64,000 bases of DNA, taken from the NCBI GenBank assembly GCA_963965975.1, contig OZ014412.1:1242501-1306500 (forward strand), given 5' to 3'. The notes below the pieces were generated by a model. The model ran no database searches and was not told where the DNA came from. It saw nothing but the letters and a program-made list of their open reading frames with translations. A program made the position numbers and the translations under genes. Positions 1 through 64,000 of the stretch are shown here, piece after piece; the first letter of the stretch is position 1; the number at the start of each line of letters is the position of its first letter. This DNA is from Xestospongia bergquistia. Its lineage: Eukaryota; Porifera; Demospongiae; Haplosclerida; Petrosiidae.

Positions 1-1487
1 TCGAATAGTCCAAAGGGGGTGGTAATTGCGGTTTGGGATGTATCGTCTGGGTGTACTTATATTTGGTAGTAAGCATTGACGAGATCAATTTTAGAAAATA
101 TAGTAGATCCATGTAAGGTAGCAGAAAAATCGTGAATGTGTGGGATAACAGTCGGGAATGGTGACATTATTGAGCAAGGTCTCCAATCACTTGGTGTCTT
201 TTTGGGAACCACATGGAGAGGTGAGGACCAGTTACTAGATGAGTGCTGAATGATACCCAGTTATAACATATGTTCAAACTCTTGATGAGCAATTTTAAGT
301 TTGTCAGGGCAAGTCGACGTGCTCGTGAGTGTACTGGTGGGCCATTGGTTTTGATGTGGTGAGTGACATTGTGTTTAATTGGATGGTCAAGTGTGTTCGG
401 CTGAATAATGGAAGGGAATTCAGTGAGTACAGTTTCAAATTCGGTCTTGGGCTTAATTAATTGCCAAACCAAATTCAAAGGTGTGTGCTTAGAAGAAATA
501 CCCTGAACTTTGAGTTATGTGACGGCATCTACTAATCTTTTGTGATGCATGTCTACTAGCAGATTGAAGTGTTTGGGAAAGTCAGCACCGATGATAGGCT
601 TATGGACATCTGCTATAATGAAGGGCCATCGAAATGTTCGACGGAGGTTGAGATTGAGTGTGATGAGCTGAGTACCATAAGTGATGAGCCAAGTACCATA
701 AGTGATTAACTGCTTATAGTGTAAATACATCTTGTTGGTGTTTGCGTTCATTATTTGTAGGTGGAACGACACATCTGTACCAGTACATACTAGCAGGTAT
801 AATCCACTGTCGTGATCTGTAATATAAAATAAGCAACTTTGAGATTGGCCAGTCAAACTCGCTGCTATTAGTGGCTGGCCTGCACGTTTCCTGACATGTT
901 ACACTGTGGTTGACATTTATGTGCTGAACTTCCAATAACGTTGATGATACCAGCATGTTTCCTTGTTTGGTATAGAAGGAAAAGGACTGGGTGATTGTCG
1001 GCAGGAGGGTGATCGGCGATGATGTCATGCTTTGGAGGCGAGCAATGACTGTACTAGTCTCTTGAGGTCTGCTCTCTGAATGTAATTGCTCTACTTCTGT
1101 GGAAACAGTAACATTTGAAATTGAAGGTGTAGCTACTTCCATAATTTGATCAGCCAGTTGTGCAAGATCATCTAAACTGGTGGTGTTAGTGAATGTGAGT
1201 ACCATGTGTAATAAATAAATGGGTAAGGTAATCGTTGTAAAAATAACTCAGGTAAGAATGAGGCATCGGTACCACTGGCTTTTTCACCCAGTAGCTGTTG
1301 CATACATCTAAGTAACTGTGTTGGCTTGCGATCTCCAAGCTCTTCAGCATTAAATAACTGTTGGAATCGACGCTGCTCAGAAGCAGTGGTACGTTGTATA
1401 AGTTGCTTTTTTTATGACATCATAGGGCGTGTCCGTTCGTGGGGAAAGGATGAGGTCTCGAACTTCCTGCGTGACTTCCGGTGCAAG

Positions 1488-3626
1488 TGATTAGCCTTGT
1501 ACCCAGGCTTTCGAAGAAAGCCCGGTAAAGTCAAAGTTCAAAGTTTATTCCCCTTTGGAATAAGTTAGAATGTTATATGTTACTAAACTTAGGTAACAAC
1601 TGCTTGCGCATGCGCGTAATTATTGATTATAAATTAAATGACGAGTAAATGGGCTGGGTTTACATTAATAACATTTCATTCAACATGAGTTTAAGCATGG
1701 GTAGTCGAGTTTGTTGGTTGTGCAGAGATTTAGTAGAAACAAAAAGAGTGTCAAACTTGTTCAGTGCTGTTGGGATACAAAACCACACTAAGACAACTTT
1801 TCCGTGATATATAGCTTCAATGTACAAGAGTTGCTCTTTTTAAGAGATAGATTTGGCCTTCCTTGCTGCTTTAGAGCTTAGAGTAGAGCAGCAGAAAAGT
1901 TTCTGTCGGTACTACAAGTAGTTTGACATTGCGGTAAAAGGAATTTGACGTCATAGTTAACGGAGGATTCCTAGAGTATACTATTAATCTGTTCAAAGTT
2001 CAAAGTTTATTCGATAAAGCCCCGATTTGGAATAAAAAAATCAGAATGTAATAAGTATGTTACTAAACTTAGACAAAACATCTACATGGAGTTTTTCTAA
2101 TAAGTTCATCAAACTCTTGTAGTCCAGCTCAGGATCTAGATGGAGCTCTTCCCAATGTGAGAGATCCAGCACTGATAACTCAGGGTGTGGAGCAGTGTCA
2201 CATAGATGACATGGGTGATTACCTTTCCGGTGATGACTCAAAGCTCTACTCAGCAGCTTTAGGCCTTTTACCATCCAAAGTCCAGAGCTGCATCCCAGAG
2301 CCGGGCCCAATCGATCCGTCTCGACACCTCTGCAACCATAGGGGCCTTCTCTAAGCATCTGTCTACACACATCTTCTTATCAAGCTCAAGAATCGCTTCC
2401 CTGATTGAGTCAAGACTCCTGCTGAGGATGATATCTGTGAAAGTTGATCCAAACCACTCCTCCAGCTCCTTGCACTCAATAACAAATCAGCGTCATCAAA
2501 TAGTGCCAGTATCACCCGTCCAATCAGGCTGACAGGATTACTCACAATGACACGATGGAGAAAGCCTAATTTCCTTACCAAAATTCTGTACCTCATCATT
2601 GGAACTTCCAAAGCTGTAATAGCTGCAGTATTAGAGTGATGCCTTGGCTACTTAAGTACTCGCTTCACTAGCTCACCCTGAAAGGCCTCCAGTTTCTGCC
2701 ATAAGGTCTCCATCAAGATCCAATTCTCACATCCAAACAACAAAATCGGCATAACACCATGACTCCAGCACAGCTCTTGAAGACAGTGGACTAACATCAC
2801 CCTGAAACACACCAATGCTACCAAAGTGGAAAAAAGCACGACGGGGTTTCCTGATGTTCTCGTCAATAGATGTCGATGGTGATAGGCAAGTCGTACAGAC
2901 ACATATACACACGACTACCACCTCTAAGGTATTTGGCAACAACCTCTTGTGTAGCAAAAATGGCATCAGCGCAAGAGACTGCTTTCCTGTAAGTGGATTG
3001 GTTAACATGTGGCAGACCTGCTTCCATAAAAACCAGCTCCAGACGTTTCAATAGCAAGAATTCCAGAACCTTGGAGACCATAGATGTGAGTGTAATCCCT
3101 CTGTAGCTGTCGACCTTCAAAGGATCCTTCCCACCTCCCTTATAGATGGGCACTATGACACCACTCTTCAATACTTAAGATACTACTTCCAAAACAACAA
3201 CATCATTTAGGATCTTCATTAACCATGTGATTACAACATCTCCACCAGCCTTCAAGTGCTCTGCCATCAGTCCATCAGGGCCCAGTGCTTTCTTCCTCTT
3301 TAGCCTATTGACAGCCTTCGACACCTCCTCTGCAGTGAAGGAAACAATCGAGAAGAAACTCCTCATTCTTACAAGATTGTACTTCCAAATGTCCTAACTT
3401 GTCTTTCTGACTTGTCATCTCAGGAGTACCTCCTAGCCTCGATTCACCCAGCTTCTGGAAATGCTCTGCCCATATTTTAGGAGTGTCTCAGGATCCTATA
3501 TTATTTCACCCCCTACAACCAGCTTAAAGCATCTAGACTTCTTTGTTTGTGTGTCTGTGGAAATTAAACGCACGCACAAACAGTAGTTACCAGGCTTTCT
3601 TTTCTATCGCAAAAGCCTGATTACGA
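1488..3626. mobile_element. DNA transposon with terminal inverted repeats, itself carrying a LINE
   Basis: The ends form imperfect inverted repeats: AGCCTTGTACCCAGGCTTTC near 1490 matches the reverse complement of the sequence near 3605-3622 (AGCCTCGTAATCAGGCTTTT). The body at 1690-1990 and 3546-3626 matches a second copy at 40620-41262, including the shared stretch GGAGGATTCCTAGAGTATAC. The LINE at about 1994-3545 sits between the two matching parts, so it was inserted later. A short plus-strand frame at 1685-1807 encodes 40 residues with a CWLCRDLV motif; whether it is a transposase scrap is unknown. Superfamily not assigned. Confidence 0.6.
1994..3545 (-). mobile_element. Non-LTR retrotransposon (LINE) fragment with reverse transcriptase
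   Basis: Minus-strand frames cover reverse transcriptase and the region after it. At 3366-3175 the frame contains the RT-type motif RLKRKKALGPDGLMAEHL. At 3171-2863 it contains VIVPIYKGGGKDPLKVDSYR followed by GITLTSMVSKVLE. At 2902-2648 it contains a diverged CENWIL segment ending FQGELVKRVLK, and at 2370-2041 the cysteine-bearing C-terminal stretch CHLCDTAPHPELSVLDL. The coding sequence is spread over several frames, so the copy is dead, and the endonuclease part is missing. The 3' tail around 2000-2075 (TTCAAAGTTTATTC) recurs at 1525-1600, which looks like a second, severely 5'-truncated copy. Clade not assigned with confidence. Confidence 0.8.
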
Positions 3627-4039
3627 GGCTAGACGATGATATGCTTGAATTTAGTTTTCTGAGAGGTGATGCCTTTAGTCCTAAATTGTGCCTCCACCTG
3701 GGCGAACCAGATATGCGGATCGGAAGGCCAGAAAGGAGGAATCTTGAGTGTGACAGCAGCCACGTGGTTTGCGTCTTCAAGGGACATCTTGAAATAAATT
3801 AAACTAGCCTGGGTCACCAATGTAGTTACTTCTGTGCTAGTATAGTAAATATTACGACTAACTACTAATGCTACTGCCCAATCTGAGGAGATACGTATTG
3901 ACCAACAAAGGCACGCTTCGTTTTGACCTGACTGACTGACAACTTTCTTATATCACGTGATACAAAAATTAACAATGAATAATAATTAGGAAACTGAGTT
4001 TGCATTGTAGGAATGTGAGGTCATAACTACTAATAGTTT

Positions 4040-5510
4040 TTTTAGAGCAAGCACTGATGAACACATATCAACTAGTATATATTGTTAGTAGTTACTGATA
4101 TCATTTTTTCTTGCTTATATAATGACAGGAATCAGTGAGTGAATTATCCAGTATTGAGTCAGTAGCAGACATGAGTTCAAGTACATTGGTACTTGTACTT
4201 AAGTACAATAAGTACACCCTATCAGAGTACTTGTACTTGTACCTAAGTCCATTTCTCTTGAGCATGTAGTACTTGTACTTATACTGAGTCCTTATAGCTT
4301 AGTATTTCAAAGTACTTATTGTACTTAAAATATTTAGAAGTACATTTAAGTACATTTTGAGTATCTATAAGTACATAATCCTTATTGTGTGCTCATTTGT
4401 ATAATCAACACCTCTATGAGGTCATATTACTCCTGTATAAATGCTACCTGAAGTGTAAATTAGAAGTCATGGATAGCAAATTTACATGTGCAGTACATCA
4501 TCAGTCATGAATAGTATTTCATAACTTTTGCATGTACTCTGATTCTGGAAAATTAGCTTTTTTAGTATACATGTATCTTGCTGACTGAACCTTGTCATTA
4601 AATAAAGATTTCTTTTTAATTGGTCCATGAAATTTGGTAGTCGTATACTTGGAAGTATCATTTGTGGGAGTACTTGTACTTGTACTTAAGTACCATTACA
4701 CGTACTTAAGAAGTACTTAAGTTATAGTATTACTAGTAGGAGTATTTGTACTTGTACTTATGACTAACTTCAATGTACTTAAATTGTACTTAAGTACTTT
4801 GAAATGAACTTGAACCCATGTCTGGTCACTAGTGGGTAATTCAGTAGTACTGACCATGACAGTTCATCTCCTGTACCTCATAAGTAAAGTTGGCCAGTGT
4901 ATAAGAGAGCAGACACTGATTAAGAAGTACTGTGATATTAGTTATATTGAATGAAGAACAGAACGTACAAACTACTATATGTATATCATTATATATATAT
5001 ATATAATATCTGTAGCAGTTGTTCCTATTAAAGTAAATAGAAACATTCCCAATAAATTTATGATGAACTAAAGCTATAAAAATACAAATGATAAATAAAT
5101 AGTAAAAAAATTAGAACAAATTATAAGCAAAACATTATCGAATAAATTAAGTCTATATATAGCAATATAATACGTAGTAGCAAAAATTATACCTATTATC
5201 TGATATAGGAAATGCCATGTTGGCTCTATATAAATGTGATATGATATTGGAGTGTTCTCAGAAGAAAACAATGGAGGAGACCAGATCAACCACTGTTTGG
5301 ATTAAAAATGAATAGCATGTTTTGTATTGGTGTGATACCTATAACATGTATAGATAAAAAGTATTATTAAACATAATCAAGTGTCAAGTGGTAATTTACC
5401 TTGAACTGTTAACATAGCTCCACTTCCTGTACCCACACAGGTATAATTAACTAAGTTGTACAACAAAGTAGACATTGATGAGGGAGACACTGTAATATTA
5501 GCTGTATAGA
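4040..5510 (-). pseudogene. Decayed receptor paralogue (Ig and FN3 exon relics)
   Basis: This stretch holds remnants of the exons seen intact in receptors A, B, E and F. An Ig exon relic at 5398-5510 matches the N-terminal half of the Ig exon. An FN3 relic at 5200-5330 retains the SYHIYIE region and WSPPLFSSENTPI. A second Ig relic at 4040-4157 plus 4833-4930 is split by the hAT-like MITE. Sequence at about 5100-5200 resembles the intronic segment at 46960-47100 of receptor F. No continuous reading frame or full splice set survives. It is most simply a dead tandem copy downstream of receptor A. Confidence 0.7.
4166..4824. mobile_element. hAT-like MITE with 8-bp target duplication
   Basis: The 659-bp element begins CAGACATGAGTTCAAGT and ends with the inverted counterpart ACTTGAACCCATGTCTG. 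It is flanked by an 8-bp target duplication with one difference, GTCAGTAG at 4158-4165 and GTCACTAG at 4825-4832. The interior is full of short TACTTGTACTT and GTACTTAAGTAC motifs, giving many internal self-complementary pairings, and has no coding sequence. Terminal repeats starting CAG and an 8-bp duplication are hallmarks of hAT elements. It interrupts a decayed Ig exon: the bases on either side rejoin into sequence matching the receptor Ig exons. Confidence 0.8.
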
Positions 5511-6812
5511 ACATAATTGATATATGTAAGATTAACAAGAGCTATTATACATTCTAATTGATATAACTATATTTAGTATACATTAAATTACCAGATCTGT
5601 GCACAGACCAAGGTGCAATGATGAATAGAACCGGAATGTTACTTATAGTGAGAAAGCTGTTACATACCCTTATATCAATTGATTCAATTGATTTATTAAG
5701 TAATGTTTAAAAGAAAGCAAACATACTTCATTGCAACTTAAATGTCCATTCACTGAATGTTCTCCACTATCTTATGGTCTTGAAATACTACTTATGATTT
5801 GGCTCGTTGAAAGGTCTTTTTTCTCTCCAGAATTTCTTTATTTGTGGGGTGTTTGACAGTGAAGTTGAAATGTCCATTTCATGAGCTATATTGAAGAGAC
5901 AAAGGCTATATCTTATACTTGAATAAATGACAAATTAAATGAGAATATTATATTACTTATAGAGAGTTGTGTCTCTTGAACATTAAAAGGCTTCAATAAT
6001 CCATTTTTATCGTTATTAACAAGAAGGTTTACATATACAAGTCTATGTTCACCCTATAGATAATAATATTAAACTGTTAGTATGCATAAAGGCCCTGATC
6101 ATGATAAAAAGACAATAATCATGATATATTTAATAATCAGAAACAGAATGAGGATGCTAATTCAATAGTACTTCTGTTCAAAATTAAAATTTAATATGAT
6201 TAATGTTTCTACTAATCATTCAAAGAATAGAAAAATTAAGGGTGAAAGTGTATGGATATAAACATCAAAAGTATAGTCTTATGGAATTAAGTACCAGCTT
6301 TGGCTACAATAAAAATTATTTACAGTCATTACTGTAGCAGTTTGGGGAGATTATATGCAGTTATATTTATTGACTAACACAGAACAATAAATAATAAAAA
6401 ATAAAACAGATAGAAACCAAAGATGTTGGTGTACTGGTCTCTAGAAATATAACCAAATGATTCAATTTAGTACTACCTGGAGAATAATGCCAGATAAAAA
6501 GAAAAACTCAAAGGTATACCCAAACATTAAACAAGAAGTTACTTAAAGTAAATATTCACTCATCATAAACAACATAGATACAATGTTATATTTATTATTC
6601 TCATGACAACAGTTAATATAATAAACGAAATGGCTTGAAAGTTGGCACTGGTACTTATCTCAATTAAAGTTATTGTAAACAATGACAAACAGTCTACTAA
6701 CAATATAATTATCATGTTGACAACAAATTTATCTATTGCTTTCAGTTTCTAACAATAATGGCAGCTGTAGTGATAGAGTTAAGTCAAATGATTTTCTGTA
6801 TTTATAACCATG
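5511..6812. other. AT-rich spacer with one weak exon candidate
   Basis: No gene is recognised. At 6054-5961 on the minus strand an open stretch (LVYVNLLVNNDKNGLLKPF) lies between an AG and a GT of acceptable quality. It could be a relic exon of the receptor family but has no clear match to the intact copies. The rest is AT-rich sequence without visible structure. Confidence 0.3.
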
Positions 6813-9588
6813 CTACCAAAATAATTTTTTGGACTTTTGCAATTCTTGAACATAAGGAAGAGAGCTTGAGTCTTGTTCAGTATTAGTATTCATTTCATAT
6901 GTCATATGAGATGTAGTTTGTAATGATGTACTAGACTCTGAAGATAAAGATGGAGTTACTACAGTTTGGTTTGATGCAATAGGAGATACAAGTTGCTGAG
7001 GTGATAGTTCATCAGACAATTGATAAAGTCTCATAGATGATTGAAGATGCTGCCTTCTGACTTCAAGTAACTGTACATGAAAAAAACATCGATGATTAAA
7101 TTTATTAAATCAATAGTATACAGACTACAGGGCTCTATTGTTACTCTGTATAATAGTGCATGAATGAAAGTTATTTATTATAAAAGCAATTGATAATAAT
7201 TATAATATATTCATTTGTTGGTATCTCTGGTATATAAATGCCCTAGATAGTTGTTACTATCCTTCAATTTCTGTAATATAATGGCATTGAACACGCACAC
7301 AACTGCTTGTTTTACTGTCAACGCTATTTATTATTATCATTAATAATATTATATCTATTGTTTACAGAAGGTTACAAAATGTTACATATATTTGATCTGC
7401 ATTTAAACAGCTCTATAGAAAGTTTGTGTAGAAAGAAAAATGTGATGATAGTTACCTCCTCGTGATTAATGTGGTAAGGGTCTGGTGTTCTTGTCAGATC
7501 TTCATAACTTAGAAAATTATAAAAAAACAGTTATAACATCAGTATCATGTTATATCATTAACATACTTGTTTTTTAAAGCTTGTCGATTGTGAACTCTGG
7601 CTCTATCTATTAACTGAAATATAAAGAACTATTATAAGATAATAAATTCACAGACCTTGATTGTTCATCATTAACACTTTCTTTCTCCTTTTCCTCTGAA
7701 CATTAAGACATGTAACAACTATTATCATCATTAGTATTAAGATCACTCCAGCGATTACACCAAATAAAATGATATAGAGATTTCCAAGAGCTATGTATAA
7801 TATATATATATATATATATATATAGAATATAGTTGAGATACAAATTACTGCACAATTTCAGTCTTACAATCAGATTTTTCATTAGTAAACCACACAGATA
7901 TCTCAGTAGTAGTGACATTGGTAGAATCAATGACTATCTTGTCACCTGATGTAGTAAGATACCAAAGAACAGTCACATACATACTATACTATATACTCTT
8001 ACTAGTAAAAGGAACAGTCTCAGTAGGAGATGGTAGTAATAAGATATACTCCAGTATTTGAGGATACACAACAGATGGGTTAGTTATAATAGTACAATCT
8101 ACTATATCATGAGCTGTCACAGTATAGTTACCACTAACTGGTAGAGTTATATACTGGTATACTGTACTCTCCTCTATATTGGATTTACTCATATTAATAG
8201 ACTTTACAGTTCCTTTTGAAGACTCTCTAAATATCACATGACATCCATCAACAGTAGATCTCTCAGCAAACCTACACTCTACAACAACTGATCCATTATT
8301 AGAGTAGTACTGTAGAGTGAGTCCTTGAACATGATAAGTTTCTATTCAAGAAATAAGAGATTATTAATGAAATACTTCATAACATTTCATTATAGCTTAC
8401 TAAATATGATGTCATCTTGATTTTTTGTTTTCTTAAAAACATTTGCAATGTAGATGGCAAAATTAAAAATCATAAATGAACTTATGTTAGTGATAGTATA
8501 ATAAGTGACCATTACTAGGTCATTATCAGTAGTATTGACAAATTGAAAATTGTAAGTCATTTCTTTAGTTTGGCCAAATAAAAGACAATTACAAAGTTTA
8601 GGATAACCTTTGATCTAATATGTAATAAATTAGAATTTTAAATTAGTTTGTTAACTTACCATTATAGTGAATGTCACATTGAAGTCATTTATAATTCCAT
8701 CAAATATTACAGAATAATTCTGTATATTAATAACATAGTCTGTGGTATAATATGAAACATTGAGTAATGATATCTTTTCTACTCACTTTCAGAATACTCA
8801 TCTCTAATAGTAACATTATTAGAACTATATTCTCCATTATGAGCTATAACAGTAGCAGTGTAAATATCACAGACTGTGAGGTTATATAACTCATAAGATG
8901 TATCATCAGTGATATCATTATATAGTAACTGGTCATGTTGGTTCTCTATATAAATGTGATATGATATTGAATACTTCTTAAAAGGATGAGACCAGGTTAA
9001 CCAGAAAAGATAATTAAAAGTAAACTGGATATTTTCTACTGGTGTGATACCTGTCATTAAATAAATTGATACAAGTATGAAGTCTATATCTCATTGGTCT
9101 AATATAAACTGACCTTGAATATTTAGAGTGGCTCCTATTGCTATAGGATCAAAATTTTGATCTACAACAGTACACTGAACAATTATCCCATCATTAATAG
9201 GTAGTGCTCTTATAGTTAGTACTGATGACCACACATCAACTGATATATTCTTAGTAGTTACTGATATCTCTCTGTCTTCATTACTGGGATCGCTGAGTGG
9301 ATTATTTTCTACTGCCCAATAGAGTACCTTTCCTATACCCTCACAGCTAAAGTTAGCTAGCGTGTAAAGAGGAGGAGCTACTGAAGAGGGAGCTGTCGTG
9401 ATATTTGCTGAAATATAATATGTTAACTAAAATCTTTATGTAAACCGAGTATATACATGTGCTAGGAGTCTAAACACAACAATTTGATTATCTGTCATGC
9501 ATTTACCAGCAGCATTCGTATCTCTTGAAGTAAGTAGAAGACTCCCCATTATAAGTACAACCAGTTTTAGCATCTCTAAGTCTGTCAT
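6813..9588 (-). CDS. Receptor A: Ig-FN3 single-pass membrane receptor
   Basis: Eleven-exon model: 9588-9507, 9407-9114, 9050-8787, 8739-8660, 8614-8401, 8341-8003, 7945-7868, 7790-7656, 7606-7567, 7507-7456, 7070-6813. All introns are GT-AG and all phases fit, giving 611 residues. Order: signal peptide (LKLVVLIMGSLLLTS), Ig domain (cysteines in NFSCEG and VQCTV, core tryptophan in YWAVEN), FN3 domain (SYHIYIEN), two modules of unknown fold, the second starting TYHVQGLTLQYY and containing ECRFAER and DGCHVIF, a short linker, a transmembrane helix (LYIILFGVIAGVILILMMII) followed by KRRKK, then a tail of about 110 residues. The tail has a YEDL motif and ends in a Ser/Thr/Gln-rich segment. The start at 9588 gives the best signal peptide; the inner ATG at 9573 also works. 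Cell-surface recognition is inferred from architecture; the ligand is unknown. Confidence 0.85.
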
Positions 9589-9599
9589 TTTCTTGATCC

Positions 9600-10068
9600 T
9601 AAACCCACTGAAACCCAGCACAGAACGCCAAATGCGACAAATACAAAACAACTCTATTTATATGTATGGACAACAATGAAGTATTGAAACTTCAGCAGTA
9701 CAATACTAGTCGAGGACTTCGCCCACGCACACTTACGGTAATTAATTGGTATTATAAAATCATAATCAAAACAAAATTATTAAGGCAAACTAATGTGAGG
9801 AAAAGCGGAGATTATTCTATCACAAGACCTGTTGTTATGGCATGCCGTTTGTAAAAAGTAATATCGTATAATGAATACTTTATATCATTATAGTTTATAT
9901 CATTATAGTGTATGCATTATATGCTATAATCCATACACTAATAATGCTTAAAACCCTAATCATAAAACTGCAATAAAGATAAATAATAATAATAGTAATA
10001 ATAAATTAATAAATAATATTAATAATAATAATAATAAATAACAAAAATATAATATTATATTAATATCC
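9600..10068. repeat. Intergenic spacer with AAT-type microsatellite
   Basis: No gene is seen between the start of receptor A and the LINE. At about 9975-10055 the sequence is a run of AAT-type repeats. Short inverted TATCATTATAG and TATAGTG stretches occur at 9885-9945. Confidence 0.6.
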
Positions 10069-10069
10069 A

Positions 10070-11840
10070 TAACAATATTATGTGTAAATGAAAGAGGGCG
10101 TGGCCTTGGGACATAGAGGAACTCTCCAGAGTAAGTTTCTGGAGAGGAGAGGTGATGGACACATCCAGGGCAGCAGGTTTGCCATGGGTCCAATAGGGCA
10201 TGTAGATGTCGGCGGGGCGACATTTAGAGCCTGGTATCAGTGATGGTATCTCTTTCCTTGGGCAAAGAGCTGCAGACTGGGCTGAGGAGAAGAGGGCATC
10301 CCTGATAGAGTCATGTTGGTGTATGAGGTCTTTATTGCCACCACATTCAATCTGATGATCATCATAAGGGTCACAGAATGATTTACAGAAGGGACATGGG
10401 TAGTCAACAGAGAACATTTTGACACATAGCCAGTACTGGAGGCAAAGACGAACTCTTGATCATGGAGATAGAGACCTAAGGCAAGGGAAGGGATCACATT
10501 GAGCCAATCTCCTGCGTGGGGGATAGCAGAGGACAGGGCAAGAGCTTTCAGACGAGAGGAAGGAGCATTTGAGAGGACGAAGTCAAAGGCAATGGCTCTG
10601 AAAAGATGGCGTTGGTACAGAGGGAAGTGAATGGCATCGGAAGAAGACCAATCCGGGTTCCTAGATGCGGAGGAAAACTCACAAAAAACTTCTGTAAGCT
10701 GAGAAGAGAGATTAGGTGATACCCTAGGATCTCCCCTACCAGAAGCTGGGAGGAGGAAATTGAGGCAATATTGGCAGCGGAGGAATGTAGAGAAGCCCTA
10801 CGGATACTGAGGCCCCTAAAGAGGTGGGGAGAGTAGCTTTGGTCCAAGACCAGTCTGGTAGAGGGCCACCCACCAGATCAGAGAGGGATTCGAATATAAC
10901 AGAGACAAAGGAGGTAGTGGCGTCTCTGATATAGGAGGGAGGGCAAGTTCTGAGGGAGAAGAAGATTTTTGGGAAGGCGAGACAGAACTTAAGGAGTGTT
11001 GTTTCCATTTGCGAGTCCTGTAGGTCAGGTAAGAAAGAGAGAATATGTTTTAGTTTTGTCACTCTCTTTAGGACAAAAGAATTACAGAGGGAGGGGGAGC
11101 CTATAGGAGAGCCCAGTAACTCAAAGCCTTCACTGGTGGTAGGAATATCAGTTGGGAGTGGGTTGTGAGGTGGGAGTCTTCTTTGGGGATGAAAGGTAAT
11201 AATTTGCTACGGTTCAAGGAGAGGCCCTGAGTGGGGGCAAGCTCCTCAATGATAGATAGAGCCGAGTTAAGATCATCAGGTGAACCACAAAAAGTACCAT
11301 CATCCAGATACCAGGAGTTTGCCAGTACGCCTGGAACCTCACTTTTAACTTTTTCAATGATGGGGTGGAGAGTCAAAGCAAAACCTAAAGGACCCAGGGA
11401 ATCACCCTGTTGGACACCACAAATGCTATTGATGGTGTGATCACCGAAATGGAGGAGGGATGGATGATAATACTAGCCAGATTGATTGACTAGGGATACA
11501 AGATCTTGCTTCCTTAAACATCTCACTGCGAACAATGGAGTTGAAAGCGTTTGAGAAGTCTAAAAGGAGGGTCCATTTATGAGAGGGAGGATGCTGCTGA
11601 TAGCATGTACAACAGCCTCAGCCCCAACTGGGATGCAGACACCCACTTGAAGAGGTGCAGGGATGTTAGCTGCTTCATGGTGTACTGTTCTGGTAAGGCA
11701 CTTGGAGACCAACTGGCGTAGAACTTTCCCTACGGCTATAGGACAGTGGCCTCCATCTTTCTTCAGAGATGCAAGTAAGGTGGCACCACAGAGATGGGGC
11801 ATGAGGTCATAATAGTAATAATAATAATAATAATAACCAA
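10070..11840 (-). mobile_element. LINE fragment with RT and probable restriction-like endonuclease
   Basis: Minus-strand frames, N- to C-terminal: 11886-11560 contains GATLLASLKKDGGHCPIAVG and QLVSKC, an early RT block. Around 11420 a GVQQGD-like block is recognisable by translation. At 11376-11101 the catalytic WYLDDGTFCGS motif is followed by LSLNRSKLL. At 10417-10055 there is a zinc-knuckle-like CPFCKSFCDPYDDHQIECGG followed by RPADIYMPYW and KPAALDVSI, which resembles the C-terminal knuckle and nuclease of the R2-like LINE class. Frame changes and a 5' end cut off at an ATA microsatellite show it is dead. Assignment to an R2-like clade is inferred from motif order only. Confidence 0.75.
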
Positions 11841-11849
11841 CGTGATACA

Positions 11850-13220
11850 AGTAAAATGCGTACACTTTAACACAAAATGTATACATGGTGCTATATGTTG
11901 TATAAATTATACAATATTACTAAAATGGCATACAGATTGAAAAATATGAGGCCTTACTAACTTATATCAGTGGTTAGATTGAAGTCAAGCATTGCTCTAA
12001 ATCAATCAGACATCAACATCAACTTTCAAATCCAAGTTGATTAGAGTTACACCTTTCTCTTAAGATTGTACATGTATTCAAACAATTCATCACTATAATA
12101 TGATAATCTGATAAAAGTGTTTTTGTACAAATTACAACATTATAAAGTATCATTAAAGTGAACTGATCATAACAATAAGTTACTGGTATGATGACACCAA
12201 TTCATCTATCTTTTGTATAGACATTGTACCTACCTAGTGTTACACAGATATAGGATTTTACCAATATTCCAATAACTGGTATTAATGTTCAAATTAAACT
12301 AAATAATCCAATACAATTATTTTTATTTTCTTTATATTGGTTACAATGAATATATACAATGTGAATAAATGATATAATACAGCTGTGTTTTGTCCTCATG
12401 TGCGTGCTAAACAAGGCTAGCTAGTTGGATCGAATGCCTTTTTAGTTTTACCTCCTCTTGATACTGTTTCACCAATGCTTTATATACATACATAAGCTAC
12501 CTTTGTGTCCTCTCTAACAGTAAAGTAAACCCAAATTAATAGGTTATTTCTCTTCACATTTTTTCACAATCAATCAATGGTTAACGTGAAATCACATGAT
12601 ATAGTAAATGCACATGCACAGTAAATATATCAGCTATAATATCAGCAAAGATCAAAATGATTCAGTATATATAATATTCAGCCAATAAGCAGATATCTGA
12701 TATTCCAATATATTATCGGTGCAATAATAAATGTAACCAAGATTGGAAGTCATGATTCCGGCTAATTCTTTCCATATATACACTGGCCGATCTAGGGGGG
12801 TGCCTGGGGTGCACCCTTTTTATGATTTCATGGTCAATCATTCAAGTCACACCCTGTGGTATATAATTATTACTTCATAGCAAATTCTTGCAACCACACC
12901 TTATAATTAAAAGGGTGTGCTATGAATAATAAAGTATGAATATTTTATTTGGCTTAGAAATTTTGACGCACTCTACGCGAGCGGTTTATGCATCCCTATT
13001 TTTACACTCAAGATCCGCCGGTACAAACACACACACATATATATATAATACAGTATATAATACAGTGGTCATCATTCGAAAAATTGAAAACATAAAGTCA
13101 AAATATCAGTGTCTGCAGCATGGCAATCAGTGTATCCTAGGACTATCATATATGTAGTAGTATTTGTGCATGACTGGTTATTTTCTGCGTAGAATTTTAA
13201 TCTTTTAAAAATTAAATAGG
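11850..13220. other. Non-coding stretch with MITE-like scrap
   Basis: No gene is recognised. Around 12785-12925 an element scrap begins GGCCGATCTAGGGGGGTGCC, typical of non-autonomous DNA transposon ends, and its inner GCACCCTTTTTAT has an inverted counterpart (TTAAAAGGGTGTGC) near 12908-12921. The remainder is AT-rich. Confidence 0.35.
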
Positions 13221-13227
13221 AGGCTTT

Positions 13228-13521
13228 TTATTGCCTTAGCACAGACAGTAATAATTGAACCCTTGCTTGTTTAACCATATTCACTATATCAACTGTAACA
13301 TCAGGCAATGAATGATTGAATATATCTTTCTCAGTTGCCTTATAAGTATTATCTGTTATTGGATCTGTCATTCTATCTTCATTAGCCTGAAATGTACAGA
13401 CATCCACAACAGGAACAGAAGTAACAAAGATTTTGAAAACCCATTTAATGGGCTTCTTAGGTTTATATGGAGATTTCCCTTTGGGACACTCTTTGTACTT
13501 AACCATTGATACATTGATCAA
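13228..13521 (-). pseudogene. piggyBac-like transposase fragment
   Basis: The 97-residue open stretch contains KSPYKPKKPIKWVFKIFVTS, which resembles the block that precedes the catalytic core in piggyBac (DDE_Tnp_1_7) transposases. Nothing upstream or downstream continues the protein, so this is a solitary piece. A second, longer piggyBac relic lies at 31830-33000. Assignment rests on one motif. Confidence 0.45.
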
Positions 13522-13849
13522 CAGACAGCTCTTTTCTGTGATTATAACATGTGCAAAAAAATTCTCACTAGGATATCTGACAGTGTCTGAATCTTATAAT
13601 AATGAGCAGAATCACCACTTGTGGTATCATTGTATTATCTACTATTGCCCTTGCTTTAAAATATTATGCAAACTATAGCTGTTGAAATAACATTATGTGA
13701 CTTCTTTTGTACCATATCTAGCTGTAGAGCTTAGCAAAAATTTATTTTGCACTGTGGGGTATAAGATACATACACCATTGTGTTCATATAACACCTTGTT
13801 TTAACAGTATTGATAGGTAACAAAGTCAATGACTTTATCCATCACATTG

Positions 13850-14495
13850 ATTTTTGCTTATTATTTCTTTATGAATTTGCTAATTGTGTTGAATAATTGT
13901 ATATACTACAGATGTTTCAATAGATAGAATATTCTATGACAACAAGACATAAGAGGTAATATGAAAAAGTTAATAAAAGAGAGTGAAATCTTTAAAATGT
14001 GATTAACATTAAAAAATACATGGGAGAGAATTAGTGATTGATAACAGTTTGAACAGAATAGGTAAAGAAGTATCAACCCACACATTATTAATTTAATTAT
14101 AATTAAAGATCAAACATTATTAAGGCTAGAGGAGGTCTGTATAATATATATTTATCATAATAGATAAGTAATAAAATTAGTGACTTAAGCTTTAATTATA
14201 ACATTGATTTTGCTAGAATATTATTTCTTCATAAATAATTCACGTTTTGTTGAATAATTGTATATACTACAAGTTTTTCAACATAGAGAATGTTCTATAA
14301 GGAAGAGGTTGTTAGGAAAAAGTTAATACAAGAGAATGAAATTCTTATAATGTGATTAACAGCAAGAAAGATGAGGAAAAATTAGTGAATGACAATATCT
14401 TGAGTAGAACAATTACCCATGGCCATGTAATATTATATTAATTATAATTAAAGATCAGACACTATTGAGACTATGGAGAGGCCAGTGTTATAGAT
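13850..14495. repeat. Diverged tandem duplication, unit about 360 bp
   Basis: Two copies, about 13857-14165 and 14217-14495, share stretches such as TTGAATAATTGTATATACTAC, AATGTGATTAACA and AATTATAATTAAAGATCA in the same order and spacing. They differ at many positions, so the duplication is not recent. No reading frame is conserved. Confidence 0.7.
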
Positions 14496-15005
14496 AAATC
14501 AGCAAACACATTTCACCTGTAATAAAAAATTAAGCCATATAGTTCATATAATAGATGTCCCTGACATTTGTCTAGCGTTATTGTCAACAAAAGATAACAG
14601 CCCCACCTGACAGTAATAAAGTGATAATTATATTCATGGCTATATATATTAACATATCTTGACTCTTATTTCCTAGGACATGACTGATTGATTTTATAGT
14701 ATTATGGGAATATGATTCACTTTGTTCAGAATTTATAGTTTATTACTTTCCTAAAACCTGGTCTTTATATTAAATTTTAAATTAGTAATAAGACCTATTA
14801 AATGGTTCTAACCATTTTCCCTAGCATGTTTCTAGCCTCAAAGTCAGGATCAAATTCAAATTGAATAAAATGTACAAGCTTAAGATTACATTAACAATAA
14901 TATTTTGATAATCAACTATATATTTACATTATATATTTACTGTTGACTTGTCTGTGTTGCCTGTCAGCTCATCATGTATAAAGGATTTTGAGGTGACTAG
15001 TATAT

Positions 15006-15249
15006 GGGGCACCATTTGTGTCAAAATTGAATGCATTCAACGGTACATTTAAAATGTTATGATTTACTTTTTAATGTTCATTATTTGTTAAATAACTTGT
15101 GATTTACTAAGTAATGTGTGATTTATTAAATAATGTATATAATACATGATTTACTAAATAAATAAGAAGTAAATCAAGAGTTATTTAATAAATAATGACT
15201 AATTTATTATATCATGATAATTTTCCAATTTTGACACAAATGGCACCCA
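15006..15249. mobile_element. Short MITE with terminal inverted repeats
   Basis: Left end GGGGCACCATTTGTGTCAAA and right end TTTGACACAAATGGCACCC form an inverted pair of about 25 bp. The interior is AT-rich with repeated ATTTACTAAATAATG units and no coding sequence. Flanking TAT and ATA are compatible with a TA target duplication, which cannot be proved here. It lies just downstream of receptor B. Confidence 0.6.
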
Positions 15250-15516
15250 TAGAATATAGTTTGAAGTGGTATAGCAGCAAGTGATCTAGATTGTTAGAAC
15301 AGAAATTGTACTTGAGGAGACAGTCTTCCTACTTCAAGAAACTAGAAGAAATGTAAAATCACTATATAAGTTGATCTATAATAACATATACAATTATTAT
15401 ATCTACTTTATTAACAGTAACTTAAATTTGGATGGATTTCATGTAAATTAAATTTACTGTCTGTTAGCTGTGATATTGTTCTGATATTGCAGTCTTAATT
15501 ATAGACCTGACAAAAG

Positions 15517-18500
15517 CTAAAAGTAATATTGGTTACAATGACATATTAACTTGCATGTTGTTATAATAGTACCATTGTTCAAATAATGTCCTCCTCCTTC
15601 TAGATCTATATAAAAATAAAATTTATTAATGTTACATTGTATACCTTGATTTTGTGCCATTGGTTCCATTGATGTTGATTCCCTAGAACTGATATAAGTT
15701 AAAAGTAATATCAGTTACAATGATATATTAACTTACTTGTTGTTACCATTTGCTAAATCATGTCTTCCTCCATCTAGATTTATAATATATCAATGTCATC
15801 AATGTTATGTCATATACCTTGATTTTGTGCCATTGGTTCCATTGATGTTGATTCCCTAGAACTGATATAAGTTAAAAGTAATATCAGTTACAATGATATA
15901 TTAACTTACTTGTTGTTACCATTTGCTAAATCATGTCTTCCTCCATCTAGATTTATAATATATCAATGTCATCAATGTTATGTCATATACCTTGATTTTG
16001 TGCCATTGGTTCCATTGATGTTGATTCCCTAGAACTGAGATAAGTTAAAAGTAATATCAGTTACAATGATATATTAACTTACTTGTTGTTACCATTTGCT
16101 AAATCATGTCTTCCTCCGTCTAGATTTATAATATATCAATGTCATCAATGTTATGTCATATACCTTGATTTTGTGCCATTGGTTCCATTGATGTTGATTC
16201 CCTAGAACTGATATAAGCTAAAAGTAATATCAGTTACAATGATATATTAACTTACTTGTTGTTACCATTTGCTAAATCATGTCTTCCTCCGTCTAGATTT
16301 ATAATATATCAATGTCATCAATGTTATGTCATATACCTTGATTTTGTGCCATTGGTTCCATTGATGTTGATTCCCTAGAACTGAGATAAGTTAAAAGTAA
16401 TATCAGTTACAATGATATATTAACTTACTTGTTGTTACCATTTGCTAAATCATGTCTTCCTCCGTCTAGATTTATAATATATCAATGTCATCAATGTTAT
16501 GTCATATACCTTGATTTTGTGCCATTGGTTCCATTGATGTTGATTCCCTAGAACTGATATAAGCTAAAAGTAATATCAGTTACAATGATATATTAACTTA
16601 CTTGTTGTTACCATTTGCTAAATCATGTCTTCCTCCATCTAGATTTATAATATATCAATGTCATCAATGCTATGTCATATACCTTGATTTTGTGCCATTG
16701 GTTCCATTGATGTTGATTCCCTAGAACTGATATAAGTTAAAAGTAATATCAGTTACAATGATATATTAACTTACTTGTTGTTACCATTTGCTAAATCATG
16801 TCTTCCTCCGTCTAGATTTATAATATATCAATGTCATCAATGTTATGTCATATACCTTGATTTTGTGCCATTGGTTCCATTGATGTTGATTCCCTAGAAC
16901 TGATATAAGTTAAAAGTAATATCAGTTACAATGATATATTAACTTACTTGTTGTTACCATTTGCTAAATCATGTCTTCCTCCATCTAGATCTATAATATA
17001 TCAATGTCACCAATGTTATGTCATATACCTTGATTTTGTGCCATTGGTTCCATTGATGTTGATTCCCTAGAACTGATATAAGTTAAAAGTAATATCAGTT
17101 ACAATGATATATTAACTTACTTGTTGTTACCATTTGCTAAATCATGTCTTCCTCCATCTAGATTTATAATATATCAATGTCATCAATGTTATGTCATATA
17201 CCTTGATTTTGTGCCATTGGTTCCATTGATGTTGATTCCCTAGAACTGATATAAGTTAAAAGTAATATCAGTTACAATGATATATTAACTTACTTGTTGT
17301 TACCATTTGCTAAATCATGTCTTTCTCCATCTAGATCTATAATATATCAATGTCATCAATGTTATGTCATATACCTTGATTTTGTGCCATTGGTTCCATT
17401 GATGTTGATTCCCTAGAACTGATATAAGTTAAAAGTAATATCAGTTACAATGATATATTAACTTACTTGTTGTTACCATTTGCTAAATCATGTCTTTCTC
17501 CATCTAGATCTATAATATATCAATGTCATCAATGTTATGTCATATACCTTGATTTTGTGCCATTGGTTCCATTGATGTTGATTCCCTAGAACTGATATAA
17601 GTTAAAAGTAATATCAGTTACAATGATATATTAACTTACTTGTTGTTACCATTTGCTAAATCATGTCTTTCTCCATCTAGATTTATAATATATCAATGTC
17701 ATCAATGTTATGTCATATACCTTGATTTTGTGCCATTGGTTCCATTGATGTTGATTCCCTAGAACTGATATAAGTTAAAAGTAATATCAGTTACAATGAT
17801 ATATTAACTTACTTGTTGTTACCATTTGCTAAATCATGTCTTCCTCCGTCTAGATTTATAATATATCAATGTCATCAGTGTTATGTCATATACCTTGATT
17901 TTGTGCCATTGGTTCCATTGATGTTGATTCCCTAGAACTGATATAAGCTAAAAGTAATATCAGTTACAATGACATATTAACTTACTTGTTGTTACCATTT
18001 GGTAAATCATGTCTTTCTCCATCTAGATTTATAATATATCAATGTCATCAATGTTATGTCATATATACCTTGATTTTGTGCCCTTGATAGCTTTGTTTTC
18101 CTCTTCCAAACACAAACACAAACTATTCCAAGAATAACAATAAACATAAATACTACAACAGGAAGAACTATATTAAATAACCAATTGAAATTATGTGAAA
18201 CTAGAGTGTAAAAATTTATAAGTTCACTTGTGCATTTAACATATAAATACCATTAGCTATTCCATCAGTAGGTACCATTGATGTCATTATATTGGTAGTA
18301 TTGGTAATGTCACTGATCAGAGAGACAGTCCCATCATTAGTTGTAGTACCTAGTAAAATATAGAACAGTATAGCATATTTTATATATGTAATCTATTATA
18401 TATTACTTACTGTTAATAACACTAATTAAGTGGACTGTCTCATCACTTGATGAATTATTACCTAAGCACCACAAAAAAGTACATTAGAATAGTCTGCATG

Positions 18501-20036
18501 CACATTACTTACTGGTTATAAAAACAGTCTCAATAGGAGATGGTAGTAGAAAGATATACTCCAGTACACAAGGCTTGACAGATGGTTTAGTTATAATAGT
18601 ATCATTTACTATATCATGAGCTGTCACAGTATAGTTACCACTAACTGGTAGACTTATATACTGGTATACTCTACTCTCCTCTATACTGGATTTACTCATA
18701 TTAATAGACTTCACAGTTCCTTTAGAAGACTCTCTAAATATCACATGACATCCATCAGCAGTAGATCTCTCAGCAAACCTACACTCTATAACAACTGATC
18801 CATTATCAGAGTTGTACTGTAGAGTGAGTCCTTGAACATGGTAGGTTGCTATGGTGACAAGAGGAATGACATGTTATGAAGAATATCACATACTCACTAA
18901 AAAATGACTCATTTTTTGTTTTAGATCTATTCAATTGATCCAGTATATCAGCAGTAAAGATATACTTTAGTTGAGGACCAAGATTTAATACAGTATAGTT
19001 AACTGTGACTGATTGACATTCTTCTAAAGAACAAAAAATATCTTTCCAATTATGTTCTATTTCTGTTCCATTCAGTTGTCTTGTAGTACCCAGTAATGTG
19101 CTGTTACATATTCTAGCACTTCCAACAATCTATAATGTATATACTCAATATATAATACTTTATATAATGTGTTGTTAACTTACTGTGATTTGAATATCTA
19201 CATTAAAGGAATGACCATTATAGATGATCTCATGATCGAGCAATACAAAAACATTACTCTCTGTAAGAAGACAGAGATATCAAAGTCAACATAAATGTAA
19301 ATGTACTATTACTTTCATTACATTCCTCTTGTATAGTAACATTATTAGAACTATATTCTCCACTATGAGCTATAACAGTAGCAGTATAAATATCACAGAC
19401 TGTGAGGTTATATAACTCATAAGATGTATACTCAGTGATATCATTATATAGTAACTGGCCATGTTGGTTCTCTATATAAATATGATATGATATTGGAATA
19501 TTCTCAGACGAAAATGATGAAGTAGACCAGGTCAACAAGCCTGAAGTACCATTTAAAGTCAAATTCAAGTTGACTACTGGTGTAATACCTGTCATTGAAT
19601 GAAAAGAAAATACCTTGTATATACTCTATCAAACTAACCTTTAACTGCCAAATTAGCTCCCTTATTAATGGGAACAACATTTGGGCATACAACAGTACAT
19701 TGAACACTTATTCCATCATTAATAGGTAGTGCTCTTATAGTTAGTACTGATGACCACACATCAACTGATATATTGTTAGTAGTTACTGATATCTCTCTAT
19801 CTTGATTGCTTGGATCAGTGAGTTTATTACCTTCTACTGCCCAATAGAGTACCTTTCCTGTACCCTCACAGGTAAAGTTAGCCATTGTGTTGAGAGAAGC
19901 ATTCACTGAAGAGGGAGCTACTGTAATCACTAGAGGATAATTAAGCTAAGAAAGTACTTAATGGTATTGTGCCCTTACCAACAGCGTCTGTACATATCAA
20001 AATGAGTAGAAGACTTCCTAATGCAAATACAAACAT
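15517..20036 (-). CDS. Receptor B: Ig-FN3 membrane receptor with 14-fold repeated cytoplasmic tail
   Basis: Model exons: 20036-19979 (signal peptide MFVFALGSLLLILICTDAVG), 19929-19639 (Ig), 19588-19313 (FN3), 19260-19184, 19129-18898, 18848-18513 (TYHVQ module), 18461-18411, 18349-18251 (Ser/Thr-rich linker), 18200-18069 (transmembrane helix, NIVLPVVVFMFIVILGIVCV, then KRKTK). Next come 14 alternating pairs of 37- and 38-nt exons between 18022 and 15645, and a terminal exon 15599-15517. All junctions are GT-AG and all phases close, giving 894 residues. The tail is 14 in-frame copies of a 25-residue unit made of DGGRHDLANGNNK and ESTSMEPMAQNQ. The last copy is diverged (EGGGHYLNNGT) and carries the stop. 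The tail holds no tyrosine motif. Function unknown; cell-surface recognition inferred. Confidence 0.85.
15645..18022 (-). repeat. 173-bp tandem array of exon pairs inside receptor B
   Basis: Fourteen copies recur with a period of exactly 173 bp; the end of the motif CATTGGTTCC falls at 15667, 15840, 16013 and so on to 17916. Each unit is a 38-nt exon, a 44-nt intron, a 37-nt exon and a 54-nt intron. Copies are nearly identical. Differences include GATATAAG versus GAGATAAG in the longer intron, CCATC versus CCGTC (a silent change) and a Gly/Glu change in the 37-nt exon. The longer intron contains an inverted pair, AACTGATAT and ATATCAGTT. A diverged copy flanks each end. Confidence 0.95.
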
Positions 20037-20039
20037 TAC

Positions 20040-20540
20040 AGAAAAATGAGGTTCTCGTCAATGAGATTTCCGGAGATTTCCAAGATTTCATTACAAATTT
20101 CAAGAAAAGAATATTCTAGAATTTGAGAGAATCTTTTAAGAGATTTATTTTGAAACGGAAGTGGGTGTTTTATTAAAAATGGCCGCTATGTAGGTACAGA
20201 GCGTTATCATTTCGAATACGTCCGCATACCCCAGTATACCACTGTGGGCAGAGGGCACGCAAATAATAATAATAATAATAAAGACAAGTCTATTATAATT
20301 ATTCCCTCACGCCTATTATAATTATTCGTGCTCCACTGAATCTTGTGCTACTGATAGTTTTATCTTTGCTGTATTACTTTCGGTCTTACTGTATTAATTT
20401 ACTTTTATTGCCTTTGACTGTTCAGTATTCAAGTATCAATTATTTCTGTAATATTTTTTTCTTTTAATTATTGTATCACTACACTACTTATATTGTATTT
20501 ATATTTTTTTGCATTAAAAAAGTAGTTTTAAAAACTATGT
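20040..20540. other. Spacer upstream of receptor B
   Basis: No gene is seen. It should hold the receptor B promoter, but no convincing element was recognised. An AAT microsatellite lies at about 20263-20280. Confidence 0.4.
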
Positions 20541-21120
20541 CAACTTCAAGTTTTCCCATGTTCATATTGTCCAAAATCTTTTTCATTTTGAAGTGGACTA
20601 TCTCGTCATATGAAGAAAGACCACACTGAAGAAAAAACTGTAACAAATGATAGAGACAAACCATCGCCGTGTTGATAGGTATCCATGTTCTTCTTCGAAT
20701 TGCACGGAATTTAGTTTACGAATGACTATAAAAGATTGAAAAGGGTAAAACAACACATAGAAAAACAGAGATTCATAAAAGACATAAAGCTGCAATGGAG
20801 CTAAATCCAACTTTACAACCAACCAATGACAAAACATGGAGAATTCAGTCTTATAATAAAAAAGACACATACTACATTCTCAACAAACTATTAAAAAATT
20901 GTTCATGCAAGATACATTGCTCAATGTGTTATGCGTACACATGTATTCATGTACATGTATGGATGTAATCTTACATTACACGGTATGTAAGCACATACAT
21001 TTTCTTCATATGTCAATTAACAAACAAGAGGAAGAGGAGAATACGGAGAACAAAGATGAACTTGAGAATGATAATGATGATTATGAAAAGAAGGATGAAC
21101 AAGATACAATAGAAAACTAA
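20541..21120 (+). pseudogene. MULE-type transposase scrap (C2H2 finger plus SWIM finger)
   Basis: Plus-strand translation gives a C2H2-like finger (CPKSF then LSRHMKKDH) near 20565-20625. After a gap comes a SWIM-like zinc finger: TWRIQSYNKKDTYYI near 20838-20880, then CSCKIHCSMCYAYTC and VCKHIHFLHM up to about 21015. The same modules in the same order occur in the MULE at 61526-63654, whose catalytic core is lacking here. Several frames are needed to follow it, so it is a degenerate, internally deleted copy. An acidic Glu/Asp-rich tail follows to 21118. Confidence 0.65.
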
Positions 21121-21488
21121 CACAGAAATGAAGGCATGGAGTATAATGAAACTGACAATGAATGTAAAAGTAACAAAAGCTGTGATATTTACAAGTGCAC
21201 AGTTAATAGCAGTGAGTTTGACACACATGAATATTTTTGTCAAGTACTGCAAGGTGATTCATTCACAGACCTCACTACATATTTATTCCAAAAACAAAGA
21301 AAATTCCAGGCCTACAACCAAAAAATTGGGCAAAAATGGAAATTTTCACAGATTTCTTATTACTCTCATCATAATACTGTAAGTTTGCAAAATTCACAAA
21401 ACTTCAAAAAAATTTGCAGTGAATGGAGGGTTTAGCATATAACAGTTAAATCTAAGGCCAAGTTATCCAAGCATAGGGACTAGCATAC

Positions 21489-21534
21489 GTTATGTCATTG
21501 TCATATGTGGTACCACATATGACAATGACATAAC
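21489..21534. repeat. Perfect 46-bp palindrome
   Basis: The sequence reads the same on both strands with no spacer, centred on GGTACC; the left arm begins GTTATGTCATTGTCATATG. With one mismatched pair the symmetry extends to 21483-21540. It lies between the MULE scrap and the Gypsy fossil and overlaps no coding sequence. Confidence 0.95.
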
Positions 21535-21809
21535 TTATGCCGGTGTCATTCTATTTGTAAATCTTTGGCAAACCCAATGAGATCTACAAGTGTACACTAC
21601 TATTTTAAGAACAATGTGGATGAACCACTACCTCTTGTTAAATAACTTTTTATTCAACTGTACATGAAAACTTTCATCTTGTGCTACTATATTTAGATCA
21701 TTACAATCATTTATGTTTAGATTAGTCTTCAAATGTTTGGTCTGGGCAACCAAGTACATATATAGAGGTAAATTATATAGTGTCACTTATCCTGCTTCAA
21801 CTGATATTA

Positions 21810-23225
21810 TCTGTAGTGGATCTTACTAATAATTATGTATGAATATGTTATTATGGTTAGAGCATGCTCAGTTGTGTTGGTTCCTCACGCTTATCTAGAG
21901 GCTGTTTGTGTCTGTGTCTTTGTGTTATTATTACAATAAATCTTTGTCAATAGTAAGCACAGCCATCACAGTGATGACGAAGATGGCATTTAAACCCGCA
22001 TATGGTCAAATGCTAGAGTTTGAGCCATCGGCAGAGTCATTTTCAGTTTATGTGGAGCGAGTTAATCTGTTCTTCACTGCAAACGAAGTGCCAGAGGAGG
22101 AGAGAGTTCCCGTGTTTCTAACCATCATAGGAAAAAGTACCTATGCATTACTCAGGAACTTGTTACAGCCTAGCTTACCCAAGGACAAAACGTTTGAAGA
22201 CATAACGGAAATACTCAAGAAGCATTACCAACCTGTTCTGTCAGTGATTGCCGAGCAGTTTCAATTTCATAATAGGACTCAAAAGAGGGGGAAAGTGTTG
22301 CTGAGTATGTAGCCGAATTAAAGCAGTTATCGACTCACTGTCAGTTCGAGGCATACCTCGATGATGCCTTAAGAGATCGCTTGGTGTGTGGACTTCGGAA
22401 AGAGGCGACTACTATTAGAAGATCAGCTAACCTTCATGAAAGCCATGGAGATGGCTCAAAATATCAAGTCGGTTGACAAACAGACACTAGCAATAAAGAA
22501 TGCTGCTACAGTCCCAAGTGGTCTCACTAATCAAGTCTCTTCTTTAAGTACAATGTGTTACAGGTGTGGTAAATCGAATCATATCACCAGTCAGTGTCGC
22601 TATAAAGATGTTGATTGTTTGAAATGTGACAAAAGAGGTCACTTGAAAGCTGTCTGTCACAGTAAAGGACCTATGAGAGGCCGACCTCCAGTTAGTAGTC
22701 TTCACCCAAGTGAGACGTCCAAATGGTCAAAACTACACTCTAGATCACAGAGAACAAAATATATAGAAGAAATAGAAGATAAGAGCGGTAATCAGTCATT
22801 GGCATGAAATATTGCATACATCCCTAATCAGTGGAGTAGACCTATTAATCAACAAGTACTCAAAGGTATTCAGTAACACTCTGGGAACTATGTCTCAGTA
22901 TTTTGCAAAACTACGTCTCAAACCTGATACTAACCCCAAGTTCTGACACCCTCGTCCCGTACCTTTTCCACTTAAAGATGGAATAGAGAGAGAACTTGAC
23001 AAGCTCCAGTCAGCTGGAATCGTTGACCCTATTGTATTTAGTGAGTGGGCAGCACCTATCGTTGCTGTTCCCAAACAAGACAGCTCTATACGTATATGTG
23101 GTGACTATAAGGTCACGCTCAATCCATCATTAGAGATTGTCCAATACCATTACCAAAACCTGTAGAATTATTTGCTTCTGTTTCAGGAGGTAAGAAATTG
23201 ACAAAACTAGATTTGTCTCAGGCAG
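21810..23225 (+). mobile_element. Ty3/Gypsy-like LTR retrotransposon fossil
   Basis: Recognisable parts: a gag-like region starting near 21983 (FKPAYGQMLEFEPSAESF), a double zinc knuckle near 22555-22665 (CYRCGKSNHITSQC and CLKCDKRGHLKAVC), and the start of reverse transcriptase near 22940-23225 (PVPFPLKDGIERELDKLQ, FSEWAAPIVAVPKQD, KKLTKLDLSQA). A 5' LTR probably lies before the gag region, but its edges could not be fixed. The copy is broken, with several breaks, and looks old. It lies between host genes on the opposite strand. Confidence 0.8.
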
Positions 23226-23284
23226 TGTCTCACTTTAACTCGAGTACTCTCATTCAAAAACATTCTCGATATCTCAAGACACCT

Positions 23285-23600
23285 AGTAGGTCAATTGTCC
23301 TGTTATCTTTTATATTATTCATTGGTGTAATAATCTAACCTAGTCTCAGACATGTTCTCGGTCTCAAAAAGCAACCACTGTCAAGTCTCCAATAGGTCAG
23401 TTTGTCTGTTATCTTCTATATTATTCATTGGTATAATAATTTAGCCTCTAGTACTCAGTCTTGGACATGTTCTCAATCTCAAAAACACAACCACTGTCAA
23501 CTCTCAAATAGGTCAGTTGTCATTTATCTTTTACATTATTAATTCTTATAATAATCTAGCCTCTCTAGTCTCTAGCTCTATCTTTCATTTTTATAATCTC
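23285..23600. repeat. Tandem repeat of about 107-114 bp, three copies
   Basis: The phrase AATAGGTCAGTT followed by a TATTATTCATTGGTATAATAA-like core recurs, with TAGGTCA at about 23287, 23394 and 23508. Spacers also repeat, with CATGTTCTCAATCTC-type stretches and ACAACCACTGTCAA. No coding potential was seen. Confidence 0.7.
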
Positions 23601-23797
23601 TCTTGCACATGTTAAGTGACTATCACTTTTTGGCAAATGTTTGTGAAATAGTGAATTGGGCAATCATTATTATATTGTATACTTATTGATATAAGGTATT
23701 TCTACTTATTAATGTTTAGAAAATAATATTTTAGTGTAAAAGCAAAAATTGTACTAAGAGAAACAATAGAAATTAAAGTTATATTCATAAATGTCAT

Positions 23798-24079
23798 CTA
23801 AATTATACTGTTGTCATATTCTGTTACTATTTCTGTATCTATGTAGTCATCTGAGACAGAGTTGGTTTCATTATCTGATGCTGCACTTTCACTGTCTTCC
23901 TCAGTGTCACTATTTTCATGCTGTGTAGTTTGGTTTACCAGTATGTTTGTATATCCTATACACTGACATCCATTCACAAAACACTGGTTTTTAATTTGTT
24001 TGCGTCCACAATGACTAAATGTGCAGCCTTTTGTACAATTGCAACCACATAACAGATAGTCAATATTTTGTCGTGTCAC
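23798..24079 (-). other. Small Cys-rich open frame, CXC-like
   Basis: Open stretch of 93 residues with the spacing CGCNCTKGCTFSHCGRKQ then NQCFVNGCQC, followed by an acidic Ser/Asp/Glu tail (NSDTEEDSESAASDNE). The cysteine pattern resembles CXC zinc-binding repeats found at the C-terminus of some transposases and of Tesmin-type proteins. Whether it is a host exon or an element scrap cannot be decided. The preceding minus-strand stretch at 24276-24076 is also open but unrecognised. Confidence 0.35.
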
Positions 24080-24279
24080 ACTTTTTTGTGTAGGGTTTTC
24101 TTAATCAATGCTATATGACCCATCCTCATGGAGTATCCATTAACTGTTTTCTGGTGAAGACAAGCTATAATACACATCAAATAAATGTGAGTTCTTCCAC
24201 AAAGTAGATATGTATTTGGTGACACCTTAGTGAAGAATAGAAGGCGTTCTTTGATCTGAGGTAATATTTTCAGCAACTA

Positions 24280-25480
24280 TTATGTGAATTTTCTGTACCC
24301 ATATCTTGTGTTTATCTTCTTGTGATAATGATGATTCTATAGAATTGTATAGCTATTGTGGACTTTCACAGTTATGAATGGAAATAAATAATGGTAAAGC
24401 TTTTTGAAATAGACAGTTAAAGTGTATGGAAACCCAGAAGATCCTATTTTGTTCTGTTGTTTCATCCAAAGAGCATGCCTGAGATGAATGGGAAAAGTAG
24501 GTCATATTATATATTATTTTGTCACACAGGCAACGTTCATCACTGGTTCAATCTTTAATCTCTAAAGAAATTTGCTGGCTAGTATTTCTCATACCCATAG
24601 ATCCTATAATGTGTTATTAATGAAATTTATGTTTGTATTTTGACAAAAAAAACAGCTTAAACTTTATATTTGTTGATGTTGTCACAGCTATGTAATGTGA
24701 TATTTTTTGAAGATTCATATAACAGGGACATAAAGATCTTTAAATGTACTTATAGCTCCATGTATGTTCTATTCAGTGATACCAATAGTTCCACCATTTA
24801 GGCTTAAAATCTGGTTTGTACTAAAGAAATACAATACCTACACATTTTTGGCTTACCAATAAACAATCATTTCTGAAATCAAAACCACGTTGAATACACC
24901 ACCTATGTATTGTAGACCATTTGTCTGTCTCTCAATCAAAGTTTTGATTGAAAATATCAAATTTTGATAGAGTTATAACAATTTTGAAGATGGCAGGTCA
25001 AGCTTGAAAACCAGATTTTGGCTTGCTTGGACGTATATTTGTAATTAAATCTCAATTTCAAGGATTTTGGTAGGATGGTACCAACTGAAATTTGAGATTT
25101 CATACCTTTCTCACATTAAGTGATGGCACAACCTAGTACAAGAGTAGACGAGATACTCAGTGAAGCTCTTTACAGTTATATTACCGTAGTCAAAACTAGT
25201 CTCGTCCCCAACCTACAACCCACATAACTATATATCACTTTATGATACTAGGAAAAGGTCTAACTGATCCTAAGAGCAAAAGTAATATATAGTTTTTAAC
25301 ATCTCAGTTTGTTAATTCCATTTAATATTTTGTTCTATTTTGTGCTCATAACATTGTAAAAATAACATGTATTAATAAAAAAAGTATTAAAAAAATATAT
25401 GTATATAACATGTATTTTTTTCAAATAAACATGATTCTATTACTACAGATATACTCTCTTGCTGCCAATAACTTATATTT
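24280..25480. other. Non-coding stretch, nothing recognised
   Basis: AT-rich sequence with no convincing exon, repeat family or element end. Confidence 0.4.
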
Positions 25481-25489
25481 GTGTTTATA

Positions 25490-26056
25490 TAGACAATGAT
25501 ATAAATAATAATAATTCTATTTTTAGCTTCACTGTCTTCTGCCACCATCCAAATTGATGTTCCTGACCAATACCTGCTATTAAATAATTTCCAAGTTTAG
25601 TGAAAGACAGATAATTGATGACTCCAAACTGAAAAAGAAACTAATAGTATATTACTACAATTATTAATATTATATAAACATGTAGATATTGTATAGTCTA
25701 TAACATGTTGACAATGTGTTTCTTGTATAATAAACATGTGAGTTATTAATATTTCTTTGTCAACAACAAGAGATATCAATTACAATAATGACATAGTATA
25801 AATATATGCAAATGTTTTGATAGAAGTTGAACAGAAACATAAAGACTTCAAACAAATACAACCACTTATGGCAAGACTGTCGATAAATATGATATTACAG
25901 TAAGTTCTATGCACACACATATATAGTTAGTAATGATTATTTAATATATTATTTATTGTTATATGCTATACTACTTACCACTGAAGCAGTAAACAGATGT
26001 TCTAAGAAAGGAAATTGTTGACCACACTTCCAGAAATGTATTTGTCTATCTTTGAC
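25490..26056 (-). pseudogene. RRP9 (U3 snoRNP WD40 protein)-like C-terminal exons, probably a remnant
   Basis: Two minus-strand exons. 26056-25979 encodes 26 residues including DRQIHFWKCGQQF and LFTASV, a WD40 blade. The next exon, from 25628, encodes FGVINYLSFTKLGNYLIAGI then GQEHQFGWW. RRP9 proteins end with a blade of the type GF(I/V)NSLKF...GVGQEHRLGRWW followed by EAKN; here the EAKNRIIII-like continuation is present only in a shifted frame just after GWW. Both exons are phase 0 at the shared junction. No upstream blades were found within the window. With the frame break and missing N-terminus this is most likely a duplicated fragment. RRP9 normally binds U3 snoRNA in rRNA processing. 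Confidence 0.55.
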
Positions 26057-26059
26057 CTG

Positions 26060-26300
<241 letters not shown>

Positions 26301-27420
26301 TAAAGTATTCTTGTGATTTCACAACCATTTTTATAGTGAGCATACTATTTTCCATTTATGCACAATATACACATGAAGAAAATCCCTTGACTAGAGAAGA
26401 GCACTTAAGAGAATCTCCCTAACTGTTGATATTACTATGGCTTTTACAATAACACTTTGCTTACAAAAGCACATATCACGATAATTACATGATACATGTC
26501 ATAGAATAGTGCACTTTACTATGTTCTTGAAACCACTAGGTCTATATGGGTAACACTATTACTGCTGTGGCCCTATCTTGTCAGGAGAGTGTTCATGAAA
26601 AGCTTGTTGTTTCTTCTTCATGACATTCCACAAAGCAATACCATAGGGAAGAGAGAGAGTATTAAAGTGGTAGAGTGAAAGTAATACAGTGGAGCTCAAA
26701 AAAGTTCAGACATCTCCCTCATGTTTCTCATTAGAAATAGTACTTAAACATACCTACTTAGTATTGATTTATATCCTTAGTTAATGAACGACATAGCATT
26801 AGAAGATGAAGAATGCAGACACTAATATATCAGAAGTATTTTATGTTAATTAAAGTTCAAAACATTACCACAAATACTGTTGCAGGTACATAGCACTGCT
26901 TAAAAAGTGTCTCCAGCCAAATCTAGTTGTGTCCATTTTTAAGTATGAGAAATCCTACGCTTTTACATTAGAATAAATATAACAACACCCATAGCTTGTT
27001 CCAAATCTTTCTTTTATTTTCATTGAACTAGACATACAAGCAGAACACCACCCATTGTAAGATGTGTAGTACTTAATGGAACAACTTACAGCTGCTCAGT
27101 TACGTCTATTCAAAAGCTATTTACACAAGAACAACTAGAGCAGTAATTATAAAAAGGGCAAGTTAGTACAAGTCAAAGGTATGACATTTAGGTAAATACA
27201 ATGGTTCCATCAGCCTGGTCAATAAGAAGTTTGACTACATTTCATGCATGATAATGCCTCTTGCCATCTTTTGGTAATAGCAGATCATGACTTATTTCAG
27301 ATACTACAGAGGCTGTATACAAGTACCAATAATAAAAGAGGGCTCTGGTGAAGTAGATAAATCCTGATGTGGCACAACAACAGGTGATATAGTTTGTGAA
27401 GGAGGCAGGTTTGAGGTGCT
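26301..27420. other. Non-coding spacer
   Basis: No exon or element is recognised. Confidence 0.4.
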
Positions 27421-27770
27421 GTTACTATATATAACTGATGGCACTTACATCGTCACTGACATATGACAGTACACTGTAGTACTGTTACTATATATAACTA
27501 ATGGTACTTACATCATCACTGACATATGACAGTACACTGTAGTACTGTTACTATATATAGCAGATGGGACTTACATCGTCACTGACATATGACAGTACAC
27601 TGTAGTACTGTTACTATATATAACTGATTGTACTTATATCGTCACTGACATATGACAGTACACTGTAGTACTGTTACTATATATAACTGATTGTACTTAC
27701 ATCGTCACTGACATTTGACAGTACATTGTAGTACTGTTACTATATATAACTGATGGTTGACTCACTCTCT
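27421..27770. repeat. 63-bp minisatellite, about 5.5 copies
   Basis: GTTACTATATATAACTGATG recurs at 27421, 27484, 27547, 27610, 27673 and 27736, an exact 63-bp period with a few substitutions. Every forward frame read on the minus strand is closed. Confidence 0.95.
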
Positions 27771-28150
27771 CTCTCCAGAAGATACAAGTATGCTAACTTC
27801 AGGTTTCCTGGTTCTTCTCAGTTATACAGACCAGAGACCACACCTCCTTAATTGTTTTTTTTCAGCAGTCACAGATATTATCTAATGACATGTGTTGTGA
27901 CATTAAAAATCAATGTCTTTTTAAAAGTCAACAAAACAACAACGGAGAAAAAAAAACGACATTATAATTCACAACTAAATGTTCACTCAAATAATACACA
28001 TACACATACACACACAAACACATAATTACAAGTAAGTTACATTAGCTATTGTTAACAACATTTACAAATACTAGTTCTTAACTAACTATATATCTATTAT
28101 AGAATACATACACAGCAAAAAGTACAATTGATTTCACACAAGAAGACAAC
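27771..28150. other. Spacer downstream of gene C
   Basis: Nothing recognised. It includes a short CACATACACA-rich stretch near 28000. Confidence 0.4.
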
Positions 28151-31100
28151 TTAGTTTTCATTAGTAAAATAATTTTCTATCACTTTAAGAGCCTCAATCA
28201 AAGCGATCTCATTTCCTTCATTATCTTCCTTTATCGAATGACTAAACACAAAACCAGGCTTAATTTGAAAGTGGTTGTCACCTAAACAAATCATATAATA
28301 TCAATGACTGTTTTATTAAGTAATAGTTTACTTTTTATCCATTGAATCAAGACAAGATCGATTTGAGAGTTGTTATCCTTCATAGAACATAATATAGCGT
28401 TTGGAACACTCAAGACTTCACCAATGCTATACCAATCAATATTAATATCTCTTAGGTTAGTAAGATGACTGTCACCTAAACAAATCAAATGATATCAATT
28501 GAAATGACTGTTTTATTAAGTTAGTTTACAAGTTATTAATTAATACTTTAAATAACAATAAATTACTTATTAGTAATCAAAGTGAGATAAAGGACTCTTT
28601 GTTAAGGTAACAGGTTATGCAGATAACAGGGCATTATTTAGAGTGATAAGGCTGTAATACGACATGCATATAGTGGTAGAAAATATCAACTTGTTGATTA
28701 TTCATGAGGACATGATCAATCATTGTAACACTCCTTCTGAATGGGCTGTGATTTGGATTCACCAGATTTGTAAATCCTGATAGAAAGTGAAACTCTATAT
28801 TAAAGCTATATAAAGTATTGTAAAGACTAAAATTACAAGGTAGGTGTGGTACCCAATAAAGACGATCCAAACCTCACTGGTCAAATTGTTTCATTAAGTA
28901 GCTATGTAGTGTTTAAAGAAACCAGGTGAGTACTTCTAAGGCATCTGATTGGCTATAGGTCACATGGTCAGTAATAAACTATTCTTAATATAACATATTA
29001 GTGTACACATATTTCAATATCACAGTTCAATCCATTAAATATATCATGTCTTACTTACCAAGTGGGTCATCTGACAAGCCAACAAGAGCAACCATTAAGT
29101 CATATCCTATTTAAAATAGTTAAAATAATTGTACTATAGAGTATTCTCACTTTTAAAGACTTTATTGTCATCGTTCATTATAAAAGGTAGAGTATCTTTA
29201 TCCACTTGGTACTGAGGAATATATTGTCCTGCCTTATCATTCAATGTAAAACCAAAAAACAGATCATCATCATGGATATGTTCCTGGAGATAAGAAAGGT
29301 CATAGTAACATATATGGTTACAAAATCACACATAAGTACATGTACATTAACATGGCATTCATGACAAAGACTGGATAGTTAATAATTAATAATAATGATT
29401 AGTAAACTAACCTGAGGTACTGTGTTAGATTTGGATACAATCATCACAGGATCACATGACTTCTCAAATACAGATTTATCTCTGTCAATTAGTTGACAAT
29501 ATGGCAAGATAACAAGAATAAAATATGATGAAGACATTTGATCACAAATCAAAGACAAAAATGTTTCATGTGTAAAAGTACATGAGTTTTCAACAAGAAT
29601 GAAATTTTCATGAAATTCATGAAGTGCAGACAACAGCTGGACATTCTTCTGATATAAGTCAATTTTCTTTTTGAAACCTTTTGTTTTGTTATAATGGGCA
29701 ACAGCTAAAACTTTTTTTCTTCCAATTTTTCTACCACCAACTATTATTTTTCTCACTTTTACTTCTATCCCAACAAGTAAATCAATAAATTGATGAATTG
29801 ATGATGATATCTTTAACCTGAAAAGGTTGTCTACTGGAAATATTACCTTTTGTGGTGACTCATTACAGAAAATGAAGTGATCACAAAATTCACTTAATGA
29901 ATCAAGTATTTGGGCATTCTTTTTGTGCAAAAACTTGAAAAATTGTGAAAGTCTTGTCTTGCCATAGTAAGTACCAGTAATCATAAAACGTGGTTGCAAA
30001 AGTAGTTTCTGATTGCCATCAACAATAGCCATGCTCTTAGAAGCAGCTACTGAACGCATAAAATGCTTTATAAGCTGCATGCTTGTCATCTGTAACTCAC
30101 TTGGTTGATTGAGTAATTCACCATTTATTGAGAAAAGAAACTGAGGGTTATCAGATGGATTTTCTTTTAAATTAGCGCAAATTGTATTGATTGTGTTGCC
30201 TCGATTCAATGCACGTAATACATCAGTAAATTGTGGTTGACCTCCAGCGTCAAGAAAGTATGCCCAAGTTGCTTTATGTAGGTCTTCTGAAATCTCTCGT
30301 TCTGCAAGAACATTGACCATTTCATTTGAGTAGCTATCAGGATCAGTTGAGAACATATTTTGCTGGAACTGTATAGGACTGGGAACCACTTTGATTTCCT
30401 TGGATGAATATCCAGTGATATAACTAGTTGATAGTGATGAGACATTTGTAGATGTTGCTGCATTTTCTAAAGTAGGATCATTTACATCATCTGACTGTTG
30501 TTCAAGAGCGCAGATAGCATCACGACCAGTAACTCTATCCCAGATTTTGCCTTCACTCCTTTCAGCTACTCTCTCAACAGCACGAACAGGTCTTGTTGCT
30601 AATGATGTACTATGATGAACTTTTGGTCCAGGCCAGTTGGAGAGTAATGATTTAAATGCTGTTTTACCAACACAAGGTGGTCCCATAAGAACAAGCGTCA
30701 TGTTACTGCAATAGACATTGTTTTTTTTAAGACCTTTTTTGTAAAAAAAATGGAACTGTCATAATAAAATTAGAACATTATATATCATCAAATCGATATA
30801 ACATGTACCCTTATTTATAATTGAACTTACTTTCATCAATCAAAAGATGTGCACCTTTTTTATTAGCTATATTAATTGGTGTCTTACCATCCTGAATAAT
30901 AATTTAAAAACAAGGGGATTCAAAGTAATGAGGTGATGGGTATATATAGAAGGAATTTAAAACATGCACAAATAATGTAAAACATGCACAAATAATGTAA
31001 ATTTAAAACATCACTCTTTGTATTACAAATTTACTGACCAATTTTAAATGCAAATTCTATTAATTTGGCCTTATGCTTATCAATAGAAATAATATTGTTG

Positions 31101-34100
31101 GACATTCCAGTCATTGTTACACTACATTAAAATACATCTCATCATGAACAGTCAAATTCACATTGTGCTTTGATGAAACCTTTATACTGTGATGATTGTC
31201 TTGTAATGCAATTACATCACATTACTCTATATTAGCTACAAAGCACAACACATACTGATGCTACAGAAAATCAATCACACAAGCTATGCGTTTAGTAATG
31301 TATGAACATCTAACTTCAATGTAGTTTTGATCCCTTCTTTGTTTAAGTGTGTTGGTTGGAAAATTGTACATTAAAATGGAGAATATGTGGACACATTTTT
31401 AGTTTTGCTTTGAAAAAAATGATGTCATTAATTCCCAAAGCCATGTGTTTTTCAAGGGTCAAATGGTTTGAAAGACATTTATGTAATCATAAATATCTAT
31501 TGTAGAACATTTACTGATTCTTTTTGTTTCTGTAGAAGTGTTCGTTGGACCTGTTATTGTACTTCAGATGTTTTACTTGTTGTTTACAAAGATTAGCTAC
31601 ATATGCACACAGCAAATCAATCTATCTTACATTACAAGTGAAATGCACAAAGCACATCAATCTATCTTACATTACAAGTGAAATGCACAAAGCACATCAA
31701 TCTATCTTACATTACAAGTGACTTTTGCCTGTTTTGTTTAAGATTAAGTAACTCTATCAGCTTTTGTAATAGCATATGTATTGATAGTGATATCAATACA
31801 TGTGTTTTAATAATTAATTAGTTCATGGTATCATTCAAAGCTAGTATCTACATGTAATGTTGGGTTATTTGTGCAAGTCCCACAATAATATATAGTGTCA
31901 TGTCTTTCTCCTCCTTCAGATGAGGCATCATTATTGTGCTGTCCCTCGTTCAATGTAATGTCATCCTTGTCATTGTTAACTGTCATTTTGTAAAGAATGT
32001 ACGAGTTAACAATGGCAACTTCAAACAACCACAACATGAGCTTCCACCACCACTTGATGGTACATTGTCCAAATGAGTAGTAAACAGCATGTTGGTCTGC
32101 TTTATCTATTCCATTGTACTTGTAGATTACAAGTGGTTTGGTTTTTATTTCTCCATGTCTTCCTGTTCCAGTTGTCAAAAGTGGCTTTATGAACATTTGA
32201 TATCATTAAGACCATTGTCTCTCCAACCCAAGACTAACTTTCCTTTACTCCAAGCCTTAGTTTCACCTCTTCTGAGTTTGTAAGCTCTATTCCTGGCTAC
32301 TTTAGGCAGTTCCTTTCAGTTACTACCAGTATATCCTGTAGCTTTCTTCTCTGACTCATCTACCAAAGGAACACTAGAGTAGAATCTATCAGCATAGATG
32401 TGGTGACCCTTGCCAAGGTATTTTTCAGCAACAGTAACAACAACCTTGGCCAGTATTTTATTGATTCGATTTGTGGGTGGTGTTTCTCTGTTATATGAAG
32501 CATCCAGAATGTTTCTTCAAATCGATTTCAAGAAGGACATCGTGAAAGAAGGGAATATAAATTATCGAAGATGTTTTCCAATACCCTTCTCTCTCTGAGC
32601 AAGGTAATATTCCCATGTTAATTATAATTACCAAGACTGCTTTCATTTTAGTGACTATTACATCAGACTCTACTTCCTCCACCTTGAATTTTCTACTCTG
32701 TTCCTTTCCATCAATAACCACCCTAGCATACTCTATCCACAAGCATCTTCAACACTGTCATCCATGAACAAACAAAAACTTAAGTGGAGATGACTTGGCT
32801 GTCAAAGATATGTTTGGACCTGGTTACTCATTGGAAGTACAAGTTGATGGTATCATCCAAGTTCATTATTTCTGTCCATGGGTTAGTTTCATCATTGTCA
32901 TCATTACTACTGTGTCCTTGTGTACCTTTTCTTTTATGCTGTCATCCACCACACATTCCATGGTATTGTCCTCTACCATGTCATCATTAAATCATAATAC
33001 TAATTTCTCTTTTACCATCAGGATCCTGTTTTCTTGTGATTGCTGTCCTTTGATATGTTTACAAGGGTTAGTTAAAAGAATTCATAATTTTTAGAATCAA
33101 TTATCTAGATAATTGATTCTAAAAATTATGAATTATTCAGAATTTTAATTATATTGTTTTCTCAAGACAAGAGTAAGGGAGTAAGTCTGCATTGCATCTG
33201 TGTTCTTGGTTCTTGTGGGAAAACCTTGATCGACGCATAAATGCATTTTTTGGTGCATAAAAGGTATATTATATGTGTGTTGTTAACATACGATCATACA
33301 ATTTATATCATGCCTTATCAACAATAGTGATGGCAGCACCATTACCAATTAACAATTTTTTGGTGTCAAGATCATTAATGGATGCTGCAAAATGTAATGA
33401 ACTCCAGTCATCCTTTACCAGTAAAACAAAAAAGCAGTAAATAGACAATGCACATTATACAATGAGATCATTGTTCTACTGAGTTTACTGGTAACATAAT
33501 AACACTATTATGCTTTTAATTTCATATTTGTAGTATTCTATATACACCATGGAACATTTATGATGGTACATTCTTATATAATTATGCTCCTGTATATACA
33601 ACTACTATATTTTGTACTCTACAATTTTGTACATTATAGTGCACTACAACATAATTACTGAACTATCATTGTAAATATAATAGTAAGAATGACATTGGTA
33701 AACTAAAAAGGTAATTAACTGTGTATAGTCAGAAAGTAAAACAAGACACATCACAAGTACAATGTGTATAAACTTTTGATTTGTATAGTGTTGCCATATA
33801 ACGTTTAGAATTTCTCACAAGTATAGCTATAACTTTGATGATCAATGACTAGCTGAAGTGATTCCTCTAGTTTAGATTTTCTTTTAAAGTATGAAAGCTA
33901 TAAAGGTCTGTGCTGTGTCCTGTAGCTAACATGGAAATGTACTCCAAGGAGAAGTTAACAAACTTAAGTGATTCAAAAGCAAAAGTCAGTCGTTTTATCA
34001 CAACTAGTCTCCTAGGCAGTCACATGTACAAATCAGCCTTACTACTTGGTATTATTGGTATTGTAGTATGGAAGATTATGCGCTTCCAAATCACAGCAAG

Positions 34101-35482
34101 GCTCTTTGATTGCTAGGTATCTGAAGTGGTCTGTACAGGTAACATCAGTTTCTCTGTGTGTGGTTAATATAGTTGTCTTGTATGTAAATGACAAAAAACC
34201 TCATTAAATGCATTTATGTAGTTAAACAACCAAAATTTGGGTTATCAAATACAATCCTTGCCAAATGGGTGTGCATCCTCTTAAATGTGGACAACTTCAT
34301 TTTAGGACAACAATAACTTTTATAACTCCAGAAATTGCTAACACATGCAATTTTGCCTTTTAGGTGTATGTATAATATACTCCACACCCTTTGTTTATAC
34401 AAACTATGGCTTTGCAATTGATTTGTGACAATTTTTCGTTTGATCTTATTTTGTCCTTTGAAGATATCCATAAGCTCACTTGAAAATATATGTTGTTGAT
34501 CATTAAAGCAAGTTCAAGTTATTATTAATTCAAATAGATTTGTCAAAATTTTGTTACAATCTCTGAAGCTAAGGACACCTCTCTATAAAGAACATTTACA
34601 TTTGACCCAATGGTGTCCTCTATTTGTAAGATTCCACTGTAGTCAATTTTAGACAAAACACTATATTGGTTATAATTAAAGAAACATATTCAGACTAACT
34701 ACCTTATTTATAAAACATATATTATCTTTTATAATAAATGATATTAACTTACCAGATCAGTAGCAGTTACAATGACTCCTCTTGAGAGAGGATATTTTAC
34801 TCCAGACAAGTCTCCTTTCTTAACAGATTCAATTAGATTGTCAGTCTATTGTAAAAAAAATTAAATGATTCGTTTAAAATAAATAATGCAAGAGAACAGA
34901 TTCAAATAAATTTAATTCCAACAACTGGGAATAGCCAAACCTTTAAAAATGGTAAAGTCAAACCTTTCCATAACTTTCTAAATATAAGATAATAATAAAC
35001 ATTTATTTTTAAAGCAGACTAATTATTCTATAATTGTGTTGAAAATATTAATTTTAGCCAAACAGAAGCTTTGAAGCTCAATTAGTTAATATTAGTTAAT
35101 TGTAATGTTCACAATGAACACTACTGAAACTCATTGTGTATATAGATCAGAATAAAATGATATGGACATATAACATATAAATATATGCGTCACAAATAGT
35201 TTATATGCTGCGTTGATATATACCACATGGATCCAAACAATAGATCAGTTTATCATAAGACTAAACTATGTAATATTTGTTAATGATATCCAGAGTACTT
35301 CACACCCACCATTTGTTGTAATTTAGTAAAAGTAGAAATGGTGAAATACACAATATTTTAAACCCCTCTAATATCTATTAATACAAATGCTAAAAAATAA
35401 AAGCTAAGCCTTATCAAACACAGTAACAAGAGATAACAAGAAAATACATACAAAGTGAATGGAGTTCTTTCCATTCCGCCAT
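28151..35482 (-). CDS. Gene C: ankyrin, Roc-like GTPase and death-domain protein
   Basis: Model exons: 35482-35452 (possible first exon, MAEWKELHSL), 34845-34753 and 33412-33314 (ankyrin: LIESVKKGDLSGVKY; WSSLHFAASINDLDTKKLL, exactly 33 residues), 30891-30831 (GKTPINIANKKGAHLLI), 30705-29412 (GTPase-like), 29283-29151, 29106-29059, 28475-28332 and 28281-28151. The large exon has a Walker A P-loop (GPPCVGKT) and a switch-II-like FLDAGGQPQF, as in Roc-type GTPases. The last two coding exons read as a death-like fold (WYSIGEVLSVPNAI, then LIQWIK). A signalling role through the death domain is inferred. Oddities: the ankyrin exon ending at 33314 needs a GC donor, and phases do not close at the first junction or into the GTPase exon, which may start at its own ATG at 30701. 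Introns hold a piggyBac relic and a palindrome. Confidence 0.7.
31605..31720. repeat. 40-bp tandem repeat, three copies
   Basis: The phrase TCAATCTATCTTACATTACA recurs with a 40-bp period from about 31618. It lies in an intron of gene C. Confidence 0.9.
31830..33000 (-). mobile_element. piggyBac transposon relic in gene C intron
   Basis: Minus-strand frames match a piggyBac transposase in order. An N-terminal block lies near 32600-32530 (YIPFFHDVLLEIDLKKH), a catalytic-core block near 32400-32340 (HHIYADRFYSSVPLV), and the C-terminal block at 32196-31831 (YNGIDKADQHAVYYSF, then IKWWWKLMLWLFEVAIVNSY). The reading frame is broken several times. No clear terminal repeats or TTAA duplication were found. 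It lies within the intron between the second and third ankyrin exons of gene C. Confidence 0.75.
33079..33134. repeat. Perfect 56-bp palindrome
   Basis: The sequence is identical on both strands with no spacer, centred on TCTAGA; the left arm begins AATTCATAATTTTTAGAATC. It lies in a gene C intron, just upstream (in transposase orientation) of the piggyBac relic. Confidence 0.95.
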
Positions 35483-35875
35483 GACTCTGACATCATGCAT
35501 AATTTGTATATCACTAATGAACACTTGTACAAGCAGCATTTTCAAGCTTCAGCAGAAAAGTTTAAAAACTATTGAAACTGTTTATAGTAAAAGTAAACTA
35601 GATAAGAAGAGACAGCCACATAGAACTATGAAAAGCTTCAGTATGACTAACAAAAACTTTGTGCAGCTACAACACCACCTCCAAGTTAGGTTGATGATTG
35701 TCATAATTGAAATTCCAATAATTTACAGAGTACACATGTTCTCCATACATAATATACTGCTGACCTTATCATTAGTATTGTCAATATTGTCATGTTCAGA
35801 AGAAACCTCTGAGTGACAACTCTTAAAGGAAACCTAAAGGTAACAAAAATACATCAGTAATTACTAATGATTAAG

Positions 35876-38800
35876 TTAATATTTTACAGTTTCTGGTCCA
35901 GGATTAAGTTCAATATCTCCTGATAAAATAAGAAGAAGCAAGAAAAATGAGGCTAGAGAGAAGGTCAGGTAACCACTACACTCATCTCTTGGTCCCCTTT
36001 CTGACCAATGTAACTGCCTCCATCCTGGGAGATCAGAAGTTGTTCCTTGTGGACTCTGTATATATATTGTACGATGATCCTCTAACTCATGAGTAGTAAG
36101 TTTAACATCAACTGTTGCTATGAAAATATAAAAAAAAGATAAATAAACAAATTTCAAAATATAATACAATCATAGTACTTTATACCATATAAAATACATA
36201 ACACAGTATATAATATAATACATAGTGCATTATATAAACTGTATCTATTATTTGACATGGCAAAACCCAGTGTTGTCATATTTACTAATTATGAGTTCTA
36301 ATACAGTATGAGAAAGTATTCACAAAGTATGTACTGTGTCATTCAATACACAATGGTTGAAACAAAGCCTCATACAACTCCTCTAATTATATACCATCTT
36401 TGCTAAAACAGGAAATGAGAAGTCAAACATTATTAAGCTGGTACATTTATCATAATACACAGTCATCCTCACAGAACATTAGCTCAATTTTATTCTATCA
36501 ATGGCCATATTAAACATTATAAAGTTAGAGGGCTATCATGGTTCAAGGTGGACAAGTGATCCTGACCTTGGTTTTAACTAAAATGCATCAATTAAATTAT
36601 AACTTTTTTGAAATTTTTTAATTTACCTAAAGCATCATCAACAAGGGGAAGCCTTTGAGTTTCCTGAGGTCTGTATTCAGATTCATCAGATCTAATATTA
36701 TAAAGACATAATTCAATATACTATATAGTTCATAATAATTTACTCATTAATAATAGGATCACATGTGTTATTGTCATCATCATCATTGACTTGAATCACA
36801 CCTTGAACATTAGAACAAGTGACAATATCATTTGTTATACTTAACTTCTGAGTGGTATAAACAAGTTCAGGTGAGGAAAGATCAATCACACGATTCTTAT
36901 CTGAATCAGGTTCATCTTCAATAATACATTCCAGGGAGATACAATCACAAGGAGAAGACATAACATCTTCAGCACTAGAATTAAATGTATGCATCTGGGT
37001 GATTAACATTTCCTCTTGATATGATGATTTGGTGTTACTGAATATACGAGTTGAATCTTTATCGTCATTAATAACCTGATTTGGTAACTTACTATCCACT
37101 AACAACAAAATAAATTAAAATAAGAAAATTATATAAACTTACCAAACCAAACTGAACACTCGTTATCAGTTAAAGTGGTTGGAGATATATAAACACAGTC
37201 ATCATTATCAGCTATTAATATAAAGTATATGATGTCATTTCAATGATTATTATCTATTTACCAGTATCATTCTGATCTGGAAGTTTATCATTAACGTCAA
37301 GAGGACTTATCCCAGGTGAAAATGTCTCCTATATTGGAAAAATTCACTTTATTGTAAGGATCTTTAAAGTAACGTATACAATAAAGTAAGCAGACAATAT
37401 ATTAGACCTTTGTACAATAATATTAATAATATTATGATAATATAATATATATGATATTATAATTATAATATTAACAATATTGTAACTATATGTTCTATAG
37501 GTTACAATAACAAAATCAAACATGATAGATCCTCTTTAGGACTTGATATACTCTATCCTTCCTAATAAGATGTGATCAAGTTTAAGCCCTTAATACACAG
37601 GCTGTAACATCATTATTAACATACTATTAACTACTAATGACACGTTATTAATTAACAATGAATCAGCTTTAAGTGACTTAGCATACAAAATGATTCTACA
37701 AATGTGACCTAATTTGTGACAAGGGACTACTTCTGCCAAAACATTTGTCATGTGTAAAGGAAACACTGTTAAAACATCTCCAAATACATTTTGTATACAT
37801 ACAGTTACTACATATATATATATATATGTATATATATACAACTACTTATGGTAACTATGTACACAAAACTGCTTTTGAGGTGTTTTAACAGTGTATCCTT
37901 TACACATGACAAATGTTTTGGCAGAAGTAGTCCCTTATGCAAATCAAGTCACAAATGATTGCAACAAAAATGTGATAGTTATTATTATCATCTTACTTAA
38001 ATATTATGTCTAACACATACTTAAGGTGGTGGTACAGCGGAAGTCAAAAGCCAAATAATTTTATTATAATAATATATTCATACTATTATTAACATGGATG
38101 TAGTTCCAAGATAATAAACAGAATCTTAGCCCACACCCTATTGACAACATTATGAATATAATTAACATTCTTTATTCTAAAGTGTTATGGCTTCATGTAG
38201 TTGTACACATGAGGTTAAGGTCTCAAACAATAGTAAATTCTTACTTCTTTGTTATATAAATCTGATTTAGTTTGTGTCAGTTCAGATAAGTCTTCATATC
38301 TAATAGATAATAACAATTATATCTATTTTCAAAGACATGATATAACATACTTGTTGTTAGCTTGTGAATTCTTTGCTACATCCATCTCTGTTAGTAAGCA
38401 AACTTATATAATTAATATCTATCACTAGTAAGTTTTGTCTTACCTTTACTGACATCAGTGACATTTGCTGTCTTATGCTTCTGATCAACTGATATTACTC
38501 TTCCATGTAAAACAACAACAATAGCAACTCCAGCCACTATATACACAACTAAAATGACAATAGCTCCACATGATGTAGCTATAACAGCAAAGTACCCATT
38601 AACTGTATTGTAAGAAAATAAGTAATACAATATGTACTACTCATTACTTACTATCATAGCCAGTAAATAGTAGTAAGATATACTCCAGTATTTGAGGGTA
38701 CACAACAGATGGATTAGTTATAATAGTGCCATCTACTATATCATGAGCTGTCACAGTATAGTTACCACTAACTGGTAGACTTATATACTGGTATACTCTA

Positions 38801-40434
38801 CTCTCCTCTATACTGGATTTACTCATATTAATAGACTTCACAGTTCTTTTAAAAGACTCTCTAAATATCACATGACATCCATCAGCAGTAGAACTCTCAG
38901 CAAACCTACACTCTACAACAACTGATCCATTATTAGAGTAGTACTGTAGAGTGAGTCCTTGAACATGATAGGTTGCTATGGTGATAATGAAGGAATATAA
39001 ACATTTATTCTATTTAAACTAGCTTACTGAAAATTTCTTTCTCATTCACTTTTGATACATTGATATTATTTAACACTTGTCCAATAAAAATCCAGTTCAG
39101 TTGAGGAGCAAGATGCAATATAGTATAGTTAACAGTCACCAATATCTTATGAGAACAATTAATATTCATATGGGCATGTTCTCTTTCTGGGCCATTTGAT
39201 GTATTTTCTTTTGTTATACCCAGTAATGTACTATTGCACAGTAGAGGATATCCTATAATCTGTTGCATAGCAACAATAATAATTAGACATAATACTGTAG
39301 TTAACTTACCATGATTTGGAAAATGACATTGAAAGTGTTAGAGTTCTCAAATAAGACTGTATAATTATGTATTACAAGACGATATTCTGTAAGCAATTAA
39401 GATTATTAGTTAAAACACTGTTCAAAGTGCTATATAGTACAAATCATACAAGGAATACAGTCAAGATAATCATATAGCACAGGGCAAAGGTGGATAGTGC
39501 ATGATTCTTTAAATGATTAACAGTGTACTTGAGCTTATCAAAGGCACTCAAACAAAGTTATTTAATTTTTCATGTTCGTTATAACTAGCATGCAATCCAT
39601 TCATATATATGACCCATGCAGCGAAGTTGAAATTGTACAGATATAACTCACTCACTATATTATATCATTATAGTAATATAACAACATACCACCAGAAAAC
39701 TCTTCATGAATTGTCACATTAGATGATGAATAATGTTGTCCATTATCTATTACTTTCACTGTAGTAGCGTAAATATCACAGACTGTGAGGTTATATAACT
39801 CATAAGATGTATCATTAGTGATATCATTATATAGTAACTGGCCATGTTGGTTCTCTATATAAATGTGATATGATATTGGATAGTTCTCAAATGGATGTGA
39901 CCAGATCAAATAGCCTGATAAAGGATTGGTATAATTGAATATTAACTGGAGGTTTTCCACTGGTATGATCCCTATCATTAAACAATTAAAGTAATGAAGA
40001 CTCATACTAGCTTACCTTCAATTGTTAAAGTAGCACCTTTAAATGCAAAATCAAGATTTTGATCTAAAACAGTACATTGAACACTTATCCCATCATTAAT
40101 AGGTAGTGCTCTTATAGTTAGTACTGATGACCACACATCAACTGATATATTGTTAGTAGTTACTGATATCTCTCGACCTTGGTTACTGGGATCAGTCAAT
40201 AAGTTACCCCTTACTGACCAAGATAGCCTACTTCCCATACCCTCACATGTAAAGTTTACCAGTTTGTAAAGTTGAACAGTAACAGACAAGGGAGCTATTT
40301 TGATATCTGGATAGAGAGTCATGGTAATTAGGACTAAACAGTCATTGTCTCTTACCAACAGCATTGATCATTTCCAGAACAAGTTGAACGATTGCTAGAC
40401 AAGAAAAAGTATATATTAAATTGGTAAGTTCCAT
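35876..40434 (-). CDS. Receptor E: Ig-FN3 membrane receptor ending in a 2A-like motif
   Basis: Fourteen-exon model: 40434-40356 (signal peptide), 40306-40016 (Ig), 39971-39690 (FN3), 39386-39310, 39259-39028, 38975-38652 (TYHVQ module), 38602-38444 (transmembrane helix, AIVILVVYIVAGVAIVVVL), 38387-38351, 38299-38245 (YEDLSELTQTKSDLY), 37328-37262, 37211-37143, 37098-36744 (acidic), 36691-36627, 36117-35876. All introns are GT-AG and all phases close, giving 777 residues. The last exon has a second hydrophobic segment (YLTFSLASFFLLLLILSG) directly followed by DIELNPGP and PETVKY-stop. A donor after PET could instead join a 111-nt exon at 35833-35723 (VSFKSCHSEVSSEHDN...). Its start codon is fixed by the signal peptide. 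Gene C follows 394 bp downstream on the same strand. Confidence 0.85.
35894..35917 (-). other. 2A-like ribosome-skipping motif (DIELNPGP)
   Basis: The codons GAT ATT GAA CTT AAT CCT GGA CCA encode D-I-E-L-N-P-G-P, an exact match to the D(V/I)ExNPGP consensus of 2A peptides, where the ribosome fails to join Gly and Pro. Known 2A regions are preceded by a hydrophobic or helical stretch and often by G before the D; here SG follows a long hydrophobic segment. 2A-like motifs are known from some invertebrate non-LTR retrotransposons and NLR-like host genes. Activity here is untested. Confidence 0.7.
37700..37957. mobile_element. Foldback (hairpin) MITE in receptor E intron
   Basis: Inverted arms 37721-37780 and 37877-37936 are nearly complementary over about 60 bp (AAGGGACTACTTCTGCCAAA on the left), with weaker pairing outward for about 20 bp more. 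The loop holds a TA-rich stretch at 37810-37845. It lies between tail exons of receptor E and carries no frame of interest. Confidence 0.75.
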
Positions 40435-40619
40435 CTTCGTAATATGATAATTGTAGTCACGTGATCCATAGAAAACGGACTCCGTGTCCAACTGGTTGAG
40501 TACAGTAATATTATTAAAAACTAATTTATAACATTATAATGACAACATTTTAAAGAATCACGAATCAATACACACCAGTGCTTCCTTCCTAATAGATCGC
40601 AACCTATAAAGTCTTGGCT

Positions 40620-41262
40620 TCAAACAGTCGAGTTCGTCCTTTGTGTAGGAGATTTAGTGCAAGCAAAAGAGCGTTACGCTGGTTCAGTATAATTGAGATC
40701 CAAAATGATTGGCTTGTGGAATAACTGGTTGATCTATCATTAAAGTAATGAAAGGGACTTGTTATCAACACATAACAGCTCTTCTCACTGCCAATAAGAC
40801 CAAGCTTGTGATCCATCATGAATGAAAGGACTTGGAAATGCAATATCTTTCAGTTGGTGACCACACGAAGACATCTTTTCCGTCATATATAGCTTCAACA
40901 GACAAAAAGCTCTTTTAGGAGATAGATTTAGTATACTTTAGATCGTAGAGTAGAGCAGCAGAGTCTGCAGAGAAGTTTCTACAGGTAGATATATAGTGGA
41001 ACATTGCGGTTAAAGAGTCATACTTAACGGAGGATTCCTAGAGTATACTATTTTTATAATTGTATGAAAATAGCCAGATAGATTACATAGTCAGAAAACT
41101 TTATAATGTATCAAGCATCACAATAGATATTGATTGCCCTCACAAGTGGTGAGTATATTATTGTGGTGAGTATACTATTTTCCAAGAAATCTGTGGAAAT
41201 TACACGCACGCAGTAGTTACCAGTCATTCTTTTCTTTCATGAATACCTGCATGGGTATGAGG
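40620..41262. mobile_element. Second copy of the nested DNA transposon, without the LINE
   Basis: Matches 1690-1990 and 3546-3626 in order. Shared stretches include TTTTCCGT-ATATATAGCTTCA, GTAGAGCAGCAGA, GGAGGATTCCTAGAGTATAC and GTAGTTACCAG. At the position of the LINE insertion this copy instead has a 95-bp segment. It also has about 150 extra bp at 40692-40840 relative to the first copy, bounded by TTCAG-like ends. Confidence 0.65.
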
Positions 41263-41269
41263 CTAAAGA

Positions 41270-43990
41270 AATTGGTGCTTCTTGATGTAACTTGTTCTAT
41301 GAAAATGATATCACTTTGTGTCATATGGGTTAATAATGGTAGTCTTAATATATGGTTTAGTTTTTTGGGGTTAGGGGCGTTTAGGGTTTTGGGTGCTTCT
41401 TGGTGAACTATGATGACATCACAAATAAATCAATTTTTTATTATCTGACACTGTAAACTGGACATACACTTGCCAGTATTCTATTACTCTATAAAGATAT
41501 TAATGTGATTTATATTTATCAACCACATTGACTATATATTTTTCTTTATATTCTATTATTAAAACTAGTCAATAATACATAGTCTATACTATCTACTATA
41601 ATAGCCATCACACATGACACTAACTTATGCGATGTTTACGTCACATGATAAACAGGCGACATTATATTATATTCCCTTCTCTACACAATACAAAGTCTGA
41701 AGTTATGCTAACTTGCTAATATTTGTTGAAATGCTGTACCTAATAATTATAATTTAACATCGAATATTTCTACTGGCAGGCCTATAAACCAGTGACCACG
41801 TACCAAAAAAGTTTTTCTCTCTTCAGCTTGGTGCATTAGAGAGAGCATCTACTGACCACAGTTCTCCAGGTAAATCATTTAAACACCTTACTATATATAT
41901 GTGATAGTTCTTTGTCTTTTACTAGCATGCCCACCCCACCACTGAACTGATCTGTCATTCTAAATGGAGGATCTCCTAAGAATCACCCTCATATTAAAGA
42001 TACAAAGAAATACACCATTAACTGAAAGAGCTTACTCTAGGGTGAGATAAGTGTCACAGTCGTTAGTGAAGAGCTAGATGGGAATAGGCTGACAGCCACT
42101 CATATGCATGGTGGCGTACTACATATCCAGAAGGACTGATATCCTTGCAAGGCAAGTCTGATACTAGCATCATGCCCATATCTACACTCCCTAGAGGCCT
42201 GGCAGGCCATTGATGATGACAATGAACAAGGTAGATCTTGTCACTCCACAACTACTCTTCATCTTACCGAGAAACATAAATGTATGTGATTATTCAATCC
42301 TACTGTGTTTGCACTTGTACAAGAGGGTTTGCCCCTTAGCTCATGGAGACACACTTGCATTGATGGACCATATCACATTCGAAGCAATGTCTAACCAAGG
42401 AATTCAAAGATTGAGATTCTCTCTCTAAGAAGCATAAAAACCAGACACTTGTTGTACTTCACCAAAGGTATTGTTATAGAATCCCTTGGACAATGCTTAC
42501 CCAAGAAACAGAACTCCAAGCTAATGAAGATGGTGTTAACTAATATTCTTTTGCAAGTCATTGAGCACTTACTAGATAATTTGAAGGTCTATATATAGTA
42601 TTCCAGAAGTCCTATCCCTAATCCAGCATGCCATCCACATAATTAATAGGGAATGTCTTTGAATTCATTGCATGCAAGTGACTCAAGATTTGATATTTTG
42701 TCAACTGTATATGGATCTGGCAACTTCTCTGCCAAAGACATCTTGTCAATGTTCATGATCAGATATTTTTATTAAAATTAATCATTTATTAAAATGTTTT
42801 ATTATTAGTCATAAAAATTTTACTTACTTTGACAGCCCTCTTTGCCAACAATTATAATGGTAATTAGAAACATACAGAATTGAAGGAGCTATTATTTAGT
42901 TTTGTGACACTACTGAATCAGATATAAAAAATATTACAAAAGCTACATCAAGTCTATGAAAATATGCAAATTAGCAAAGAATTAGAGTCTTAGAAAACTG
43001 CTACTTGACTGTGATTACGCTGCTGCACCTATTATGGTTAAACTGGCACTTGCTACACCTATAAGTTTTAACATCACATTTCACCTGTATTTGCATCAAT
43101 CGTAAATAAAAAAAGTAAGCAAATAAGTTTTCATGCAATCAAGTTGCTTATTTTGCTCTAAGTACTTATTTTGTTCTCGTGCTCTGGCAACATGGCAATT
43201 GAAAACAAACCAACATCACTACAAAAAATGTGACAAAGATTCTACACTTAATCTGCTGCTTTTCATTTTAACTCTGAACTCTATTGATGTTGGATAAATA
43301 GGCAATACCATGTAGCAAACTGACTGTGAAGTTTTTTTGAGTATCCTGCACTTCCTTGTTGGATAGTAACAATCTTCAAGAAATCTATTGAACTAACTTG
43401 TTAAAATTCACAAAAATATATCCTCTTATCGTTAGTTTTTTAAATAATTAAATTTCTTATATTCTTTAAACACCATTCGAAAAGCCTCTTGTCATGAAGA
43501 GACTCATCTGTGCTGATGAGGCAAACGTTGCATATTGTTTTATAATATAATCATAAAGTTGTCAATACAAATAGTAACACAATCACAAAAAAAATTAGAA
43601 TTCAATGAAGTAATTACGTAATGACTTTTGAAGAACCAAATTATCTATTATATAGGGAGGTGTGGTCCCATATGACCCCCCCTTAAATTCAGGAAAGTCC
43701 ATTCAAATATACTTAATATAGTATCTATTATAGTTATCTGGAAAAAGAGAATCTGAGTGTTACTGCATCCTTTTCAAAATGAATTAAACAATGAATAGCA
43801 AACAAAACTAAATTCATAAATAAATTTCTATTTAATTAATTCACTAACTTGACATACAAACATATAACAAAGAGAATTATCATAGCTTTTTGAAACTATT
43901 TCCTGACTAACTAACGATACATAGACAGCAAAAAGTACAATTTATGTCACTACAAGAGGACAACTAGTTTTCATGAGAAAGATAGTTTTC
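41270..43990. other. Non-coding stretch between receptor E and the 3' end of receptor F
   Basis: No gene is recognised apart from the interspersed repeat at 41994-42208. A GGGTTAGGGGCGTTTAGGG stretch near 41370 is too short and irregular to be a telomeric repeat. Confidence 0.4.
41994..42208. repeat. Interspersed repeat, also at 56592-56806
   Basis: About 215 bp shared between the two sites with few differences, from AGATACAAAGAAATACA to CCCTAGAGGCCTGGC. It contains GAGCTAGATGGGAATAGGCT and ATCCAGAAGGACTGATATCC. No terminal repeats or coding sequence are visible; a SINE or a MITE fragment are both possible. Confidence 0.75.
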
Positions 43991-43999
43991 TTTCATCAA

Positions 44000-46900
44000 T
44001 TAAAGAACCTCAATCAAAACACACTCATTTCCTTCATTATCTTCATTTATCCATTGAATAAACACATCTCTAAAAGCAGGCACAATTTGACAGTGGTTGT
44101 CACCTAAACAAACTATATGATATCAATGACTGTTTTATTAATTAATAGTTTACTATTTATCCATTGGATTAACACATTTATAAGACCAAGATTGACTTGA
44201 GAGTGGTTATCCTCAATAGCACATAATATAGCATCTGGAACACTCAAGACTTCAACACTGATATACCACTCAATATTAATATCTCTTAAAACATGCTCTA
44301 GGTTAGTAAGATGACTGTCACCTAAACAAATGATATGATATTAATTGAAATGACTGATTTATTAAGTAATAGTTTACTTAATAAGCTATTAAATACTAAT
44401 GATAAAATTAAGGACTCTTGGTTAACTTAAGGAATTACGCAGAAAATAAGCCAGTAGCAAGGTAATGTGATTTCTCATAGATCTAAGAATTTGTGTTTCA
44501 CCAGACTTGTATTTGCTAATTGGAAGTGATACAAAAGAATTTACTAACTTTTCTAGAGCTATGATTTAATTATACGACAAATTATAAAGTGGGTGTGCCA
44601 CACAAAAGTAGGTTCAAACCTGACTGGTTAGTTTGTTTGTCATAGCTTTGTTAAGTAGCTATGCAGTGTATATATAAAATTTAAAGAAATCGGGTGATAA
44701 CTTTCAAGGTATGAGATTGGCTATATGTCAAATTGTCAATAAGACTTGGCACCAGTTTACCAACTCTCATTTTGTCAACTTTTTGCCTACCCTAACAAAA
44801 AATGCATTGAGGTGTTTTTGATATCAGTTATGTTAGAGCTTAATCAAAGTCAAAGCATGGGATACCATAAGACTAATCCCTACAGTCAATCATGAAGAGA
44901 TTTAAGCTATCAGTGACCAACCTAACAAAGAAGAGGTAACAGCAAAACAACATTAAGGCTAATGTTAGGTTGGCATTAAAGCCTTAAAAGAGTAGTTAAT
45001 AAAATTCACCCGTTATATATTTGAATTTTAGTGAAGTAACTAATTAGTAAGTAATTATTATAATACTTGAAACCATTAGCTTTTAATTTACATTGCATTA
45101 GACATTGTCTATCGAGAATTTAAAAACCTTAAAAATGAAATGCACTAAAGTGCTTAACCTTGCCGCAGTCTTATCCAGAGACAAACAGAAAAAAGCTTTG
45201 CCATTTAGTGCGTCTACTGGGTACTTTGCACTCTAATTGACAAAAGGTCCAAAAAGTTAGTGATTCTCCAATGACAGCTATGGTGCTAGTGTTTTTAGTT
45301 CATGCTCAATGTATCAACAAAGATAACTGCCAAAAGTTAGTAAAACTGTCATAACTTTCCAAAGAAGTATTTTTTGCAAAAATTCTCACTTTAAAAAGTT
45401 GGAAATGTCATAAGCTATATGCAGGAGGTTTTTATTGAATTCTTGAGTCTTCACTGAAAACTGTGCTTTTTTCAAAGGTTTTTCAGACTTTAAAGCTTTT
45501 TGTTTGTTTGATGCTCCTTTTGGGAGTATTTTTTAAGAAGTACAGAAGTTTTGCTACCATCCACTATAGTTTGGTGGCTACCAGTGCCGTGTTTGCTGAG
45601 TTAAAGCAGTTCAAAGCCATTTGCTTGGGTAACAGACACACTGACAGACTACAGTACCCTTGCTATGAGCCCACACAGAGAGAGGTTAATATGTAAGCAT
45701 AAGCAAAATGCTACTTTTGATAGAAAGTAGGTAAAATAGGAGTAGGTGAACACCAATAACCCTAACAATAAGTAGGCCAGTATTTTGAGAGGTAAGAATC
45801 TAATATAATATAAATTGTAGCAAAGTGTCAGTTTGTTAATTATTCATAAGGAGATGATCGATCATTAACACATTTTTAAATGGACTGTAATATCTTGTAG
45901 ATTTTGGAAAAATTGTCATTCATCATACTTGTAATTATGATAGGAAGTGACACTCTATACTAAAGCCATATGATTTCTTTTAAAAGCTAAAACAATGTGG
46001 GTAGGTGTGGCATTAAATATTTCAGTTACCTAGTAACATGCTAACAGGAGCTACTATATAGTCACATGGTATTCAAGATAACAATATAGTTAAAACAATT
46101 ATACTATAGAGCATTCTCACCTTTTAAGACTTCATTTTCATCAGTCATTACAAAACATAGGGTACCTTCGCCAACTTGATATTTAGCAACATATTGTTCT
46201 AGTTCATCCTTTAATCCAAGACCAAGGAACAGAATTTTGTGAACATATTCCTGAAGATAAGTCACAGTAACATTTAAGGCTACATAACAACCACACACAA
46301 ATACCTCAACACAGGACAATATAGGATCCATGACAGCATGACAAAGGAGTAGACATTTCTTTTTAACCCCAGAAAAATAAACCTCTATATATCTAAAGGT
46401 AGTGAGCAGTAAAACCAATTGGCAGAAGTCTTCACAATAGAGTAGAACTCCACATTGTAGTTGGCTTGAAAACATTGATGAAGTATTGTCATGGCCAAAA
46501 TATAGTGATACCACTAGTAATGCTAACACACCCTATGCAAAATAATTATTAACAATAATTAATAATAATAATTGATAAACTAACCTGAGTTACTGTGTTA
46601 GACTTGAATACAATCAAAAAAGGAACTTTGTAGTCAGAATTGGGATTAGAGATATCTGTCATATAAACATCCTAAAGAGTATATGATCATGTAAAATATA
46701 ATCTAACAATTTAATATTTTACAGATTGAGGTCCATAGTTGAGTTCAATATCTCCTGATAAAATAAGAAGAACCAAAGCTAGAGAGAAGGTCAGAAAATC
46801 ACCACCCTCGTATTTTGGGCCTCCTTCTGACAATCGTAATTTCATCCATATTAGGAAATTGGAAATGGTTTTCTGTGTACTCCATATATATAGCACCAGT

Positions 46901-49900
46901 AGGTCCCGTAATTCATGACTATTGAGTCTAACAACAGCTAAGACTATAAAAAATTAATAATATATACATACATACATATAATGTTATCTAATGAAATCAG
47001 AAATAATGATAACCAAAACAATATAGAATAAATTAAGCCTATAAATAGCAATATAATACATAGTACAATATATAAACTATATCTATTATCTGACATGGTA
47101 AGGGACAGAGTATTGCCAAATAGAACAAATATAGATGCTGTGGGAATCACTATGCAGCAGCAGATTATCATATAGTACATTTCAGTGTTTGTAAATCTAG
47201 TCATGTCATCAATTTTGATCATTGAACATTAGCTCAATTAAACATTTGTCATTTTTGTTGAACATTATAAAGTTTGAGGGTTATCACTGAACACAAGAAA
47301 TTTTATAAATTCATTAAATACAGCTGACATTACATATTTTGCTATTAGATTAAATCATGGTAAGCAATTTAATTGATACCCTCTTGTCACATCAATATTT
47401 ACAATGTAGCTTGAAGTGTAAGAACAATTATCAACTTACAAAAAATGTCATTTTTAGAGGAAAGGTTCAAGGGAGAACAAGTGATCCTGACATTAGCTTT
47501 AACTAAAATATATAAATTAAATTGTAATTCTTTTAACAATCTTTAATTTACCTAAAGCATCATTAACAAGGGAAAGTCTTTGAGTTTCCTGAGGTCTGTA
47601 GTCAGATTCTTCAGATCTAATATTATAAAGACATAACTCAATACTGTATAGTTCATAATAACTTACTCATTAACAATAGGATAACATGTGTTATTCTCAT
47701 CATCATCAACTTGAATCACACCTCGGATATTAGAACAAGTGACAATATCATTTGTTATACTTAACTTCTGAGTGATATAAACTAGTTCAGATGAGGAAAG
47801 ATCAACCACATGATTATCATCTGATTCAGATTCGTCTTCAAATCGTTCATTCAAATTATAGGCATCAACATCACCAGGAGAGACATTGTCTGTTTTGACA
47901 TCAAAGGAAGAAACACCGTCTTCTTCAACATCCAAAGGAGGTACTTCAGGTAACTATATGATAGAAAATGTCATAAAGAACAATATTTTATGCACTGAGG
48001 TTGAAGTAGATACATGATTTATACACAGATGGCTGGAGGCCAGAGGTCTACAAACACATAACTAACAAGACTAAGGTGTATAACTGACTTGACCATGTTG
48101 ACCAATCAGAATGCTTCATTTCAATTGCTGTGTCTGCTACTTTGGATACACATTCATCAATATCTGGTTGTTACCTTTAGTTAACAAAGGAAATTTACTT
48201 GCAATGGAAGAAATGGACTTTCTTATTTACACACAGAGTGGTACACCTTTTTTAGTCCCACCCCATACTTTGATGTTCAGGCAAGCATTGTACCAATTAT
48301 CTAGAGACTCCAACTTAGCTTAATAACAATACTTGATAATTCTAAAAATATACCTCTATATATCTAAAGGTAGTGACTAATAAAACCAATTGGCAGAAGT
48401 CTTCACAATAGAGTAGAACTCCACATTGTAGTTGGCTTGAAAAGATTGATGAAGTATTATCATGGCCAAAATATAGTGATACCACCAGTAATGCTAACAC
48501 ACCCTATGCAAAATAATTATTAACAATAATTAATAATAATAATTGGTAAACTAACCTGAGTTACTGTGTTAGACTTGAATACAATCAAAAAAGGAACTTT
48601 GTAGTCAGAATTGGGATTAGAGATATCTGTCATATAAACATCCTAAAGAGTATATGATCATGTAAAATATAATCTAACAATTTAATATTTTACAGATTGA
48701 GGTCCATAGTTGAGTTCAATATCTCCTGATAAAATAAGAAGAACCAAAGCTAGAGAGAAGGTCAGAAAATCACCACCCTCGTATTTTGGGCCTCCTTCTG
48801 ACAATCGTAATTTCATCCATATTAGGAAATTGGAAATGGTTTTCTGTGTACTCCATATATATAGCACCAGTAGGTCCCGTAATTCATGACTATTGAGTCT
48901 AACAACAGCTAAGACTATAAAAAATTAATAATATATACATACATACATATAATGTTATCTAATGAAATCAGAAATAATGATAACCAAAACAATATAGAAT
49001 AAATTAAGCCTATAAATAGCAATATAATACATAGTACAATATATAAACTATATCTATTATCTGACATGGTAAGGGACAGAGTATTGCCAAATAGAACAAA
49101 TATAGATGCTGTGGGAATCACTATGCAGCAGCAGATTATCATATAGTACATTTCAGTGTTTGTAAATCTAGTCATGTCATCAATTTTGATCATTGAACAT
49201 TAGCTCAATTAAACATTTGTCATTTTTGTTGAACATTATAAAGTTTGAGGGTTATCACTGAACACAAGAAATTTTATAAATTCATTAAATACAGCTGACA
49301 TTACATATTTTGCTATTAGATTAAATCATGGTAAGCAATTTAATTGATACCCTCTTGTCACATCAATATTTACAATGTAGCTTGAAGTGTAAGAACAATT
49401 ATCAACTTACAAAAAATGTCATTTTTAGAGGAAAGGTTCAAGGGAGAACAAGTGATCCTGACATTAGCTTTAACTAAAATATATAAATTAAATTGTAATT
49501 CTTTTAACAATCTTTAATTTACCTAAAGCATCATTAACAAGGGAAAGTCTTTGAGTTTCCTGAGGTCTGTAGTCAGATTCTTCAGATCTAATATTATAAA
49601 GACATAACTCAATACTGTATAGTTCATAATAACTTACTCATTAACAATAGCATAACATGTGTTATTCTCATCATCATCAACTTGAATCACACCTCGGACA
49701 TTAGAATAAATGACAATATCATTTGTTATACTTAACTTCTGAGTAGTATAAACTAGTTCAGGTGAGGAAAGATCAACCACATGATTATTATCTGATTCAG
49801 GTTCATCTTCAATAATACATTCCAGGGAGATACAACAACAAAGGGAAGATACAACATCTTCAGCACAAGAATCAAATGTACGTAAATGGCTGTTTGACAT

Positions 49901-52900
49901 TTCCTCTTGATATGATGATATAGTGTTACTGAATACATGAGTTGAATGATCTCTATCTTCATTAATAACCTTGTTTGGTAACTTGCTTCCCACTAATAAT
50001 AAAATAAATTTAAATAACAAAATTACATAAACTTACCAAAACCAACTGAACACTTATTATCAGTTAAAGTGGTTGGAGATATATAAACACAGTCATCATT
50101 ATCAGCTATTAATATAAAGTATATTATATCATTACAATGATCAGTATTTATTTACCAATATCATTCTGAGCAGAACACATATCACTAACATCAAGAGGAC
50201 ATTTCTCATGTGAAAATTGCTCCTATATTGAAATAAGTAATTATAACTCTTTAAAATGCAATAATCCTTTCCTCATATCAATGACATTTTATTATATTTT
50301 ACTCCTTAAATTGGTCTCAGATAGACAAAGACTATAATGTTTCGTGTGCTTATCAATAGACAGCTTTGGCCTTGCCAAACACTTTTACAACTTGGACTAA
50401 TGTACAAGTTATTATTATTATTATTATTATTATTATGTTTTACTAGTATTTATTGTCGTCTAATTAATAGTAACCTTTTTTCCTTTATCTACTTGAATAT
50501 CCAAAGTAGGTACAGTGTCCACATTAATGTCACAATGAGGGACAGTGTTGACATTACCATCACAAGGACTGCCAATATCCACATCAATGTCATGAGAAGG
50601 AACAGTGTCGACATTAACATTACAAAGAGGAATAACATCTGCTTTGACATTCAAATTATAGGCATCAACATCACCAGGAGAGACATTGTCTGTTTTGACA
50701 TCAAAGGAAGAAACACCGTCTTCTTCAACATCCAAAGGAGGCACTTCAGGTAACTATATGATAGAAAATGTCATAAAGAACAATATTTTATGCACTGAGG
50801 TTGAAGTAGATACGTGATTTATACACAGATGGCTGCAGGCCAGAGGTCTACAAACACATAACTAACAAGACTAAGGTGTATAACTGACTTGACCATGTTG
50901 ACCAATCAGAATGCTTCATTTCAATTGCTGTGTCTGCTACTTTGGATACACATTCATCAATATCTGGTTGTTAGCTAAAGCTTACCATTTTACTTTCAAT
51001 GGAAGAAATGTACTTTCTTATTTACACACAAAGTGGTACACCTTTGTTAGTCCCATCCCATACTTTGATGTTAAGGCAAGCATTGTACCAATTATCTAGA
51101 GACTCCAACTTAGCTTAATAACAATAGTTGTTAATTCTAAACAGAGGATTATACTCCAAAATCAACAATGGTGTTAAAGGTGTTGGAAAATTTTTTATTA
51201 GTATTAGTTTCTGTCAATGGGAAAATTTGCTGAAATAGTCTTCCAAGGCCAGCTCCTTCGCTTAAAGAAAGACCTCACAAGACTATCACTGAACTTCACC
51301 ATCAGTCTACTTAAAATTCATCAAGTTCTTTAAATCTCAGTCTTTCCTTTTTCAAACTTTCAGGAGCATTGTCTTCCATATACAAACAGTCTTGAGTTGC
51401 ATTTATACTCACCAAAATTTCCACATTATTAATAATAAATTTACTAATTTATAGAAACATAAGGCAGCAATTTCAGTTAAATTGATTATTATAAGTTGGA
51501 AATAATGGCCTCAGAAAAAAGCGTACAATAACTCGTACACCTCTCCAGAAGGTGTATAAGTTATTTATTAACTTGAAATGGAGCAATCTGATTGGTCAAT
51601 TAACATCTAGCATGGTACAAATACATTATGTACATATACATGTATGTATATACACACACTCACCCACACACACATATATATACATATATATGATTTACAC
51701 ACAATATGCGGTTCAACATAATCATTTTAGTATTTACATTTATTTTTTTTACTTATTATCACTTACATGTGAGGTAGAGTTAGTAGTTTTCATTGGACAA
51801 GTGTCAATATTTGCACTATTTAACTTTGGAGCAATACAGACAAATTCAGGTGAAGAACGATCTGTGGCAACTTTCTCAACATCATCTGGTAGATCTTCAA
51901 TTATGTATTGCTGGTGCAAAACATGAATTGAGTCTTTAATTGTGTGTTGCTGGGCAAAGTTTTGGCAAAGAGCATTAAAGTTAAGAAGCAAGTCAGTTGG
52001 CTCTTGATATGACTTCTCTTTTCTAGGACAACGAGTTGAGTCTGCACTGTTTTCAATTTTTACTGTGTTTGGTTTCTCAATAACTTGTTTATAAAATAAA
52101 CTTAAATAGTGTCAAGAAAATCAATAACTAACCATATTCAAATGGGCCCCCATTAACAGAGCAAGAGTGAGGAAAAGAATATTCATATTCATCAGTAGTT
52201 TTAGCTATAAAGATACAGATAACGTATCATTATCTTCAATTTTAGAAGATATTAACATACATGTTTTATCATCCAGTGGAGTCAACCATTGATTCTAATG
52301 TTAAGCAAAATAAAAGTGTTAAGTCATAGTCATTTAATCATGCCCTTTTCTCTTGTGTGTGTTACAACAATACAATTAACTACTTAGTGTGTTGGTGATT
52401 AAATGCATAATGCATTACAAGAACAATATCAAAGCATCTTTTCTGTGTTTTAATTCAAAAGTTATAAAGTTAAAGCTATAATACTATTAACAGAGGTGGA
52501 CAGCTTTTAAACAATAATTTGCCAAAATCAAAGAATAAGTCAAATAGTATAAGTTCATAATACATATTTACTTTCACAGTGCAACTTGGCATTTCGGTGT
52601 TGACAAAAGAGTCAGCATCATTACCCTGTAGTAATAAAGAATTAATTTTAAAAAAATTAGTACTGCATTGTCAGTTTCCAAACAAATTTTTGAAGTTGTA
52701 TTACACTTAATCACCTGCTGGACCAAACTAACAACAATAAATGTCATTGTAGAATTAATACATAATGCCAAACTCTCTGGAATCTATTTACCAAGAAACT
52801 ATGATTAGTATTAACATATTGACAGACTGATAAAAAATAATCTAAATATATTAGTAAAACTCAAAATGGCGTCTGTCTACTATAATACAACAATGATATA

Positions 52901-55900
52901 TTAATTATTGTTATTATATATTCATTGATATGTGAGGAGGAGTTAACATTAGCAATAGAAAAAGTAAGAAGTGATTTCTGGAGCTAATAGATTTTGTTTA
53001 TTAACACAACACACAGCTATATGCAGTATAAGAGTCTATAAAGATTACTTGCTTTTGTATAATAGTATATAATAACTATATTTAACAGAATTTCTTGACC
53101 ATATCTTAGCCAAAATTTCAAATTGCTAGCAAATTGTTGTAAAAATATTTTGGTGAATAAACTTTGGTGAAACGGGCTTCTTTTCTAGTCCAGCACCCCC
53201 TTTGTCAATAAACAAATTGACTATTGAAGATGGAAACTCCTTCTTGAATGAACTTTCAGGATCAGGTATTCTTAATATTGCCAGTCGAAAATAGAGACAC
53301 AAAAACCAATAATATAACACCTACAAAAACTTTGGATGAATAAAGTTTTTAAAAAATCACCACTTTTGCCAACTTTTTTACCTAACCAATTGTTTTGGCT
53401 ATAAGGTATTCCATCAACATATTCACCGTTTTGTTATTGCTTGGGATGTGCAGTGTGCCAGTCAGTCCAAAATCATTTTGGACTATGTTTTTATGTATAT
53501 ATATAAGTGTGCATGTATGTGTTTATATACATATACATATATATATATCACGGTTTAGATGTCTATATGTGTTATTAAATGTCATGACATAGGAAGTTGT
53601 AAAAAATATCTAGAAGGTGATATCTATATTTTTAGCATTCTATAGCTATAGTCTTCTATTGATGTTTCAACAACTTCATTACTCACATGGTTAGGTGTTT
53701 TATCTTTATGACAAGGATTAGATTCATCACTAAAAGCTGTTTCACTTTCTACATTAGATCGGTCCTGTAATAGAGTAAGAGAGGACTCTTAAGAGGTTGG
53801 TGAAGTTATTGATGCAACAGGAGGTGATATATTCTGAAGTTGTACTTTAAAAAGTGATATATCACACTTTTAATTGATCTTAATATAACATATAGTTATT
53901 TACTACATAACCAGCACTTAGTATTATCTCATACCTCATCAACTTGTTTTGTTGTAGTAGTACTAGTAAATGTATACACAAAGCATAATATCAGTGTCAG
54001 TAATATGTTAACATACATGTGGTCTATGTGTAATGTCGCTTTTTCTGCATCTATTAGAAAGAAATATAGTAATGTCATTATTTTACCACTATATACCTTT
54101 ACTGATAATCTTCTTCTTCTTCCTCTTCTTCCAAACAATACAACAAATGACAACTATTGTTATCACAACTATTGTTAGTAAAACTCCAGTAACTATACCA
54201 ATCCAATAAAGATTTCCTATAGCTGTAGTACAAAAAATAAAACTTGTACACTTATACTTAACTTACTATTAGAAAAATGATTAGTAGGTTCTACAGATGT
54301 CATTATAACAGGTGTACCAGTAATATTATTGATCTTGTTAGAGACTCTCTCATCATAAGTTATTGTATCTGTAGTAAGACATCAGAGAAAAATACACAAT
54401 AATCAGTGTTGATATTGTGCCTAGTGAGTCATCAATATTATATAGTACAGTACAATACTCAATACATTACTTACTAGTAGTATTAACAGTCTCAGTAGGA
54501 GATGGTAGTAGTAAGATATATTCCAGTACTTGAGGGTACACAACAGATGGGTTAGTTATAATAATACCATCTACTATATCATGAGCTGTCACAGTATAGT
54601 TACCACTAACTGGTAGAGTTATATACTGGTATACTGTCCCCTCCTCTATACTGGATTTATTCATATTAATAGACTTCACAGTTCCTTCAGAAGAGTCATT
54701 AAATATCACATGACATCCATCAGCAGTAGATCTCTCAGCAAACCTACACTCTACAAGAACTGATCCATTATCAGAGTAGTACTGTAGAGTGAGTCCTTGA
54801 ACATGATAGATTGCTATATACATGGAATATGGATAACTGGAATATGGAAGATATATAAATTTTAATAACTTACAAAATATCACATGATCTTCATTCTTTG
54901 TGTTATTAAATAAATCCATAATATATGCAGTAAATGTATAATTGAGAGAAGGATGTAGTCCAGTTATATTATAATATATTGTTGTTTCATTAACATCAGT
55001 AACATTCTTAATATAAACATGATGATAGGTTGTTGTCTCATTGTTAACATTATCCTTTGTTATACCATATATGGTACTAGTACATAGGTGAGGGAAACCT
55101 TTGATCTAGAAAATATATATTAATTAAAATTATTGTAATGTGTTTATATAATGTAGTCCTTACATTGATAGTAAATGATACTTGTATTATAGAACTGTTT
55201 CCAGAGTTATTAAATTTCACATCATGGTTAACAATGTCAATAGTATTATCTAATATATTATAATAAATATATAATAAACATTTAATATAATCTTACTTCC
55301 AGTAATTTGTTTAGTAGCATTAGTAGCTGGTGAACTATATTGTTTAACAGAAGCTATAACAGTAACATTATAAAAATCACAGACAATGAGGTCACTAGGT
55401 AACTGATAGAATATATCGGTTGTATTATCATCTACTATGACAGAACCATTTTGATTCTGCACATAAACATGATATATTGTAATACTTCCTTGTGGAATAT
55501 CATCAGAGTAAAATGATGGAGGAGACCAGGTTAAGGAAGGATTGTTAATAAAATCTGAATCAACGTGTTGGACAAATGAAATACCTATAAAAATAATATT
55601 ATAATTGACTGAACAAAATTTAGCTGTCTAGCAGTAAGAATTATGAGCTTCATAAAATGTTATTACCAGAGTAATAATATATACTTTAATTGAATAGATA
55701 TGGTCTACAAATTAATGATGACACGAAATAATAGATTGATCAAACTCTATTGTTGCATGTCATCAAAATAAGCTATTGATAAAACAAACCACAATCAATT
55801 AAAAATACATGCCAAGCAATCTAAATTGATTTGAACCAAATGTTATGTATAAAGACATGTTGTTCTACCCATCATCCTTCATGCGACAGGTTGTCCTATG

Positions 55901-58900
55901 ATTGTTATAAACCACAATGAGTAATGTATCTATTATTATACAGTAGTGTCCATTCACAATCATTTATTCTATTGTTAAGTTAATAAATAGCTACATGTAC
56001 TTTAATTCCCTATTAGATTGGTTTACTTTTAAAGTTAATTGTCTTCTATGAATTACTCACTTTTATTATCAAAACATATTGTAACATGCCCTCATGTAAC
56101 AATGTGTATAACAAAGCTTAATTGTAATTGATTTATTATACATGTCATATAGATATTACAAGTAATAACTAGTATAAGTCATAGCATACTTAATGTTGTA
56201 ATAAACAATCTACTATACTGATGAACACATGATATAATATTGGTTAGTAATAGTATGTGTCACTATGTGTCTATATAATATGTAGACCGTGAGGCCAAGA
56301 TCTATTAACCTCTCAAAAATTTATATAGGTATATATGGCTCCTACAGATTGTTAGTAAATTGCATAAATCTTTTGTTGGGTGTGGTGTCTCACTAATTAA
56401 GGTTATAATTACAGCCATGTCAGATCCTAAAGAACTTGTTTTTTGAGAGCTCATTGAGCACGTTCCAGCATCAATAAGACCTAACAGATTGACAATCCTC
56501 CAACCAACACAAAAACTAGAATGCTAGAATGCTCAGCAAAAAGCATCCTAAAGGACAACTTGTTATTTAAGAGCTTTGACATTCATTGAAAATTCAAGAT
56601 ACAAAGAAATACATCATTAACTGAAAGAGCTTACAATAGGTTGAGATAAGTGTCACAGTTGTTAGTGAAGAGCTAGATGGGAATAGGCTGACAGCCACTC
56701 ATATGCATGGTGGGGTACTACATATCCAGAAGGACTGATATCCTTGCAAGGCAGGTCTGATACTAACATCATGCCCATATCTACACTCCCTAGAGGCCTG
56801 GCTTTTAGAAAAATATAGCTGTTGACATTTATCAGGCATCAATTTTATTTTAACTTTTCTGGTATATGTATAATTGGATTTAATGATAATAAAAAAACGT
56901 GGTTGCCTTAAGTTACCTGGAGTGGCTTTTACTCTAATAATCTCTCATCTGCCCTAGCTCATATTCATTTTGGTCCACCGAACCGGATAACTCTTTAGTA
57001 TCCGGTAGAAAACAGGTTAGTTGGCAGATTAAGAGTGTACAGTTCTTGTCGGTCTTTTCATATAGTCCTCACCACATTTTCTAATTAACTCCCACGACTG
57101 TCGCCTATTGGCCCATGGACGAAGCTAGAGCCCTCTCCAATCTATACAAGAAGCGAGGAGTTTCTAGGAGCTCTGTCACTCGTCTAGGCAACCGATTGAG
57201 AGAACTCGAATCCGATCCTGAGGCGGCTGGCGTCTCTGATCGTGTAAAGCAACTATTAGTGAAGCTTGATGAAGCTGATTCAGATTTCAAGTCATTGCAC
57301 TATCAGGTACTGGATCTCATTGATGAGAGTGATGATGAAGCCCTTAAGAAGGAACAAGATATATTAGATCAACATGAAGATGCTGTTGCTGCACTTATAT
57401 TATGTATTCAAAAAATAATGACGCACACATCCACAGCACATGCATTCACACCACCTATTGAGTTATCTACACCTGATCCTCACAAGATGACAGCCCGTCG
57501 ATTATCAAGACTGGAGCTTGGTCTTAGGAATACAGAGAGTGGCCTCAGTGACCTATCTGAAGATCATGATGACTCCTCCCTATTGGAGCAATTCATGGAA
57601 CAACTTGCTGATCATAAGCGTGAGTTGTCCACCATACATGAAGACCTCATATCACTAGATCTTGAGAATGATCATGAGCTGGTCACTCAACATGTTGATC
57701 TTGAGAGATTGCAGTTTGAATGCTCCCATAAAGTAAAGAAATTAATGAGCACCATATCTAAAACCAATGCACCTGTTGCAGATGGTAAGGGAGTCAGGCT
57801 GCCTAAGCTTAATGTGGCCACCTTTGATGGTGATGTACTTTACTGGTCCCAATTTTGGGAACAGTTCAAGATATCTGTACATGACCGGCTCATCTGTCAG
57901 ACTCAGAAAAACTCGTCTATTTGCAGCAAGCAGTTAAGAATGGCTCTGCTAAACCTGTCTTTGAGGGACTCTCATGCTCAGGTGAGAATTACAATGAAGC
58001 CATTGACTGTCTCAAGTCGCATTTCAATCGTCCTCGTCTTTTACATCGTGCTCACGTGCGTAAGATTGTCGAAGCTCCCTCCCTGAAGAACAGCAGTGGC
58101 AAGGAGTTGAGGCGACTACATGATACAGTACAGCAACACCTAAGAGCATTAAAGGCCATGGGTTCTGAGCCTGATGAGTCATTCATCACGTCAGTCATCG
58201 AGCTCAAGCTTGATGCAGACACCATGTTTGAGTGGCAGAGGCACAGTCAGGATAAAACAGAGGTACCATCAAACTCAGAGATTCTTGAGTTCCTTGACCT
58301 CAGAGCTCAAGCATCCGAGACATCATTGTCTTCTTCTAGAGCAAGAAGCCACCAACCAAGAAACCATTCACTCCTGTCACCACTTTCACTGCTAACTCCG
58401 AATCTATGGGCAATTGCATTCTCTGCAATGCTTAACGGCATCCTCTATACATCTGTCCTAAATTCAAAGTCATGTCTCATAGTGATAATCTGTCAACTCT
58501 ACGGAAATCCAATTTCTGTATTAACTGCCTCAATGGTCGACACACTGTGAAGGATTGTAAGTCCTCACATAGATGTAAGAGATGTCAACGCCCACATGGG
58601 AGGTGGGAGGGGCCTCCTTGGCTCATCATGGACTCTGATAATTGGCCTCACCAGGACATTACAGTTGAAACAATAGAGGAAGAGGAGAAGGAGATCTGTC
58701 TTGTGATCCCAGTACAAGTACAGGCTCCAGTCATTCCTCTAAATCACTACTCTTCATTCACTCATCTCTAGCATATCACTGCTTGGATTCTATGTTTTGT
58801 GAATAATTGTTGTCGATCTAATATTATCTCACCCACTCTCACTGTTGAAGAATTGATAACTGCTGAGAAGTATTGGATACGTGTGATACAGGAGGAATCA

Positions 58901-60655
58901 TTTCTCCTCTGACATTGCTGAATTGAAAGTGAGCTGCAGTCTCAGAAATAATAGCTCCCTACTCTCTCTTCACCCTTTCATTGACTCTGATGGTTTACTA
59001 CGTGTAGGAGGTCAAGAGAGTAACTCTGGTCTATCGTATCAAAGGATACATCCATTTATCATTCATGGTAAACACCTCATTACCAAGCTCATTATACGCT
59101 CAGAACATGTCCGCATGCTACATGCTGGAACAACACTCTTGTCGTCTAGTCTTTCAAGTCGTTTTCATATTATCTACATGAGGAAAACTGTACGCTCTAT
59201 TGTTCGTCAATGCGTTACTTGTCGTCGTTACACATGTAAACCCCAGTATCAATTATTGGGTCAATTACCTTCGGAACGTGTTACACCTGGTTCTGTCTTC
59301 CAGAAAGTAGGAGTGGATTATGCTGGACCCATCAAGATTAAGTATGGTATGATTCATAAGCCCACAATTATTAAGGCATACATTTGTGTGTTTGTCTCTC
59401 TTTCAGTCAAAGCTGTCCACTTAGAAGCTGTGTCAGATCTCATGAGTGAAGCATTCATTGCTTTTTAAGGCGTTTTATTGCCTGCCGAGGTTATCCCACT
59501 CTTCTTTGGAGTGATAATGGCATGAATTTTGTCGGAGCTAATCATGAGATCAAGGAGTTCCATGAGTTTCTCAAGCAGCAGCAAAGCAAATCTAATTTCT
59601 GCTCTTCTCACAACATTGAATGGTGTTTCATTCCTGAACATGGTCCTAACTTTGGTGGATTGTGGGAAGCTGCCATCAAAAGTACTAAAACACATCTCAG
59701 ACGTATCATAGGAGATGTCAAACTGTCATTTGAGGAGTTTACTACGGTTTTAACACAAGTGGAGGCATGTCTCAAGAGCCGACCTTTGGTCTATACTGAC
59801 TCACCTGATGAGGATAGTATTGAGATACTCACACCTGGTCATTTCTTGATCGGACAATCAATGTGCTCTCTCCCTGATCCAGCCTTTTCATATCGTTCAG
59901 TCTCATTGCTCAAGCACTGTCAGAATTTAGTCCAGCATTTCTGGAAACGATGATCAGAGGAGTATCTAACATCATTGAACAGATACAATCAGTGGCGTCA
60001 CCAATCAAAGAATCTGGAAGTTGGTGACATAGTGTTGTTAAAGGAAGATGGTATTGTTCCTACTCAATGGCCAATTGCCAGAATCACTGAAGTACACCCT
60101 GGTAAGGATGGATTAGTTCGTGTTACTATGGTCAAGACTGTCAAGGGTGTATACAAACGTCCCGTGAGTAAAATTGCTCTATTGCTCTCATCTGATGCTA
60201 ATCTCTAGTATTATTACTTGTGCAGTTGTTTATTTTCTCATTTGTCATTTAGTCTCTATTATTACTAATTATTACTATTAACATCATCATTATTATTCAT
60301 TGTTTATTCTTTTGTTATTGTCTCTCTCTCTTTAAGACCGTTGGTCTTAGGCCAGCGGTATGTTGACATTTATCAGGCTTCAATTTTATTTTAAATTTTC
60401 TGGTATATGTATAATTGGGTTATATGAAAAAAACGTGGTTGCCTTAAGTTACCTGGTGTGGCTCTTACTCTAATGATCTCTCATCTGCCCTAGCTCATAT
60501 TCAAACATATATATTAGCAACTACATAGATTTGATGTTGTTTAATGAGCAAGAAACTAAAGAATACCTAGTGTCATCATTGAGCCACGCTAGCTAAGCTG
60601 TACCTTCACTTTGAATTGTTAATATGATGCAACTATTGTTAGATAATTATATTTC

Positions 60656-60695
<40 letters not shown>

Positions 60696-61478
60696 CTAAA
60701 TACCAGAAGTTTTAAAATCATCAGAAGCTGCTACTGTGAGTAACCATCATGGCCCTTCAACATTGCATTCAATGATAGCTTTATCTGTTTGATGAATGTT
60801 TTGGTGGCTAAACATTTCATTTAGAAAAAAAGTAATGGAACAAGCAGATTTAGAGATGGCTAATGTCAGTCCTTTTTTACAAATAATTCAAACAAGAAGG
60901 TATCCTTACATTTGCTTCTTTTTCTGAAAATGTTTTATTTACTTGGAATAAAAAAATTAAATGTTAATGAAGGTGTTCTAAGTGTTAACACTTTAGCAAA
61001 AGTTTTCTATGCAATTCAGTTATACGAACTTTAAACTAACATATCTGATTATTTCATATACTAGAAACTAACCTTTAACTGTTAAAGTAGCTCCTTTTTG
61101 ATCAAGATCAATATTGTCACCAACAACACTCCATATATTACATCCAACATCTACCCCATCATTAATAGGTAGTGCTCTTATAATTAGTACTGATGACCAC
61201 ACATCAACTGATATATTGTTAGTAGTTACTGATATCTCTCTGTCTTGATTACTGGGATCAGTGACTGGAAAGCCCTCTAGAGACCACTTCAATATATCTC
61301 CTTTACCCACACAAGTAAAGTTAGCCAGTGTGTATATTAGAACAGACATTGGTAAGGGAGTTTCCGTTACTTTTGCTGTGTCAAAAAGAGAGCAGTTAGA
61401 TGTGCAATCTAGATTAACACTTCGCTTACCAGCAAAAAGAAACTTTATTAATATACATACTGATAAAATTCTCGTCAT
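44000..61478 (-). CDS. Receptor F: Ig-FN3 receptor fused to GTPase-tail and death-like module
   Basis: About 31 exons. Ectodomain: 61478-61430 (signal), 61375-61073 (Ig), 55584-55297 (FN3), 55249-55164, 55105-54874, 54813-54475 (module starting IYHVQGLTLQYY), 54368-54267, 54222-54097 (helix, GIVTGVLLTIVVITIVVICC, then KKRKKK). Tail: 54050-54017, 53962-53935, 53764-53687, 52625-52572, 52294-52261, 52204-52133, 52083-51767, 50753-50475, 50222-50156, 50105-50037, 49992-49638, 49587-49523, 48914-48694 (2A-like relic), 48642-48556, 48503-48354. A duplicated block follows: 47953-47667, 47616-47552, 46943-46723, 46671-46585, 46532-46104. Last come a weak exon near 46058-46035 and the death-like exons 44321-44154 and 44103-44000. 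Phases close throughout. The intron 61072-55585 holds the BEL/Pao fossil. The 3' half matches gene C, including GTPase-end and death exons, so this is a fusion. It could instead be two genes; transcripts would decide. Confidence 0.65.
44400..46030. other. Intron of receptor F with decayed gene C-like sequence and unknown insert
   Basis: Stretches at 44440-44620 and 45840-46015 resemble the gene C intron at 28640-28870 in order, so the whole 3' part of a C-type gene was duplicated here. The 44760-45780 stretch has no counterpart in gene C and looks like an insertion. It shows no terminal repeats that could be fixed, and its frame at 45463-45696 is unrecognised. Confidence 0.45.
46729..46752 (-). 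other. Altered 2A-like motif (DIELNYGP), copy 1
   Basis: Same exon as the receptor E 2A exon, with a hydrophobic run (LTFSLALVLLILSG) before DIELNYGP. The first proline of NPGP is tyrosine. That residue is part of the core required for 2A activity, so skipping is expected to be lost. Confidence 0.7.
48700..48723 (-). other. Altered 2A-like motif (DIELNYGP), copy 2
   Basis: Identical to the copy 1971 bp away, as expected from the recent duplication. The change to tyrosine therefore predates the duplication. Confidence 0.7.
50408..50437. repeat. ATT microsatellite
   Basis: Short run of TTA triplets within a receptor F intron. Confidence 0.9.
50475..50665 (-). repeat. 30-bp coding minisatellite in a receptor F tail exon
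   Basis: The exon encodes repeated 10-residue units such as NVDTVPSHDI, DVDIGSPCDG, NVNTVPHCDI and NVDTVPTLDI. Because the DNA period is 30 bp, the opposite strand is also open across it (50337-50753); that antisense frame is a by-product. Confidence 0.75.
51600..51700. repeat. CA/TA-rich microsatellite
   Basis: Alternating TACATATA and CACACACA stretches in a receptor F intron. Confidence 0.8.
52630..53680. other. Receptor F intron, unrecognised content
   Basis: A minus-strand open stretch at 53320-53126 (FIDKGGAGLEKKPVSPKFIH) is not bounded by convincing splice sites and matches nothing known to me. A CATATACATATATATATA microsatellite lies near 53530. Confidence 0.35.
55600..56590. other. 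Receptor F intron, AT-rich
   Basis: Nothing recognised between the FN3 exon and the interspersed repeat. Confidence 0.4.
56592..56806. repeat. Interspersed repeat, second copy
   Basis: Matches 41994-42208. It ends 14 bp before the 5' LTR of the BEL/Pao fossil and lies in the same receptor F intron. Confidence 0.75.
56820..60503 (+). mobile_element. BEL/Pao LTR retrotransposon fossil
   Basis: LTRs at 56820-56967 and 60361-60503 both start TGTTGACATTTATCAGGC and end CTCATATTCA. They differ at several per cent of positions plus small indels, pointing to moderate age. A TGGTCCACCGAACCGG primer-site-like sequence follows the 5' LTR. Recognisable parts: a coiled-coil-rich gag-like region from 57115, a zinc-knuckle-like region near 58520-58600, and an integrase region from about 58923 to 59953 (QCVTCRRYTCKPQY, VGVDYAGPIKIKYG, WCFIPEHGPNFGGLWEA), then a C-terminal domain to 60208 (LEVGDIVLLKEDG). 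The element is broken, with several breaks. It lies on the plus strand in an intron of receptor F. No target duplication was evident. Confidence 0.85.
60655..60697. repeat. TA microsatellite
   Basis: Pure TA run in the receptor F intron between the BEL/Pao fossil and the Ig exon. Confidence 0.95.
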
Positions 61479-61525
61479 CTTTCTGTGGGGCAATAACTAG
61501 AAATGTAAACGACATTAAATAGAAC

Positions 61526-63654
61526 TAGCCGTTAACGACAGGATGTTATCCATTCGAAGAAATAGAACATTCGGCGTGAGTGTTCAATAATATTGACGTA
61601 ACTTAATAACACCGGAAAAGGCCGTTTCATTTCAATGAATTAATTTATCTTTTGCAACAAAAATCATCAAGTGTATTAGAAGAGTTACAATGATGTTTCA
61701 TTTCAATGAATTAATTTTAAAAACATCTTTTGCACCAAAAATCATCAAGTGTACTAGAAGAGTTACAATGAACACATGATGAGTGTGTCCAAACACCACA
61801 ATTTGAACAGCTAATCCAAGATGGATCAGGATCATCTCCATCATCATCTTCCTGCCAACAATAATCACATACAGTGACTTCAGTATTTACTAATTTATTC
61901 CATGTACTCTCTTCATCTTCATGAGAGGGCTTTGGTAACCTTCCTTTTGATTGCCTCTTTAGCTTAGTTGAAAAAAACCTAGGCTGCTTCTTATGATTTG
62001 CAATAGGAGCTGAGTTGGACTTTGGATCAAGACGTGGTAGTTTGCTTTTTTCTTTGTCTATTTTTAGTACTAATAAAGCAGAACTTAGGTGCTTTTTTAC
62101 AGTCTTCAGTGTCTCTAAGTCATGGGATACTTCAACATGCCATACTACTTCTAGCACTAAGTTCTTCACTGCTTGACTTGCTATTTGACAATTCATGAAC
62201 TCACTTGGATCCCGCTCAAGAGCTTGAGAGTAATAGTCAGAGTTGAAATGAACTTCTGTACTAGATGTTGCTTGTAAATCAAGTAGAATATGTAGTAACT
62301 CTTCATCATCAGGGGTCAATTCTTTTTGTTTCATGTGAACTAAATGAGAATGTTTACAGACAGTGTTATGAATTGCTGAATCAAGACAAGAACAACTGTA
62401 CATGTGTACACATGCTCCATAATGACAGCAGGACAACTTACAAGTACAACTACTTTGGAGAAGTTGGACTATGTAAAAGACATCTTGATTACGTTGTGAT
62501 TGCACCTTCCATTCCATCAGAACGTAGCATATGGATATGCTTTGCTAAAGAACGAAAAAACACTTTCAAAGTAACAGCATCTTCATGATTTGTTATTGCC
62601 CAAGCAACAGGCAAACCTTCACCATGGTCATCTATGACAACTACAGAAATCAATAAGAAGTCGTAGATATTGGTCCCATGAGTAGAATCAACGCAAATCA
62701 CCTTAGTGCCAAACTTCATTCCCATTCTTCTCCTTGAGGCTTAAACACTAATATTGGGTTATATTTCATCTCTTCTACCCATGAGCATACGTTTAAGAGA
62801 TCATTTGAATGTTTCTGAATTGTATGAACATTTTGTTTCCTTCCAATGTTTAAGATGTCCTGTCTGGTGACCAATTGTTCACGCCCTATGTCATTATTAT
62901 CATCAAGGCATTTGTCACGGACATCATCAAGTATTTGGGTAACACAAACACCTTCCTGAAGTTTTATTGCTATTAGAAGTCTCACATCATCGAGAATTGG
63001 CAAATGACTAAGTTGAATTTCATGTCCAGTATGAGTGGAACAATACTCCACAACTAATGTTAAATGTGTTTTCCATTGTTTTGATATGTGCAATACAAGT
63101 GTTACCACTTCTACATTTTCCTTGACACTGAAGTGTCCATGGCCTTTTGGTTTGTAATGCCCGCTTTGATTACAGTAATAGTACAGATGTTTTACTGAGC
63201 CATATATCTTAGCAGAAGAATTTTGAACAAAGTGAGCTTTTGATTTCCTCTCCTCTTTTAACTTCCATTCATTAAATTCAGACATGCTTTTAAAGGTAAG
63301 ATTGCTAATATAAATTAGCAAATTGTGCTCAGTGGTGAGATGTTTAATCAAGTTACAGACAGTAACAAATTCATCAATAAAATTAAGAAATTAAGTAGTC
63401 AGTATTTCAACATTAGTTACCTAGCTGGACAGTGAACACAGGTCATCTTCCCACTATTCTCTTTTTTGTCGCTGTGATTTTTACTCATATGCTTAGAAAG
63501 GCCGCTTTTAAAACAGAAAGACTTGTCACAATATTCACAGAAGAAACGCTTCTCAGCCATGCTGAAGCACGTGGTACGTTATTATAATCCGACACACCCC
63601 TTTTCAATTTTTTACAATTTTACATGCTGGATAACATCCTGTCGTTAACGGTTA
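61526..63654 (-). mobile_element. MULE-type DNA transposon with perfect terminal inverted repeats
   Basis: The ends at 61529-61552 and 63628-63651 are a perfect 24-bp inverted repeat (core GTTAACGACAGGATG), extendable by a few bp with one mismatch. The transposase-like coding region at about 63559-61717 sits between them on the minus strand. No target duplication could be fixed; MULEs usually make 8-11 bp. The element begins about 50 bp upstream of the receptor F start codon, in the gene's likely promoter region. A tandem duplication of about 75 bp at 61623-61770 covers the end of the coding region, including GTTTCATTTCAATGAATTAA and AATCATCAAGTGTA. Confidence 0.8.
61717..63559 (-). pseudogene. 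MULE transposase with C2H2, catalytic, SWIM and PHD parts
   Basis: Parts in order on the minus strand. A start ATG near 63559 gives MAEKRFFCEYCDKSFCFKSG and LSKHMSKNHS, a C2H2 finger. CVHCPA followed after a gap by LIKHLTTEHN suggests a second finger, and an intron or break lies between them. Next are a long domain to 62716, the catalytic-type stretch KVICVDSTHGTNIYDF with GLPVAWAITNHEDAVTL near 62700-62540, a SWIM finger (CTCKLSCCHYGACVH, then NTVCKHSHLVHM) near 62440-62320, and a C-terminal PHD-type finger (CDYCW, WISCSNCGVWTHSSC, FWCKRCF). Three open frames meet at short overlaps near 62720 and 62500. The distance from the catalytic stretch to the SWIM finger is short for a MULE, so an internal segment is probably lost. 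Confidence 0.7.
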
Positions 63655-64000
63655 GAAGGATTTACGTTACGTAGCAACGTAAATAGCCTGTAACACAAAA
63701 AATCTTCTATTACTGAGGGATACGATGCAGTGGTTCTGTGGTTCTCATAACTTTTATTTTTATTTAGAATATATTTCAACCATATAGATATACTTATAGC
63801 TGATAAAGTATCCAACTTATACACTCACTGGAATCTAAATTTGGAGAAAGCCTGCATCTCTTTGTTTTATAGACCTTTAAATCAGATTGCAATATATTTG
63901 AAAACTTATGACATACCTTGAATCTATTAATGTTGCCAACTTTTCGAATTTTATTCTCCTTGGTGCTTTAATGTTAACATTTTTAACTTAACCCTCTCTA
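63655..64000. other. Right-edge sequence, nothing recognised
   Basis: AT-rich sequence beyond the MULE with no gene or repeat seen. Confidence 0.4.

Follow-up and report, generated by a model that had tools for sequence, protein, structure and literature searches.

How does a gene come to end in 14 near-identical copies of a two-exon unit, are those copies read as part of a receptor, and is there anything that maintains them? The question is raised by an array of tandem 173-bp units on the minus strand (15645..18022) of the window, by which we mean the whole stretch of 64,000 nucleotides that was analysed (C2:1242501-1306500; positions are those of the window unless a contig is named), and it was followed across the genome searched, which comprises 146.46 Mb in 21 contigs. 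Read on the minus strand, each unit consists of a 37-nt exon (T1), a 54-nt intron, a 38-nt exon (T2) and a 44-nt intron. T1 runs from phase 1 to phase 2 and T2 from phase 2 back to phase 1, and the 75 coding nt per unit amount to 25 codons, giving 350 predicted residues for the 14 units (direct parse, with the last 44-nt intron excluded from the coordinates). Tandem Repeats Finder reports the same array at 15502-18086, with a period of 173, 14.9 copies, 97% matches and 0% indels. The initial annotation had described 14 tandem two-exon cassettes that keep splice sites and frame in every copy and are followed by a diverged last copy with the stop, and all of this is borne out: counted from 18022 downward, every one of the 14 units is exactly 173 bp long, GT..AG borders both introns and the frame is kept in 14 of 14, and the 15th copy contains a TAG stop both when its GC donor is used and when it is skipped.

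The units have diverged very little. T2 is one and the same sequence in all 14, and T1 has 3 variable columns out of 37 (DGGR in 10 units and DGER in 4, with P for A in unit 1). Among the 54-nt introns, 3 of 54 columns are variable across 14 copies, and among the 44-nt introns 4 of 44 across the 13 internal copies, the second intron of the last unit being diverged; the 78 pairs formed by the 13 complete units are on average 98.4% identical. In unit 1, T1 (17986..18022, 37 nt, phase 1 in and 2 out) is predicted to encode DGERHDLPNGNN, and T2 (17894..17931, 38 nt, phase 2 in and 1 out), which the array parse, the gene model and a comparison of exon ends lead us to read as a chimeric exon, K/ESTSMEPMAQNQ. 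Tandem acceptor AGs stand 6 nt apart at 14 of 14 T2 exons (CAGTTCTAG) and at 3 of 14 T1 exons (TATAGATCTAG). With acceptors doubled in this way, T2 has two possible lengths, 38 and 44 nt, either of them in frame, and the 44-nt form was the choice of the crude gene finder built for this analysis. The repeated unit has a net charge of -2, a mean hydropathy of -1.62, no tyrosine and no other aromatic residue, a composition that falls on the disordered side of a charge-hydropathy boundary.

The gene that carries the array, modelled by joining GT-AG exons by hand, has 38 exons, all on the minus strand; its 894 codons, the stop counted, give 893 predicted amino acids. Exon 1 (19979..20036) holds the start codon at 20036 and a signal-peptide-like stretch, MFVFALGSLLLILICTDAV, that forms a hydrophobic N-terminus. 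Exon 2 (19639..19920) carries the family signature DREISVTTNNISVDVWSSVLTIRALPINDGISVQC and, judged from a C..W..C pattern, a putative Ig-like domain, for which Pfam Ig_3 gave E=0.044, below cut-off, in one of three exon-2 proteins and nothing in four further paralogs. Exon 3 (19313..19588) is a predicted fibronectin type III (Fn3) domain, with a Pfam fn3 score of 20.2 bits in the array gene (cut-off 25) and scores above the cut-off in 4 of 5 paralogs; the Pfam run on further paralogs took in 9 of 32 family sequences. Exons 4 (19184..19260) and 5 (18898..19129) lead to exon 6 (18513..18848), a membrane-proximal domain common to the family according to genome matches, followed by two linkers rich in Ser, Thr and Asn, one short (exon 7, 18411..18461) and one in exon 8 (18251..18349), and by the transmembrane exon (exon 9, 18069..18200; hydropathy 3.3 over 19 residues). 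Beyond the array, the last exon (15517..15605) is the decayed 15th copy, with a changed donor, a shifted frame, three tyrosines in its decayed end and the stop TAG. The predicted ectodomain, the transmembrane exon and the 28 mini-exons contain no frameshift and no stop. Introns of 44-54 bp had been thought unusual, a view that we do not share, because the nine introns upstream of the array measure 46-61 nt in the gene-model coordinates and those of the array are therefore ordinary for this gene.

The splice reading of the mini-exons is supported by single-copy counterparts with the same intron phases elsewhere in the family. Behind the transmembrane exon, three other members have a phase-1-to-2 exon (37, 37 and 40 nt) with NNK or NNN at its end, and after it a phase-2 exon that opens with a tyrosine motif, YEDL or YEDP. 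These predicted exons agree in position and phase with T1 and T2 of the array, and the 3' end of T1 before the donor, AACAACAA, is also present in two of the three counterparts. One such pair lies in a neighbouring family member within the window, where the tail-exon comparison places the T1 counterpart (37 nt) at 38351..38387 and the T2 counterpart, starting with YEDL, at 38245..38299, both on the minus strand. The comparison omits one row (G138.3) with a wrong acceptor and stops. The earlier proposal that a frame-neutral two-exon cassette forms a receptor tail thus stands as a prediction, given that the array adjoins the transmembrane exon and that its exons have single-copy counterparts in three members. 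The gene finder behind the tail models used hand-set splice weights and codon scores trained on tblastn hits of the receptor family; several of its 22 tail models overrun, either adding short exons of doubtful validity or entering the gene that follows (anchor 36539), and selected parts of them were used.

Matches to exons 2 and 6 show that the array gene has about 100 predicted relatives, and the members modelled within 244 kb look like single-pass receptors with Ig-like and Fn3 domains. Exon 6 has at least 125 genome matches (some of them pieces of one exon, with 150 of 241 candidates scored), mostly at C2:0.9-2.4 Mb and otherwise further along C2 and on C1, C4, C7 and C12, and the core of exon 2 has at least 103, of which 100 are free of stops. 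That core is a conserved stretch of ~35 residues, DREISVTTNNISVDVWSSVLTIRALPINDGISVQC, within a variable exon (window 19640-19918), and its matches, at least 103, are mostly 80-100% identical. The clustered family extends over C2:0.9-2.43 Mb and includes window parts 7995-9426, 18513-20036, 38653-40331, 54473-55534 and 61071-61361. Its predicted tails fall into an NPxY-like class (at least 42 matches, with 40 of 69 candidates scored), a YED class (at least 11 matches with one query and at least 2 with another, queries included) and the cassette class, which occurs at four places in the genome with 14+1 (the array gene, its extra copy decayed), 3, 2 and 1 copies. With these tail classes, the cluster of roughly 100 genes is a candidate recognition or immune complex. 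In the paralog at anchor 106316, the NPxY-like tail exon seems to be present twice (C2:1217465-1217976; two tblastn hits ~400 bp apart), and tail exons may thus duplicate in another class too.

Where the unit came from may be read from its own ends. We infer that it is a duplication reaching from inside the transmembrane exon to inside a native T2, and we regard the fit as tight. The last 22 nt of exon 9 agree with the 3' part of the repeated T2 at 18 of 22 positions in the array gene, and the same comparison gives 14, 15 and 15 of 22 in paralogs A, B and C and 8, 9 and 11 of 22 in three genes of the YED class. When 360 donor-like exon ends (four donor patterns, with the array and the transmembrane exon of the array gene left out) were ranked against these 22 nt of T2, the top three places went to cassettes of paralogs A and B, and ranks 4-6 to the transmembrane-exon ends of B, C and A (15, 15 and 14 of 22). 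Matches at 14 or more of 22 positions make up 0.03% of all strand 22-mers, with the array and the true matches counted in. The other breakpoint is suggested by paralog A, where the repeated T2 occurs in two units and the T2 of a third unit is identical for 16 nt and then differs, with a tyrosine. The pieces sum to the unit, 22+44+37+54+16 = 173, of which 22+37+16 = 75 nt are coding, and a duplication with in-exon breakpoints would explain at once why the unit is 173 bp long and frame-neutral, why its 38-nt exon looks chimeric and why the tyrosine is missing. The repeated 38-nt exon accordingly looks like a tyrosine-free chimera. The end of the transmembrane exon is closer to T2 in the array gene than in the paralogs, which suggests a later exchange between the two. 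Within the array, units two apart are more alike than under shuffled order (p = 0.012; lag 1, p = 0.13), a weak pattern from one of two lags tested that fits an exchange of two-unit blocks (9-10 with 11-12).

Taken as a whole, the reading that we prefer, and hold to be reasonably probable, is that of a coding exon minisatellite, a receptor-tail module that arose by duplication with in-exon breakpoints, was amplified to 14 copies and has all of its cassettes spliced in. A tandem duplication with one breakpoint in the transmembrane exon (contributing its last 22 nt) and the other in the second tail exon (contributing its first 16 nt) would have joined these fragments as a new 38-nt exon with the frame preserved, and the tyrosine of the native second exon, as seen in paralog A, would have been left outside the repeat. 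Unequal exchange between near-identical units would then have raised the number to 14. With every cassette spliced in, the receptor would carry an acidic, disordered and tyrosine-free tail of ~350 residues; it would bind via its ectodomain, its signalling would be weaker or different, and its tail would alter in length in 25-residue steps.

The array gene also differs from its paralogs in what follows the cassettes. Paralogs A and B have additional predicted tail exons, those of A with tyrosine stretches such as FVYISL and LVYITQ, and these exons gave no tblastn match (E up to 1) between the array gene and the next gene. An approximate tail-exon remnant with an in-frame stop is present there (15255..15350, minus strand; blastn similarity to C2:1227451-1227486 and C2:1130129-1130194), and directly beyond it sits a MITE-like interspersed element (15002..15252, unstranded) with inverted termini, judged by eye, and internal inverted repeats. 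The element is also found near C2:1137.5 kb and at C2:1222.8-1223.2 kb, on both strands at one of these places. With the tail exons missing, the last copy decayed and the remnant bearing a stop, the array would appear to extend a tail that lacks the apparent signalling part of the family. Unlike the tails of ITIM/ITAM immunoreceptors, the repeated unit of the array gene contains no tyrosine; tyrosine motifs are present in predicted tails of other paralogs.

These losses lend weight to a serious rival, which we nevertheless consider unlikely, namely that the array is a neutral exon minisatellite that has run away in a receptor whose signalling tail had already been lost, tolerated because it is frame-neutral and maintained by no function. 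The missing downstream exons and the element beyond the remnant count in its favour, and the cluster contains other arrays whose coding structure does not exceed that of shuffles (144 bp x 48, 63 bp x 29), so the region seems to expand repeats readily. The array gene also has the highest pN/pS in exon 6 (1.16) of 21 members, with a median dN/dS of 1.00 against the 20 others, and constraint on it is possibly relaxed. However, the ectodomain, the transmembrane exon and all 28 mini-exons are open, and the exon 2 and exon 3 ratios of the array gene are ordinary for the family (rank 11 of 16 and 12 of 18, respectively). Median dS in the same region is 0.098 for exon 6, against 0.335 for exon 3 and 0.377 for exon 2, which puts exon 6 at roughly a quarter to a third of their synonymous divergence. 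Strong purifying selection was considered as the reason for the high protein identity of exon 6 and was rejected, since dS is low too; the low dS instead suggests homogenisation by gene conversion or more recent copying. The dN/dS and Pfam sets exclude tblastn hits of low coverage and those with stops (2 of 18 for exon 2, 0 of 18 for exon 3, 5 of 12 for exons 4-5 and 0 of 21 for exon 6). Selection on the tail itself cannot be demonstrated from units that are 98.4% alike, which makes the intact copies few independent observations. Set against neutral tolerance, candidate roles for the repeat tail are those of a spacer, a multivalent Ser/Thr docking site or a decoy tail.

Our preferred reading has all cassettes spliced in, and a second rival departs from it on this point, proposing a length ladder in which block skipping of cassettes yields receptors with 0 to 14 of them from one gene. 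Among the donor-acceptor joins possible between the transmembrane exon, the 28 mini-exons and the last exon, 225 of 435 are in frame, namely all those that join alternating exon types, and the gain or loss of units, by recombination or splicing, would therefore shift tail length by 25-residue steps. Splice sites are near-identical in all units, and the tail exons of chicken BG genes are described as alternatively spliced (PMC4046983). The other 210 of the 435 joins break the frame, though, retention of either array intron leads to an early stop, and identical sites offer no obvious means of selecting among cassettes. We consider the ladder improbable.

It is very improbable that the array is a non-coding satellite or a pseudogene whose splice-like look arose by chance. 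The decayed last copy could be taken to favour this, as could the finding that 83 of 2000 pieces of 173 bp, drawn at random from this gene-rich region, reach a score of 15 or more and so do as well as the unit; the eight best-scoring pieces lie within or beside family genes, judged by their positions. Against it, dinucleotide shuffles, 2000 each of units 2, 1 and 13, equalled the open, spliced and frame-keeping path of the unit in 0, 1 and 0 cases, which is 1 in 6000 for three results that are not independent because the units are near-identical. The corresponding single-copy exons of three other genes, in matching phases, and the 100 stop-free matches among the 103 to the exon-2 core point the same way. 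The same control was applied to tandem units of 144, 143, 112 and 63 bp, which had seemed possible further exon cassettes from their splice-like look and were rejected: on each strand, at least 13 of 60 shuffles reached their score or there was no open path. Long arrays of this kind in the cluster are 63 bp x 5.4 (window 27419-27757), 63 bp x 29 (C2:1177902-1179756) and 144 bp x 48 (C2:1347681-1354589); GTAAGT is present in the 63- and 144-bp units, yet they have no open spliced path above shuffles. As for the number 14 being an assembly artefact, assemblies can easily collapse or expand such similar units, but those of the array carry distinguishing variants in a weakly non-random order and paralogs with 2-3 copies are located elsewhere, and we give the idea hardly any credence.

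The initial annotation knew of no described family with such an arrangement. Three precedents correct this, in chicken BG genes (PMC4046983), Argiope MaSp2 genes (PMC9779670) and the KIV-2 repeat of human LPA (PMC11201333). The long cytoplasmic tails of chicken BG (butyrophilin-like) proteins are reported to be encoded by 13-36 exons of 21 (sometimes 24) nt, one exon per repeat, in 57 sequence groups, with a coiled coil of one heptad per exon as the proposed structure; both alternative splicing and read-through of tail exons are seen in BG cDNAs, and an ITIM tyrosine motif is reported in the tail of one member (PMC4046983). Both are clustered families, of Ig-type transmembrane receptors in BG and of predicted receptors here (Fn3 supported, Ig weakly supported), both build the tail from frame-neutral small exons (here 28 mini-exons predicted from sequence), and in both the number of exons differs among members (here 1, 2, 3 and 14+1 in four genes). 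In contrast to BG, the exons here are of 37/38 nt, form a two-exon unit of 75 nt (25 residues) in near-identical copies, and are predicted to encode a disordered tail; we claim no homology.

The closest match in structure is found in a secreted protein. Some Argiope MaSp2 genes have a repeated unit of two exons and two introns with two alternating, homogenised intron types, and within-gene intron similarity averages 97.6%; the authors, who call these introns novel, state that they know of no other eukaryotic example (PMC9779670). The predicted unit described here likewise has two exons and two introns, with both intron types homogenised. Theirs encodes a Gly/Ala-rich silk, whereas here the unit would derive, on our reading, from a duplication across existing receptor-tail exons. 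In human LPA, KIV-2 has two exons per kringle and is a coding repeat whose copy number differs between people (PMC11201333); the likeness lies in a two-exon coding repeat, the repeated parts there being kringle domains and the variation in number here being seen between paralogs. The Hydractinia Alr family, with 41 genes in one complex, comprises Ig-type allorecognition receptors (PMC11999971) and is likened to the present family by description only, as Ig-type receptors of an early-branching animal; a repeated tail cassette is not described in the accessible portion of that report. We would therefore rank chicken BG as the nearest working parallel and Argiope MaSp2 as the nearest structural one. 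Given the BG, MaSp2 and KIV-2 precedents, the array is best seen as an alternating-intron exon repeat that happens to build a receptor tail, and its likely breakpoints can be read. Among titles and abstract openings in the open-licence literature, we found no paper describing this receptor family or the array. What is new here is the tail-exon counterparts, the origin at in-exon breakpoints, the copy series among paralogs and the loss of tail exons.

If spliced as predicted, the array would place two homogenised, alternating intron types outside silk, a combination that the Argiope authors thought unique (PMC9779670). Paralogs with 1, 2, 3 and 14+1 copies make steps of its growth readable, and the proposed breakpoints illustrate how a single duplication cut within exons can both create a chimeric mini-exon and leave the resulting unit frame-neutral. 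If expressed, the tail would offer a parallel to those of chicken BG in a set of ~100 candidate recognition receptors, and tail length would be a trait that can be genotyped. A broader and decidedly speculative extension, which we think improbable as a whole, is that a candidate recognition-receptor family of an early animal lineage acquired length-variable tails independently of birds, with the tyrosine-free cassette diluting or replacing a signalling motif and with unequal exchange and block skipping setting tail length per individual or cell. Apart from the receptor genes, the window contains a retroelement gag-like region of two open stretches on the plus strand (21899-22807), the second of which has a CCHC knuckle (Pfam zf-CCHC_5, E 4.8e-7).
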